This document shows, piece by piece, positions 1 through 47,123 of a stretch of 47,123 bases of DNA. A program made the position numbers and the translations under genes. Positions within the stretch are counted from its first letter, which is position 1. Each line of letters starts with the position of its first letter. The stretch is taken from contig JAICSO010000029.1 in NCBI GenBank assembly GCA_025936825.1, positions 1 through 47,123 on the forward strand. The letters run 5' to 3'. This DNA is from Terriglobales bacterium. GTDB taxonomy: Bacteria; Acidobacteriota; Terriglobia; Terriglobales; Acidobacteriaceae. The notes beneath the pieces are model-generated. The model saw only the letters and a program-made list of their open reading frames with translations, was not told where the DNA came from and did no database searches.

Positions 1-99
1 GAGCAACGAGCGATGAGCAGCGAGCAACCCAAGTCCTTAGCCGTAACTTCTCGGCAAGCGGGTTGCTCACAGCTAGAAGCTCACAGCTCATAGCTTTTT
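1..99. repeat. Intergenic word-repeat with inverted arms upstream of atpG
   Basis: The spacer consists of degenerate copies of short words (gagca / gcgag on the left, agctca / cagct on the right). The left part is roughly the reverse complement of the right: gagcaaccc at 22-30 is exactly complementary to gggttgctc at 60-68. The right arm runs to within a few bases of the atpG start, so there is no recognisable Shine-Dalgarno. The 19-mer cgagcgatgagcagcgagc (7-25) recurs exactly at 11849-11867 in the etfB spacer. The function is unknown; the transcript could fold into a long imperfect hairpin. Confidence 0.7.
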
Positions 100-1143
100 A
101 TGGCCAACATTCTCGACATTCGGCGGCGTATTCGCAGCGTGACCAACACGCGGCAGATCACGCGCGCCATGAAGATGGTTTCGGCGGCGCGATTGCGCCG
201 CGCGCAGGACCGGGCGCTAGCGGCGCGTCCTTACGCGCACATGCTGACGAATGTCTTGAAGTCACTGGTGTCGCGTGCGGACATCTACGACGCTCAGACC
301 GGTGAACTATTGCATCCCTTGCTTGTTCGTCGGGAAGAGAAGAATGTTCTACTGATCGTCGTTACGGGCGATAAAGGTCTCGCCGGCGCTTTCAATGCCA
401 ACATCCTGAAAGCCGCGATGCGGTTTATCGAGGGCAAGTCTGGCAAGAACATCGAGATTGAGGCCATTGGTCGCAAGGGGCGTGATTTCCTGAAGCGTCG
501 ATTCAAAGCTGCCGAACCGCGCAAGGCTGATTCGCAACAGGCGCCAGTGACGACCCTGGTTGGCGAACAGGTTGGCGTGCTAAACAAGATCGAGTATCCG
601 CTGGCATCGGACTTGGCGGAACGCATCATTGAGCGCTACAAGCGCGCGGAGATCGATTCGGTTTATCTCGTGTACAACGAATTCAAGTCGGTAATAGCGC
701 AGCGGCTTGTGGTCGAACAGGTTTTGCCGGTAGAACAGATCGGCGCCCCGGCGATTGCAGACGTCCAAGAAATGGAACTGGAAGAGAAGCGGCGTGCCGC
801 CGAAGCTGCGAAGGGCGCCGGCGTCGGTCTGAAGCCGAAAGACACACGCGAGATGGACGAGCGTGCTGCCCAGTTCGCGACTGCGCAAGTCGATTATGTT
901 TACGAGCAACCGCCGCGGGAGTTATTCCGGTCGTTGCTGCCGAAGTATGTCGGAATACAAATTTTTCACGCGTTGCTGGAATCGGTAGCCGCCGAACATG
1001 CGGCCCGCATGACTGCTATGGAATCAGCGACCAACAACGCTGGCGACATGATTGATTCTCTGACGCTGGCGATGAACCGCGCGCGCCAGGCGAAGATTAC
1101 GAGAGAGATTATTGAGATTGTGAGCGGAGCAGCAGCACTGTAG
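100..1143 (+). CDS. atpG: ATP synthase F1 subunit gamma
   Basis: This is the central rotor shaft of F1-ATPase on the cytoplasmic side of the inner membrane. The N-terminal helix (ANILDIRRRIRSVTNTRQIT) and the C-terminal helix (residues about 290-345, with EHAARMTAMESATNNAGDMI) are the two family signatures and form the coiled-coil shaft. At 347 residues it is longer than the usual 285-300. The extra length is a charged Ala/Glu/Lys-rich stretch at about residues 220-268, between the Rossmann-like domain and the C-terminal helix. The ATG at 100 is the only start that keeps the canonical N-terminus; no clear ribosome site precedes it. It is followed by atpD and atpC; atpA and the Fo genes would lie upstream of the window. 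Confidence 0.97.
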   Translation: MANILDIRRRIRSVTNTRQITRAMKMVSAARLRRAQDRALAARPYAHMLTNVLKSLVSRADIYDAQTGELLHPLLVRREEKNVLLIVVTGDKGLAGAFNANILKAAMRFIEGKSGKNIEIEAIGRKGRDFLKRRFKAAEPRKADSQQAPVTTLVGEQVGVLNKIEYPLASDLAERIIERYKRAEIDSVYLVYNEFKSVIAQRLVVEQVLPVEQIGAPAIADVQEMELEEKRRAAEAAKGAGVGLKPKDTREMDERAAQFATAQVDYVYEQPPRELFRSLLPKYVGIQIFHALLESVAAEHAARMTAMESATNNAGDMIDSLTLAMNRARQAKITREIIEIVSGAAAL

Positions 1144-2663
<1,520 letters not shown>

Positions 2664-2753
2664 ACCAGCTTTTAGCTCTTAGCCTTTAGCTTTAGCCAAA
2701 GCAATACGGCATCAGCTAAGTGTTTGAGCTAAGAGCTAACAGCTAAGAGCTAA
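2664..2753. repeat. Intergenic inverted word-repeat between atpD and atpC
   Basis: The left arm (2667-2697) is built of ttagctctt / agctttagc words and the right arm (2713-2753) of agctaagagcta words. The right arm is the reverse complement of the left with slips, giving a long imperfect hairpin whose 3' foot touches the atpC start codon. This is one of the clearest members of the spacer repeat class. Confidence 0.75.
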
Positions 2754-3164
2754 ATGGCTAGCAATTTCCAACTCGAAATCGTGACCCCGGAGAAACTGGT
2801 GGTCCGCGACACAGCGGAAGAAGTCCAGATTCCGGGGCGGAACGGTTATATCGGCGTGCTGCCAGGGCATGCTCCGCTGATCACGGAACTCGGCTCTGGG
2901 GAGATCAGTTATCGCTCGAATGGGGAGTTGCACCGGTTCTCGATGGCTTGGGGCTTCGCAGAAGTGCTCCCCGACAAAGTTACTGTGCTGGCCGAAACTG
3001 TTGAACGCGCGGACGAGATCGACGTGAACCGTGCCCAGCAGTCGCTGACCAAGGCGGAAGACCTGCTGAAGGCGGCGCAAACGGAAGAGGAGTTTTCGGT
3101 CGCCACTGCGAAAGTTCAGCGCGCCGAAGCGCGCATCGGAGTGGCGCGGCGTAAGGAAGCGTAG
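2754..3164 (+). CDS. atpC: ATP synthase F1 subunit epsilon
   Basis: This is the regulatory subunit of the central stalk, which couples gamma to the c-ring and can inhibit ATP hydrolysis. The N-terminal beta-sandwich is typical (FQLEIVTPEKLVVRDTAEEV; GRNGYIGVLPGHAPLITELG, residues about 4-45). The C-terminal helical hairpin is charged and alanine-rich (residues about 88-136). The length of 136 residues is normal. It is the last gene of the ATP synthase operon in this window. Confidence 0.96.
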   Translation: MASNFQLEIVTPEKLVVRDTAEEVQIPGRNGYIGVLPGHAPLITELGSGEISYRSNGELHRFSMAWGFAEVLPDKVTVLAETVERADEIDVNRAQQSLTKAEDLLKAAQTEEEFSVATAKVQRAEARIGVARRKEA

Positions 3165-3245
3165 TGCTAACCTTCTGAGTTATGGTTGCGTAGCCCCTTC
3201 ATTCCCCTTTTTCAATCGAAATCCTAATTTCCTGCAATTCTCCAG

Positions 3246-3274
3246 ATCGCGAACCCCTTTTGGGTTGCGCGCGT
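3246..3274 (+). terminator. Stem-loop after the ATP synthase operon
   Basis: An inverted repeat (cgcgaaccc, loop ctttt, gggttgcgcg) lies 85 bp after atpC and 120 bp before amtB. No U-tract follows, so it may be only a weak terminator or a processing hairpin. Confidence 0.3.
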
Positions 3275-3398
3275 CTGCCAATTTTCGACCGTCAGCTTCA
3301 TTACCATTTCTTATCCGCTCCATAAATTCTTTCAATTCCTTGTTCCGCGGCAGAACAATTAAAGTGTGGACTCAACACTTCAGGGGGCGCTGACATCG

Positions 3399-4817
3399 AT
3401 GCCATATCGAATGTGTCGCGGGTTGTTGTTCCTTGTCCTTCTTGCCTTCACATCCAACCTCTTCGCTCTGGTGGCGCCGGAGATGGGCGCTTCCGACACT
3501 TCAGCACGCCTCGCTAAGCTGGAGCAGCAGACCGCTGACGCGAAATCGTCCGCCGACAACGCCTGGATGCTGACCAGTTCCGCGCTGGTGCTAATGATGA
3601 CCGGTCCCGGCCTGGCGCTTTTCTATGGTGGCTTAGTCCGCAAGAAGAACGTCCTCTCGGTGATGATGCAGAGCTTCGCCATGATGGCGATCATTTCGGT
3701 TCTCTGGGCCATCTGCGGGTACAGCTTGGCGTTCGGCTCGGGAACGAGTTTCATCGGCAACCTGCAGCATCTTTTCCTGAAAGGCGTGACCCTGGACGCC
3801 GAACCAGCTTACTCGGCGACAATTCCGCAACAGACGTTCATGATTTATCAGCTGATGTTTGCCATCATCACGCCGGCGCTCATCACTGGAGCGTTTGCAG
3901 AACGCATGAAGTTTAGCGCGATGGCGTTGTTTATGGTGCTGTGGTCCTTTCTCGTTTACGACCCAATGGCGCACATGGTTTGGGGCAAGGGCGGACTGCT
4001 GAATGCCGCTCTGGGCGGGCATTTCCCGACGCTCGATTTCGCAGGTGGAACGGTGGTGCACGTCACCTCCGGAGTTTCCGCGCTGGTTTGCGCACTCTAT
4101 TTGGGCAGGCGTCTCGGCTATCCGCACGAAGCCATGCCGCCGCACAGCGTGGTGTTGAGCTTTGTCGGCGCGTGCATGCTGTGGGTGGGGTGGTTCGGCT
4201 TCAACGCCGGAAGCGCCCTTTCGGCTGGAACTCTTGCCACAAGTGCATTTGTCGCGACACACTTCGGCTCCGCTGCGGCTGCTATTGGATGGGCAGCGGT
4301 GGAGTGGTTGCATCGCGGCAAGGCCAGCGCATTGGGAGCCATCTCCGGCGCCGTGGCGGGATTGGTGGCGATTACTCCCGCAGCAGGGTTCGTGGGGCCA
4401 ATGCCTGCATTGGTCATTGGACTGGTCGCGGGGGCGTTCTGCTACATGATGGTCGCCAAGGTGAAATCCAAGTTTGGCTATGATGATTCGCTCGACGCAT
4501 TCGGCGTGCATGGGGCTGGCGGAACGCTGGGCGCGATCCTGACCGGAATTTTCGCGTCTAGCGCGATTAATCCGATCTTTAAAGACGCGAACGGGAACAC
4601 ATTGCCGTCCGGCATGATTCAGGGCAACTTTCACCAGGTGTTGAATCAACTGGTCGGTGTTGCGATTGCTTGGGCGATCGCCATTGTTGGTACGCTGGTC
4701 ATCCTGAAGATCGTTGATGTGACCATTGGCCTGCGCGTGAGCACCGAGCACGAGATCCAGGGCTTGGATCTCTCGCAGCACGGCGAAGAAGGGTATTATT
4801 GGGAGGTTTCGACATAG
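3399..4817 (+). CDS. amtB: Ammonium transporter, Amt family
   Basis: This inner-membrane channel takes up ammonium. A signal peptide (residues 1-20, CRGLLFLVLLAFTSN) is followed by an Ala/Gln-rich linker and 11 membrane segments. Family landmarks are FYGGLVRKKN, ITGAFAERMKF, the first pore histidine in GGTVVHVTSG and the second in FGVHGAGGTLGAILTG, so the twin-His pore is intact. I chose the ATG at 3399, which has an aggggg stretch upstream and gives 473 residues; a GTG at 3366 in the same frame would add 11 residues without a ribosome site. glnB follows after 96 bp, the standard amtB-glnB pairing in which the PII protein plugs the channel. Confidence 0.96.
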   Translation: MPYRMCRGLLFLVLLAFTSNLFALVAPEMGASDTSARLAKLEQQTADAKSSADNAWMLTSSALVLMMTGPGLALFYGGLVRKKNVLSVMMQSFAMMAIISVLWAICGYSLAFGSGTSFIGNLQHLFLKGVTLDAEPAYSATIPQQTFMIYQLMFAIITPALITGAFAERMKFSAMALFMVLWSFLVYDPMAHMVWGKGGLLNAALGGHFPTLDFAGGTVVHVTSGVSALVCALYLGRRLGYPHEAMPPHSVVLSFVGACMLWVGWFGFNAGSALSAGTLATSAFVATHFGSAAAAIGWAAVEWLHRGKASALGAISGAVAGLVAITPAAGFVGPMPALVIGLVAGAFCYMMVAKVKSKFGYDDSLDAFGVHGAGGTLGAILTGIFASSAINPIFKDANGNTLPSGMIQGNFHQVLNQLVGVAIAWAIAIVGTLVILKIVDVTIGLRVSTEHEIQGLDLSQHGEEGYYWEVST

Positions 4818-4913
4818 CGTGGCGTGCTGCTGCGCAGCGCATCGCTCACGACTTGTCGAAGCCGTATTTGGGCGGTTCAAAGCGTCGTGTAAACAGATTT
4901 ACTGGAACGAACA

Positions 4914-5252
4914 ATGACCAAAATTGAAGCCATCATTCAAACATCGAAGCTGGAATCCGTGAAGAACGCCCTGCATGACATTGGCGTGGAAGGCATGACC
5001 GTCATCGAAGTCCGCGGACATGGCCGCCAGAAGGGCCACACGGAGGTTTATCGCGGCCGCGAGTACACGGTCGACCTCATTCCGAAGATCAAGATAGAGA
5101 TGGTCGTCGCCGATGATGTGGTCGAAAAGATCGAGCGTGCGATCATTGGCGCGGCACAAACCGGCAAAATCGGCGATGGCAAGATCTTCCGCTCGCGCAT
5201 CGACGAAGCCATCCGCATTCGCAATGATGAGCGCGGGGATAATGCGCTGTAG
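4914..5252 (+). CDS. glnB: Nitrogen regulatory protein PII
   Basis: This trimeric signal protein reports 2-oxoglutarate and ATP/ADP status and controls AmtB and nitrogen enzymes. It is 112 residues, the usual size. The T-loop carries the uridylylation site Tyr51 (EVYRGREY), followed by VDLIPKIKIEMVV. The B-loop (GKIGDGKIF) and C-loop (IRIRNDERG) are intact. It lies between amtB and glnD, whose product would modify Tyr51, so the sensor, target and modifying enzyme are all adjacent. Confidence 0.96.
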   Translation: MTKIEAIIQTSKLESVKNALHDIGVEGMTVIEVRGHGRQKGHTEVYRGREYTVDLIPKIKIEMVVADDVVEKIERAIIGAAQTGKIGDGKIFRSRIDEAIRIRNDERGDNAL

Positions 5253-5257
5253 AAACA

Positions 5258-5328
5258 CCGCTGTTGGCTCTTGGTTCTTGGCCCGAAGGGCAAGCGCCAA
5301 CAGCCAACAACCAAGAGCCAATAGCTGT
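5258..5328. repeat. Long perfect-looking hairpin between glnB and glnD
   Basis: The left arm (5258-5283, gctgttggctcttggttc...) and right arm (5296-5327, ...caaccaagagccaatagctg) pair over about 24 bp with three mismatches; the loop is near 5284-5295. Each arm is made of two to three iterated ttggct / ttggtt words. A T-rich stretch (tgttttcc) follows the right arm, so it may act as a terminator for amtB-glnB, but the word structure places it with the other spacer repeats. Confidence 0.7.
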
Positions 5329-5460
5329 TTTCCAATAACCATTCCTGATTCCGCCCATAAATAGTTTCGATTTCCTGCCTTTTCCGGCGGCGCGTAGAGT
5401 GTAGAGTGAAGCATCGGGCTCGCGGTGGTGCGGGCGCCTGCCGAATTGTCTCCTCAAGCC

Positions 5461-8055
5461 ATGAGCACAGCGGTCACGTTACGCACAGAATTGCGGGAGC
5501 TCTACGCCAACGAGTCCGCTCGTATTCAGCAGGAATTTGTTGCTGACGGAAACGGGGCTGAGGCAATTGCCAAGCGGACGGCTCTGGTCGAAAAGGTCCT
5601 GCACCGGCTTTGGGGAGAGCTGATCAGCCCGGCAGGAGAAGCCAGGAACTTCGCCCTTGTCGCGCTGGGAGGATTTGGACGACGCGCTCTGTTCCCGCAC
5701 TCGGATGTTGACATTCTTTTCCTGCATGCCGATCGCAGCACGGAAGACGCCCTGCGTGACCCGATCCGCAGCTTCTGTCAGGAACTGTGGGACCTCAGGA
5801 TGAAGCTGGGTCCGACCACGCGTACGCTCGCTGAATGTGATCAGTTCGACCAGCAGAATGTTGAATTCACCATTTCGCTGCTGGATTGCCGATTTGTCGC
5901 GGGTGATCGCGAGCTGTTCGATCGCCTTCACGATAAAGTCCTGCCGAAGTTTTTCGCGCGCGAAGGCGGATACATCGTTCAGCAATTGGCGGAAGTGACG
6001 CGCTCGCGGCACTCGAAGTATGGGAACACGGTTTTCCATCTGGAGCCGAATATCAAAGAAGCCCCGGGTGGATTGCGTGATTACAACGTGGCTTGCTGGA
6101 TGGCGCTGCTCTCCGCGCTGGATCGCGAGAGAGCATGGCCTGTGCAGGAAACGCTGTTGCCCGACTCCACTCGCAAGGCGTTTGGCCCTGCCATGGAGTT
6201 CCTGAGCGCTGTGCGTACGTTCCTGCATTACCGTCAGGGCCGCGACGACAATATGCTCGCCTGGGAGTCGCAGGACGAGGGGGCGGCGCGTCACATCGGC
6301 GTAAGTCGCGATCAGAGCCTGGATGCGGCGGCATGGATGCGTGAGTACTTCCGCCATGCGCGCGCGATCCACTATGAGTGCCTCCGCCTGCTGGAGGCGG
6401 TGCCCGCGTCGCGTTCATCATTGTATCGGCATTTTCAAAATTTCCGTTCGCGTTTGTCGAACGCAGATTTCTCGGTTATCGATGGCCTGGTGATGCTGCA
6501 ACAGCCATCGCGAGTGCACGACCACGAAGTGCTGTTTCGCATCTTCACGTTCTGCGCGCATCATGGACTGAAACCGGCGATGGCTACGGAGCACCGGGTT
6601 CAGCAAGTCCTGCCGGAGTTGCTGGAAAAACCACCGTCTGGTCCTGATTCGTGGCGCTACCTGCAACCAATTCTTGTCGAGCCGCATGCCGCTGATGCGC
6701 TTCGTTCGATGCACTCGCTGGGATTGCTCACGGTACTTCTTCCCGAGTTGAAGCTGATCGACTCGCTGGTGGTGCGGGATTTTTACCACCGCTTCACTGT
6801 CGATGAACATTCATTCATTGCGATCGAGTGCCTGCACCGCGCAAGGCAATCGAAATCGGAGTGGGACCAGCGTTACGGGCGTCTGCTCGAGGAACTCGAG
6901 CGGCCTGAACTGTTGTATCTTGCGCTGCTGCTGCACGACGTCGGCAAGGGTGTTCCGGGCACGAACCACGTCACCACGAGCTTGGAGCTTGCACACAAAT
7001 GCATGGACAGGCTCGGACTCAATGACGAGGATCGCGACACGATCGCTTTCCTCATCGGCAGTCATCTGGAGATTTCATCGGTGTTGCGCCGCGACATCTA
7101 CGATCCTGCCACCATTCAGGCGTTCAGCGAGAAGGTGGGCACGCCGGAGCGGCTGAAGATGCTCTCCTTGCTGACCTATGCCGATATCAAGGCCGTGAAT
7201 CCTGAGGCACTCACGCCGTGGAAGGCGGAGAATGTTTGGCAGCTTTATATCGGGACAGCTAACGCTATGAGCCGCACCGCCGATGAGCGCGTGCACGCTA
7301 ATACGGAGAAGGATGAGACTATTGCGCGCCTGCAAACGATGGTGCCAAAATCGGCGAAGCAGATTCGTGACTTCCTGGAAGGCCTGCCGAAGCGTTACCT
7401 CCGCAATTATCGGCCCGAGGAGATTCTGCGGCATTTTGAGATGGCGGGGCGGCTGGCACATGATCCTGTGCAGTTGTATTTAGAACGAGGTCGGCACTGG
7501 TTCGAACTGACTGTCATCACCAAAGATCGGCCATTTCTTTTTTCCAAGATCGCCGGCGCGCTGGCGGCGTGGGGAATGAACATTGTGAAGGCGGACGCGT
7601 TTTCCGACGCCGCGGGGGTGGTGGTCGACACCTTCTTCTTCACGGATCGCTTCCGTACCCTCGAACTGAACCTGCCAGAATGGGACCGCTTCAAGCGCAA
7701 CGTCGCCGACGTGCTGAATGGTGAAGCGGATCTCGACCGCATGATGCGTGACCGGATGCGCGCCGAGTCGAAAGGCGTGGCCAAAGTGAAGGTCGACACT
7801 CGCGTTGAGATCGACGACCAATGTTCGTCGACCAGTACCCTCTTGCAAATCATCGCGCAGGACCGATTGGGGTTGTTGCATCGGATTTCGTCGCGCTTCT
7901 CTCACCAGGACTGCAACATCGAAATCGCTCTGATTGATACCGAGGGCCAGATGGCGATTGACGTGTTTTATCTCACGTCCGACGGGGCGAAACTCAGCCC
8001 GGAGAAGCAGGAAGAATTAAAGGCTGATCTGCTAACGGAGTTGCAGGAAGGCTAG
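5461..8055 (+). CDS. glnD: [Protein-PII] uridylyltransferase / uridylyl-removing enzyme
   Basis: This bifunctional enzyme uridylylates PII under nitrogen limitation and removes UMP when glutamine is high. The nucleotidyltransferase motif [20 protein letters not shown] starts at about residue 70. The HD domain hydrolase motif (LLLHDVGKG, His492-Asp493) is central, and two C-terminal ACT domains (about 679-750 and 794-860) sense glutamine. The length of 864 residues from the ATG at 5461 is normal. A GTG at 5425 in frame would add 12 residues; neither start has a strong ribosome site. It follows glnB and completes the nitrogen-control cluster. Confidence 0.95.
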
Positions 8056-8073
8056 CCTTGCGCTTCGTAGTCG

Positions 8074-8167
8074 GCCGTCCCTCCGGGACTAGGCCCCAAT
8101 TTTCATACTCAACCCAGGACGGAAGTCCTGGGAAGGTCAGCAAATTGCGATCAAGTGCCGTAGGCAC
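8074..8167. repeat. Cluster of short hairpins of the GGAA-loop palindrome family
   Basis: Three palindromes lie within 100 bp after glnD: gtccctccgggac (8077-8089), an 8-bp stem with ggaa loop at 8113-8132 (arms cccaggac / gtcctggg) followed by aagg, and gtgccgtaggcac (8155-8167). The first is the exact reverse complement of 16948-16960 inside moaA. The second matches 16906-16929 in moaA except for paired changes in the stem. This is a dispersed repeat family separate from the gagc/agct word-repeats. Confidence 0.75.
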
Positions 8168-8250
8168 GGCCGAATGACCGACATCCCCAGCAAAGTGAGC
8201 TAGCAGCTAGAAGCTTGTCCTCTGCATCCAATCCCGGTTCAGGAGGAGTC

Positions 8251-8571
8251 ATGCGCAAAAACCGGGAAGAAGAAGGACGTCCACAGGGGAACGAAGCAGC
8301 TCCGGACGAGTTGGGCAAAGATCCGCGCGAGGTGGGAATTGAGAGTGCCGGACAGTCCGGCGACACGCAGCGGCTCTCCATCGTGGAAGACGCCGATAAC
8401 GAAAGCGTGGAGGAACTCGCGGACGAAGATCAGGCGATTGAAGCTTCCCGAGTGGATGGGATAGAAGACGCTGCCGACCATCCTGAGCGGCCAACGCACA
8501 CGCATAACGAATACGGTCGTCCCGATGACCTGCCGCCGGCGAGATCGCAGGATAGGAAAAAGGCGTCATAA
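8251..8571 (+). CDS. Small acidic hydrophilic protein, unknown function
   Basis: This is an unrecognised protein of 106 residues. It is highly charged, has no membrane segment and no cysteine, and is rich in Glu, Asp, Arg and Gly, so it is probably disordered. The start is set by a near-perfect ribosome site (aggagg at 8241-8246, directly before the ATG at 8251); a TTG 36 bp upstream is in frame but has no such site. It stands alone after glnD and its repeat cluster. The strong ribosome site is the main evidence that it is real. Confidence 0.6.
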   Translation: MRKNREEEGRPQGNEAAPDELGKDPREVGIESAGQSGDTQRLSIVEDADNESVEELADEDQAIEASRVDGIEDAADHPERPTHTHNEYGRPDDLPPARSQDRKKAS

Positions 8572-8592
8572 ATCGATTGAGGACTGCGCGAT

Positions 8593-8766
8593 TCAGTCTT
8601 CTTTTAGCAATCGCCCCAACGTCGGTTTGTACTTCTCCGACACTTTGGCTCTCTTCTTCCGATCCGGTGCGACCTGCTCGGGTCGGGGTGCGCCGATGCG
8701 TTCGCGGGCGAGTTCCTTGACCGCCTTCACCGCGCGAAATGGCTTCGGCTTCTTCTTTCTTGCCAT
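8593..8766 (-). CDS. Short Lys/Arg-rich protein, unknown function
   Basis: An open frame of 57 residues starts with ATG on the minus strand and ends with tga. The product begins MARKKKPKPFRAVKAVKEL and ends KYKPTLGRLLKED; it is strongly basic with one predicted helix (FRAVKAVKELARERIG) and a proline-rich middle. The composition is protein-like and the frame is clean, while a longer frame covering the same bases reads as low-complexity Arg/Gly/Thr. It is transcribed against the genes on both sides. No clear ribosome site precedes it. A nucleic-acid-binding role is only a guess from charge. Confidence 0.5.
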   Translation of the reverse strand: MARKKKPKPFRAVKAVKELARERIGAPRPEQVAPDRKKRAKVSEKYKPTLGRLLKED

Positions 8767-8846
8767 TCGTGGAGTTTATCGCAAGCTCGTCCCTGCTCTG
8801 CGGCATCCCAATCTGTAGAATATTGACCAAGGAGCCACCTGGAGCC

Positions 8847-9122
8847 ATGGACGAGCGAGAATTCTTTGACGAGAGGCCGGAGAAAAAGCCGGCAACGCTG
8901 AACTGCCCGCATTGCCACCAATCGGCGGACTACGAAGTGACGTGGCTGGTCCGTACTAAAAAGCGCCAGTTATCCGGTCGGGCCGACGACCGGGACCGCG
9001 CGAAGTTCGCCAAGGCGCGCTCCTACATGCTGCGCAAAGATGATGTCATGGGCTGCAAGAACATGCGCTGCCGCAAGCGTTTCGAGATCTCGGGTTTGCA
9101 GTCGGTCGTGTTCACGGAATAG
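8847..9122 (+). CDS. Small zinc-ribbon-like protein
   Basis: This 91-residue protein has CPHCH at about residues 20-24 and CKNMRC near residue 73, which together could bind one zinc ion as a ribbon or treble clef. Between them is a basic stretch (VRTKKRQLSGRADDRDRAK). The start at 8847 follows ggagcc; a longer frame to 8739 overlaps the minus-strand gene and gives an unlikely N-terminus. It lies 32 bp before the protease gene. The function is unknown. Confidence 0.65.
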   Translation: MDEREFFDERPEKKPATLNCPHCHQSADYEVTWLVRTKKRQLSGRADDRDRAKFAKARSYMLRKDDVMGCKNMRCRKRFEISGLQSVVFTE

Positions 9123-9154
9123 TTCTGTTCATGGACTCATCCGAAAGGAACGTG

Positions 9155-11020
9155 ATGCTGAAGCCCAAAGCGCCAGTATGTTTCCTGCTTTTATCTGTAC
9201 TGCTATCGCAAATCTGTGTTGCACAAACGAAGAAGAAGGTCGCGAGTCAATCTGACCTGCCGCGGTTTACCTATCCGATGACAATGCCGGCCTCGGAACT
9301 CCTGCAGGCCGATAAAGCAACGTTCAACGCTTTCGCCGATAAGGTCCGTACCGATCTCGACAGCATCCTTCGCGATTACGAGATCTCTGACAAGGCCACG
9401 CTGCGTGAGCTTCTCGGGATTAAGGCAGACCTACAGCAACTTTCGGGTGATTACGAAGGCTCGCTGAAGACTGTGCAGGAACTCCGCGCCATGCAGGATA
9501 AGCCAGCAGCTCGGCTTATCACTCGACTTCGCAGCGAGTCGGAGTTGCAGGCAGCGTTGCAGGCAACAACCTCGAGCGGGGCCGAGTATGAGCAGGCATT
9601 CGCAAAATCTTACGAAGATGCCGTGAACAAGCTGCCATGGGACGTAGTGCAGGACTGGGCGAAGTCAGCGTGGGCGCAGTCAAAAACCGCCAGCCGGGCG
9701 GGAATGATCGCAATTATCAAGACCGAACTGGATCCGGCGGTGGAGAAATCGAAGGCGTTGAACAACGATCAGGCCTGGGAACTGGTGGATATCCGAACTT
9801 ACATTCAGTTCGGCTTGCCAGAAAAGCAAGCCGTCGCGCAGATTCTGGGCGACTACGTCAAAGCTCACAACGTCATGAAACCCGATATCTGGGAAGCGCG
9901 GGAAGTTACTCTGACACCTGCGGACAAGCTCACACCCGTGCTTGTAGGCATTTGGGATTCGGGAGTGGATGTTTCCATTTTCGACGGCAAAGTATTTGAC
10001 GATCCGCATCCCACCAAAAGCGGCAACCACGGCTGGGCGTTCGATGACAAGGGGTATCCCACAACTGATTGGCTGTATCCACTTACTGCGGCTCAGCAAC
10101 AGGAATATCCGATCTTCCGCGGCGAACTGAAGGGGCGTATTGATCTGGAGAATGGAGTCGATTCTGCGGAGGCGGAAGCGCTGCAGAAAAGAATGAGCAC
10201 GCTGACGCCGGAGCAGGCACACGAGCGCGCCGAACTGCACAAAGTGCTTGGGTTTTATATGCACGGGACCCATGTTGCCGGTATCGCTGCGAGAGGCAAT
10301 CCGGCGATTCGCCTCGTAGTAGCGCGGTTTGACGACCAATTGCCTGATCTTCCATTTCAGCCGACGCCGGAGTGGGCGCACCGCATGGCAGATGCGTTCA
10401 TGAAGATGTCCGATTATTTCCGCACCCGCAATGTGCGTGTGGTGAATATGAGTTGGGGAGACGATCCGAGGGAAATCGAACAGTGGCTGGCCAAAACCGG
10501 CGGTCCCACAGATCCCGCCGAGGGAAAAAAGCGTGCAGACGAGATTTACGATATCTGGCACGATGCGATTGAAAACGCGATTAAGGGCGCTCCCAACACG
10601 CTCTTCGTGTGCGCAGCGGGGAACAGCGACAGCGATGCCAGTTTCCTGCGCGATGTGCCCGCAGGGTTGCGCCTGCCCAACCTGATCGCCGTGGGTGCCG
10701 TGAATCAGGCTGGCGATGAGACATCGTTCACCAGCTATGGACCGACCGTCGCTGTTGACGCGGACGGGTACGAGGTCGAGAGCTACATCCCTGGAGGCAC
10801 GCGGGTGAAGCTGTCAGGTACCTCCATGGCTTCCCCGAACGTGGCGAATCTTGCCGCAAAGCTGTTCGCATTGGATCCTTCGCTCACGCCGGCGCAGGCG
10901 ATTGACCTGATCAGGCGCGGAGCTACAACGAGTGAAGATGGGCGGCGGCACTTGATCGATGAAAAGAAGTCGGCCGAATTGCTGCGCGAAGGAAAAGCGC
11001 AAGCCGCGGTTGCGCATTGA
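9155..11020 (+). CDS. Secreted subtilisin-like serine protease (S8)
   Basis: This is an exported S8-family peptidase. The signal peptide (residues 1-24, VCFLLLSVLLSQICVAQ) is followed by a propeptide-like region of about 230 residues. The catalytic triad is complete: Asp in VGIWDSGVD (residue 268), His in HGTHVAGIA (residue 370) and Ser in SGTSMASPN (residue 557). The oxyanion Asn lies in FVCAAGNSDS. The 102-residue Asp-His spacing is larger than in subtilisin and holds an extra charged segment. The ATG at 9155 has aaagga 8 bp upstream; an earlier ATG at 9131 would place a charged stretch before the signal peptide. Total 621 residues. The substrate is unknown. Confidence 0.93.
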   Translation: MLKPKAPVCFLLLSVLLSQICVAQTKKKVASQSDLPRFTYPMTMPASELLQADKATFNAFADKVRTDLDSILRDYEISDKATLRELLGIKADLQQLSGDYEGSLKTVQELRAMQDKPAARLITRLRSESELQAALQATTSSGAEYEQAFAKSYEDAVNKLPWDVVQDWAKSAWAQSKTASRAGMIAIIKTELDPAVEKSKALNNDQAWELVDIRTYIQFGLPEKQAVAQILGDYVKAHNVMKPDIWEAREVTLTPADKLTPVLVGIWDSGVDVSIFDGKVFDDPHPTKSGNHGWAFDDKGYPTTDWLYPLTAAQQQEYPIFRGELKGRIDLENGVDSAEAEALQKRMSTLTPEQAHERAELHKVLGFYMHGTHVAGIAARGNPAIRLVVARFDDQLPDLPFQPTPEWAHRMADAFMKMSDYFRTRNVRVVNMSWGDDPREIEQWLAKTGGPTDPAEGKKRADEIYDIWHDAIENAIKGAPNTLFVCAAGNSDSDASFLRDVPAGLRLPNLIAVGAVNQAGDETSFTSYGPTVAVDADGYEVESYIPGGTRVKLSGTSMASPNVANLAAKLFALDPSLTPAQAIDLIRRGATTSEDGRRHLIDEKKSAELLREGKAQAAVAH

Positions 11021-11071
11021 TCCCGTTCTTCTTCTATACTAATGAGTTTCGAAATTTCAGGGGAGGATCGC

Positions 11072-11842
11072 GTGAAGATCCTGGTTTGCATGAAGCAGGT
11101 GCCGCAGAAGGATGCACCTCTGAAACTGAATGAGAGTGGTACATGGATTCGCGATGACGTTTCCTACGAAGTGAACGAGCCTGATGCGTATGCGCTGGAA
11201 GAGGCGCTGCGGCAAAAGGAAAAGCACGGCGGGGAAGTGGTGGTTATTACTGCGGGCCCTCCGCGGGCACAGCAGGTCCTTCGCGAAGCTCTCGCCAAGG
11301 GCGCAGACCGCGCCATTCATCTGGAAGATAATGCGTTCGTCGGACTCGACGCGTTCAGCACCGCACGCGCGTTTGCAGCCGCGATCAAGGATGAGCAGTT
11401 CGACCTTATCTGCACGGGCCTGCAGTCCGACGATTACGGATTCGCGCAGACCGGAGTCATTCTGGCTGAGCTGCTGCGATGGCCTCACGCCACCATCATC
11501 ATGCAAATTGAGAAGACGGACGCTGGAATTAAGGTGAAGCGCGAACTCGAGGCTGGATATTTCCAGTTCGTCGATATGCCCTTGCCCGCGGTGCTGACGA
11601 TCCAATCTGGTATTAACAAGCTTCGATACGCGACCCTGATCGGCATCAAACAGGCAAAAAACAAGCCGCTGCGGAAGGTGGCACTGGCTAAGGTTCAGCA
11701 GGCGATCGGGTCGAACCTGCAGAAGATCGAGCGGATGTATATTCCGCAGAAGACGAAGAAGACGGAGTATCTGGAAGGTCCACCGGCAGAAATTGCGAAG
11801 AAGTTGGTGGACAAGTTGCGCAACGAAATTCGTGTGTTGTAA
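11072..11842 (+). CDS. etfB: Electron transfer flavoprotein subunit beta
   Basis: This is the small subunit of ETF, the cytoplasmic FAD/AMP protein that collects electrons from acyl-CoA and other dehydrogenases. The N-terminus MKILVCMKQVPQKDAPLKL is the family hallmark, and the AMP-site region (LICTGLQSDDYGFAQTGVILAELL) is present. The GTG at 11072 is chosen because it gives the canonical N-terminus and is preceded by ggggagga. The length is 256 residues. It pairs with etfA downstream, with a small membrane gene between. Confidence 0.95.
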   Translation: MKILVCMKQVPQKDAPLKLNESGTWIRDDVSYEVNEPDAYALEEALRQKEKHGGEVVVITAGPPRAQQVLREALAKGADRAIHLEDNAFVGLDAFSTARAFAAAIKDEQFDLICTGLQSDDYGFAQTGVILAELLRWPHATIIMQIEKTDAGIKVKRELEAGYFQFVDMPLPAVLTIQSGINKLRYATLIGIKQAKNKPLRKVALAKVQQAIGSNLQKIERMYIPQKTKKTEYLEGPPAEIAKKLVDKLRNEIRVL

Positions 11843-11989
11843 TAGCGGCGAGCGATGAGCAGCGAGCCGTGAGCAATAGAACAAGCAAGGCTCTGAATCG
11901 GGGACGCAGGGTAGGATCTACAGAGGGTTGGCCATAAGCGGTGGTGGCTCGCCGCTCAGTGCTCACCGCTCATAGCTCAACGGAGGAAT
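11843..11989. repeat. Intergenic inverted word-repeat downstream of etfB
   Basis: The left arm (11844-11876, gcgagcgatgagcagcgag words) and right arm (11946-11979, ctcgccgctcagtgctcaccg words) are roughly complementary across a 70-bp loop. The left arm shares an exact 19-mer with positions 7-25 upstream of atpG. The ribosome site of the next gene (ggagg at 11982) follows the right arm directly. Confidence 0.7.
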
Positions 11990-12232
11990 ATGTCAGGGAA
12001 GCAACTGATCCGCATGGAAGAAGTTCAATTGGGTGGAGATGAGGCCAGAGGCAATGTACTGATGACCGTCGGCAAGCTCTTGTTCTGGACCGACCTCATT
12101 TTCCTCGCTTTCGTGTATTCCAGCATCAAGAATGGTTCGCTGGTTTATCCGATCTGGTTCACAGTGCAGGGTGCGCTGGCGCTCACCTTGTTGATCGTTG
12201 GCCGTATCAAACGCGGCCCACTCAGCGAGTAG
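11990..12232 (+). CDS. Small two-helix membrane protein between etfB and etfA
   Basis: This 80-residue protein has two membrane segments (about 25-46, VGKLLFWTDLIFLAFVYSSI; and 52-71, YPIWFTVQGALALTLLIVG), a soluble acidic N-terminus and a basic C-terminus. The start is supported by ggagg 7 bp upstream. I do not recognise the family. Its place inside the etf operon, 30 bp before etfA, suggests a role at the membrane end of electron transfer, for example contact with the quinone oxidoreductase; this is inference only. Confidence 0.8.
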   Translation: MSGKQLIRMEEVQLGGDEARGNVLMTVGKLLFWTDLIFLAFVYSSIKNGSLVYPIWFTVQGALALTLLIVGRIKRGPLSE

Positions 12233-12262
12233 CGGGCAAAGCCGCAGAAAGAGATCTCCAGA

Positions 12263-13252
12263 ATGGCTGACACGATTCTGGTTGTGGTGGAGCAACGCGA
12301 AGGTAAACTGAACCGCGTTTCGTGGGAGACGCTTGTCGCGGGACAAATGCTCGCGGCGGAAACGGGCTGGGCACTGGAAGCGGCCGTGGTCGGCGCGGGC
12401 GTTTCGTCAATCGCGAGTGAGATCGCGGGGAAGAAGGTCGGTAAGATTTATGACATCGAGTGTAGTGCACTCGAGTCGTACACGCCGGACGCATTCTCTG
12501 CGGTACTTAAGCAGGTCCTGGAGTCGAAGCAGCCTCGCCTGGTGCTGATGCCGCACACCTACCAGGTGCGCGATTTTATTCCGAAGCTTGCGACCGCCAT
12601 GGGTCGAACCGTCATCAGCGACTGCATCGGCTTCCGAAAAGATGGCGAGAAACTACTTTTCACGCGACAGATGTTCCAGGGCAAATTCGCCGCGGACGTG
12701 AGCTTTACCTGCGACGCACCTTGGTTCGTGACTTTCCAGAGCGGCGCTTTTCGCGGAGATCAGGTCGAGGCAGGCGCCAGTGCGGCGCCGGTAGAAACCG
12801 TCAACGTAGAAGTCTCTGCTGATGCGATTCGCACGAAGCCGCAACCGCCGTTCAAGGAAGCTAAGCAAGCGGTGGACCTCACACAAGCGGAGGTCATTGT
12901 CTCGGTGGGCCGAGGAATTAAAGAGCAGAAGAATATCGATCTCGCCAAACAACTGGCAGACGCTCTCAGCGGAGAAATTGCAGCTTCTCGCCCCATTTGC
13001 GACTCAGGATGGCTGCCGATGGATCGTCAAATCGGTTCGTCGGGACAGACGGTTTCACCAAAGCTCTACTTGGCGCTGGGGATCAGTGGCGCGATTCAGC
13101 ATATTGTCGGAATGAAAGGCGCACGGTCCGTGGTAGCGGTTAACAAAGACCGCGAAGCGCCAATCTTCGAGATTGCCGATGTGGCGGTGGTGGCAAACTT
13201 ATTCGACGTCGTGCCACCGTTGGTCGAGGAGATTAAGAAGGCGAAGGGATAG
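12263..13252 (+). CDS. etfA: Electron transfer flavoprotein subunit alpha
   Basis: This is the FAD-binding large subunit of ETF. The C-terminal FAD domain is clear (SGQTVSPKLYLALGISGAIQ, residues about 256-275; then HIVGMKGARSVVAVNKDREAPIFEIADVAV). The N-terminal ETF fold (TILVVVEQREGKLNRVSWET) is normal, and the length is 329 residues. The ribosome site is agagatctcc-like and weak. Together with etfB and the oxidoreductase at 13433 it gives a complete route from dehydrogenases to quinone. Confidence 0.95.
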   Translation: MADTILVVVEQREGKLNRVSWETLVAGQMLAAETGWALEAAVVGAGVSSIASEIAGKKVGKIYDIECSALESYTPDAFSAVLKQVLESKQPRLVLMPHTYQVRDFIPKLATAMGRTVISDCIGFRKDGEKLLFTRQMFQGKFAADVSFTCDAPWFVTFQSGAFRGDQVEAGASAAPVETVNVEVSADAIRTKPQPPFKEAKQAVDLTQAEVIVSVGRGIKEQKNIDLAKQLADALSGEIAASRPICDSGWLPMDRQIGSSGQTVSPKLYLALGISGAIQHIVGMKGARSVVAVNKDREAPIFEIADVAVVANLFDVVPPLVEEIKKAKG

Positions 13253-13432
13253 GTTTCAAGGTTTCGAAGGCTTCAAAGTTTCGGGCATAAGCCGGCACTG
13301 CGAAAGAGAGTCGATTAGCCGATTCAATAGACCTAGCACAAAAATGTGTCGCATTTCGCGATCTGGAACACGGGTATAAGGTCCTTGCGTTAAGAAACCT
13401 TGAAACCTTGAAACTTTGGAGCGTTGATATCA
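13253..13432. repeat. Intergenic inverted repeat between etfA and the ETF:quinone oxidoreductase gene
   Basis: The spacer starts with gtttcaaggtttcgaaggc words (13253-13287) and ends with complementary aaaccttgaaaccttgaaac words (13393-13417). The class is the same as the other spacers but the word is different (ggtttcaa / ttgaaacc). The right arm ends just before the ATG at 13433. Confidence 0.65.
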
Positions 13433-15148
13433 ATGCTTGTCTTTCGCAAGCCTCCACAGAACATTGAACGCCCGCAAATGCCGGCCGATGTGGCCATTGT
13501 CGGTGGCGGACCCGCGGGAATGGCCTGTGCATTGCGTCTAGCGCAACTCATCGACGAGCACAACGCCAGCAATCCTAAATCACAACTCAGCAAAGAGAAT
13601 ATCTACGTCCTCGAAAAAGCACGTGAAATCGGCCAACACTGCCTTTCTGGCGCGCTGCTCGATCCGCGATCGATGAGCGAGCTGTTGCCCGATTTCGAAA
13701 AAGAGGCACCGCTCGATGCGCCGGTCTCGAAAGAAGCCGTGTACTTTCTGACGGAAAGTGGCAAGTTCAAGTTGCCGATCACGCCACCACCGCTGCGGGA
13801 TCATGGGAATTATGTAATTTCGCTGAACCGGTTTGTGAAGTGGCTGGGCAGCAAAGTAGAAGCCGCTGGTATGACAGTTTTCACCGGCTTCGCCGGGGCA
13901 GAGTTGCTTCTCGACGGCAATCGCGTCACCGGTGTTCGCACCGACGACAAAGGTCTCGACAAACAAAATCAGCCTAAAGGAAATTTCGAGCCCGGCTACG
14001 ACTTGCAGGCAAAAGTCGTCATTCTCGCTGAAGGCAGCCGTGGCTCACTGACCAAGCAACTCATCAACAAGTTCGATCTTTCGAAGACTAGAAATCCGCA
14101 AACATTCGGTCAGGGTGTAAAGGAGCTGTGGGAGGTCCCGTCAGGTCGGATTGCCGCTGGTGAGGTCATCTACACGATGGGGTGGCCGTTGACCACGCGC
14201 GAATACGGCGGCGCTTGGATTTACGGTGGCAAGGACAACGTGGTGTCGTTGGGATTCGTTACGGGCCTGGATTATCCTGACCCTCGTCTTGATCCGCAGC
14301 GCGTTCTGCAGCAATTCAAGCGGCATCCGTTCGTAGCAAAGCTGCTCGAAGGTGGAAAGATGATCCGCTATGGGGCGAAGTCGCTGCCATATGGGGGCTG
14401 GTTTGCGATTCCACCGATTGCAGGCGATGGCTGGATGATCGTCGGCGATTCTGCGGGCTTCTTAAATTCGCAGCGGCTCAAGGGAATTCACCTGGCCATC
14501 AAGAGCGGAATGCTCGCGGCGGAGACGGCATTCGACGCGCTGAAAAAGGATGACTTTTCATCGGCGACGCTCAACCAGTACCCCTCGCGAGTCGAAAACA
14601 GTTGGATCAAGCAAGAACTTTGGAAGGTTCGTAATTTTCATCAGGGATTCGAGCACGGCTTCCTCCAGGGCATGTTTCACGCTGGGATTCAGCAATTCAC
14701 TGGCGGTCGCGGGTTGCGAGATCGATACGAGGCAACTCCTGGCTATGCGCGAATGAAGCCGCTGCGCGAGCTTCCTGCCGACGGTGGTCCGGACTCACAC
14801 CTCATTGGACCGGCTAAAGGCGACGGCAAACTCACTTTCGACAAACTCACAGACCTTTATCATTCCGGCACCAAGCACGAAGAGGACCAGCCTGCGCACC
14901 TCATCATTCATGACACCAACATCTGCGAGTCGCGCTGTATTACCGAATTTGGAAGCCCGTGCCAGAATTTCTGCCCGGCAAATGTTTACGAGATGCTGGA
15001 TGACTCCGCGGCGCCGAACGGAAAACGCATCAGCCTGAACCCGTCGAATTGCGTGCACTGCAAAACCTGCGACATTCAGGACCCTTACCAGATCATCACC
15101 TGGGTTCCCCCCGAAGGCGGTGGCGGGCCGAATTACGACGGGATGTGA
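13433..15148 (+). CDS. Electron transfer flavoprotein:ubiquinone oxidoreductase
   Basis: This membrane-associated FAD / 4Fe-4S enzyme passes electrons from reduced ETF to the quinone pool. The N-terminal dinucleotide fold is ADVAIVGGGPAGMACALRL (residues about 19-37). The middle contains GDSAGFLNSQRLKGIHLAIKSGMLAAE in the FAD domain. The C-terminus has the cluster ligands, including CVHCKTCDI with the family end motif DPYQIITWVPPEGGGGP. The length of 572 residues is normal. The ATG at 13433 is preferred to a TTG three codons upstream. It is the terminal member of the etf cluster. Confidence 0.95.
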   Translation: MLVFRKPPQNIERPQMPADVAIVGGGPAGMACALRLAQLIDEHNASNPKSQLSKENIYVLEKAREIGQHCLSGALLDPRSMSELLPDFEKEAPLDAPVSKEAVYFLTESGKFKLPITPPPLRDHGNYVISLNRFVKWLGSKVEAAGMTVFTGFAGAELLLDGNRVTGVRTDDKGLDKQNQPKGNFEPGYDLQAKVVILAEGSRGSLTKQLINKFDLSKTRNPQTFGQGVKELWEVPSGRIAAGEVIYTMGWPLTTREYGGAWIYGGKDNVVSLGFVTGLDYPDPRLDPQRVLQQFKRHPFVAKLLEGGKMIRYGAKSLPYGGWFAIPPIAGDGWMIVGDSAGFLNSQRLKGIHLAIKSGMLAAETAFDALKKDDFSSATLNQYPSRVENSWIKQELWKVRNFHQGFEHGFLQGMFHAGIQQFTGGRGLRDRYEATPGYARMKPLRELPADGGPDSHLIGPAKGDGKLTFDKLTDLYHSGTKHEEDQPAHLIIHDTNICESRCITEFGSPCQNFCPANVYEMLDDSAAPNGKRISLNPSNCVHCKTCDIQDPYQIITWVPPEGGGGPNYDGM

Positions 15149-15210
15149 TGTGGTGCGGGCGCCCTCGTCCGCGAATTGCCGCAATGTCGTGCTAACGTAT
15201 TGCTGCTCAC

Positions 15211-15238
15211 CACAACGGACACGAAGTTTCACGAAGGG
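15211..15238 (+). repeat. Short repeat of the 'ggacacgaag' family providing a ribosome site
   Basis: The sequence around caacggacacgaagtttcac is related to 16235-16256 (ggacacgaagggcgcaaag) and, inverted, to 17790-17816. Its last bases (gaagggag) serve as the Shine-Dalgarno of the gene at 15244. Confidence 0.5.
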
Positions 15239-15243
15239 AGTTC

Positions 15244-16044
15244 ATGACCAAGACACATTTTCTTGTTCTCAGCCTCGCGATGTTGATAGGAGTTGCGATG
15301 GCGCAACAGCAGCCTGCGCAAACACCCGCCTCCCCTGGCGAACCGGTCACCGCGACAGTTCCGCCTACCGGGTTTGCAGGCCTGGACCACTACCGCGCAT
15401 CGCGCGCCAACGTATACTTCAATGATTTCGGAGAACTGGCCCGCTATCGCGCAGCGGATGCCGCGTTGCCGCCACCCGCCGCCGGAGAGAATCGCGTCGT
15501 CTTTTTCGGCGACTCCATTACTGATATGTGGAAGCTTGACGAATCATTTCCCGGCAAGCCATACGTCAATCGTGGAATTGGCGGCCAGACGACTTCGCAG
15601 ATGCTGGTTCGGTTCCGCCAGGACGTGCTTAATCTGCAGCCGAAGATTGTGGTGATTCTTGCGGGGACGAACGACATAGCAGGCAACAGTGGCCCAATTG
15701 CGAATGAAGACATCGAAGCGAACTATTCCGACTTTGCCGAGCTCGCCAAAGCGCACAACATTCGCCTGATCTTTTCGTCGGTGTTGCCGGTGAACAATTA
15801 CACCGAGCGATCGAAGGATTTCTTTGCACAGCGCCCCATGAGCCGCATCCTTGAGTTGAACAAATGGCTGAAAGACTACTGCGAGAAGAACCACCTGATT
15901 TATCTCGACTACTTCAGCGCTCTCGTGGACGACAAGGGCATGTTGAAGCGCGACCTCGCCGACGACGGGCTGCATCCCAACAACGCGGGATTTGCGATCA
16001 TGGCGCCGCTGGCAGAGAAGGCGATTGGAAAGGCGCTCAAGTAA
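15244..16044 (+). CDS. Secreted SGNH/GDSL hydrolase
   Basis: This is an exported esterase/acetylhydrolase-type enzyme. The signal peptide covers residues 1-20 (FLVLSLAMLIGVAMA), followed by a Pro/Thr/Gln-rich linker. SGNH blocks are present: nucleophile Ser91 in FFGDSITD, Gly in NRGIGGQTT, Asn142 in AGTNDIAG, and Asp241/His244 in DDGLHPNN. The length is 266 residues. The start follows gaagggag at the end of a short repeat. Members act on acylated polysaccharides, peptidoglycan or lipids; the substrate cannot be told from the sequence. Confidence 0.93.
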   Translation: MTKTHFLVLSLAMLIGVAMAQQQPAQTPASPGEPVTATVPPTGFAGLDHYRASRANVYFNDFGELARYRAADAALPPPAAGENRVVFFGDSITDMWKLDESFPGKPYVNRGIGGQTTSQMLVRFRQDVLNLQPKIVVILAGTNDIAGNSGPIANEDIEANYSDFAELAKAHNIRLIFSSVLPVNNYTERSKDFFAQRPMSRILELNKWLKDYCEKNHLIYLDYFSALVDDKGMLKRDLADDGLHPNNAGFAIMAPLAEKAIGKALK

Positions 16045-16447
16045 GCACTCAGCAGTCAGCATTCAGCCGTCCTAAGGACGGGAATTGTCGGATAACGGCA
16101 CTCACCACAGCATATAATTAGATTGAGTTTCCGACCGCCTTGGCCTTCGGGAATACCCATGGCTGTGGCGGCGAGGAGTGATCCTTTTTCGCGAACTTTG
16201 CGATCTTTGCGGTTAGCTCTGAGAGTCTTAACCGCAAAGGACACGAAGGGCGCAAAGACCTCTCCGAGGGTACAGGTGGAAACGCCTGTGCCTCCCGTGC
16301 TTGGAAAGGAAACGGCTGCCGGGGTAGTTCCCGTCTCTCGTTTTTTCCTTTCAAAAGCACTCAGTAATCAGCACTCCGCATTCAGCCACTGGAGCTTCGA
16401 TCTTCGCTCCAGCTTTGAAGGGCTGATTGCGGATTGCTGACTGCTGA
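16045..16447. repeat. Repeat-filled spacer upstream of moaA
   Basis: No gene is visible in these 403 bp. It holds cagtcagcattcag words at 16049-16067 and a ccgtcctaaggacgg palindrome (16067-16081). A ctttgcggtta...taaccgcaaag hairpin (16205-16239) is followed by ggacacgaaggg, and an acagg-ggaaa-cctgt hairpin lies at 16272-16289. The last 100 bp form an inverted pair of catt-cag words (16350-16387 and 16421-16447), closed by an inner ctggagc/gctccag stem. The right arm ends on the moaA start codon. Three repeat types are therefore stacked in one spacer. Confidence 0.65.
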
Positions 16448-17692
16448 ATGCTTCTTACCGACAAATTCGGCCGCGCCATTACCGATCTGCGCATCTCGAT
16501 CACAGACCGCTGTAACTACAAGTGTGTCTATTGCCGCACGGGGAATGAGGGCGCATTTTACGGAGAGTTGCCTTTCCCTGACTACCTGCGGATGGCGCGC
16601 ATTCTCGTTTCACTGGGAATCCGAAAAATTCGTCTGACGGGTGGAGAGCCACTGCTGCGGAAGGGGATCGTGGATTTTGTTCGGGAGCTGCGCGAGCTTG
16701 AACCTCAGGGGCTAAAGCCCCAGTTCCAGGAGGCTGATTCCGGCACGGCTGAAGCCGTACCCTCCCGAAGTAAACAAGATCGAACCGTGGAAGCCCCCTT
16801 TTCCCGAGCGGAAATCGGCACAACTGAACGCGCGCTGTCCCGAGGGGAAGATCGTTCAGCTGAAAACGTTCCTTCCGTTAGCTCCGCAGGAGCGGCCCAG
16901 CTTAGCCCAGCGCGGAAGCGCTGGGAAGGCGGCCGTCCCCGAACGGAGTCCCGGAGGGACGACAGAAACGACGAACTCGATATCGCGATCACCACGAACG
17001 GCCACCTCCTCGCCGACATGGCGCAGCCGCTCAAAGACGCCGGCCTGAACCGCATCACCGTCAGCATGGATGCGGTCGACCCTGACCGATTTGCGCGGAT
17101 CACTCGTGTGCCCGGCGGCTTCGATCATGTGCTGGGAGGAATCCGTGCCGCGCGCCGCGCTGGACTTTGGCCTTTGAAGGTCAATTGCGTCCTCATGCGC
17201 GGATTCAATGAGGACCAGATCATCCCGTTTGGCATGTTCGCCCGCGAGGAAGGGGTGATCGTGCGCTTCATCGAGTTCATGCCGCTGGAGGAAGACCGCG
17301 TGTGGTCGCCGGCGACGGTGGTGACGCTCGATGAAATCCTGAGTCGCATGGCCGAGTACCGGCCTCTGGTCGAAATCCCCCGCGCTCGCAGCGAGACAGC
17401 GCGCCGTTATCGCTTTGACGATGGCGTTGGCGAAATCGGAATCATCGCGCCCGTGTCCCATCCTTTCTGCGGCCACTGCAGCCGGATCCGCATCACCTCG
17501 GACGGCAAAATTCGCACCTGCCTATTCTCGGTGTGGGACCACGATTTGCACGAGTTAATGCGTCGCGGAGCCGCGGACGATGACTTAGTTCAATTCATTC
17601 GCGACGTGATCACCAGGAAGGAAGAGCGCCACCACATCGGCGAGCCGGATTTCGTGCCCGCGTCGCGAACCATGGTTCACATCGGGGGATAA
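16448..17692 (+). CDS. moaA: GTP 3',8-cyclase (molybdenum cofactor step 1) with an internal repeat-encoded insertion
   Basis: This radical-SAM enzyme converts GTP to 3',8-cyclo-GTP in molybdopterin synthesis. The N-terminal cluster motif is CNYKCVYC (residues about 22-29). TGGEPLLR follows, then ITTNGHLL and the SMDAVDPDRFARIT region. The C-terminal cluster ligands are in CGHCSRIRITSDGKIRTC, and the protein ends in Gly-Gly. It has 414 residues against the usual 325-340: residues about 85-174 are an extra hydrophilic, Arg/Ser/Glu-rich stretch between FVRELREL and LDIAITTNG. That stretch is encoded by palindromic repeats (separate entry). All catalytic motifs lie outside it, so the enzyme is probably active with a surface loop. 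The ATG at 16448 has no good ribosome site. Confidence 0.92.
   Translation: MLLTDKFGRAITDLRISITDRCNYKCVYCRTGNEGAFYGELPFPDYLRMARILVSLGIRKIRLTGGEPLLRKGIVDFVRELRELEPQGLKPQFQEADSGTAEAVPSRSKQDRTVEAPFSRAEIGTTERALSRGEDRSAENVPSVSSAGAAQLSPARKRWEGGRPRTESRRDDRNDELDIAITTNGHLLADMAQPLKDAGLNRITVSMDAVDPDRFARITRVPGGFDHVLGGIRAARRAGLWPLKVNCVLMRGFNEDQIIPFGMFAREEGVIVRFIEFMPLEEDRVWSPATVVTLDEILSRMAEYRPLVEIPRARSETARRYRFDDGVGEIGIIAPVSHPFCGHCSRIRITSDGKIRTCLFSVWDHDLHELMRRGAADDDLVQFIRDVITRKEERHHIGEPDFVPASRTMVHIGG
16701..16972. repeat. In-frame palindromic repeat cluster inside moaA
   Basis: About 270 bp of successive small hairpins interrupt moaA: ggggctaaagcccc (16708-16721), acggctgaagccgt (16745-16758), gctccgcaggagc (16881-16893), an 8-bp stem with ggaa loop (16906-16925, arms cccagcgc / gcgctggg) and gtcccggagggac (16948-16960). 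No stop codon is created and the reading frame is kept. Two units match the spacer cluster at 8074-8167, one of them exactly in inverted orientation. Confidence 0.8.
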
Positions 17693-17782
17693 GCTGGAAG
17701 CGGTCGCCCGCCGAGCACGCCGAGATCGCAAAGAAACTCATCCAGCTTTCCGCAGAGTCTCATAATCAAATATTCTTGTTCG

Positions 17783-18616
17783 GTGCATAGCTTCGTGGAG
17801 CTTCGTGTCCATCGTGGTAGTTTTTTGGGCCTGTTGCTGATTAGCCACTCGCTCGCTGTTCTCGCCCAGCGGTCTACTTATCTTGGCTTTGATCGCAATG
17901 ACTACCCGGGCGACGCCAGCCTTCCGACATTGCGGCAGAGCTTCGCCTACACCGGTTATTGGCTCAACAACCCACCTGGCGCGAACTCGAATAGCTGGGC
18001 GGGGAAGCGCGCCGTGCTCAAGCAAGCCGGTTTCGGATTTCTCGTGCTGTTCAATGGACGTTTGTACAAAGATCTGAAGCGCAGTCCTGAAGCGTTCGGC
18101 CAGGCCGATGGCAGAGCCGCGGTCGAAGCGGCGAAACGCGAGGGCTTTCCCGCCAAGGCCGTCATCTTTCTTGATATCGAAGAAGGCGGCCGAATGCTGC
18201 CGGAGCAGAAAGCCTACATTTATCGTTGGATTGATGAGGTCACCGATGCCGGCTTTCGTGCGGGCGTGTATTGTTCGGCGATTCCCGCCAAAGAAGGGAA
18301 GTCCACCATCGTCACAGCGGACGACATTCGAGCTAGCGCTGAGGGCCGCGAGATCAGCTACTGGGTAACCAACGATGTCTGCCCGCCATCGCCGGGATGC
18401 TCGATTGCAACTTCACTGCCTGAGCCAGCCAAGAGTGGTGTCGGATTTGCGGATATCTGGCAATACGCGCAGTCGCCGCGCCGAAAAGATTTCGCGCGCA
18501 TGTGCAGGAACTACAACCCGGATGGGAACTGCTACCCACCAGGCATTCCACCGTCCAGCCACCTGCATGTGGATGTCAATACTGCGTCCAGCGCGGATCC
18601 CTCCGCCGGAAGATAG
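17783..18616 (+). CDS. Secreted DUF1906 (glycoside-hydrolase-like) protein
   Basis: The mature part starts YLGFDRNDYPGD, the typical entry of the DUF1906 / Rv2525c-like barrel. It continues with GYWLNNP, AVIFLDIEEGG (acidic residues at the barrel end, about residues 126-136), DAGFRAGVYCSAI and YWVTNDVCPP. The fold is related to GH25-like lysozymes, but catalysis has not been shown for most members. A hydrophobic leader (LGLLLISHSLAVLA, about residues 16-29) indicates export. The N-terminus is uncertain: GTG at 17783 gives 277 residues, while TTG at 17825 would start right at the leader; the bases between belong to a ggacacgaag-type repeat. It is convergent with the response regulator gene, 16 bp apart. 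Confidence 0.85.
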   Translation: MHSFVELRVHRGSFLGLLLISHSLAVLAQRSTYLGFDRNDYPGDASLPTLRQSFAYTGYWLNNPPGANSNSWAGKRAVLKQAGFGFLVLFNGRLYKDLKRSPEAFGQADGRAAVEAAKREGFPAKAVIFLDIEEGGRMLPEQKAYIYRWIDEVTDAGFRAGVYCSAIPAKEGKSTIVTADDIRASAEGREISYWVTNDVCPPSPGCSIATSLPEPAKSGVGFADIWQYAQSPRRKDFARMCRNYNPDGNCYPPGIPPSSHLHVDVNTASSADPSAGR

Positions 18617-18632
18617 AACTATGCCAAGCGAC

Positions 18633-19094
18633 TTACGACACCGCATCCTTGGTGTTCTGGCACCTAACATTCAATCCAAGCCAGTAGTCCGCAATTTCTT
18701 TGAGTGTAGCTTCGAATTTTTGGAAGCTGACCGGCTTTTGAATGTAGCTGTTTGCCCCGGCTAGATAGCTACGACTAATGTCCTGGGTTTGGCAGGAGGA
18801 CGTAAGCACGACCACGGGAACACACTTCGTCATCTCTCCAGCCTTCAGTTCTGCAAGAATGCTGCAACCATCCAGCTTAGGCAGATTTAGATCGAGCAAT
18901 ATCAGGACCGGCAAACTCCCAGGCGCCGGTGTTGAAGAGCTGGAATACCGATGAACGGCTTCCATTGCTTCTTCTCCATCACGTGCGATTTCCACCGGTA
19001 CATGGATGGCGTGTTTTTGTAATGCACGGAACGCCAGCTCTCGATCGAATTCATCATCTTCGACCAGTAGGATGTGACGCGCCTCTCCGATCAT
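18633..19094 (-). CDS. CheY-like response regulator (Rcp1 type)
   Basis: This is a single receiver domain of 153 residues without an output domain. The acidic pocket is Asp13/Asp14 (VEDDEFDRE), the phosphoacceptor is Asp68 (LLDLNLP), and the switch Thr98 (VVLTSS) and Lys120 (IQKPVSF) are present. The long beta3 approach loop resembles the regulators paired with phytochromes and PAS kinases. Its start overlaps the end of the histidine kinase gene by 41 bp, so the two are coupled and are likely cognate. It is the last gene of the kai operon. Confidence 0.93.
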   Translation of the reverse strand: MIGEARHILLVEDDEFDRELAFRALQKHAIHVPVEIARDGEEAMEAVHRYSSSSTPAPGSLPVLILLDLNLPKLDGCSILAELKAGEMTKCVPVVVLTSSCQTQDISRSYLAGANSYIQKPVSFQKFEATLKEIADYWLGLNVRCQNTKDAVS

Positions 19095-20397
19095 TGGACC
19101 CCTCGCTCTGCGATAGTTGTTGAGATGACAGATCCTCGAGTGTTAGCACAACCTTCGCACCCTGATTGAGCGCGCCTTCTGCCCAAATTTTCCCACCGTG
19201 CCGTCTAACGATCCGATGTACGGTGGCAAGCCCTACCCCGGAACCCTCGAACTCCTCCTGGCGATGCAGTCGCTGGAACATTCCAAAAAGCTTCTCAGCG
19301 TACTTGGGGTTAAATCCGGCGCCGTTGTCTTTCACGAACAGGAATGGCGTAGCCGAATCCAGCGTCTGCCCAATTTCAATAATGGCCGGAGACCTGCCAC
19401 GGGTGAACTTGATGGCGTTCGACAACAGGTTCATAAAAACGGTGCCCGCCAAAGCTGCGTCGCAATGCCAGATTGGGAGATCCCCGATTCGCCATTCAAT
19501 TTGACGATCTTCAATGTCAGCCGTCAGCTGTTCAACCGTTTGTTGTATGAGAGCCTTTACGTCGACGGACTGACGCGTGAGCGGTTGGCGCGACAATTGG
19601 CTGAGGTCCAAAAGATGTGTGACCAGCGCCTCCATCCTTGTTACGCCGGTTAGGATGGACTTCAGGCAGTGTTGGCCATCCTGACTGAGTGTGCTTTCAG
19701 CATCGCGATCCAGGATTTCGGAAAACCCGTGAATGTGACGCAAAGGGGTTCTCAGATCATGCGCGACAGCGTAGCTGAAGCTCTCCAGATCCTTGTTAGC
19801 CACTACCAGTTCTTCTGTGCGAACTGCAACCCTGCGTTCCAGTTCCGCATTCAGCTCTCGCACTTTCTCTTCCGCGCGCTTTTGTGCGGTGAGGTCGGTC
19901 ACAATGAGGCAGAGACCATGATTGAAATCATCGAGCGGAATCTGGCTGACCGAAAGCAGGACTGGCAGTGTCCCACCGTGTTCCCGCACAAGTTCAACTT
20001 CGAGGCGAGTTTCTTCGCGTCGATCGGCTTGCAGGAGTTCCCGAAAAGCGTCGATGGACTCCGGCGCAATGAGCGAGCGAAACGGTGAGCCCACAATGGC
20101 CTCAGTTGGAATACCCACGGCTTCGGAAAGTCGTTGGTTGCAGAACAAAACGACTCCGTCTGACGTCAGCGTCACGGCACCCTCATTCATCCGCTCGACC
20201 AAGACGCGATACGGTTCGTCGGGGCTTTGAAGCGTAAAGACACGAGGTCCATCGGGCCCTTCGATCACGACACCATCCACACCTCCGTTGCGAATGGCGT
20301 CCAGGGTCGATTCGAGCTCTGAGATTTGTGCCTGAGCTTTCTTGAGTTCAGCGTACTGGTCTACCCTGGTTCTTGTCCTTGCGGCTGCAGTGACCAT
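19054..20397 (-). CDS. PAS-domain sensor histidine kinase of the kai operon
   Basis: This soluble kinase of 447 residues has no membrane segment. The order is a short coiled coil (13-36), a PAS domain (about 62-175, with a PAC-like end NHGLCLIVTDLTAQKRAEE), a coiled coil (172-205), HisKA with His213 (YAVAHDLRTPL) and HATPase. The HATPase has N-box FMNLLSNAIKF (321-331), G1 VKDNGAGF (355-362) and G2 GSGVGLATVHRIV (385-397). The cytoplasmic location fits sensing through a Kai protein or a small ligand rather than an outside signal. It starts 6 bp after the second kaiB and overlaps the response regulator. A SasA-like output kinase role is inferred from position; it lacks SasA's KaiB-like domain. 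Confidence 0.93.
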   Translation of the reverse strand: MVTAAARTRTRVDQYAELKKAQAQISELESTLDAIRNGGVDGVVIEGPDGPRVFTLQSPDEPYRVLVERMNEGAVTLTSDGVVLFCNQRLSEAVGIPTEAIVGSPFRSLIAPESIDAFRELLQADRREETRLEVELVREHGGTLPVLLSVSQIPLDDFNHGLCLIVTDLTAQKRAEEKVRELNAELERRVAVRTEELVVANKDLESFSYAVAHDLRTPLRHIHGFSEILDRDAESTLSQDGQHCLKSILTGVTRMEALVTHLLDLSQLSRQPLTRQSVDVKALIQQTVEQLTADIEDRQIEWRIGDLPIWHCDAALAGTVFMNLLSNAIKFTRGRSPAIIEIGQTLDSATPFLFVKDNGAGFNPKYAEKLFGMFQRLHRQEEFEGSGVGLATVHRIVRRHGGKIWAEGALNQGAKVVLTLEDLSSQQLSQSEGSNDRRGASHPTGRR

Positions 20398-20403
20398 GGC
20401 TTA

Positions 20404-20733
20404 TTAACTCTTTCGTTTGAGGTCGAGCCCCAGAAGCACAGACTCCTTGTCTGAGAGATCGCCGATGATTCTGCGCATCGGCGCCGGCAACCTTTTCACG
20501 AGAGTAGGCGCGGCAACGATTTGCTCATCCTTTGCCAGAGTCGGCTTCTGGTGAATGTCGATTACTTGCAGGTCATACTGCCCCTTCAGGTACTCGGAGC
20601 AGATTGCGTTCAGGTTCAAGATCGCTTGCCGTGAGCGGGATGTCGCCCCCGTGACGTAAAGGCGCAGGACGTATCGATCGTTCTTGGCGTCGAGCTTGAG
20701 ATCCGACAACTTTGTTGCTGCCGGCGTCTTCAT
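20404..20733 (-). CDS. kaiB: KaiB-like clock protein (second copy)
   Basis: This 109-residue protein has the complete KaiB domain: RLYVTGATSRSRQAILNLN, YDLQVIDIHQKPTLAKDEQI, APTLVKRLPAPMRRIIGDLS and VLLGLDL. In cyanobacteria KaiB changes fold, binds KaiC and promotes its dephosphorylation. A 20-residue basic N-terminal extension precedes the domain. The start codon overlaps the stop of the other kaiB (ATGA), giving translational coupling. It shares the core motifs with the first copy but differs clearly outside them, so the pair is an old duplication rather than a recent one. Confidence 0.93.
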   Translation of the reverse strand: MKTPAATKLSDLKLDAKNDRYVLRLYVTGATSRSRQAILNLNAICSEYLKGQYDLQVIDIHQKPTLAKDEQIVAAPTLVKRLPAPMRRIIGDLSDKESVLLGLDLKRKS

Positions 20734-21059
20734 TTGTTTTCCCCGGGTCGCAAGTCCAATCCGACCAGGACGCGGTCGACATCCGACAGGTCCCCAATGA
20801 TCTTTTTCAGAGGAGGCGGCAATCTCCGCACCAGAGTGGGGACCGCGAGGATCTGATCTCCTTGCGCCAGTCGCGGAGTTTTATGGAGATCGACCACATC
20901 TACCACATAACGTCCCGCCAGATGCTGTTCGCAGATTTGGCGGAGGTTGACGAGTGCCGTCCGCGATCTCGGTGTCTCGCCGGCGATGTATAGACGCAAA
21001 CTCCAACCGTCCTGGGCGCCTTGTTCCTTCTTCTTCTGTTTCTTTCCGTCAGCTATCAT
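20730..21059 (-). CDS. kaiB: KaiB-like clock protein (first copy)
   Basis: The KaiB domain is complete (RLYIAGETPRSRTALVNLRQ, VDVVDLHKTPRLAQGDQIL, VPTLVRRLPPPLKKIIGDLS, RVLVGLDLRP). The N-terminus is Lys-rich (GKKQKKKEQG). I chose the ATG at 21059 (109 residues) because gaggag lies 6-7 bp upstream; an ATG at 21089 would add 10 residues with no ribosome site. It is 150 bp downstream of kaiC and overlaps the next kaiB by 4 bp. Confidence 0.92.
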   Translation of the reverse strand: MIADGKKQKKKEQGAQDGWSLRLYIAGETPRSRTALVNLRQICEQHLAGRYVVDVVDLHKTPRLAQGDQILAVPTLVRRLPPPLKKIIGDLSDVDRVLVGLDLRPGENK

Positions 21060-21208
21060 CGTGTACTCCTCAGCCATGGTTTGCGTCATGGAAGTTAGTG
21101 GATGCCGTTGCCATGCGCAGCCAGAGTCCCCGAGCCACGCGATTTTTGTATCTCGACTCGGGCCAGCACGTTCTGCTTTTCGCGGGACTTCATCTCATCC
21201 AAGTCGCG

Positions 21209-22822
21209 CTAAACGCCTTGCTCTTCGACAACAAAATCGGCTTTCATCCTGGCCATTTGCTGTTCCAGTTTCCGTCGTTTGGCCGTGAGTTCGGCCGTCT
21301 TGCGCTGAAGTTGCTGCTTGCGTTCCTCGTCTTCCATCCTTTCTCTGGCTTCTTGCGCCACACGAGCCGAGCCCGTCAGCAAGCCTGCGGTTCCGATGTA
21401 CACATCGAGCAGTTGCACCCCTTGATCCGTCAGGGCGAACTCGCGAATCTGGTTGGAGTGGGCTATGCCTCGAGCCTTTAGAACGAACAGTCCCCGATTA
21501 CGTTCACCATTACATTCCAGGTTGCGCAGGAGCAGCCACACATCCATTTGCGACGAAACGCCTATTTCGCTCAATTCTGGTTCACTGTCGCCGCGTGTGA
21601 GGCTGGTGAACATGGCCGTGATCTGTCGAGACTTGAACATGTCGATCACGCGCGTGACCATGGATTTCACATCAGAAAAGTTGCCCACGGCTGCAAAATT
21701 AGTAATCGGATCGATGACCACGACCTGGGGTTGAAATTCTTCTGTAGCCTGGTGGATTGTCACGAGGTGTTTTTCCAACCCGGAACTTCCAGGTCGTGCC
21801 GCGTGGAAGTGAAGCAGTCCACGCTTCACCCATGGTTCGAGATCGACGCCGATGGATCGCATGTTGCGAACGATCTCGGCAGGCGACTGCTCCGACGCCA
21901 TGTATAGAGCACGTTCTCCCCGTTGGCAGGCCGCGCGTACGAAGTGTGCTGCCAGGCTGCTCTTGCCAGTTCCGGCGGCACCGGTTAGCAGGATGCTTGA
22001 TCCGCGATAAAACCCTTTGCCGCCGAGCATGGAATCCAGACGTGGAATTCCGGCAGAGATCCGTTGTCCGGGAGCGCTGTGATCGAGTTGCTGGGAACTC
22101 AGTGGCAACACTGAGATGCCATGCTTTTCGATTAGAAACGGATATTCGCTGGTTCCGTGGGCGGTGCCGCGGTATTTCACTACCCGAAGCCGGCGTATCG
22201 ACATCTGCTCCTGAACGCGGTGGTCGAGCAGGATGACGCAATCGGCAACGTACTCCTCGATGCCATGTCGTGTCAGTTTTGCGTCACCACTTTCAGCCGT
22301 GATCACCGCAGTGACACCGCGCGACTTCAGCCAGCGGAAGAGGCGGCGCAGTTCTGCGCGCAGCACATTCGTATCGGAGAAAGAACCAAAGAGAGACTCA
22401 ATAGTGTCCAGGACAACGCGTTTCGCGCCGACGGTGCTGATGGCGTTTTCCAGGCGAACAAATAATCCTTCCAGGTCATAGTCGCCGGTTTCCTGTATCT
22501 CGCTCCGCTCCAAGCGGATGTAGTCGAGGAAGAGCTTCTTTCGCGCCTGGAGCGCAGGCAGGTCAAAGCCCATCGAGGCGACGTTCTGGCAAAGCTCTTT
22601 GTCGGATTCTTCAAACGCTACGAATACGCCCGGCTCGTCGAACAGGGTTGCACCGCGGACGAGAAATTCCATGCCGAATACGGTCTTGCCGCATCCCGCG
22701 GTTCCACAAATCAACGTCGGTCTACCTTTAGGTAAGCCGCCGTCAGTGATCTGATCGAGACCGGCAATGCCGGTGGGGCACTTTTCGATTCCGTTGAGCG
22801 TATGGACTCTCCGATTAGACAT
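21209..22822 (-). CDS. kaiC: KaiC-family two-domain ATPase/kinase
   Basis: This 537-residue protein has two RecA-like domains. CI has P-loop GTAGCGKT (40-47) and the catalytic pair Glu71-Glu72 (AFEES). CII has P-loop GAAGTGKSS (281-289), but the matching pair reads Glu311-Gln312 (ASEQS). The position equivalent to the autophosphorylation sites Ser431-Thr432 of the Synechococcus protein is Ser423-Ser424 (GVSSQMDVW). After the CII core, residues about 480-537 form a charged coiled-coil tail (ERMEDEERKQQLQRKTAEL) where cyanobacterial KaiC has the KaiA-binding segment. A strong ribosome site (gaggagg) precedes the ATG. It heads the operon kaiC-kaiB-kaiB-kinase-regulator. A timing or stress-signalling role is inferred from the family. 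Confidence 0.95.
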   Translation of the reverse strand: MSNRRVHTLNGIEKCPTGIAGLDQITDGGLPKGRPTLICGTAGCGKTVFGMEFLVRGATLFDEPGVFVAFEESDKELCQNVASMGFDLPALQARKKLFLDYIRLERSEIQETGDYDLEGLFVRLENAISTVGAKRVVLDTIESLFGSFSDTNVLRAELRRLFRWLKSRGVTAVITAESGDAKLTRHGIEEYVADCVILLDHRVQEQMSIRRLRVVKYRGTAHGTSEYPFLIEKHGISVLPLSSQQLDHSAPGQRISAGIPRLDSMLGGKGFYRGSSILLTGAAGTGKSSLAAHFVRAACQRGERALYMASEQSPAEIVRNMRSIGVDLEPWVKRGLLHFHAARPGSSGLEKHLVTIHQATEEFQPQVVVIDPITNFAAVGNFSDVKSMVTRVIDMFKSRQITAMFTSLTRGDSEPELSEIGVSSQMDVWLLLRNLECNGERNRGLFVLKARGIAHSNQIREFALTDQGVQLLDVYIGTAGLLTGSARVAQEARERMEDEERKQQLQRKTAELTAKRRKLEQQMARMKADFVVEEQGV

Positions 22823-23044
22823 TCGACCTACCTCCTCATCGGCATCTCGCGCTGACAGATTGAGGATCCTGGTGAGGGGCCACTCGCAGCCACAGTAAAA
22901 GGAAAGAGGTGAATTGGGCGGTGACGAACGTCACAAGTTATGCACAAAAGCAGGTACATATCCCAAAACGGGAAGTGCGTCAGATTCAGAGTTTAAGGCC
23001 GCGATCAAAGGATCAAGGTTACGGAGAAACGCGGATAACAAAGC
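22823..23044. promoter_or_regulatory. Upstream region of the kai operon
   Basis: No gene is visible. It must hold the kaiC promoter on the minus strand, but I cannot see a convincing -35/-10 pair. An inverted repeat, gtgac-gaac-gtcac (22921-22934), lies 100 bp upstream of the kaiC start and could be an operator. The ribosome site gaggagg is at about 22832-22838. Confidence 0.3.
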
Positions 23045-23068
23045 TGGCGGAGAGAGTGGGATTCGAAC
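23045..23068 (-). other. tRNA-Ser 3'-end fragment (attachment-site-like)
   Basis: Read on the minus strand these 24 bases give half of the T-loop (GTTCGAAT), the 3' side of the T-stem (CCCAC), a 3' acceptor strand (TCTCTCC), discriminator G and encoded CCA, as in bacterial tRNA-Ser. The rest of the tRNA is absent: the bases beyond 23068 do not continue the fold. Such a fragment is what integration at a tRNA 3' end leaves at the distal junction of an element. It marks one edge of the island with the primase-polymerase. No intact tRNA-Ser and no integrase lie in the window. Confidence 0.65.
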
Positions 23069-23295
23069 TTCCCCCGGTTTTGCCTTTTCAATAAGTTACT
23101 GAAAACACGAAGGCCGAAAAGACCAACAAAGTCGAGAAGTCCACATCGGTAGCACAAAAAAAGCACAAAAATCGCATTTTCACGTCGCTAGAGTCCCTTT
23201 TGAGTCCTTTCAGTGCCGGGCCTCGTTGTTTATGTCCGATAACGACGAGGGCAAGTGTTACTCTCACTGCAGAAAGGGGATTGGGAGTTCAACCG

Positions 23296-24126
23296 ATGAT
23301 TTCCAACATCGAGCGCTACAAGAAAGACCTTGAATCGCTGGTACGCAGGGGTAGCCTCCTTTGGGCTGCGATGCAGCACGAGTGTCTTGGCAAGCAGTAC
23401 GAAGATCGTGTACGAGAACAATTTGGGAAAGAAAAGGCCGACGCCTTTCTGAAGAAACTACCTGACTTCAAGAGCGACTACCAAGGGTGGTATTCGGAAT
23501 CGCGAACCCTAATTAAGCAGTTGTTGCCAGATCGGTTGTCCGATTTTGTTCGACACTACGAAAAGCCAAAACCTCGTAAGGCCATTACTTACGAGAGCTA
23601 CCGGATTGACGATTATTTGCAGAAACTCAGGGTAACTCGGCCCAAACCTGCTTGGGAAGGATTAGGAGAGAACACAGTCGTTGACATGTCGGCAGCTATC
23701 CCCCACTTCGAGCAGCAATTGGCGATGGTGAAATCTGTGCAGGCCCGGTTTGAAAGTTCCCTTTTTGACATCCGGCAGCTTGTGCAAGCGGACCTGTTCG
23801 ATTCAGAGTTGGACGCCGCGAAAGAACTTGCTAAATACAACTTCTTACGTGCTGCTGGTGCGCTGGCCGGAGTTGTGCTGGAAAAACACTTAGGGCAGGT
23901 CTGTGACAACCACAGCCTGAAGGTTACAAAGAAAGACCCGACCATCTCGGACTTGAACGATTTGTTAAAGGGTGCTGGGGTGCTTCAGATTCCAGAGTGG
24001 CGATCAATTCAGCATTTGGCAGACCTGAGAAATCTGTGCGACCACGATAAGAAGGTGGAACCGACTCTGGACCAAATCAGGGACCTGTTGAATGGCACCG
24101 CAAAGGTGACGAAGACTCTGTTCTAA
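23296..24126 (+). CDS. HEPN-like protein, unknown function
   Basis: This 276-residue protein is mostly helical and not exported. The C-terminal third (KYNFLRAAGALAGVVLEKHL ... TISDLNDLLKGAGVL ... IQHLADLRNLCDH) resembles HEPN / DUF4145-type helical domains and contains an R-x4-H motif (Arg245-His250), the catalytic signature of HEPN ribonucleases. The N-terminal half (about 1-110) has no motif I recognise. I start at the ATG at 23296, preceded by ttgggag; the frame stays open to a GTG/ATG-type start at 23200, but that extension is Cys/Arg/Thr-rich and unlikely. It converges with the zinc protein gene, stops overlapping by 4 bp. HEPN proteins are common in toxin-antitoxin and anti-phage systems; that role is inference here. 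Confidence 0.75.
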   Translation: MISNIERYKKDLESLVRRGSLLWAAMQHECLGKQYEDRVREQFGKEKADAFLKKLPDFKSDYQGWYSESRTLIKQLLPDRLSDFVRHYEKPKPRKAITYESYRIDDYLQKLRVTRPKPAWEGLGENTVVDMSAAIPHFEQQLAMVKSVQARFESSLFDIRQLVQADLFDSELDAAKELAKYNFLRAAGALAGVVLEKHLGQVCDNHSLKVTKKDPTISDLNDLLKGAGVLQIPEWRSIQHLADLRNLCDHDKKVEPTLDQIRDLLNGTAKVTKTLF

Positions 24127-24920
24127 ACTGTCAATTCAGCGGGGGGATTCTTACTCGCCCTTGCGTGCCACATACGAGCGATTGCATCATCCAAAATACT
24201 CTGAATGCCGATACAATTACCCCAGCCTCGCACGAAACAAAAGGTCTTGTATCGCGCATCTATCGTCTTGCCGACGTAAAGCATAAAGCTAATTCCCAAA
24301 AGAAAAAACTTGTGCACCTTACATGTGGGGTCAGGCCGACTCGTGGCTGGCTCGAAGACACCTGCTGCGATGTCGAGCCCCTTGCTAACGGTCACGGCAA
24401 CCCACAATGCAGCGTGTTCAGGGAAGCCTGTCTCCCCCATCAGATATTTCCGAAACTCCTCCTCATAGGGGCCGAGCATACCCTTAGTGTTGCCCCTAAA
24501 TTTTCCCGTTCGCCAGTTGTGGACGGAGGCCCGCCAAAACACGCTGGCAGCAAAGTAGGAAAGTTGATCTATGCGAATTGCTGGAATGTCGCACGCGCGA
24601 TAGAGACGTGCGTATTGTGTAAGCAGCTCGGGTTTTGATGCTTCGAGGGCTTGCTGCAACGGGAATCGTCCATTCCTGTGCCAGCAATTTTCCATGACCC
24701 AATCTTCGCCATTGCTCCGTAATCTCTGCTCACAGTCCCAGCAGAGCAGGTAATCCTGTGTCTGATTAGATGTTTGTAAGGCAAACTTTGAAGTGCTCCA
24801 CATCGGGTTCGGATTGGAACACTCAAAATTTCGTAAGCGTTTTAGTGCCGAGGAAGGACATAAGTGACTCTTCTGCAGGTCACAGTTTTTCTTAAGACAC
24901 ATTGGACAAGTACCAAGCAT
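24123..24920 (-). CDS. Zinc-binding (HNH-like treble clef) protein, unknown function
   Basis: This 265-residue protein starts with CPMCLKKNCDLQKSHLCPSS (Cys5, Cys8, a Ser-His at about 18-19) and has a second knuckle CWDCEQRL at about residues 59-66. The C-x2-C ... SH ... C-x2-C arrangement is that of proteins with an HNH-like treble-clef finger. The rest is an aromatic-rich helical domain (YFAASVFWRASVHNWRTGKF, residues about 122-142) with no clear catalytic motif. It is tail-to-tail with the HEPN-like gene. Base composition is lower in GC than the surrounding chromosome. Nuclease activity is possible but not shown. Confidence 0.75.
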   Translation of the reverse strand: MLGTCPMCLKKNCDLQKSHLCPSSALKRLRNFECSNPNPMWSTSKFALQTSNQTQDYLLCWDCEQRLRSNGEDWVMENCWHRNGRFPLQQALEASKPELLTQYARLYRACDIPAIRIDQLSYFAASVFWRASVHNWRTGKFRGNTKGMLGPYEEEFRKYLMGETGFPEHAALWVAVTVSKGLDIAAGVFEPATSRPDPTCKVHKFFLLGISFMLYVGKTIDARYKTFCFVRGWGNCIGIQSILDDAIARMWHARASKNPPAELTV

Positions 24921-24929
24921 TGTGAGTTT

Positions 24930-25112
24930 CTATCGTGCGGCGGTGGGCCAGCGCCGGTCAATCTCCTTCAGAATCTCATCCGCCCAGCGCACCGCATCCG
25001 CTATCGCGCTGATAGTTGCGGGCACGCGCTTACCACCATCGAATTGCGCCAATTTGCGAGCGGCTAGGATTGCAGCGGCAATCAGCAGAACGCGCTTGCG
25101 CCCCTCGTCCAC
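24930..25112 (-). CDS. Short helical protein of the island
   Basis: This 60-residue protein consists of an alanine-rich helix (KRVLLIAAAILAARKLAQ), a short basic turn (DGGKRVPATISAI) and a second helix ending EILKEIDRRWP. The composition and clean ending are protein-like. It starts with GTG at 25112 and has no strong ribosome site. It ends 10 bp before the start of the zinc protein gene, so the two probably form one transcript. The function is unknown. Confidence 0.55.
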   Translation of the reverse strand: MDEGRKRVLLIAAAILAARKLAQFDGGKRVPATISAIADAVRWADEILKEIDRRWPTAAR

Positions 25113-25510
25113 AAGAGGGAGTGTATCAGCTTCGCCTATTGTTCGCCGCTGTGGGAATCTAAGACTCGGCGTTGATGCGCGCCGCAGTAGGCCCCCCCGG
25201 GGGGCGGGGTCAAATGTCCACAGCTTTTTGCCCGGCAGACACGCCAGTGTAATATTTACACAGATGAATAATTATCAAAAATGTGAAAGTCATAAGGCTT
25301 TCTTATACCCTCTTGTGACCGCTGTAAGAAGTACCCCCGGTAAGGGGGATAAAAAATAAGAATTATTATTATTATTTATTTTCAATCACTTACGGGTTTC
25401 TTTACCCCTCCCCTAGCGTATTGCGGCGCAGCGGTGACCCTTTTTCGCACGTATGTCACTGAAAAATAAGCTGTTAACATCGCAGTAGACGGTTTACATC
25501 GGTAGACAGC
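25113..25510. other. A+T-rich non-coding region with inverted repeats, possible origin
   Basis: There is no gene in these 398 bp. It contains a ccccccgggggg palindrome with flanking gggg (25192-25206), an inverted repeat gtgtaa-tat-ttacac (25247-25261), a ccccc-ggtaa-ggggg hairpin (25334-25348) followed by an A/T run of about 35 bp, and iterated gtagac words at 25488-25508. It lies directly downstream of the primase-polymerase gene, where integrated plasmids and satellites often keep their origin. The gc hairpin plus A/T run could also simply terminate transcripts. Confidence 0.4.
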
Positions 25511-27634
25511 CTACTGTGTTTTCAACAAGATAGCGATTTTACGGAGCTTTTTATTGGCCCCTCCCAGCTCTTCGTGTATCCTCAACTCCCCGGCCCGCTC
25601 CATCGCCTTTAACGCCTTGTCCCAGAGGTCCAAGCCTGCCTTAAAGGCGTTCGTCCTGTCCCTTAGCTCTTTCACACTTAGGCGCTTCCGCGCCTGCATA
25701 ATCTTTCGTATGGACTGCTCGCACCGGGCTTGCCTCGATTCACCCTCGGGCGGCCGGTAATATTCGCGCATGTGGGCAAGATACTCGGCTAGGTCTATGC
25801 CGTGCTGCACGTCCTCACACGTCATGCACGAGTGGCCGCGTAACCATGCGATGTGCAGCGCCGCCCGCCATGCGTGGATGTTGAGCCGGGAAATGGTCAC
25901 ACCCGGCGGCGGCACGTAGCTATCGAACCACGTATTCATTAGCCGCTCGGCGTCCGGATCGGGGTTAATGACTCGGGGACTCTCGCACAAGGCAAGGACG
26001 AGCGGGTAAATCTTGTGCCGGATTACTTCCAAGTTAGGAGCACGGAGCCCGCCCACGCGCTTACTCCGCTCCGTGCCCACGATGTTCACGCGAGTTAGGA
26101 AGCCTGAATCCGTGGCGCTCGCCTTACTGAATGTGCTTTCCCACATCTCGGCGGTGATACCGCCGAGCATGCTGAATTGGCACCGCCCGCGCTCGGGCTG
26201 TCTGTCCTTGGTGGACGTGGAGGTAAAGGAGTCCCGGTCATACAACTCGCACAAGACAGACTCCAGCCCGGCCCCGGTGGACTCATTCGTAAAGTTAGCG
26301 AATAGGCCGTGGATTTCCTCTTGTATGGTGATAACGCGGGCAATGGGCTTCCATATCTCGGCGGGATTGCGAGCCTCGCCTTTTTTAAGCGGGCGTAGCT
26401 CTAGCATTTTCATTAGACCGGGAGCCGAGGCCAGCGCCCCCACTTGGGCACCTATGCCCGTGCCGCGCCAAGCGTATTCCCTCGGACCAAACAATAGGGG
26501 CGCATTGGTGCGCGTCATGCCGTCCCACTCTTCCGAGTACACTTTTTCCGCCCACTCTTCGGACGTGCCCTTTCCGCTACCGGGTGGACCTATTTGAATT
26601 GTGTATTCCTGTGAGCGTGCGCCGTACATCTCCGAGCTTAGGCGGTTACCCACTATCGCGCCTGTAATGGTTCGCAAGGACTCACAAAAATATTTCCACG
26701 GGATGTGATTGCCCTTTACGCACAGGTCGGCAAACAACGCATAGATAGTGCCCGCCCATGCGTGCCGGGGATAATGCGGCTGCTCTTTTCCTGTGAGCGA
26801 CACATCCGCATCCTCGCCCGTGTGCTCGGGGTCTGCGGCGGGCTTGCCTACTATGGCAACGGGCGGAACCTCGGGCACATTAACCTCAAACTTGGAGGCT
26901 CGCTCCGCCACTCCGTCTAGCCGGTCCTCGCTAACCGGGTCCGCGATAATCTCCGGGTCGTTATTCAGCTCTTCCAAGTGCGCCTTGATTGCGGCGTACC
27001 CCAGCCCGGCGTTACGGATATACCCGCCTTGCTCCACTAAGAACCCGGTGCGGTCCTCGTCCACATGCACGGGCAGTTCCCACCGCGTTTTTATTACCCG
27101 GCTGCTTGTGGTTGCTGTCTCGGCTTGGGGCTTGCGTAGGTTGGCGATTATCGAGGGGAGCGGCGCTAGGGGCGCGTCACTCTTTACGGTGTATTCCTTG
27201 CCGCTATCCGGGTGGATGCTGCCCGCCGCCATGACGTACTGCCCAGCGCCCCTAATCTGCCCGGCGCATCCCTCAAAGTCCTTAAAGTCACAGCCACGCA
27301 TGGACCCGATAAAATAGAATTGCAAGCCAAACTCCGGGCGGCGGCCGGTGCGTACCACGTAGGTAGCGGGCATCCCTGCCTTACCCATCCAAAAGATTGC
27401 GTCCGCGTCACTCGCTAGTCCGTGGTCCACATCCAGCACCACAAGCCCCGAGGCCCCGCACGCAATCCCTAGGTTGGCGTCCGGGTGAGCCGTCCACCAC
27501 GCGGTTATCTGTTGGGTGTCCGTGGTTGCATCTTGCCATCCGTGTTTCGTGAGCGGCTCTTTGGTGCGCGGGACGCACGGGAACACATGCCAACCACGGG
27601 CAGCGTAGGATAGTGCCAATTCTAAGAACGTCAT
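25511..27634 (-). CDS. Bifunctional primase/polymerase with P-loop ATPase domain
   Basis: This 707-residue replication protein is of plasmid / phage-satellite type. The N-terminal prim-pol domain (residues 1-190) shows ALSYAARGWHVFPCVPRTKE, NLGIACG and the metal-binding LVVLDVDHG, then GQIRGAGQYVMAAGS. The C-terminal half has Walker A GPPGSGKGT (about 347-355), ITIQEEIHGLF as the likely Walker B, and a helicase/DUF3987-like domain; the last 100 residues look like a winged helix. The ATG at 27634 has gggagg 6 bp upstream; the open frame continues to 27790, but that part is Arg-rich and overlaps another gene. It overlaps the upstream zinc gene by ATGA. Confidence 0.85.
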   Translation of the reverse strand: MTFLELALSYAARGWHVFPCVPRTKEPLTKHGWQDATTDTQQITAWWTAHPDANLGIACGASGLVVLDVDHGLASDADAIFWMGKAGMPATYVVRTGRRPEFGLQFYFIGSMRGCDFKDFEGCAGQIRGAGQYVMAAGSIHPDSGKEYTVKSDAPLAPLPSIIANLRKPQAETATTSSRVIKTRWELPVHVDEDRTGFLVEQGGYIRNAGLGYAAIKAHLEELNNDPEIIADPVSEDRLDGVAERASKFEVNVPEVPPVAIVGKPAADPEHTGEDADVSLTGKEQPHYPRHAWAGTIYALFADLCVKGNHIPWKYFCESLRTITGAIVGNRLSSEMYGARSQEYTIQIGPPGSGKGTSEEWAEKVYSEEWDGMTRTNAPLLFGPREYAWRGTGIGAQVGALASAPGLMKMLELRPLKKGEARNPAEIWKPIARVITIQEEIHGLFANFTNESTGAGLESVLCELYDRDSFTSTSTKDRQPERGRCQFSMLGGITAEMWESTFSKASATDSGFLTRVNIVGTERSKRVGGLRAPNLEVIRHKIYPLVLALCESPRVINPDPDAERLMNTWFDSYVPPPGVTISRLNIHAWRAALHIAWLRGHSCMTCEDVQHGIDLAEYLAHMREYYRPPEGESRQARCEQSIRKIMQARKRLSVKELRDRTNAFKAGLDLWDKALKAMERAGELRIHEELGGANKKLRKIAILLKTQ

Positions 27635-27843
27635 CCGTGCCTCCCTTCTCGCGTCAAGACAGCGCAGAGGTCTTCCAGCAGTTTGCGGGCGAGCTGCATG
27701 GCACAATCGCTGCACAGCAAATTGTCCGCCTTCTTGTCGCTGTAGAAGAGCATCAGAATCACGGGCTCCGCCTTGCGACAATACCGGCAACGGGTGTCTT
27801 CATGTTTAAGGACGCTAATTTCCTGTGACGTGCTGAGTAACAT
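27631..27843 (-). CDS. Small zinc-finger protein coupled to the primase gene
   Basis: This 70-residue protein has two Cys pairs (CRYCRK at about 19-24 and CSDC at about 44-47) that could bind one zinc ion. The ATG at 27843 follows aagaggtgaa, a good ribosome site. Its stop overlaps the start of the primase-polymerase (ATGA), so the two are translated together. A role in replication initiation or its regulation is inferred from this coupling only. Confidence 0.75.
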   Translation of the reverse strand: MLLSTSQEISVLKHEDTRCRYCRKAEPVILMLFYSDKKADNLLCSDCAMQLARKLLEDLCAVLTREGRHG

Positions 27844-28093
27844 TTCTTCACCTCTTAAGTAGCGCCGCCGGTGCATCTCCCCTGAAACCCATCTCCAGCG
27901 ACTCTTCCAATAACGCCTCGCACCTCAGCGACTCCAACTAATCCACTTAACGAGTACATAATACCGCGTCCCTATTTATCGAGCAAGATAGTAATTGTAA
28001 GATTTTTGTCTTGAATATGGGACGCTTCAGCGCTAAACTCCATTCATTCCCTAAGCGGGTCAGAATAAATCTCACTTTGGTAGGATTCCCAAC

Positions 28094-28417
28094 ATGTACA
28101 TAAAAGGCAAGATGAACGATGTGCCAAAAAGAAAGCGCACCGGGATTTCGCGGTTTGAACGCACCCCTGAGTGGCAACTTATGAAGGCAGATATTGACAA
28201 GGGCCTAAAGCCAATGGAGGCCCTCCAAGTCATCCTCACGGAAGAGGAAAAAGCCAAGTACAAGATCAAGAACCGGCGCTCCATTGCACGGTTTATCAAG
28301 AAATATTTGGAGGCAAAGGGCTTGTCCTATAACGTCCGCAACTTTCACCGAGACGAGGGGGAGTTTATTGTGGTGGAAAACGATGTGCGCGCAGCTCGCA
28401 AGCGTAAGACCGCGTAG
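28094..28417 (+). CDS. Small basic protein divergent from the primase operon
   Basis: This 107-residue protein is rich in Lys and Arg with no Cys and no membrane segment. The middle (EWQLMKADIDKGLKPMEALQVILTEEEKAKYKIKN, shown in part by the KPMEALQVIL helix) looks like two short helices, followed by RRSIARFIKKYLEAKG. It is probably a DNA-binding or accessory protein of the element, transcribed away from the replication genes across a 250-bp A+T-rich gap. An ATG at 28112 is an alternative start. I do not recognise the family. Confidence 0.6.
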   Translation: MYIKGKMNDVPKRKRTGISRFERTPEWQLMKADIDKGLKPMEALQVILTEEEKAKYKIKNRRSIARFIKKYLEAKGLSYNVRNFHRDEGEFIVVENDVRAARKRKTA

Positions 28418-28741
28418 ACGGCCCGCAAACCCGGAAGAAGAAGCGCGTGGCAGCCCTAAGGCGTCGCTTCCACCAGCCCCGGTAAGCGGCTTTTCCGTTC
28501 CTCGCGAGGATCGGGAATTCACACAAGCTTCGTACGCACGCTTCCGGCACACCCCTGACACAACAGTTTGCTCAGAAACGAACACGTCGGCATTTTTCGA
28601 GCTTACCGACAGTCAGTCGAGTAAATGTGTCTCGCAGTCAACAAATCTGGCACACCGGCGGCACACAAGACTGGATAAAGACAACTTCGGGTTTGCCCGT
28701 TATTCAGACGACTGGGCTACAATTCTGCGCTGAGGCAACAA
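28418..28741. other. Spacer between the small basic protein and the hydrolase gene
   Basis: No gene is visible in this 324-bp stretch. It contains gcttaccgacagtcag (28601-28616), which recurs exactly at 29823-29838 on the far side of the next gene. Confidence 0.4.
28601..28616 (+). repeat. 16-bp direct repeat, left copy
   Basis: gcttaccgacagtcag is identical to 29823-29838. The two copies lie 126 bp before and 131 bp after the hydrolase gene. Bases flanking the 16-mer differ. Confidence 0.5.
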
Positions 28742-29692
28742 ATGCAACATCTCGCGATTGGATTCATGGCATGCGCTCTCATGTCGATTGTGGCCGGTCA
28801 AAGTGCTGCACCTCAGGCGACCCGCGTTCAGGTCGTTATGCTGGGTACCGGAACACCGCTGCCCGATCCGGAGCGCGCGGGACCGAGCATCGCTGTTGTG
28901 GTGGATAACCATGCGTACTTGTTCGACGCGGGCACGGGCGTCGTACGTCGGGCCGCGGCCGCGACAAGGCAGAAGCGCATCCTAGGTCTAGAACCGCGGA
29001 CACTGCACGTTGCCTTCCTGACCCACCTCCACTCCGACCACACCCTCGGCCTGTCCGATCTCATTCTCACGCCCTGGACAATGGGCCGTACCGAACCCCT
29101 TGAGCTTTGGGGTCCTAAGGGGACTCGCGCCATGGTGGAACACATTCTGGCCGCTTACCAGGAAGATATAACGATCCGTACCACCAGTCTCGAGGGCTCG
29201 AATGCAACCGGGTACAAGGTGAATGTGCATGAGATCGAACCCGGCGACGTTTATAAAGACGGAAATGTCACCGTGAAACCCTTTTTGGTAAAGCACGGCG
29301 AGTGGAAGCAGGCTCTCGGGTATCGGATCGAAGCGCCGGGACGCGTCATCGTGTATTCTGGCGATACCAGCCCCACTGAGAGCATCGTCGAGAGTTGCCA
29401 TGGCTGCGATTTTCTGATCTCTGAGGCCTACACTCTCGCCAGCTTTGATCTTGTCTCCCCTAATTGGCAGAGGTACCGACATGCCTACCATGCCTCGACA
29501 CGCGAGCTCGGCGACGTCGCCAGCCGTGCCAAGCCCCGCTTGCTCATACTTACCCATCGTGGCAACGCTGGATGTGACCAGTCCCACGCCTCGGGCTGCC
29601 TCGAATCTGGAAGTGAAGAACAAATGTTGAAGGAGATGAAGCAGTACTACTCGGGGAACGTGGTTGCAGCACACGACCTGGATGTGTACTAG
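28742..29692 (+). CDS. Secreted metallo-beta-lactamase-fold hydrolase (RNase Z-like branch)
   Basis: This 316-residue MBL-fold protein has an N-terminal leader (residues 1-20, IGFMACALMSIVAGQSAA). The entry MLGTGTPLPDPERAGPS and the metal motif THLHSDHTLGL (94-104: His95, His97, Asp99, His100) are intact. Further ligands are His in VKHGEW, Asp in YSGDTSPTES and His in LTHRGN. The overall order follows the RNase Z / arylsulfatase-like MBL group, but export argues against a tRNA-processing role. It is flanked by a 16-bp direct repeat. The substrate is unknown. Confidence 0.9.
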   Translation: MQHLAIGFMACALMSIVAGQSAAPQATRVQVVMLGTGTPLPDPERAGPSIAVVVDNHAYLFDAGTGVVRRAAAATRQKRILGLEPRTLHVAFLTHLHSDHTLGLSDLILTPWTMGRTEPLELWGPKGTRAMVEHILAAYQEDITIRTTSLEGSNATGYKVNVHEIEPGDVYKDGNVTVKPFLVKHGEWKQALGYRIEAPGRVIVYSGDTSPTESIVESCHGCDFLISEAYTLASFDLVSPNWQRYRHAYHASTRELGDVASRAKPRLLILTHRGNAGCDQSHASGCLESGSEEQMLKEMKQYYSGNVVAAHDLDVY

Positions 29693-30250
29693 GGAGCTAC
29701 GCAGAAACCCTCTCGGCGAGGCGGACAATTTCACTTCTCCATATGGTCGGCCATCCAGAAACCAGCGGCAATGGAGTTGGTAAAGGTGGCACACGAAACT
29801 CGCCCCAAAACGATGGCTGATTGCTTACCGACAGTCAGCCGCCGCTTTCTAGCCGACAAGCGTTTGGCTAGCTGATTTGCTCCTCATCTAAGCCAGCTTA
29901 CTTCTTGATCGTCTTTACGACTTCAATGCCCAGTTTGGGCGTGATTTGCGGACGGTTTCTGGATCAAGTACGTGTTCTCGGTTAACCAAGCCCTGCTCTT
30001 GTGCCAACCACTGTTCGTAGTGCTTACGCATGTTGTCCCGGAAGACCTCCAGAGCTGGGTTCTTAGGTTCACGTTGCGCTCCTATGAACCATCCGGCGCC
30101 AGCCGGAACACCTGCGACAGACGCCAATCCCACACCGGGACAGAGAAATACTCAACTCAACTGAGTCTGTGCTGGTCCGCGACAAGGCAGCGCGTTTGAG
30201 GATAGGAAGTACAGGCGAATAGCTTACGAACATTCGAGAAGCGAGAAGAC
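29693..30250. other. Gene-poor stretch with a possible remnant
   Basis: Only one frame looks protein-like: 29915-30133 on the minus strand, 72 residues from a GTG, with a charged helix (VFRDNMRKHYEQWLAQEQGL). It has no ribosome site and an in-frame stop lies just upstream, so it may be the end of a decayed gene. The right copy of the 16-bp repeat is at 29823-29838. I see nothing else. Confidence 0.35.
29823..29838 (+). repeat. 16-bp direct repeat, right copy
   Basis: Identical to 28601-28616; see that entry. It follows the hydrolase gene by 131 bp. Confidence 0.5.
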
Positions 30251-30290
30251 AATAAAGGAGGGAACACGGGTAGTGTTTCGTGCTCCCTCC
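30251..30290 (-). terminator. Rho-independent terminator of the gene at 30305
   Basis: Arms ggagggaacacg (30257-30268) and cgtgctccctcc (30279-30290) pair over 12 bp with one mismatch around a 10-nt loop. On the minus strand the stem is followed by tttatt, a short U-tract. It lies 15 bp after the stop codon of the minus-strand gene. Confidence 0.75.
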
Positions 30291-30304
30291 AGACAAGAAA
30301 GCGA

Positions 30305-30862
30305 CTATGACTTCAGGCCTGAGCCTTTCAGGTCCTGCTTGGCTTCGGCGTTGCCTTTCTTCGATTCTGCCGAAGCATCGGCCTGCGGGTACAAGCTCCG
30401 AATTGCCTTGCCTAAGCTCATGGTTCCTGTTGTGGCTGGACACGTTGTGCCCGTGGGTACCGCAGTTCCGGTCATCGCCTGACGCAGGCAATAGAAATTA
30501 CCCCCGTCCAAGTTCTTGGCAACGTGCGCCGCTGCAACGCATTGCCCGAGGTTTCTAAATCCAGTGCAGGCATCGGACGCAGTCGCTGCACCCGTCAGAG
30601 TCGTGATCTTGTCACCTATCGCCGGGTTCTTCTGCAGGATGTCATTTACCGTAGGTTGGCCAGTTCCGTTTGTGTTTGGGTTGCCGTGCGTTCCCGAGCT
30701 GTTGGATGAACCCATCGATCGGTGAGCCATGCTGTGATCCATATCGCTACCCATGCCTTGACCCATTGCTCTCCCTGAACCCGAATGTTCGTGCTGAGCA
30801 AAAACGTTACCCGCATACAACAACACCGCCAAACTCAGTGCTGCGAACGTCAACTTCTTCAT
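30305..30862 (-). CDS. Secreted small protein, Met/His/Ser-rich N-terminus, unknown function
   Basis: This 185-residue protein has a clear signal peptide (residues 1-22, LTFAALSLAVLLYAGNVFA). A His/Met/Gly/Ser-rich linker (about 23-65, e.g. MGSDMDHSMAHRSM) could bind metal ions such as copper. A compact domain follows (about 68-165) with three Cys (SDACTGFRNLGQCVAAAHVA, GNFYCLRQAM) that may form a disulfide. The C-terminus is Lys/Ala-rich. A strong ribosome site (ggagga) precedes the ATG and a terminator follows, so it is a single-gene unit. The family is not recognised. Confidence 0.85.
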   Translation of the reverse strand: MKKLTFAALSLAVLLYAGNVFAQHEHSGSGRAMGQGMGSDMDHSMAHRSMGSSNSSGTHGNPNTNGTGQPTVNDILQKNPAIGDKITTLTGAATASDACTGFRNLGQCVAAAHVAKNLDGGNFYCLRQAMTGTAVPTGTTCPATTGTMSLGKAIRSLYPQADASAESKKGNAEAKQDLKGSGLKS

Positions 30863-30910
30863 CAGGTTTCCTCCGTTCGATTTCGGTCAACCTACCAGAC
30901 GAAAGGTTTC

Positions 30911-31240
30911 TCATCTACTCTTGCGAACCAGTTTCCCTACGTTGAAGCCAAGCGAAAATGAAATGGAATTCAGATCGAAAGAAACGCTCCGCGTGTAGCC
31001 GATTTCCGCGTCCATATAGCGATTCAGGTTTGCATCTACCCACGTCGCGTAACCGTAGTCTTTGGCGAGGCTGGCTGTACCTGTTGCGATTTGGGTTGGA
31101 ACATGAGGATTCTTCCCCTGGCCCGCACTTCCGGCTGGCGGGGCCTGCGATTGGCGTCAGCGTCTGATTCCCGGAATGGCGAGATGTCGTAACCGGCATG
31201 AAGAAAAGGACGCTCGGATGCCGTACACGCATAAGGAGCC
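30911..31240 (-). pseudogene. Remnant of an outer-membrane beta-barrel protein
   Basis: Two minus-strand frames join into a barrel-like C-terminus. The 3' part (30911 to about 31145) reads ... YGYATWVDANLNRYMDAEIG, then FDLNSISFSLGFNVGKLV and a stop, with the alternating pattern of terminal beta-strands. The 5' part (about 31150-31240), in another frame, reads ERPFLHAGYDISPF. A stop codon (tga, about 31148) and a frame change separate them, and no start or signal peptide is found upstream. It therefore looks like a truncated, frameshifted gene. Confidence 0.45.
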
Positions 31241-31409
31241 TAGTCTTTCGACAGAAACGGGTTACCTACGGATACAGGCTGTTGGGCTGAGGCGCAGTTA
31301 AACTGAATTAGTTCGAATTCTGCGTCGCGCCTGTCGGTGTGATCTGAGGTGCGGTGGCACTGAGTACAAACCCATTCTGACGCGTTAGGATTCCATTGGA
31401 TTTCGTGTT

Positions 31410-31610
31410 TCATTCTTTATTGAGCATTGGGCCAGTTGCCCGGACTGCATTCACCAGCTTGTCGTATTTCCGAGGCATCAATTCGTGTGCATTCCCGCAA
31501 ATCGGAACGCACCTTGTATTCACTCCCGCGAGAGTAAAGGTGTGGTGAACGAAGGTTGAACCGACGAGCAGGGGACTGCTGCAGCGATACTGCCCAACTC
31601 CATTGCACAC
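31410..31610 (-). CDS. Short Cys-containing protein, uncertain
   Basis: This 66-residue frame starts with GTG 6 bp after the stop of the GGDEF-EAL gene. It has four Cys (positions 2, 10 and the pair CVPIC near 34-38) and a basic C-terminal helix (PRKYDKLVNAVRATGPM). It could be translationally coupled to the upstream gene, or be a chance frame. There is no clear ribosome site. Confidence 0.3.
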   Translation of the reverse strand: MCNGVGQYRCSSPLLVGSTFVHHTFTLAGVNTRCVPICGNAHELMPRKYDKLVNAVRATGPMLNKE

Positions 31611-31616
31611 CTGGCT

Positions 31617-34600
31617 CTATGATGAATTCCCTGCCTTCCGTACCCGCATCTGCGGAGTAGACTGCGAACGCTCGCTTTGCTCCCTCGCCTGAAAGGAATC
31701 GGAGCTCACGGATTTATCGCATGCAGCGGAGGGCTGTGAACCTTTGAGAAGTACCTTGGGATCTGCGGTTGGACGCCCTAGCAAGTATCCTTGCACTTCG
31801 TTACCGCCCATCGCTTCAATTGTTTCGAGTTGCTCAACCGTCTCTATACCTTCAACGACAACCTGCATGTTCAGATTATGGGCAAGACTTACTAGTGATC
31901 GAATCAGAGCTGCCATTTCCACGCGCTTATCCAATTCGCTCACAAAAGTACGATCGATCTTCAGCACATTGAAAGGGAGACGCGGAAGATAACTGAAGCA
32001 GGAATATCCAGTACCGAAGTCGTCCACCGCAATAGAGATTCCCATTGCGGCGAGTTGCTTCATGGTGCTGCCGGCGCGGTCAGTCCCGTCTAACATGATT
32101 GACTCAGTTAATTCAAGCTGGAGCAGTTTAGGATCGAGGCCAGAATCGCGTAAGATCGCTGCCACCTCATCTACGAACCCTGCTCGTCTGAACTGGACTG
32201 TTGAAACATTGACAGCGACCTGGATGGGGTGATCCGAAAGGCTTTGCCAGGTTCTCGCTTCACGACAGGCGTGCTCGAGAACGAATGCGCCCAGCGGGAT
32301 GATAAGTCCACTCTCCTCTGCAATGGGAATAAACCTGTCCGGGGGAATACTTCCCAAAGTGGGGTGCTGCCATCGCGCCAGCGCTTCAAATCGGACGAGT
32401 CGTCGAGTAGCGATATCAAACTCCGGCTGGTAGTGAACGGTGATCTCTCCTCTGACAATCGCGCCCCGTAGCTGATTTTCAAGGTTGAGACGTTCGCGAA
32501 CTGAAAAGCCAATTTCCGCGGTAAAGTACATGATCCGGTTCTTGCCGTCTCGTTTTGCCGAGTACATGGCACTATCAGCTTGCTGCAAAAGCTCATTAGC
32601 ATCTGCGCCATTCTCCGGGAACAACGCTATCCCAATACTTGCACTAATGTTGATGTCATGGTTCTCAATGAGAAATGAGCGGGAGAGCACTTCCAAAAGG
32701 CTTTTTGCTACTAGCGCAGCTTCATCGCCGCCTTTCAAGTGCGTTAGTACGACCGTAAACTCATCGCCCCCAAGTCGGGCCAATGTGTCCGATTTGCGGA
32801 TACGGCTCTGTAACCGCCGCGATACTTCCGCTAACAGCATGTCCCCCACAGTATGGCCCAGGCTGTCGTTGACCAGCTTGAACCCGTCGAGATCCAGATA
32901 GATCAGAGCCACGATGCTGCGATCCCTCTTCGCCATTTCAAGCGCCTGCGAGAGTCGGTCGGAAAGTAAACGCCGGTTTGGCAAACCCGTCAGATCATCG
33001 GTGAGTGCTTGATGCTGAAGCTTGGACTCGGCTTCAGACTTGGCCAAATCGCGTGCGTACAACTCAGAAAGCATGTTGTTGAACTCGGTGCCGAGCAGGC
33101 AAATTTCATTGTTTCCTTCGACCGGCACCCGCGCGGTGAATCGCTTGTTGCGGCTCACTTCTTGAATAACCGAAATAAACTTGTTAATTGCTTCATTCTT
33201 GTCTTTTGCTTTTTGCAGAGCCTGCCCCTGCCGCTGCACATGCCGCCCTAGAACTGCAATCCAGGCCAGGCTAGCGCATACCGCGAGGAAAAGTGCCACA
33301 ACGATCAACACCGCACGCTGCGCATTCCACCACGCGGAGGCCTGCAGTACGCGAATATCAGCTGGTGAGGGGATGATCAGCCTTGCGGGAACACGTGCCT
33401 TCGTAAGCAGTAAATACGTGGTACTGTCCTGTACGGGAACCCAGCAAATTCCTGTCACACGCAGCCGGCTCCCCTTACTAGGAACAACAAACTGCTGGCT
33501 GGACGTTGCCATGTAAAGAATGGCATCTAGCGTGCGACCGTTCGCCTGTAACACCAGGGTTACTGAGTCAGGCGAATTTTGCACGCTTACTAGAGTTCCT
33601 TCGGTACTAACCAGTTCTGAGTCAAACCTTCCGTCTCCGATACTTTCAGCTGTGATCTTTTGAGCCGGCAAAGGCTGATCGTGCCGTTGCAAACGAACTG
33701 TCGCGTCCTTCAAGATCGGGGAATACCCCTCGGGTGAGGGATAGCCGACGACATCCACAAAGTCGCCAACTCGCAAGCCCTTAGCATCTGCGTCGACTCG
33801 TGTACCACCGGTGTGATCTTGAACATAGAGAAACCCATCTCCGATCATGGTAGCCGTGCCAGTGACCCTGGTGCGATGACCGAAACGCCCGGTGGGAGAA
33901 AACCGCAATAGGCTGTCTATTGGCGTGGCGGAACTCTGGAACGGATCTTTGGTTCCAGACTCGATTATTCGAATATCGGCGGCTTTGGAAACATCAATCT
34001 GCAACCCGATTAATTGCCGGCGTGCGTTGAAAATTACGCCGCCCACTCCAGTTACGCTGACTTCGCTGTCTTCGATTCGCCGCAACAACTCCATGTCACC
34101 AAATTCCGGGGCAGCAACAACGTGAACTGGACCAAAAGCGGTATAGACATCAAACGTTAGGTGGTTGGGATTTTGCCTTCCCTCGACCGAATGAATCACG
34201 CCTTCTGCTGTGACCAGGACACCATCCAGAACGCCCGACCAGGCTTTTGCCGTCATTGCTACCGGATGCGGCAGAGTATCTGGGTGGTGCTCCAAGAACT
34301 TGGGAGCGACTACGATCGGCGCATAGTCGCCTGAGTTGGTCAGCCCGCTAATAGTAACCCGTTCGCCTCTAGAAATTGGGGGATGACCGGCGTACTTGAC
34401 AAAAATTCCGCCGCTGGAATCCTGCAGAAACAGTTGCTGCCAATCGCTATCGTCAAAGGTGACGATGCCGCTGAGTTTCACAGGTTGGGCCGAATCGGCC
34501 ATTGCTTCGGTTAGGCTTCGCACCGCAGCCACTGTTCTCAGCGGGACAGTGCCCGCAGTGGTAGCCCTTTCGGACTGTCGGCTGGTGTCGAATCTGAATT

Positions 34601-35543
34601 GTGCGTGGAGTAGATCTATTCTTACTCCATTCCGTACCGCATACCCAACAACCTCGACCGCGGTGCCCGGGGTGGCGAACACAAGCGCATCCGATTCACA
34701 AGCTACCGTTCCGAAGTCATCTTCAACCAGCAATTTGGTTGGGCCATCCTGCGCTGAGACGACGCCACGCAGCACCACACGGTAGCCATCGTTGCTGGCG
34801 CGAAGTTCGTACAAGTCGCGGACCGACTTGGACTTGCTTGCAACATCCGAATGTCCAAGGTTGCGCACATCTCCTGCGGCATTGACCCATATATACCTGG
34901 AGCCGACGCTTCCGCCTGGGTCTAGAACAACATCACTGACGCCTGTAATCTGCAATCGCGAATTGATCCAGGACACGAGTTCGTCCGCTCGTTCGGGCAC
35001 TATTGCTTGAAGCTCCTCCCCAGACTCACCGAAATACAGAGTCTTCAATCCATCGCTGCGCTCTGATACGTGGTGTAAAACGCCGGTCACCGTGACACGA
35101 ATTCCGTTCTTGTCCTTATCGGGAAGAGTCTTGACGGTTGCCGGCGCAGGTTGAGGAAGCGCGACCTGAGCCTCCAACACCGTGACTTGCGAAATTTCCA
35201 ATTGAACGCTACTTAGACCGATAACGGGATCGAAAAGGTGTCGTTTGGTGGCCTGAATGGCCACTTCTTCTCCGGGGGCAACCTTGGCTCTTGGAACGCC
35301 ATGGATCGCCACTGCCCCTGTAGCATCTTGCAGCCAAAACCGTTGGTTCGACGGTTCGACGTACGTGACGACGCCTTCCAGGCGCACTGGCCCGAGTGGC
35401 AGCACTTCCAAATCGCGAATACAGTCGTGCGGCTCGCGCCAATGCCAAAGTGAGCGGGGCGCGGTCAGCAGCGTTACGGCTGCCGTCGCGATGAGGCCTA
35501 ACGAAGCAATGATTCCAAGTGTAGTTCGGCGCAGTTCTTTCAT
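31617..35543 (-). CDS. GGDEF-EAL c-di-GMP protein with a large extracytoplasmic OB-like repeat sensor
   Basis: This 1308-residue membrane protein can make and/or degrade c-di-GMP. A membrane segment at about 8-28 is followed by about 710 residues outside the cytoplasm and a second segment at about 742-765. A HAMP-like linker (NKFISVIQEVSRNKRFTARV) comes next, then GGDEF with the canonical motif at 925-929 preceded by an RxxD inhibitory site (RKSD), and EAL at 1053-1055 with VDDFGTGYSCFSYL. Both domains look active. The extracytoplasmic part is a series of repeats of the form V-x-G-x-V ... LQD-x-x-GG-x-x-V ... G-D-x-V-x-V-x-G, which suggests five to seven tandem OB-fold-like modules. The ligand is unknown. 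It is transcribed alone, except possibly for the short frame after it. Confidence 0.93.
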   Translation of the reverse strand: MKELRRTTLGIIASLGLIATAAVTLLTAPRSLWHWREPHDCIRDLEVLPLGPVRLEGVVTYVEPSNQRFWLQDATGAVAIHGVPRAKVAPGEEVAIQATKRHLFDPVIGLSSVQLEISQVTVLEAQVALPQPAPATVKTLPDKDKNGIRVTVTGVLHHVSERSDGLKTLYFGESGEELQAIVPERADELVSWINSRLQITGVSDVVLDPGGSVGSRYIWVNAAGDVRNLGHSDVASKSKSVRDLYELRASNDGYRVVLRGVVSAQDGPTKLLVEDDFGTVACESDALVFATPGTAVEVVGYAVRNGVRIDLLHAQFRFDTSRQSERATTAGTVPLRTVAAVRSLTEAMADSAQPVKLSGIVTFDDSDWQQLFLQDSSGGIFVKYAGHPPISRGERVTISGLTNSGDYAPIVVAPKFLEHHPDTLPHPVAMTAKAWSGVLDGVLVTAEGVIHSVEGRQNPNHLTFDVYTAFGPVHVVAAPEFGDMELLRRIEDSEVSVTGVGGVIFNARRQLIGLQIDVSKAADIRIIESGTKDPFQSSATPIDSLLRFSPTGRFGHRTRVTGTATMIGDGFLYVQDHTGGTRVDADAKGLRVGDFVDVVGYPSPEGYSPILKDATVRLQRHDQPLPAQKITAESIGDGRFDSELVSTEGTLVSVQNSPDSVTLVLQANGRTLDAILYMATSSQQFVVPSKGSRLRVTGICWVPVQDSTTYLLLTKARVPARLIIPSPADIRVLQASAWWNAQRAVLIVVALFLAVCASLAWIAVLGRHVQRQGQALQKAKDKNEAINKFISVIQEVSRNKRFTARVPVEGNNEICLLGTEFNNMLSELYARDLAKSEAESKLQHQALTDDLTGLPNRRLLSDRLSQALEMAKRDRSIVALIYLDLDGFKLVNDSLGHTVGDMLLAEVSRRLQSRIRKSDTLARLGGDEFTVVLTHLKGGDEAALVAKSLLEVLSRSFLIENHDINISASIGIALFPENGADANELLQQADSAMYSAKRDGKNRIMYFTAEIGFSVRERLNLENQLRGAIVRGEITVHYQPEFDIATRRLVRFEALARWQHPTLGSIPPDRFIPIAEESGLIIPLGAFVLEHACREARTWQSLSDHPIQVAVNVSTVQFRRAGFVDEVAAILRDSGLDPKLLQLELTESIMLDGTDRAGSTMKQLAAMGISIAVDDFGTGYSCFSYLPRLPFNVLKIDRTFVSELDKRVEMAALIRSLVSLAHNLNMQVVVEGIETVEQLETIEAMGGNEVQGYLLGRPTADPKVLLKGSQPSAACDKSVSSDSFQAREQSERSQSTPQMRVRKAGNSS

Positions 35544-35822
35544 CGTCGGGTTGTTGCGGTCTGCACAGCTTATCGGTAGCGTGAGACGGGATTAGGTTTT
35601 TGGACGAGGCGAGCTGTTACGGTGGTACTTGCTGTCTGTCCCACTCTGGAAATAGCTCAGCAAGGAGTCAGAGCCGGTGACACTCATGAGTTAGAGTCAC
35701 GAGTCCCATTTCGGTAATTCAAGCATGACTAAAGTTCCAATGCAGAGATGACGTTCAATTGGCGAGCGCCTTTCTTCTGGCACCATCCTGTTTGTTGCTG
35801 TTAGTGCTACACGCGGATAGTA

Positions 35823-36206
35823 ATGTTAAGTCAGAATGACTGCATAGTCGTTGTGAATGACGCGATGCGTAATATGAACTCGCATGGATTCCATGAACGA
35901 CGGCGATACCCGCGAATGAAGATCGCGGTCCCGGTGGAATTGAAAACGGATTCTGCATCTTGCCCGTTGCGTGCAACTACCACTGAGCTGAGCCTCTGCG
36001 GTTTTTATGTCGAAACAATGTTCACTCTACCGATCGGTACGGAATTATCGGTGGTGTTTTGGGTAGACGATCAGAAACTAACCGCGAAGGGGGTCGTCGC
36101 GACGCATTATCCGCAGGTCGGCAATGGCGTTGACATAATCGAAATGTCGAGCGCGGATCGCGTTAGTCTGGATCATTTTTGTCAGAAGCACGATTCTTCG
36201 TCGTAA
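35823..36206 (+). CDS. PilZ-domain protein
   Basis: This 127-residue protein is a single PilZ domain, the common c-di-GMP receptor. The arginine motif is ERRRYPRMKIAVPVEL (residues about 26-41). The second motif reads ELSLCG instead of the usual D/N-x-S-x-x-G, with Glu for Asp/Asn, so ligand affinity may be altered. The start is uncertain: ATG at 35823, or ATG codons at 35865 and 35874 closer to the domain. It is the only + strand gene in this region and lies between the GGDEF-EAL gene and the operon with the second PilZ protein. Confidence 0.85.
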   Translation: MLSQNDCIVVVNDAMRNMNSHGFHERRRYPRMKIAVPVELKTDSASCPLRATTTELSLCGFYVETMFTLPIGTELSVVFWVDDQKLTAKGVVATHYPQVGNGVDIIEMSSADRVSLDHFCQKHDSSS

Positions 36207-36279
36207 ATTGGACGGGATGGAATCCCTGGTGTTTAGTGTCTCTCCCTTCACATTCACGTCAGCTGAAAACATTCGATAT

Positions 36280-36993
36280 TTAATATCTCAAGAGAAGGGT
36301 GTAGCTGAGTGTCGATCCTACCCCAATCTCCCCCTTCTGTTGGTTGGTAAGGTGCGGATCACTAGAGGTAACGGTCGTGTGAAACCAAAAGGGTGTGAAG
36401 TCCATTCGAAATAACACGGGGCTCCTCGACATGGGGGAAGGCATAAACCAAAGGAAGTCGATGCCCTTAACCCCATTCGTGCATTGCCCGGCAGGAACGA
36501 GGCATCCTTGACGATTCACGTGTTCAGAAACGGTCCACAGATAGTCGACACTGATCCGGGTAGATGTCCAGTCCCTTCCCCCGCCGAGGAACGGTCTTAC
36601 TCCCTGCTTTACATAGTTTGTTGTCGATAGCTCGCTCCAGCGCAGCCCCCCCCCAAGAAACCAGCCGCTCTTCAAGCGGTACCGCGGCGCAGCATAAAGC
36701 GATCGCGTGCGGCCGCTGTGGTTGTTGATCGTGTTGTCGTCGGTCTTTCGGGTATTTGTGTATTGTGCATAGCCATCAAACAGGAAGCGCGGTGTGTTCT
36801 CTTGCACCCCAGCTCCTACCAAATAGTCGAGTACATCACTCCCATTTCCATCAAGATCCAGACCTCCGTAAAAATAAGGGCGTGGGCGCTTCATTCCAAG
36901 CGGACCAGCCTGATCTTGTGCGATGCATGTGGGAAGTAGGCTGAGCAACGCGGCCAGGATTCCGGCTAGCTTTGCATGTTGAAGATGGTTCAT
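36280..36993 (-). CDS. Outer-membrane beta-barrel protein, unknown function
   Basis: This 237-residue protein has a signal peptide (residues 1-25, AGILAALLSLLPTCIAQ). The rest shows alternating aromatic/polar strands typical of an eight- to ten-stranded barrel (RFLFDGYAQYTNTRK, LYAAPRYRLKSGWFLGGGLR, RISVDYLWTVSEH) and ends in an aromatic residue (TLLLRY). The ATG at 36993 overlaps the stop of the REC-PilZ gene (ATGA), so it is the distal gene of the operon 38487-36280. A role in surface structure or export is inferred. Confidence 0.8.
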   Translation of the reverse strand: MNHLQHAKLAGILAALLSLLPTCIAQDQAGPLGMKRPRPYFYGGLDLDGNGSDVLDYLVGAGVQENTPRFLFDGYAQYTNTRKTDDNTINNHSGRTRSLYAAPRYRLKSGWFLGGGLRWSELSTTNYVKQGVRPFLGGGRDWTSTRISVDYLWTVSEHVNRQGCLVPAGQCTNGVKGIDFLWFMPSPMSRSPVLFRMDFTPFWFHTTVTSSDPHLTNQQKGEIGVGSTLSYTLLLRY

Positions 36994-37697
36994 GTTAATG
37001 AACTCATTTGTTTCGCGGCACATGCATCGAGCCACCGGTCCAAGTTGGTCTGCATTCGAGGAGTAGTCGCGTGGAAGTGGATTCCAGTCTTGCCGTGCTT
37101 GTCGTCCCAAATCACCGCGCCGTGACCCTGTATGCTAGAGCCATCGGAAAGTTGCAAGTCAATTTCGACAGGCGCCCCAAGCGTCTGTGGTGCGGGAGAT
37201 GTAATGGCGAGTCCGTTGCTGCTTACGTTTATAGTGAGACATTGAAATGTCACTCCAGCTCCCGTCCTAATCCGCACAGGAAGGCTGGTGGCGCAACGGA
37301 AGTACCTGCGGCGTTCGCCTCTCATTAATTCGTACGCGGCACAAAGCGCCTGCTTCATGGTCGCTGTATCGAGAGGGCGCCTTAAAAGAAATTGCGCTCG
37401 ATCATCAAGAGCGCTGAGCGCGTTGGTGGCGTGCGATGCGATTGCAAACAGCACTGCATTCTTGTTCGATGGGCTCTGGCGCGCCGCTGCAAAAATTGGG
37501 CGTGCTTCGGACACCGTGTCAAAGTCCACTAACACTCCTTCATACTTCGATTGCGCCAATTGCTCTGCCGCGTCTTGGGTAGCCGAACTTGGGTGCGCTT
37601 CAATCCCGAACTCTTGAGAAATATCTGTGAACGTGTTGACGAGCAACGGGTCGGCGCTCAGGAGCAAGACGTGTAAACGCTCGGCAGCGACGTTCAC
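36990..37697 (-). CDS. REC-like / PilZ fusion protein
   Basis: This 235-residue protein has two domains. Residues 1-120 fold like a receiver (LHVLLLSADPLLVNTFTDIS, YEGVLVDFD, FLLRRPLD), but the conserved Lys is Arg and the acidic pair is reduced, so phosphorylation is doubtful. Residues 125-235 are a PilZ domain with ERRRYFRCATSLPVRI and NVSSNGLAI, both c-di-GMP motifs intact. It starts with GTG overlapping the HTH gene (GTGA), and its stop overlaps the barrel gene. It is likely a c-di-GMP-responsive adaptor. Confidence 0.88.
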   Translation of the reverse strand: MNVAAERLHVLLLSADPLLVNTFTDISQEFGIEAHPSSATQDAAEQLAQSKYEGVLVDFDTVSEARPIFAAARQSPSNKNAVLFAIASHATNALSALDDRAQFLLRRPLDTATMKQALCAAYELMRGERRRYFRCATSLPVRIRTGAGVTFQCLTINVSSNGLAITSPAPQTLGAPVEIDLQLSDGSSIQGHGAVIWDDKHGKTGIHFHATTPRMQTNLDRWLDACAAKQMSSLT

Positions 37698-38173
37698 TTT
37701 CGCCTCTCAGGGTTCCGGTGGTGGCCGCCCGTGAGCGTCTCGCGCAACACTAAGGAAAGGGGAGTTGATAAGGAAGCTTCGAGCGCAGCCGCCAATGTAT
37801 TCGACTTTTGAGTTTCTGGCGAGGGAGTGTCTTCAGCAAGGACTCTCGCCTGTACGACCAAACGCCAATCTTCCCTGCTCAGGCCCCACCTGTGTAGCAG
37901 CCGGTAAATCGTGGTCTTGCCAATTCCCAGCGCCTCCGCTGCCGCTCGCAGATCTCCTTGGTAGGCGATGACGGCGCGAATCACCTCTCGTTTCTGAGTC
38001 TCCTCCAGCGGTATGACTCGCCCAGAGGGAAGATCCGATGCTGCCCAGTCACTCAGGATCTTTGCTAATTGGATAAGCTGCCCGGGCGCAAGCCTTCGTA
38101 CCCAGGCGGGAAAGTTGTCGAGATTATCATAAACAAACGCCAGTGCGCGCATACTTCCAATCGACTGCTGCAT
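37694..38173 (-). CDS. Fis-type helix-turn-helix regulator
   Basis: This 159-residue protein has a Fis/NtrC-type HTH in the middle (about 55-100: LEETQKREVIRAVIAYQGDL, then RAAAEALGIGKTTIYRLLHR). There is no AAA+ ATPase or receiver domain, so it is the DNA-binding end of an NtrC-like regulator on its own. The N-terminus (WVRRLAPGQLIQLAKILSDW) may mediate contacts; the C-terminus is Ser/Thr/Leu-rich. The start ATG overlaps the upstream stop (TGATG). It may regulate its own operon. Confidence 0.85.
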   Translation of the reverse strand: MQQSIGSMRALAFVYDNLDNFPAWVRRLAPGQLIQLAKILSDWAASDLPSGRVIPLEETQKREVIRAVIAYQGDLRAAAEALGIGKTTIYRLLHRWGLSREDWRLVVQARVLAEDTPSPETQKSNTLAAALEASLSTPLSLVLRETLTGGHHRNPERRK

Positions 38174-38487
38174 CACCACATCCCCATGTTGTTCCTAGCT
38201 CGTACTAATTCGCCTGGTGCGGGCGAGTGTCCTCCTTGAAGCGGCACGGCGAAGTACCCAGTGGGCTGAATCGGGCGCCGTGAGGCCGGATTAGGTAGAT
38301 AACCCCCGCAGCGACATTTCTTCTCGATTTCCTGCTCAACAACGGCTTTGAGATTGCGTCGAAACAACTCTCGAGAGAGAAATGCTCCGATGCCCATACC
38401 CATCAGCAGCAAACCAAGTGCGATCGCAGGATCTGCATAGTTCACGGTGCACTCCAAGAACTTGACCCACACTAGATCACAAGGCAT
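38173..38487 (-). CDS. Small membrane protein at the head of the PilZ operon
   Basis: This 104-residue protein has one membrane segment (about 20-41, IALGLLLMGMGIGAFLSREL). A CRCGG motif follows at about 58-62, then a Pro/Gly-rich tail. It starts with ATG at 38487 with a weak ribosome site (agg). It is coupled by TGATG to the HTH gene. I do not recognise it. Confidence 0.6.
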   Translation of the reverse strand: MPCDLVWVKFLECTVNYADPAIALGLLLMGMGIGAFLSRELFRRNLKAVVEQEIEKKCRCGGYLPNPASRRPIQPTGYFAVPLQGGHSPAPGELVRARNNMGMW

Positions 38488-38943
38488 AAGAACCTGTTTA
38501 CTCGTGTGCGATTTTTACAAAAACGAAACAAAACTGTCGTAACACGATGGAATATGCGAGCCCGAGAAGAACCGTCAAAACGAGGCATTGTGTGTGCATT
38601 ACGGCGCTGTACCGGAATGGAACGAGGAGCGCAAGACGGTTGGGCCTATGCTAATGAACTGAGAAGAACGAACGACTCACCTCACACCACAGGCTCGCGA
38701 ATGCATTTCGTCGAGAGCAGTCCCAATTTGGAAATATTCGGCGTCAAAGACGAAGCCGTGCTTTCCATGATTGCAAGCTTGGGCGAAGCGTGATTTTAGG
38801 TTGTGGAAAAGCTGTCCGAGGAATGTAGATACGTTACAAAAATGGAACAAGCACGCTCGCGCGTCCGTTTTTCTTCGAGCGTGTACAAATCAAAATGTGC
38901 TGAGGTGAGGCGTCTCTAGATCTGCGCGCGGGCCCCCGGGAAT
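38488..38943. promoter_or_regulatory. Intergenic region with a repeated 17-mer upstream of the PilZ operon
   Basis: I see no convincing gene in these 456 bp. Two near-identical 17-mers, ttacaaaaacgaaacaa (38515-38531) and ttacaaaaatggaacaa (38834-38850), differ at two positions and lie in the same orientation 319 bp apart. The first is 28 bp upstream of the operon start. They could be binding sites for one regulator. A GC palindrome (gggcccccggg, 38929-38939) follows the second copy, next to the end of the glycosyltransferase gene. Confidence 0.4.
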
Positions 38944-40404
38944 CTACCACTTTGCCACAGAAGACACCGTTGCGTTGTCTTCAGCCGGTGGCGGCGTATG
39001 GAAGCTTTCGAGGCCAGTTCTCTTGATGGTCTTCCAGGTATGGTCGCCTCTGAGGTATTGCCACATGCCCTGAAGGCGCCAGTAAATCTGGATTTGACGA
39101 TACGGGAAATGTTCCAAAAAACAGTACATCACCAGTCGTGCCACATCGCGCCAATCGGTGTAGCGGCGATACGTGAGTTCCTCCTGCAGAACCGAGCCAA
39201 TCGAAATTGCGGTGGCAAATGCATACCCAAACAGCAAGAATTGAATAAAGAAGTCGCGGTTCAGGATGCCGAGGCTAGCCGCTGCCATGATGCTGACAAT
39301 GCCCAGGCTCTCAATTAGTGGCGCGAACAGCTCGAAAAACCATAGGTATGGCAGCGCCAGGCAGCCAGTTCGTTCGTATCGCGTGCGAAAGAGCATTTGC
39401 CGGTGCCGCCACAGCCCATCCAAAAGACCCTTCTGCCAGCGAGAACGCTGCCGGCCCAGGGACTTCAAATCGGATGGAGCTTCGGTCCAGCAAACCGGGT
39501 CGGGCAAAAATGCGATTCTGTATTTTTCTCGGTTGTCCAGCAGATACCGGTGCAGACGGACCACCAGTTCGAAATCCTCTCCGATTGCATCAGAACGATA
39601 TCCGCCCACCTTCCGGACGAGATCAGTTTTGAAAACGCCGAATGCTCCGGAAACGATCATCAGCATGTTGGCGGAAGCCCAAGCTTCTCTTGCCACGAGG
39701 AATGCCCGCAGGTACTCGATTACCTGGATGATTTCGATGCTCTTGCGGGGCAGCCGAATACGCTCTATGCGGCCATTGCGGATCGCCGAGCCATTTACGA
39801 CTCGTACAATGCCTCCCACACATACCACTCGGCCCGGGTCGGCCAAGACCGGGACCATTATTCTCAAGAGCGCATCGTCTTCCAACACTGAATCAGCATC
39901 GACAACGCAAATGTACGGACACTTGGCGGCATTCACCCCCGCGTTGATCGCATCGGACTTGCTTCCGGCTGACTCTTTGTCCAGAACCATGAGCCGTGGG
40001 TCAGCCTCGCTACGATAGATCCTTCGTACCGGCGCGCTCTGAATCTGCGAAACATAGACTGCCCGGATCGGCCTCAGCCGAAAGCGCTCGCTGAGAGCGG
40101 AAAGAGTTCCGTCTGTCGATCCATCATTTACCACAATCAATTCGAGTTCCGGGTACTGGAGTGTCAGTAGACTCTGGATGCTGATGCAAATCGACTTTTC
40201 TTCATTGTGCGCGGGAACAATGATGCTAATGGGAGGGGCAAGAGGCGCTTCTTTGATCCATCCGAGCTTGAAGCTTTGTAGATTGCGATGGTGGGCGATG
40301 CTCGTCCGGAAGGCAATAATCAGCATTAGCAAATAGCTGAAATTGCAGAGGAGGTAGTAATACAACAAAGTTTGGTTTGAGATTGCCAGCAGTCGAAGGA
40401 TCAT
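38944..40404 (-). CDS. Membrane glycosyltransferase family 2 (polysaccharide synthase type)
   Basis: This 486-residue protein has a membrane segment at the N-terminus (about 15-34) and three to four at the C-terminus (about 335-420). The GT2 domain lies between. It has ISIIVPAHNEEKSICIS, NDGSTDGT (first Asp), CVVDADSVLEDD (metal-binding DxD), IGEDFELVVRLH (general base) and the processive-type QRSRWQKG. This is the layout of cellulose/PNAG/hyaluronan-type synthases that polymerise and extrude the chain. There is no PilZ domain in the protein itself. Its start overlaps the HEAT gene stop (ATGA), so it is the last gene of the three-gene operon. Confidence 0.93.
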   Translation of the reverse strand: MILRLLAISNQTLLYYYLLCNFSYLLMLIIAFRTSIAHHRNLQSFKLGWIKEAPLAPPISIIVPAHNEEKSICISIQSLLTLQYPELELIVVNDGSTDGTLSALSERFRLRPIRAVYVSQIQSAPVRRIYRSEADPRLMVLDKESAGSKSDAINAGVNAAKCPYICVVDADSVLEDDALLRIMVPVLADPGRVVCVGGIVRVVNGSAIRNGRIERIRLPRKSIEIIQVIEYLRAFLVAREAWASANMLMIVSGAFGVFKTDLVRKVGGYRSDAIGEDFELVVRLHRYLLDNREKYRIAFLPDPVCWTEAPSDLKSLGRQRSRWQKGLLDGLWRHRQMLFRTRYERTGCLALPYLWFFELFAPLIESLGIVSIMAAASLGILNRDFFIQFLLFGYAFATAISIGSVLQEELTYRRYTDWRDVARLVMYCFLEHFPYRQIQIYWRLQGMWQYLRGDHTWKTIKRTGLESFHTPPPAEDNATVSSVAKW

Positions 40405-41621
40405 GGCGCGCCCGCGGCTCTTGCCAATGCAGTCTCCTTGACTTTCTCCGATCTGTCGTCGTGCAGGTTGCCGATTCGTAGTGCCTGCAGCAGTGCGGAT
40501 TTGGTCGCCTCTGAAAAACCGCCATGTCGGGTAATCTCCTCTCGAAGCATTTCCTGAAACCCGTTGTTATCGAGCGCAGTGAGATACGCGTGCAATGCGT
40601 ATTTGTCTTTTGCCGCGAGTACTTGGTGAAATATCTCTGCCTGTCCTTTCTTAATTTTCAATATCGCTTCGGCGGAGCGGAGGCGGATCAGCCGGTTGGG
40701 ATCGCGCAGGCAGCGAAGCAAGGGAGGGACCGTGGCAGGGTCGGCGACTTTGCCCAGACTGACCACGGCACGGAGACGCACGAACCACACCGGATCGTTT
40801 ACTAAATCTGTGAGCGCTTCAAGTGCCAGGTTGGCATCGCAGCAAGGCAGGGCGCGAGCGGCTGCGGCACGCAGCTCTGCCTCCTCGTCCTGCACGAACG
40901 GCAAGAGATCGTTCCCGAGCGATGGGACGGCTACTTCACCCATCACGCGGCCGATAATCTGCCGGACGGGCATTTCCGAATTCTGCAAAAACTTCAGCAA
41001 CATGCGAGGACGTTCCGAACAGCACTGCACCAGGGCGCTCTGAAGCGGGAGTGCGGGCACTTGCAGCCCAACCTCCATTAACGAATTCAGGAGCTCATCC
41101 CCGGCTTCCGGGCACGCCATTCTGCCGAGCCCGCGTATGGCTGCTAGGCGTGTCTCAAGATCGCGATCACGCAGTGCTTCGGCCAGAGCGGGTATTCCTT
41201 CTGGCGCCCGTGTGCGCCCCAGGGCGACCAAGGCCCGGTTCTTTCTCCACCCCGTGTGCTGCCGCGCCTCGAAGATCAGTTTTTCGATCAACCTGCTGGC
41301 ACGCAAAAACTTCAATAACCGAGTCGCCTCTTCCCGATCTGCGCTCTCCAACTTGTCGAGCACCACCGTCTCGATAATGCGCAAGTCGAATGGTTTTCTG
41401 CGCCACGACTCGTATGGAATTGCGCCCGAGATCAGTCGATCCCAGTCGCGCTGGATATCAAGCAGTCGTGCGTCGCGTTTTCGAAAGAAGCGCTTACGAT
41501 AGCTTCTTCGGAAAAAAATGAAGCCTAGGAGCAACAGGTTTGCCGCAATCGCGACCAGGAGAGCTTTTAGTACGAACCCTGCCGGGCCAAGGCTCACAAA
41601 ATGTTTAGAAACGGATTCCAT
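40401..41621 (-). CDS. Membrane-anchored HEAT-repeat protein
   Basis: This 406-residue protein has one N-terminal membrane segment (about 16-36, LKALLVAIAANLLLLGFIFF) followed by a basic stretch. A helical domain and at least six HEAT-type repeats follow (e.g. IPALAEALRDRDLETRLAAI, ELRAAAARALPCCDAN, VRLRAVVSLGKVADP, LIRLRSAEAILKIKK). HEAT repeats serve as scaffolds for protein contacts. The ATG at 41621 has ggag 7 bp upstream; an earlier TTG is in frame. It overlaps the end of the TPR gene and the start of the glycosyltransferase gene, so all three products are coupled. Confidence 0.9.
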   Translation of the reverse strand: MESVSKHFVSLGPAGFVLKALLVAIAANLLLLGFIFFRRSYRKRFFRKRDARLLDIQRDWDRLISGAIPYESWRRKPFDLRIIETVVLDKLESADREEATRLLKFLRASRLIEKLIFEARQHTGWRKNRALVALGRTRAPEGIPALAEALRDRDLETRLAAIRGLGRMACPEAGDELLNSLMEVGLQVPALPLQSALVQCCSERPRMLLKFLQNSEMPVRQIIGRVMGEVAVPSLGNDLLPFVQDEEAELRAAAARALPCCDANLALEALTDLVNDPVWFVRLRAVVSLGKVADPATVPPLLRCLRDPNRLIRLRSAEAILKIKKGQAEIFHQVLAAKDKYALHAYLTALDNNGFQEMLREEITRHGGFSEATKSALLQALRIGNLHDDRSEKVKETALARAAGAP

Positions 41622-42852
41622 ATTGCGCTCCAAATCCTAAGTCGGTTTGGTGATGAGTCCGTGTCTGGTAGAGTGCGAAGCCTTTGAGCTCCTGCCCCTT
41701 CACGATCTCGAAACCCAGGCCACCGCCGTAGGTATGCGAGGAGAAGCTTCCGACTTGATCCAACTGTGAAAAATCCTCTCGGCCACAGGCGAACAATAGA
41801 TTTCCATCAACTCGGTGCTTCTCACTGGGAAAGATCGGAAACTGCAGCTTGGAGCTTTCGGAGGGAGTCCATTGCGAGGGAATACTGCCGAAGTGACTTT
41901 TGGCGGCAGTGACCGACAACGACCATGTCCAATCACGCGGCAGGTAGAGAACCGCAGTCTGGATGATCCCGAGTACACGGGCCGACCTATACCAGTACCA
42001 GTGCTGCCCGTAGATCAGTTCCAGGCCGCGGAGAACTGGCGCCCCAGTAATGCGGAAGCCGCGGTCATACGCAAAGAAGGCCTCGTTCTTCGGAATAATG
42101 CCGTTGTCGTGAGCTACGGTAGTGCCGACCGTAAGAGCACCCCCATGGCGAGAGGTGAATGTGCCGCTCGCCAGGAACTTCGAGGCATAAACACTGTCCC
42201 GGGTATAGACCCCTTGCGAGAAAGCTGTGGCCCAGTGCTCCGACCACCGGGAAGACAGTGAGACTTCGTTCTGCTGAGACATTCCTGCAAAACTGAATAA
42301 ATCACTTTCGCTTCCGATCAGCAATTTGTGGCGCGGGATTTCTTTTAGCGAATCACGGGCTGCTTTGGCCTCATTGTTTCTGGGATCGAGTTCAACCGCC
42401 CGTTGGAACTCTCGCCGCGCTCCGGTCGAGTCTTGCAGGGCAAGTAAGGCGCGACCCCGAACTACATGAGCATCGGCGCGCGCCGGATCAAGATCAAGGG
42501 CCGTGGTCACTGCCGCCAAGGCCTGTTTCGGATTGCCCTGTCGCCAATAAACGGATGCCAACGCAATCCAGTTATCTGGGTCCGCGGGGGCGATGGTCAC
42601 GATGTATTTCCATTGAAGCGCTGCTGCGTAGAGTTGTCCCTCCCACAGGAACAGGCGGGCTCGCCACTCCAAGAGTTCAGGAATTTGCGGCCCTTTCTTC
42701 AGCTCTTCGTCAACCACGGCGATGGCAGACTCCCATTGCTGTGCTTTTGCGTATTCCTGAACCTGCGTGCGCCAGCCGTCGGCTAGCTGCTGGCAGCCAC
42801 ATACGGAGGTGAACAGCGCGACGAATGCACAGAGAAATCGAAGAGCACGCAT
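41605..42852 (-). CDS. TPR protein with C-terminal YaiO-type outer-membrane barrel
   Basis: This 415-residue exported protein has a leader (residues 1-20, LRFLCAFVALFTSVCGC; the lipobox is not canonical). Three to four tetratricopeptide repeats follow (about 30-165, e.g. NWIALASVYWRQGNPKQALA, AHVVRGRALLALQDSTGARR). From about 180 a beta-barrel of the YaiO type runs to a terminal Phe (GAQYGIRF), with strands such as FSFAGMSQQNEVSL and HWATAFSQGVYTRD. TPR plus barrel in one chain is the layout of outer-membrane polysaccharide exporters (compare PgaA, BcsC, AlgE/AlgK pairs). It is the first gene of the operon with the HEAT and GT2 genes. Confidence 0.9.
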   Translation of the reverse strand: MRALRFLCAFVALFTSVCGCQQLADGWRTQVQEYAKAQQWESAIAVVDEELKKGPQIPELLEWRARLFLWEGQLYAAALQWKYIVTIAPADPDNWIALASVYWRQGNPKQALAAVTTALDLDPARADAHVVRGRALLALQDSTGARREFQRAVELDPRNNEAKAARDSLKEIPRHKLLIGSESDLFSFAGMSQQNEVSLSSRWSEHWATAFSQGVYTRDSVYASKFLASGTFTSRHGGALTVGTTVAHDNGIIPKNEAFFAYDRGFRITGAPVLRGLELIYGQHWYWYRSARVLGIIQTAVLYLPRDWTWSLSVTAAKSHFGSIPSQWTPSESSKLQFPIFPSEKHRVDGNLLFACGREDFSQLDQVGSFSSHTYGGGLGFEIVKGQELKGFALYQTRTHHQTDLGFGAQYGIRF

Positions 42853-43059
42853 AGGTGACCCCCAGGCAAGCCCGGATGATTAGTTTCATCCAGTGAGATT
42901 GGGAATGTCTCACTTAGGGTTATGACTGGATTACTGCTGTAACATCAACAGTCCCAAATTGAAAAACCCAGCGAACGCCAAAGCGAGCAGTTAGATCACC
43001 GTATGGCACTTAGTTTTCCAGCTAAAGGTGCAAACAACAGCGCATCTCCCAACGCGCCG

Positions 43060-43452
43060 CTAGCGAAGCCGGTATGTGACCCGTATGTGGCCTTCTGAGA
43101 CCACTGCCATCGCCAACCCAGCCCGGTCTTCGCCTTGAAGTCGAAATTCCCAGATGACCTGGTCGTCGGTTCTCGTCAGTTCCCTGCACTCCGCGAGAAA
43201 CCCGCACCTTCGAGCTCCCGTAAGCCAAAACTCGGAGTTCTGAATTGTGTATCCGCTGGGAGCGCGCCCCACTTCAAGTCGATACCATTCGCTCCACCTC
43301 GTTCCGACGCCACTACTCTTGACTCCCGAATCAGCCGTAACAAAGGCTGGAATCACCGACTGCGACGGCGGTATCGGTTCAAGATGTTGGGCGACGGCGA
43401 GAACTCCACAGAAAAGTAGCCACCAAGGTGATTTCACAAACCCACATCGCAT
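43060..43452 (-). CDS. Small secreted protein, unknown function
   Basis: This 130-residue protein has a signal peptide (residues 1-22, WWLLFCGVLAVAQ) and then a beta-rich domain with two Cys (RRCGFLAECREL, about 82-93) that may form a disulfide. It ends in VTYRLR. A ggag ribosome site precedes the ATG. It lies between the polysaccharide operon and pilT-like gene, on the same strand, and may belong to the surface programme; no motif is recognised. Confidence 0.7.
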   Translation of the reverse strand: MRCGFVKSPWWLLFCGVLAVAQHLEPIPPSQSVIPAFVTADSGVKSSGVGTRWSEWYRLEVGRAPSGYTIQNSEFWLTGARRCGFLAECRELTRTDDQVIWEFRLQGEDRAGLAMAVVSEGHIRVTYRLR

Positions 43453-43516
43453 CCTTTGCTCCTTCGCCGTACACGTATGGAGAACCCAGTTCCCGGATAC
43501 GTGACAAATGTGATCA

Positions 43517-44734
43517 TTAGCTATTTGCGGCCATTGCCGAAGCGGACTGCTCGCCGATGGATTCGCCGGATTGCATATCTGCGAGTTCGAGACGCAAGTT
43601 TCCGGGATTAGTCGCGTATGCTAAGCCGGTTTGCAGATCCACCACGAACTCACGAATCAGCTTTTCGATCTCACCATCAAAATGTTGCATGCCTTCTGTT
43701 CCTCCCACTCGCATAGCGTCGAGCAGAGTTTTACCTTCGGCTTCTCCTTTCTCGACATACTCACGCGTACGAAGCGTTGACTTGAGAATTTCAATGGCAG
43801 CGACCCGGCCTTTTCCGTCTTTTTTGGGTAAAAGCCGTTGCGAGACAATGTACCGAAAGCTTTTTGCAAGTCGGTTCCGGATCGCATGTTGCTCGGCGAG
43901 AGGAAAAACGCCCACAATACGCTCCACCGTTTTCGACGCGTCAATGGTGTGTAGAGTGGACATGACGAGGTGTCCCGTTTCTGCCGCCTCCAGCGCAATT
44001 TCAATCGTCTCGCGGTCGCGCATTTCGCCTACCAATATGACTTTGGGTGCTTGTCGCAGCGCCGCTCGCAGTGCCGATGCGAAACTCGTCGTGTCGCTGT
44101 GGAGTTCGCGTTGATGAATGAGACAACTACGATGGGAGTGCAAAAACTCTATCGGGTCTTCGATCGTCAAGATGTGATACGAGTGTTCTCGATTGATTAC
44201 ATCAATGATGGCCGCCAGGGTCGACGATTTCCCCGATCCGGTAGGACCTGTAACTAGCACAATTCCGTTCCGCAATGCAGCAATCTGCCTCAATTCTTGC
44301 GGGAGTTTAAGTTCATCGAACGTTGGAACGCGCGCCGGAATAACGCGCATCACAACGGCATGCGTCCCGCGCTGCATAAACACGTTGACCCGAAAGCGTG
44401 AAGTTCCAGGGAGACTGTACGAGACATCGCAAGATCCGTGATCATGCAGGTTCTTCTGAGCATAAATATTGTTCCCAACAAGATCGCTTGCGATCTGCAG
44501 CGTCTGTTCTGGCGTGAGCGCCCTTTTACCGACTTCCAACAACTTGCCGTTGACTTCGACCATTGGCGGTTTGCCAGGCGAAAAGAAGAGATCGCTGATT
44601 TGAGGAGCACTACGGAGCATTACCGTTAGCAATGCCGACGTTGACGGCTCCGAAGGAGTTACAGGTGGGATGACGGAGTCGCTGGTTGATTGTGCACCGG
44701 AGTGTGGGATAAGCGAGCTTGCTGCTGATGACAT
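43517..44734 (-). CDS. PilT-family twitching/secretion ATPase
   Basis: This 405-residue cytoplasmic hexameric ATPase is of the PilT/PilU type. An unusual Ser/Pro-rich tail of about 30 residues precedes the N-terminal domain (LLTVMLRSAPQISDLFFSPG). Walker A is GPTGSGKSS, the Asp box is LTIEDPIEFLH, Walker B is KVILVGEMRDRETIEIALEA, and the His box is STLHTIDA. It ends with a helical domain (IRNRLAKSFRYIVSQRLLPK). The ATG at 44734 has gagg just upstream; an ATG at 44746 is an alternative. No pilin or other pil genes are nearby, so it acts with a pilus encoded elsewhere or in c-di-GMP-linked surface motility. Confidence 0.93.
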   Translation of the reverse strand: MSSAASSLIPHSGAQSTSDSVIPPVTPSEPSTSALLTVMLRSAPQISDLFFSPGKPPMVEVNGKLLEVGKRALTPEQTLQIASDLVGNNIYAQKNLHDHGSCDVSYSLPGTSRFRVNVFMQRGTHAVVMRVIPARVPTFDELKLPQELRQIAALRNGIVLVTGPTGSGKSSTLAAIIDVINREHSYHILTIEDPIEFLHSHRSCLIHQRELHSDTTSFASALRAALRQAPKVILVGEMRDRETIEIALEAAETGHLVMSTLHTIDASKTVERIVGVFPLAEQHAIRNRLAKSFRYIVSQRLLPKKDGKGRVAAIEILKSTLRTREYVEKGEAEGKTLLDAMRVGGTEGMQHFDGEIEKLIREFVVDLQTGLAYATNPGNLRLELADMQSGESIGEQSASAMAANS

Positions 44735-44927
44735 GGGGCCTCGCATAGAGTTCTGGAATGCATATTATCCAGGCGAGGGAAATGACAATGCAGGCCTATG
44801 TGCACGGGCAAGTGACTATAGGTAGGCCGGGAGTATCAAAATGGGACATCGGACATAAGCAAAAGCGCCGGGTATTCAGCATTACGAAGCGCACCTGCTT
44901 CATCATGGTGCTATTATCCACACGAAC

Positions 44928-45881
44928 TCATCGTTGCGAAAGCGAGATCTCCCGGGACGCAGGAGAGACGTTTTCGCTGAATTCGAACCGGTTGCGGCCC
45001 TGCTGTTTGGCACGATACAGGGCGGCATCGGCCTGGGACAGCAGCCCGTCGAGGTCTGTCGGCACTCCATGGTGGAGACCGGCCACGCCAAAACTTGCTG
45101 TAACCCTTAGCGAGGGCGCAAACTCGAGGCGTTCCTCGGCAAATCCACATCTTAGCCGTTCGAGCGCCACAGTCACTCCCTGCTTATCGATGTGGCTCAA
45201 CGCTAGAACGAATTCCTCGCCACCGAGGCGAGCGCAAATGTTCGATGCTCTGGTGTTCTGCCGGAGTACGGTGGAGAATCTCCTTAGCACCTCGTCACCA
45301 GCTGCGTGTCCATAGCTGTCATTGATGCCCTTAAACTTGTCGAGATCCGCCATTACCAGCCAAAATCCGAATTGGTGGCGCACGGCGCCGCTAAGCTCTC
45401 GTGTTGCCCACTGTTCGAAGGCGCGGCGGTTGGGCAATCCCGTAAGCGGGTCTGTCAGCGAGAGTTCCTCCAGAAGCCTATTCTTCTCCTGAATTTCTCG
45501 TGTAAGTTCAGCCATACGAAGTCCGACCGCAACGCGCGCGACGAGTTCACCGGGGTGGAAAGGTTTTGTTAAGTAGTCGTCCGCGCCACTCTGAAGGCCC
45601 TCTACTACTTGCTCCTTGTCCGAGTTTGCCGTCAACAGGATTATGTGAACGAATGACTGGGGTTGTTTTCGAATCATCTTGCTCAGCTCGATGCCATTCA
45701 TGTCGGGCATCTCCCAGTCGGTGATAAGTACAGCCGGCCGGTACTCAACGACTAGTTCCACGGCTTCGCGCCCGTTGGTCGCTACTCTAACTTCGTGACC
45801 TTTATATTGTAGTGTGTCGCGGATTAATCCCCGATATAGCGCAGAGTCGTCCGCGACGATAATTTTCACCTGATCTGACAT
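44928..45881 (-). CDS. Response regulator with diguanylate cyclase output (REC-GGDEF)
   Basis: This 317-residue cytoplasmic regulator makes c-di-GMP when phosphorylated (PleD/WspR-like). The receiver has Asp11/Asp12, phosphoacceptor Asp55 (ITDWEMPD), Thr84 and Lys106 (LTKPFHP). A coiled-coil linker (about 122-142) leads to GGDEF with the active motif GGEEF (220-224). The usual RxxD inhibitory site reads RASN (211-214), so product feedback is probably lost. The ATG at 45881 is preferred to a TTG at 45917. It is 180 bp upstream of the pilT-like gene, in the same direction. Confidence 0.94.
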   Translation of the reverse strand: MSDQVKIIVADDSALYRGLIRDTLQYKGHEVRVATNGREAVELVVEYRPAVLITDWEMPDMNGIELSKMIRKQPQSFVHIILLTANSDKEQVVEGLQSGADDYLTKPFHPGELVARVAVGLRMAELTREIQEKNRLLEELSLTDPLTGLPNRRAFEQWATRELSGAVRHQFGFWLVMADLDKFKGINDSYGHAAGDEVLRRFSTVLRQNTRASNICARLGGEEFVLALSHIDKQGVTVALERLRCGFAEERLEFAPSLRVTASFGVAGLHHGVPTDLDGLLSQADAALYRAKQQGRNRFEFSENVSPASREISLSQR

Positions 45882-45992
45882 GCTCTCGTCTCTCTCGAAG
45901 ACTACAATGGGAATCAAACGCTTACGAACTCACAGCGGCGGATGAAAGTCTTGCGGCTTGTACCTGCGCATACGATCGTGGAGAAAGCTTTT

Positions 45993-46412
45993 TCAAGGCA
46001 ACGATACCGAGATCTGTTGACTGTTTATCCCGCCCGTATCATCTTGGACTGTAATTGCAATTTCACTGATTCCGTCTGGCAATGGACCAACAAAGTGCTT
46101 TATCTCGCCGTCGCCCCAGATGACAGCTGCTTGTTGGCCATTGACCATTACCGTTGTTCCGGGTGATACCCTGGCCTGGATTTCCACAATATGTCCGTGC
46201 TGAATGACGCGGTCTATCGTTAAGGCTGGCGCTTCCGGCTCGTTGCTTCTCGCGACATGCGTAATGGCAGGTGCTACACCAGGATTGTGAGTCGTGTGTT
46301 TGTACCTCAGCACTGCATCGCCCGCACCTGACATTGCTACCAGAAGAGTGGCGTATACAGACACTAGCTTCTTCCTGCTCCATCTGCTTTGCAGCTGTAG
46401 TATTCCGTTCAT
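45993..46412 (-). CDS. Membrane-anchored small protein with a glucodextranase-B-like beta domain
   Basis: This 139-residue protein has an N-terminal basic segment and hydrophobic anchor (about 14-30, LVSVYATLLVAMSGAGD). An extracytoplasmic beta-sandwich follows (about 60-139: VEIQARVSPGTTVMVNG, then VIWGDGEIKHFVGPLPDGIS and ITVQDDTGG). The pattern V-x-G-x-V-x-pG-x-x-V-x-V-N-G ... G-x-F/H is that of glucodextranase domain B / Big-like modules. The ATG at 46412 is chosen; the frame is open further upstream without a leader. The function is unknown. Confidence 0.65.
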   Translation of the reverse strand: MNGILQLQSRWSRKKLVSVYATLLVAMSGAGDAVLRYKHTTHNPGVAPAITHVARSNEPEAPALTIDRVIQHGHIVEIQARVSPGTTVMVNGQQAAVIWGDGEIKHFVGPLPDGISEIAITVQDDTGGINSQQISVSLP

Positions 46413-46756
46413 AACCAAAATCAGGACGACGTTTCGGACGATACGGCTGTGCGAGAACCAGTGGCATCCTATTAGAACCCGACGAAGATCCTGACCCAGG
46501 TTACCGATCGGGTGGTTACGACGGAGTGGAATACTTTCCCAAAAGGGGAAAATCACTACATTGATCTCAGGAAAATCCTTTGGTCCTGGAAATTAGGCAC
46601 TTATGGCGTAATAGCACTAAGGACTATCTGGGTAAACCATCCAAACAGCGGCTTTCCCGAGCGCGCACTATGTTGCGCTTCGTACGAAATTAGAACAGGA
46701 TCATGTTTGCCTCTCACAGCCGGCTAATATTCGGTGGTGGTGCTCAAACTGCACCA
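46413..46756. other. Gene-free stretch with a hairpin
   Basis: Apart from the open upstream part of the gene ending at 46412, I see no gene. A hairpin with arms ggtggtggtgc (46733-46743) and gcaccactacc (46751-46761, one mismatch) lies at the 3' end of the next minus-strand gene and may be its terminator, though no U-tract follows. Confidence 0.35.
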
Positions 46757-46903
46757 CTACCTAATATTCCGACGCCTGGCGCGGGAACTGCCCCCTCCGG
46801 TATTCTCAAGGACCAAGATTGCTCGATTGAGACTTGCTAGTTCGGACTCTACGCGAGCTCGCTCTTCTCTAAGCTGTTGGATCACAGCACCTAAGTTCGT
46901 CAT
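46757..46903 (-). CDS. Short coiled-coil protein, unknown function
   Basis: A 48-residue frame starts with ATG preceded by gggggc. It begins MTNLGAVIQQLREERARVES and ends with a Gly/Ser/Arg tail (GGGSSRARRR). The first two thirds are a heptad-like helix (LGAVIQQLREERARVESELASL, shown in part). The length and clean ending suggest a truncated or naturally short member of a small coiled-coil family. The stop codon lies inside a hairpin. Confidence 0.45.
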   Translation of the reverse strand: MTNLGAVIQQLREERARVESELASLNRAILVLENTGGGSSRARRRNIR

Positions 46904-46964
46904 CTGCCCCCGTTAAGCGACCGATCATTGTAGCTGAGGGGCACGAAGGCCGACTTGTCGGAGG

Positions 46965-47123
46965 TCAATGAGTGTAATAGGATTTCACCACTTGAGCATT
47001 AACCGTATTTTCAAAAGCCGTCCACCAATGCGCTCCGCATCTGTCCATCCAGTTCTCGCCGTATAAATCCTTTCCAAGCAGGCGTTGAGGGATGCCATTT
47101 TCCGGCTTGGGTTCCGTCCCATA
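46965..47123 (-). CDS. C-terminal end of an unidentified protein (partial)
   Basis: The last 52 codons of a minus-strand gene run to the window edge and end with tga at 46965-46967. The visible part has aromatic-rich segments (ENWMDRCGAHWWTAFENTVN) and ends SYYTH. The start and most of the gene lie beyond 47123, so no family can be given. Confidence 0.5.
   Translation of the reverse strand, partial: YGTEPKPENGIPQRLLGKDLYGENWMDRCGAHWWTAFENTVNAQVVKSYYTH

Follow-up and report, generated by a model that had tools for sequence, protein, structure and literature searches.

In-frame palindromic repeats in moaA of a Terriglobales bacterium: two families of probable mobile elements and their candidate Y1 transposases

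The moaA gene of a soil bacterium of the Terriglobales (GenBank assembly GCA_025936825.1) raises the question of how a core metabolic enzyme comes to carry a run of palindromic repeats that is open in its reading frame, and of what kind of DNA these repeats are. The gene lies in a stretch of 47,123 nucleotides (contig JAICSO010000029.1, contig C58 of the genome), which was analysed as a whole and is referred to as the window. The first-pass annotation had regarded the run as palindromic repeats that were placed in frame and tolerated as a loop of MoaA. This reading is supported as right in kind, and the two repeat families, the Rfam identity of one of them, their pairing with transposase genes and the further genes that were hit go beyond it. 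We consider it very probable that two palindromic mobile elements of the REP/TIR-like kind are stacked in the insert, having landed in a MoaA loop that tolerates insertions and having grown there.

The insert in moaA and its repeat units

The features of the window concerned are:
16448 to 17692, plus strand: moaA, GTP 3',8-cyclase, 414 aa, insert-bearing (open reading frame; TIGR02666; Pfam Radical_SAM and Mob_synth_C)
16701 to 16972, plus strand: in-frame insert derived from repeats, about residues 86-173, with predicted disorder (alignment with relatives; AlphaFold model)
16702 to 16768, plus strand: family A unit, consisting of hairpin GGGGCTAAAGCCCC, a linker and hairpin GGCACGGCTGAAGCCGTACC (model R1, 80 bits, E 3.4e-24, match 16701-16769)
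16769 to 16879, plus strand: middle stretch, by eye two degenerate pieces of the second A hairpin (GTTERALS and RSAENVPS beside GTAEAVPS)
16880 to 16963, plus strand: family B unit, three hairpins (model R2, 87.6 bits, E 4e-19)
16880 to 16925, minus strand: RF01687 Acido-Lenti-1 within the B unit, antisense to moaA (51.5 bits, gathering score 37, E 2.2e-10)
16948 to 16960, plus strand: 13-nt palindrome, exact inverted copy of 8077-8089 (pattern search)
8074 to 8170, both strands, overlapping: intergenic B element (R2, 52.1 bits at 8098-8170 on the plus strand and 35.1 bits at 8074-8146 on the minus strand)

According to the list of open reading frames, moaA runs through its 414 codons without a stop; its product scored 335.7 bits against TIGR02666 (cut-off 284.05), and both Pfam domains were matched. 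Among the four moaA matches in the genome (6.54 Mb, 99.67% complete) it is the single full-length gene, the other three being repeat DNA elsewhere in two cases and a partial radical-SAM match in one. The closest named relatives by MoaA were 'Candidatus Sulfotelmatobacter' and other Acidobacteriota, nearly all of them MAGs, and the genomes that were compared in this work were likewise mostly MAGs. The insert adds about 85 residues, and the GGEP-to-TTNG distance is 117 compared with at most 32 in 40 of 79 MoaA sequences; with the frame open, the claim that palindromic repeats stand in frame in moaA was borne out. The RNA fold of the extra stretch had a z of -2.6. Moreover, the parts of moaA that flank the insert are under purifying selection, as amino acid differences between this gene and six others were 0.12-0.16 and synonymous mismatches were 0.51-0.54.

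An AlphaFold2 model of the protein was based on 29 sequences, and the best PDB match of its core was MoaA 1tv7 (TMt 0.81). Segment 89-173 was modelled as coil with a pLDDT below 50; the mean pLDDT was 69.9 and several short core segments were also low, so only the contrast between loop and core was used. In the model, the insert is placed between helix 74-82 and strand 178-183. The prediction is thus of a MoaA core that bears a disordered loop. In barrels of this kind, loops leading from a helix to a strand are not on the side of the active face.

Used as a DNA query on its own genome, the insert gave 45 matches including itself, which fell in two families. Both were aligned and built into covariance models, R1 for family A and R2 for family B; the moaA copies were among the model-building sequences, so independent evidence comes from the other copies. 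Family A has two hairpins and a length of about 67 nt, family B has three hairpins and a length of about 84 nt, and compensatory changes were present in both alignments. At E <= 0.01, the genome held at least 107 A matches (150 of 3520 candidates scored) and at least 129 B matches (150 of 2053 candidates scored). The first 46 nt of B, read on the minus strand, correspond to RF01687 (Acido-Lenti-1) above the gathering score, and the family A unit had no Rfam family match at E <= 1. A GTAG/GTGG foot is absent from the consensus of A and that of B; in some single B copies, GTAG is found in the loop of a hairpin or follows the middle one.

The moaA insert is a mosaic of families A and B and a middle stretch that resembles degenerate A by eye and in which R1 had no match at E <= 1. 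When the insert was described as a palindromic repeat cluster, the repeats were correctly recognised; they do not form one cluster type, since two different families and the middle stretch are present. The intergenic cluster at 8074, which had been said to match the moaA units, does so as a family B element on both strands. Additionally, the exact 13-nt inverted copy proved real (8077-8089 on the minus strand and 16948-16960 on the plus strand), with two matches at no more than one mismatch compared with 0.08 expected.

Other repeats were observed upstream. The moaA start codon (16448) is part of a third repeat, GCTGACTGCTGAATGCT, one copy of which is at 16436-16452, with others at 16043-16067 and 16356-16386; at up to three mismatches this repeat had eight matches in the window, some of them overlapping, compared with 0.21 expected. 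A 28-nt inverted pair (75% complementary) at 16188-16256 is another intergenic palindrome.

Outside moaA, the repeats are mostly found between genes. Genes were called with a simple purpose-written codon-based gene finder, and on four contigs picked by size (1.12 Mb, coding fraction 0.818), 27 of 31 A units and 30 of 32 B units were intergenic, while 3 of 31 and 1 of 32, respectively, were inside genes. In a wider set, which combined size-picked contigs, the window and stretches chosen for holding hits, 14 of 92 A units and 3 of 67 B units were inside genes; one of the in-gene B cases, at 16 codons from a called start, could be due to a wrongly placed start. Genes that contain A are moaA, pheT, rsmB, murC, dusB (in its tail), folC, ispE, bshB1, an agmatine-deiminase-like gene and the gene of a TPR/CHAT protein, and B was found in a GT4 glycosyltransferase gene. 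Family A is present in antisense in murC of G000, G001 and G002. It is also present in pheT of G000, G002, G004 and G007, as judged by the match position within the gene. The other murC and pheT loci that were compared had no A match, save murC of G004, which was rejected as an A-bearing gene since its A matches are upstream of the gene. The proposed parallel to the Rickettsia palindromic elements was upheld, as repeats are in frame in several unrelated genes.

Two further observations concern these genes. In the TPR/CHAT-domain protein (L187:233-2548), three tandem A units with a 108-bp period correspond to a 36-residue protein repeat of apparent mobile element origin. At G003:C34:3427-3724, a second N-terminal fragment of pheT (92% identity) runs into an A unit, and pheT of that genome itself is on C497.

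The same loop in related MoaA proteins

In an alignment of 30 MoaA proteins (our own and 29 others), long inserts were present in G000 and G003, a single A unit in G002 and G004, and a different insert in G013; the loop of G003 holds two A units in tandem. The alignment with relatives that the first-pass annotation had proposed thus agreed with an insertion, as 25 of the 29 relatives are without a long insert (five of these have 3-12 extra residues). A larger comparison covered 81 MoaA genes (our own and 80 loci), 79 of which had a resolvable loop, with L294 and L305 dropped. Using nhmmer, family A was detected in this loop in 20 of the 79 genes (a regular expression on the proteins had detected 13 genes only), and in 19 of them it is forward and at the same codon. 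In L263 the A unit is reversed and stands further along the loop, and in L271 there was a weak A match (E 0.089). The loop was short in 55 of the 79 genes, and in four it held a long insert without an A match, as is seen in L264, L267 and L296. Family B was matched by only one of the 79 rows, L001.

On a tree of the 79 MoaA sequences from which the loop had been removed, at least 13 changes are required to explain the distribution of A, and starred branches force at least five of them; this count cannot tell gain from loss, and the bootstrap of the tree was unsettled, with 33 of 76 inner branches open. The patchy distribution points to repeated gain and loss of A in one loop. By eye, the loops of L251, L249 and L252 contain other repeat-like pieces, in frame, nested in or next to A. 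The MoaA loop may be a landing place for several kinds of repeats.

The relatives also allowed conservation of the DNA to be compared with that of the protein. In the 19 forward cases, synonymous mismatch was 0.160 in 13 arm codon columns compared with 0.518 in 122 flank columns, and none of 5000 resamples was as low; the second arm was readable in nine of the 19. In the MoaA rows, 91.3% of the cells of the A hairpin pairs were paired and five pairs had changed on both sides (0 of 500 shuffles), and on further pair types, one of five measures, the shuffles were not exceeded (202 of 500). As the A-bearing rows were picked by a DNA model, both the arm and the pairing tests are biased towards conserved arms and pairing. 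The evidence from L257, L258 and L251 is less open to this bias: in the first two, one more nucleotide in the hairpin loop leaves the palindrome intact and shifts the amino acid reading, and in L251 a further 27-nt in-frame insertion is placed inside an A hairpin. Among eight sequences with linkers of the same length, the linker residues differed at 80%; in L265 and L266, which are near relatives, the linkers can be aligned. At the level of the sequences, the hairpin arms look conserved as DNA, and the linkers appear to drift. Protein-level conservation of the loop among relatives had been named as what would speak for a normal domain; some relatives do share A at the same codon, but their linkers differ to the extent given and the arm codons have fewer synonymous differences than the gene flanks. 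The insert as a conserved protein domain was rejected on the linker difference of 0.80, the 55 short loops among 79 and the shifted reading in L257 and L258.

Repeat families beside Y1 transposase genes

In the genome, eight Y1_Tnp matches were found in seven genes, three of which are between B units. Y1_Tnp was present in 29 of 37 genomes, and loci were taken for about 30 of the matches listed, mostly the best one per genome. A scan with R2 gave 43 B hits in 107 kb of 35 Y1 loci (two of them counted twice, as L331 and L332 overlap) compared with 2 in 103 kb of 29 MoaA loci, and the hits at the Y1 loci were mostly arranged one per side of the gene and in opposite orientation. Among the Rfam models, there were 29 matches above gathering in 20 of the Y1 loci, all of which were to RF01687 (four are repeated, as L244 overlaps L329).

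One Y1 locus, L353, was bracketed by A and not by B, and relatives of its protein were found in 28 of 61 genomes at E <= 1e-10. A scan with R1 of the 30 loci obtained with the clade-A query, 98 kb in total, gave 89 A hits. The controls, 13 B-type Y1 loci together with 17 MoaA loci and 100 kb in total, gave three, two of which were weak hits in the clade-B locus L363. B hits in the same 30 loci were only two, both weak and both in the clade-A locus L376, over or beside its A units; four of the 30 (L388-L391) are outside clade A and are not bracketed by inverted A units. By hand count, 23 of 26 clade-A loci had A units in inverted order on either side of the gene, and 13 of 16 clade-B genes had B units so arranged. 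Among the clade-A loci, L379 has an extra, oppositely oriented unit closer to the gene, the contig end truncates the left unit of L381, and the right unit of L393 is incomplete. The two-sided arrangement was missing at L371, L385 and L387 in clade A and at L343, L346 and L358 in clade B.

A tree of the Y1 proteins, which was built by a quick method from 58 proteins of 65 loci, separated the two sets. It left out L353, which duplicates L364, the pair L331 and L332, which cover a single gene in two frames, and L358, L377, L379 and L389, in which no HUH motif was found. Clade A comprised 24 rows, 21 of them A-flanked, with a support of 99, and clade B comprised 14 rows, 12 of them B-flanked, with a support of 100; no gene of either clade was bracketed by the element of the other. 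The signature Y---Q--HH was present in all 14 clade-B proteins and in none of the 26 clade-A proteins. In clade A, a regular expression found the Y-x-x-x-N-P motif in 23 of 26 proteins, and HUH was likewise present in 23 of 26.

Within the genus, G005 and G006 had no A matches and no clade-A Y1, and G001-G004 had 23-82 A matches and one to six Y1 matches, with 82 A matches and six clade-A Y1 matches in G004. Although the A matches in our own genome number at least 107, it had no clade-A Y1 at E <= 1e-10, and the A units there may therefore be relics. Outside the genus, G029, G051 and G055 had 10, 87 and 4 A matches, respectively, and no clade-A Y1 at E <= 1e-10. Other Y1 clades in our own genome (L330, L333 and L334) were observed to have no A or B close by.

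Relatives of the clade-B protein were found in two plasmid records and in none of the viral contigs. A Persicobacter plasmid (Bacteroidota, L426) encodes a clade-B-like Y1 with 38% identity, which has an Acido-Lenti-1-like match on one side (35.7 bits, below the cut-off of 37) and a 43-nt inverted copy of it (81%) on the other; the second of the two plasmids outside the phylum, from Bernardetia, had no element at its Y1. At 640-1330 of L426, a three-hairpin element of B-like layout was seen to flank the Y1 gene.

As judged from sequence comparison, which shows both families to be dispersed genome-wide, each of them flanks, as inverted copies, the single-tyrosine HUH (Y1) transposase genes of one particular clade, which are TnpA_REP/RAYT-like for A and subclass-1.2-like for B. 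This pairing is new here.

Explanations of the insert and comparison with known systems

Most likely, families A and B are mobile elements of the REP/TIR-like kind, and what is catalogued as Acido-Lenti-1 RNA is probably not an sRNA gene but a DNA element linked to a transposase. If so, Y1 transposases would have moved the hairpin units as single-stranded DNA, and the MoaA loop, which leads from an alpha helix to a beta strand at a distance from the catalytic motifs, would have been a landing site in which those insertions survived that were in frame, stop-free and in a loop. Later drift would have scrambled the linkers, with the hairpins persisting or being renewed, and the loop would be translated and disordered with the enzyme still working. 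In the family, the same moaA codon may have been occupied, lost or refilled several times. With less assurance, we lean towards the joint proposal that, across phyla, Acido-Lenti-1 is the DNA element at the termini of subclass-1.2-type Y1 transposases, and that it lands, together with the undescribed pair A, repeatedly and independently in frame in the MoaA loop and in other core genes (murC and pheT).

It could be argued that the loop is an ordinary, lineage-specific part of MoaA that is under selection and merely happens to be rich in inverted repeats, because the A-encoded PQGLKP...GTAEAVP recurs at the same place in many relatives and the insert is in frame in every MoaA that was read. This is very unlikely, as the linker residues differ at 80% and the arms are more conserved at synonymous sites than the flanks (0.160 compared with 0.518), the palindrome is intact in L257 and L258 although their reading is shifted, L263 has a reversed unit, and the same DNA is mostly between genes elsewhere and the loop is predicted to be disordered. 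We also regard as improbable that the B part functions as an Acido-Lenti-1 sRNA or as an antisense regulator of moaA that was later read as protein on the other strand. RF01687 does score above gathering on the strand opposite to moaA and the hairpins show compensatory changes, but such changes are equally expected for DNA hairpins that are read by HUH enzymes. Moreover, there are at least 129 B matches in one genome, B flanks Y1 genes in inverted order, and a conserved regulation of moaA by B is not indicated because only L001 of the 79 MoaA rows matches B. An assembly artefact or a pseudogene is hardly credible: the data are derived from MAGs and the repeat content is high, but the frame is open, the flanks are under purifying selection and the same kind of insert is found in independent assemblies.

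More weight has to be given to a single ancestral insertion of A in moaA that was followed by many losses instead of repeated insertion at one codon, which we hold to be possible but not the likelier course. The identical start codon position in the 19 forward cases and the alignable linkers of the near relatives L265 and L266 would fit it well. The patchy distribution with its at least 13 changes, at least five of them forced, argues against it, as do the tandem A units of G003, the reversed unit of L263 and the long inserts without an A match in L264, L267 and L296. Precise excision would make the single-insertion and the repeated-insertion readings both partly true.

If the joint proposal on Acido-Lenti-1 and pair A is true, REP insertion driven by transposases would repeatedly supply Acidobacteriota with new disordered protein segments, and the hairpins would be kept as DNA in coding sequence. 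One enzyme loop in 79 genes would make REP insertion into a protein traceable across species. The reassignment of Acido-Lenti-1 would change how RF01687 annotations are read. Additionally, two pairs of element and transposase, neither of which has a GTAG consensus foot, would be available for testing hairpin choice by HUH enzymes, and one pair would involve a subclass that was described as generally lacking end structures.

These findings resemble the REP-RAYT and TIR-TIRYT systems, in which, according to the accessible part of the work by Di Nocera (2013, PMC3733652), short dispersed palindromes, some of them in frame in housekeeping genes, flank tyrosine transposase genes. Families A and B are likewise dispersed, mostly intergenic and partly in frame, and their inverted copies flank Y1 genes; they differ in that their consensus sequences are without a GTAG or CGTC foot and their units have two and three hairpins. 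Since intragenic REPs were already published there for several bacteria, the in-frame repeat in moaA stands and its being unusual does not fully. In the same portion of the text, three TIRYT genes with TIRs, one TIR being a repeat family, are reported for K. versatilis (Acidobacteria), and neither moaA nor Acido-Lenti-1 is named; the K. versatilis TIR may be one of families A and B. The likeness to the Rickettsia palindromic elements, which are described as in-frame palindromic inserts in unrelated genes that are tolerated as peptide (PMC3733652, accessible part), is one of description. They differ from the present case in phylum, in that a likely cognate transposase is identifiable here and in that A and B units occur in sense and antisense. 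For Sulfotelmatobacter and palindromic repeats, nothing was found in the open-licence literature.

Acido-Lenti-1 RNA (RF01687) was listed as a structured-RNA candidate by Weinberg (2010, PMC2864571, available part), and little is known about it according to the part seen of a 2026 paper (PMC13298647). No link of Acido-Lenti-1 to a transposase was found in the available portions of the open-licence literature, which is no proof of absence. The core of B matches RF01687 above the gathering score, but unlike the element as listed it belongs to a longer unit with three hairpins, copies of which flank Y1 transposase genes. In terms of the classification by Quentin (2018, PMC6006769), of which the accessible part was used, clade A is like class 2 TnpA_Y1 (TnpA_REP/RAYT), an assignment made by motif, as its Y-x-x-x-N-P motif resembles those tabulated. 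Clade B shares the signature Y---Q--HH with subclass 1.2, which is described there as mostly found in Cyanobacteria and Bacteroidetes and generally without typical IS200 end structures, whereas clade B in Acidobacteriota has flanking elements. Class 3 TnpA_Y1 of Acidobacteria and Planctomycetes was reported in the same source to have atypical flanking structures, with about 600 copies in Solibacter usitatus; with Y---Q--HH instead of the tabulated motif YV[VI][AENY]EQ and foot CnGA, clade B is set apart from it by description.
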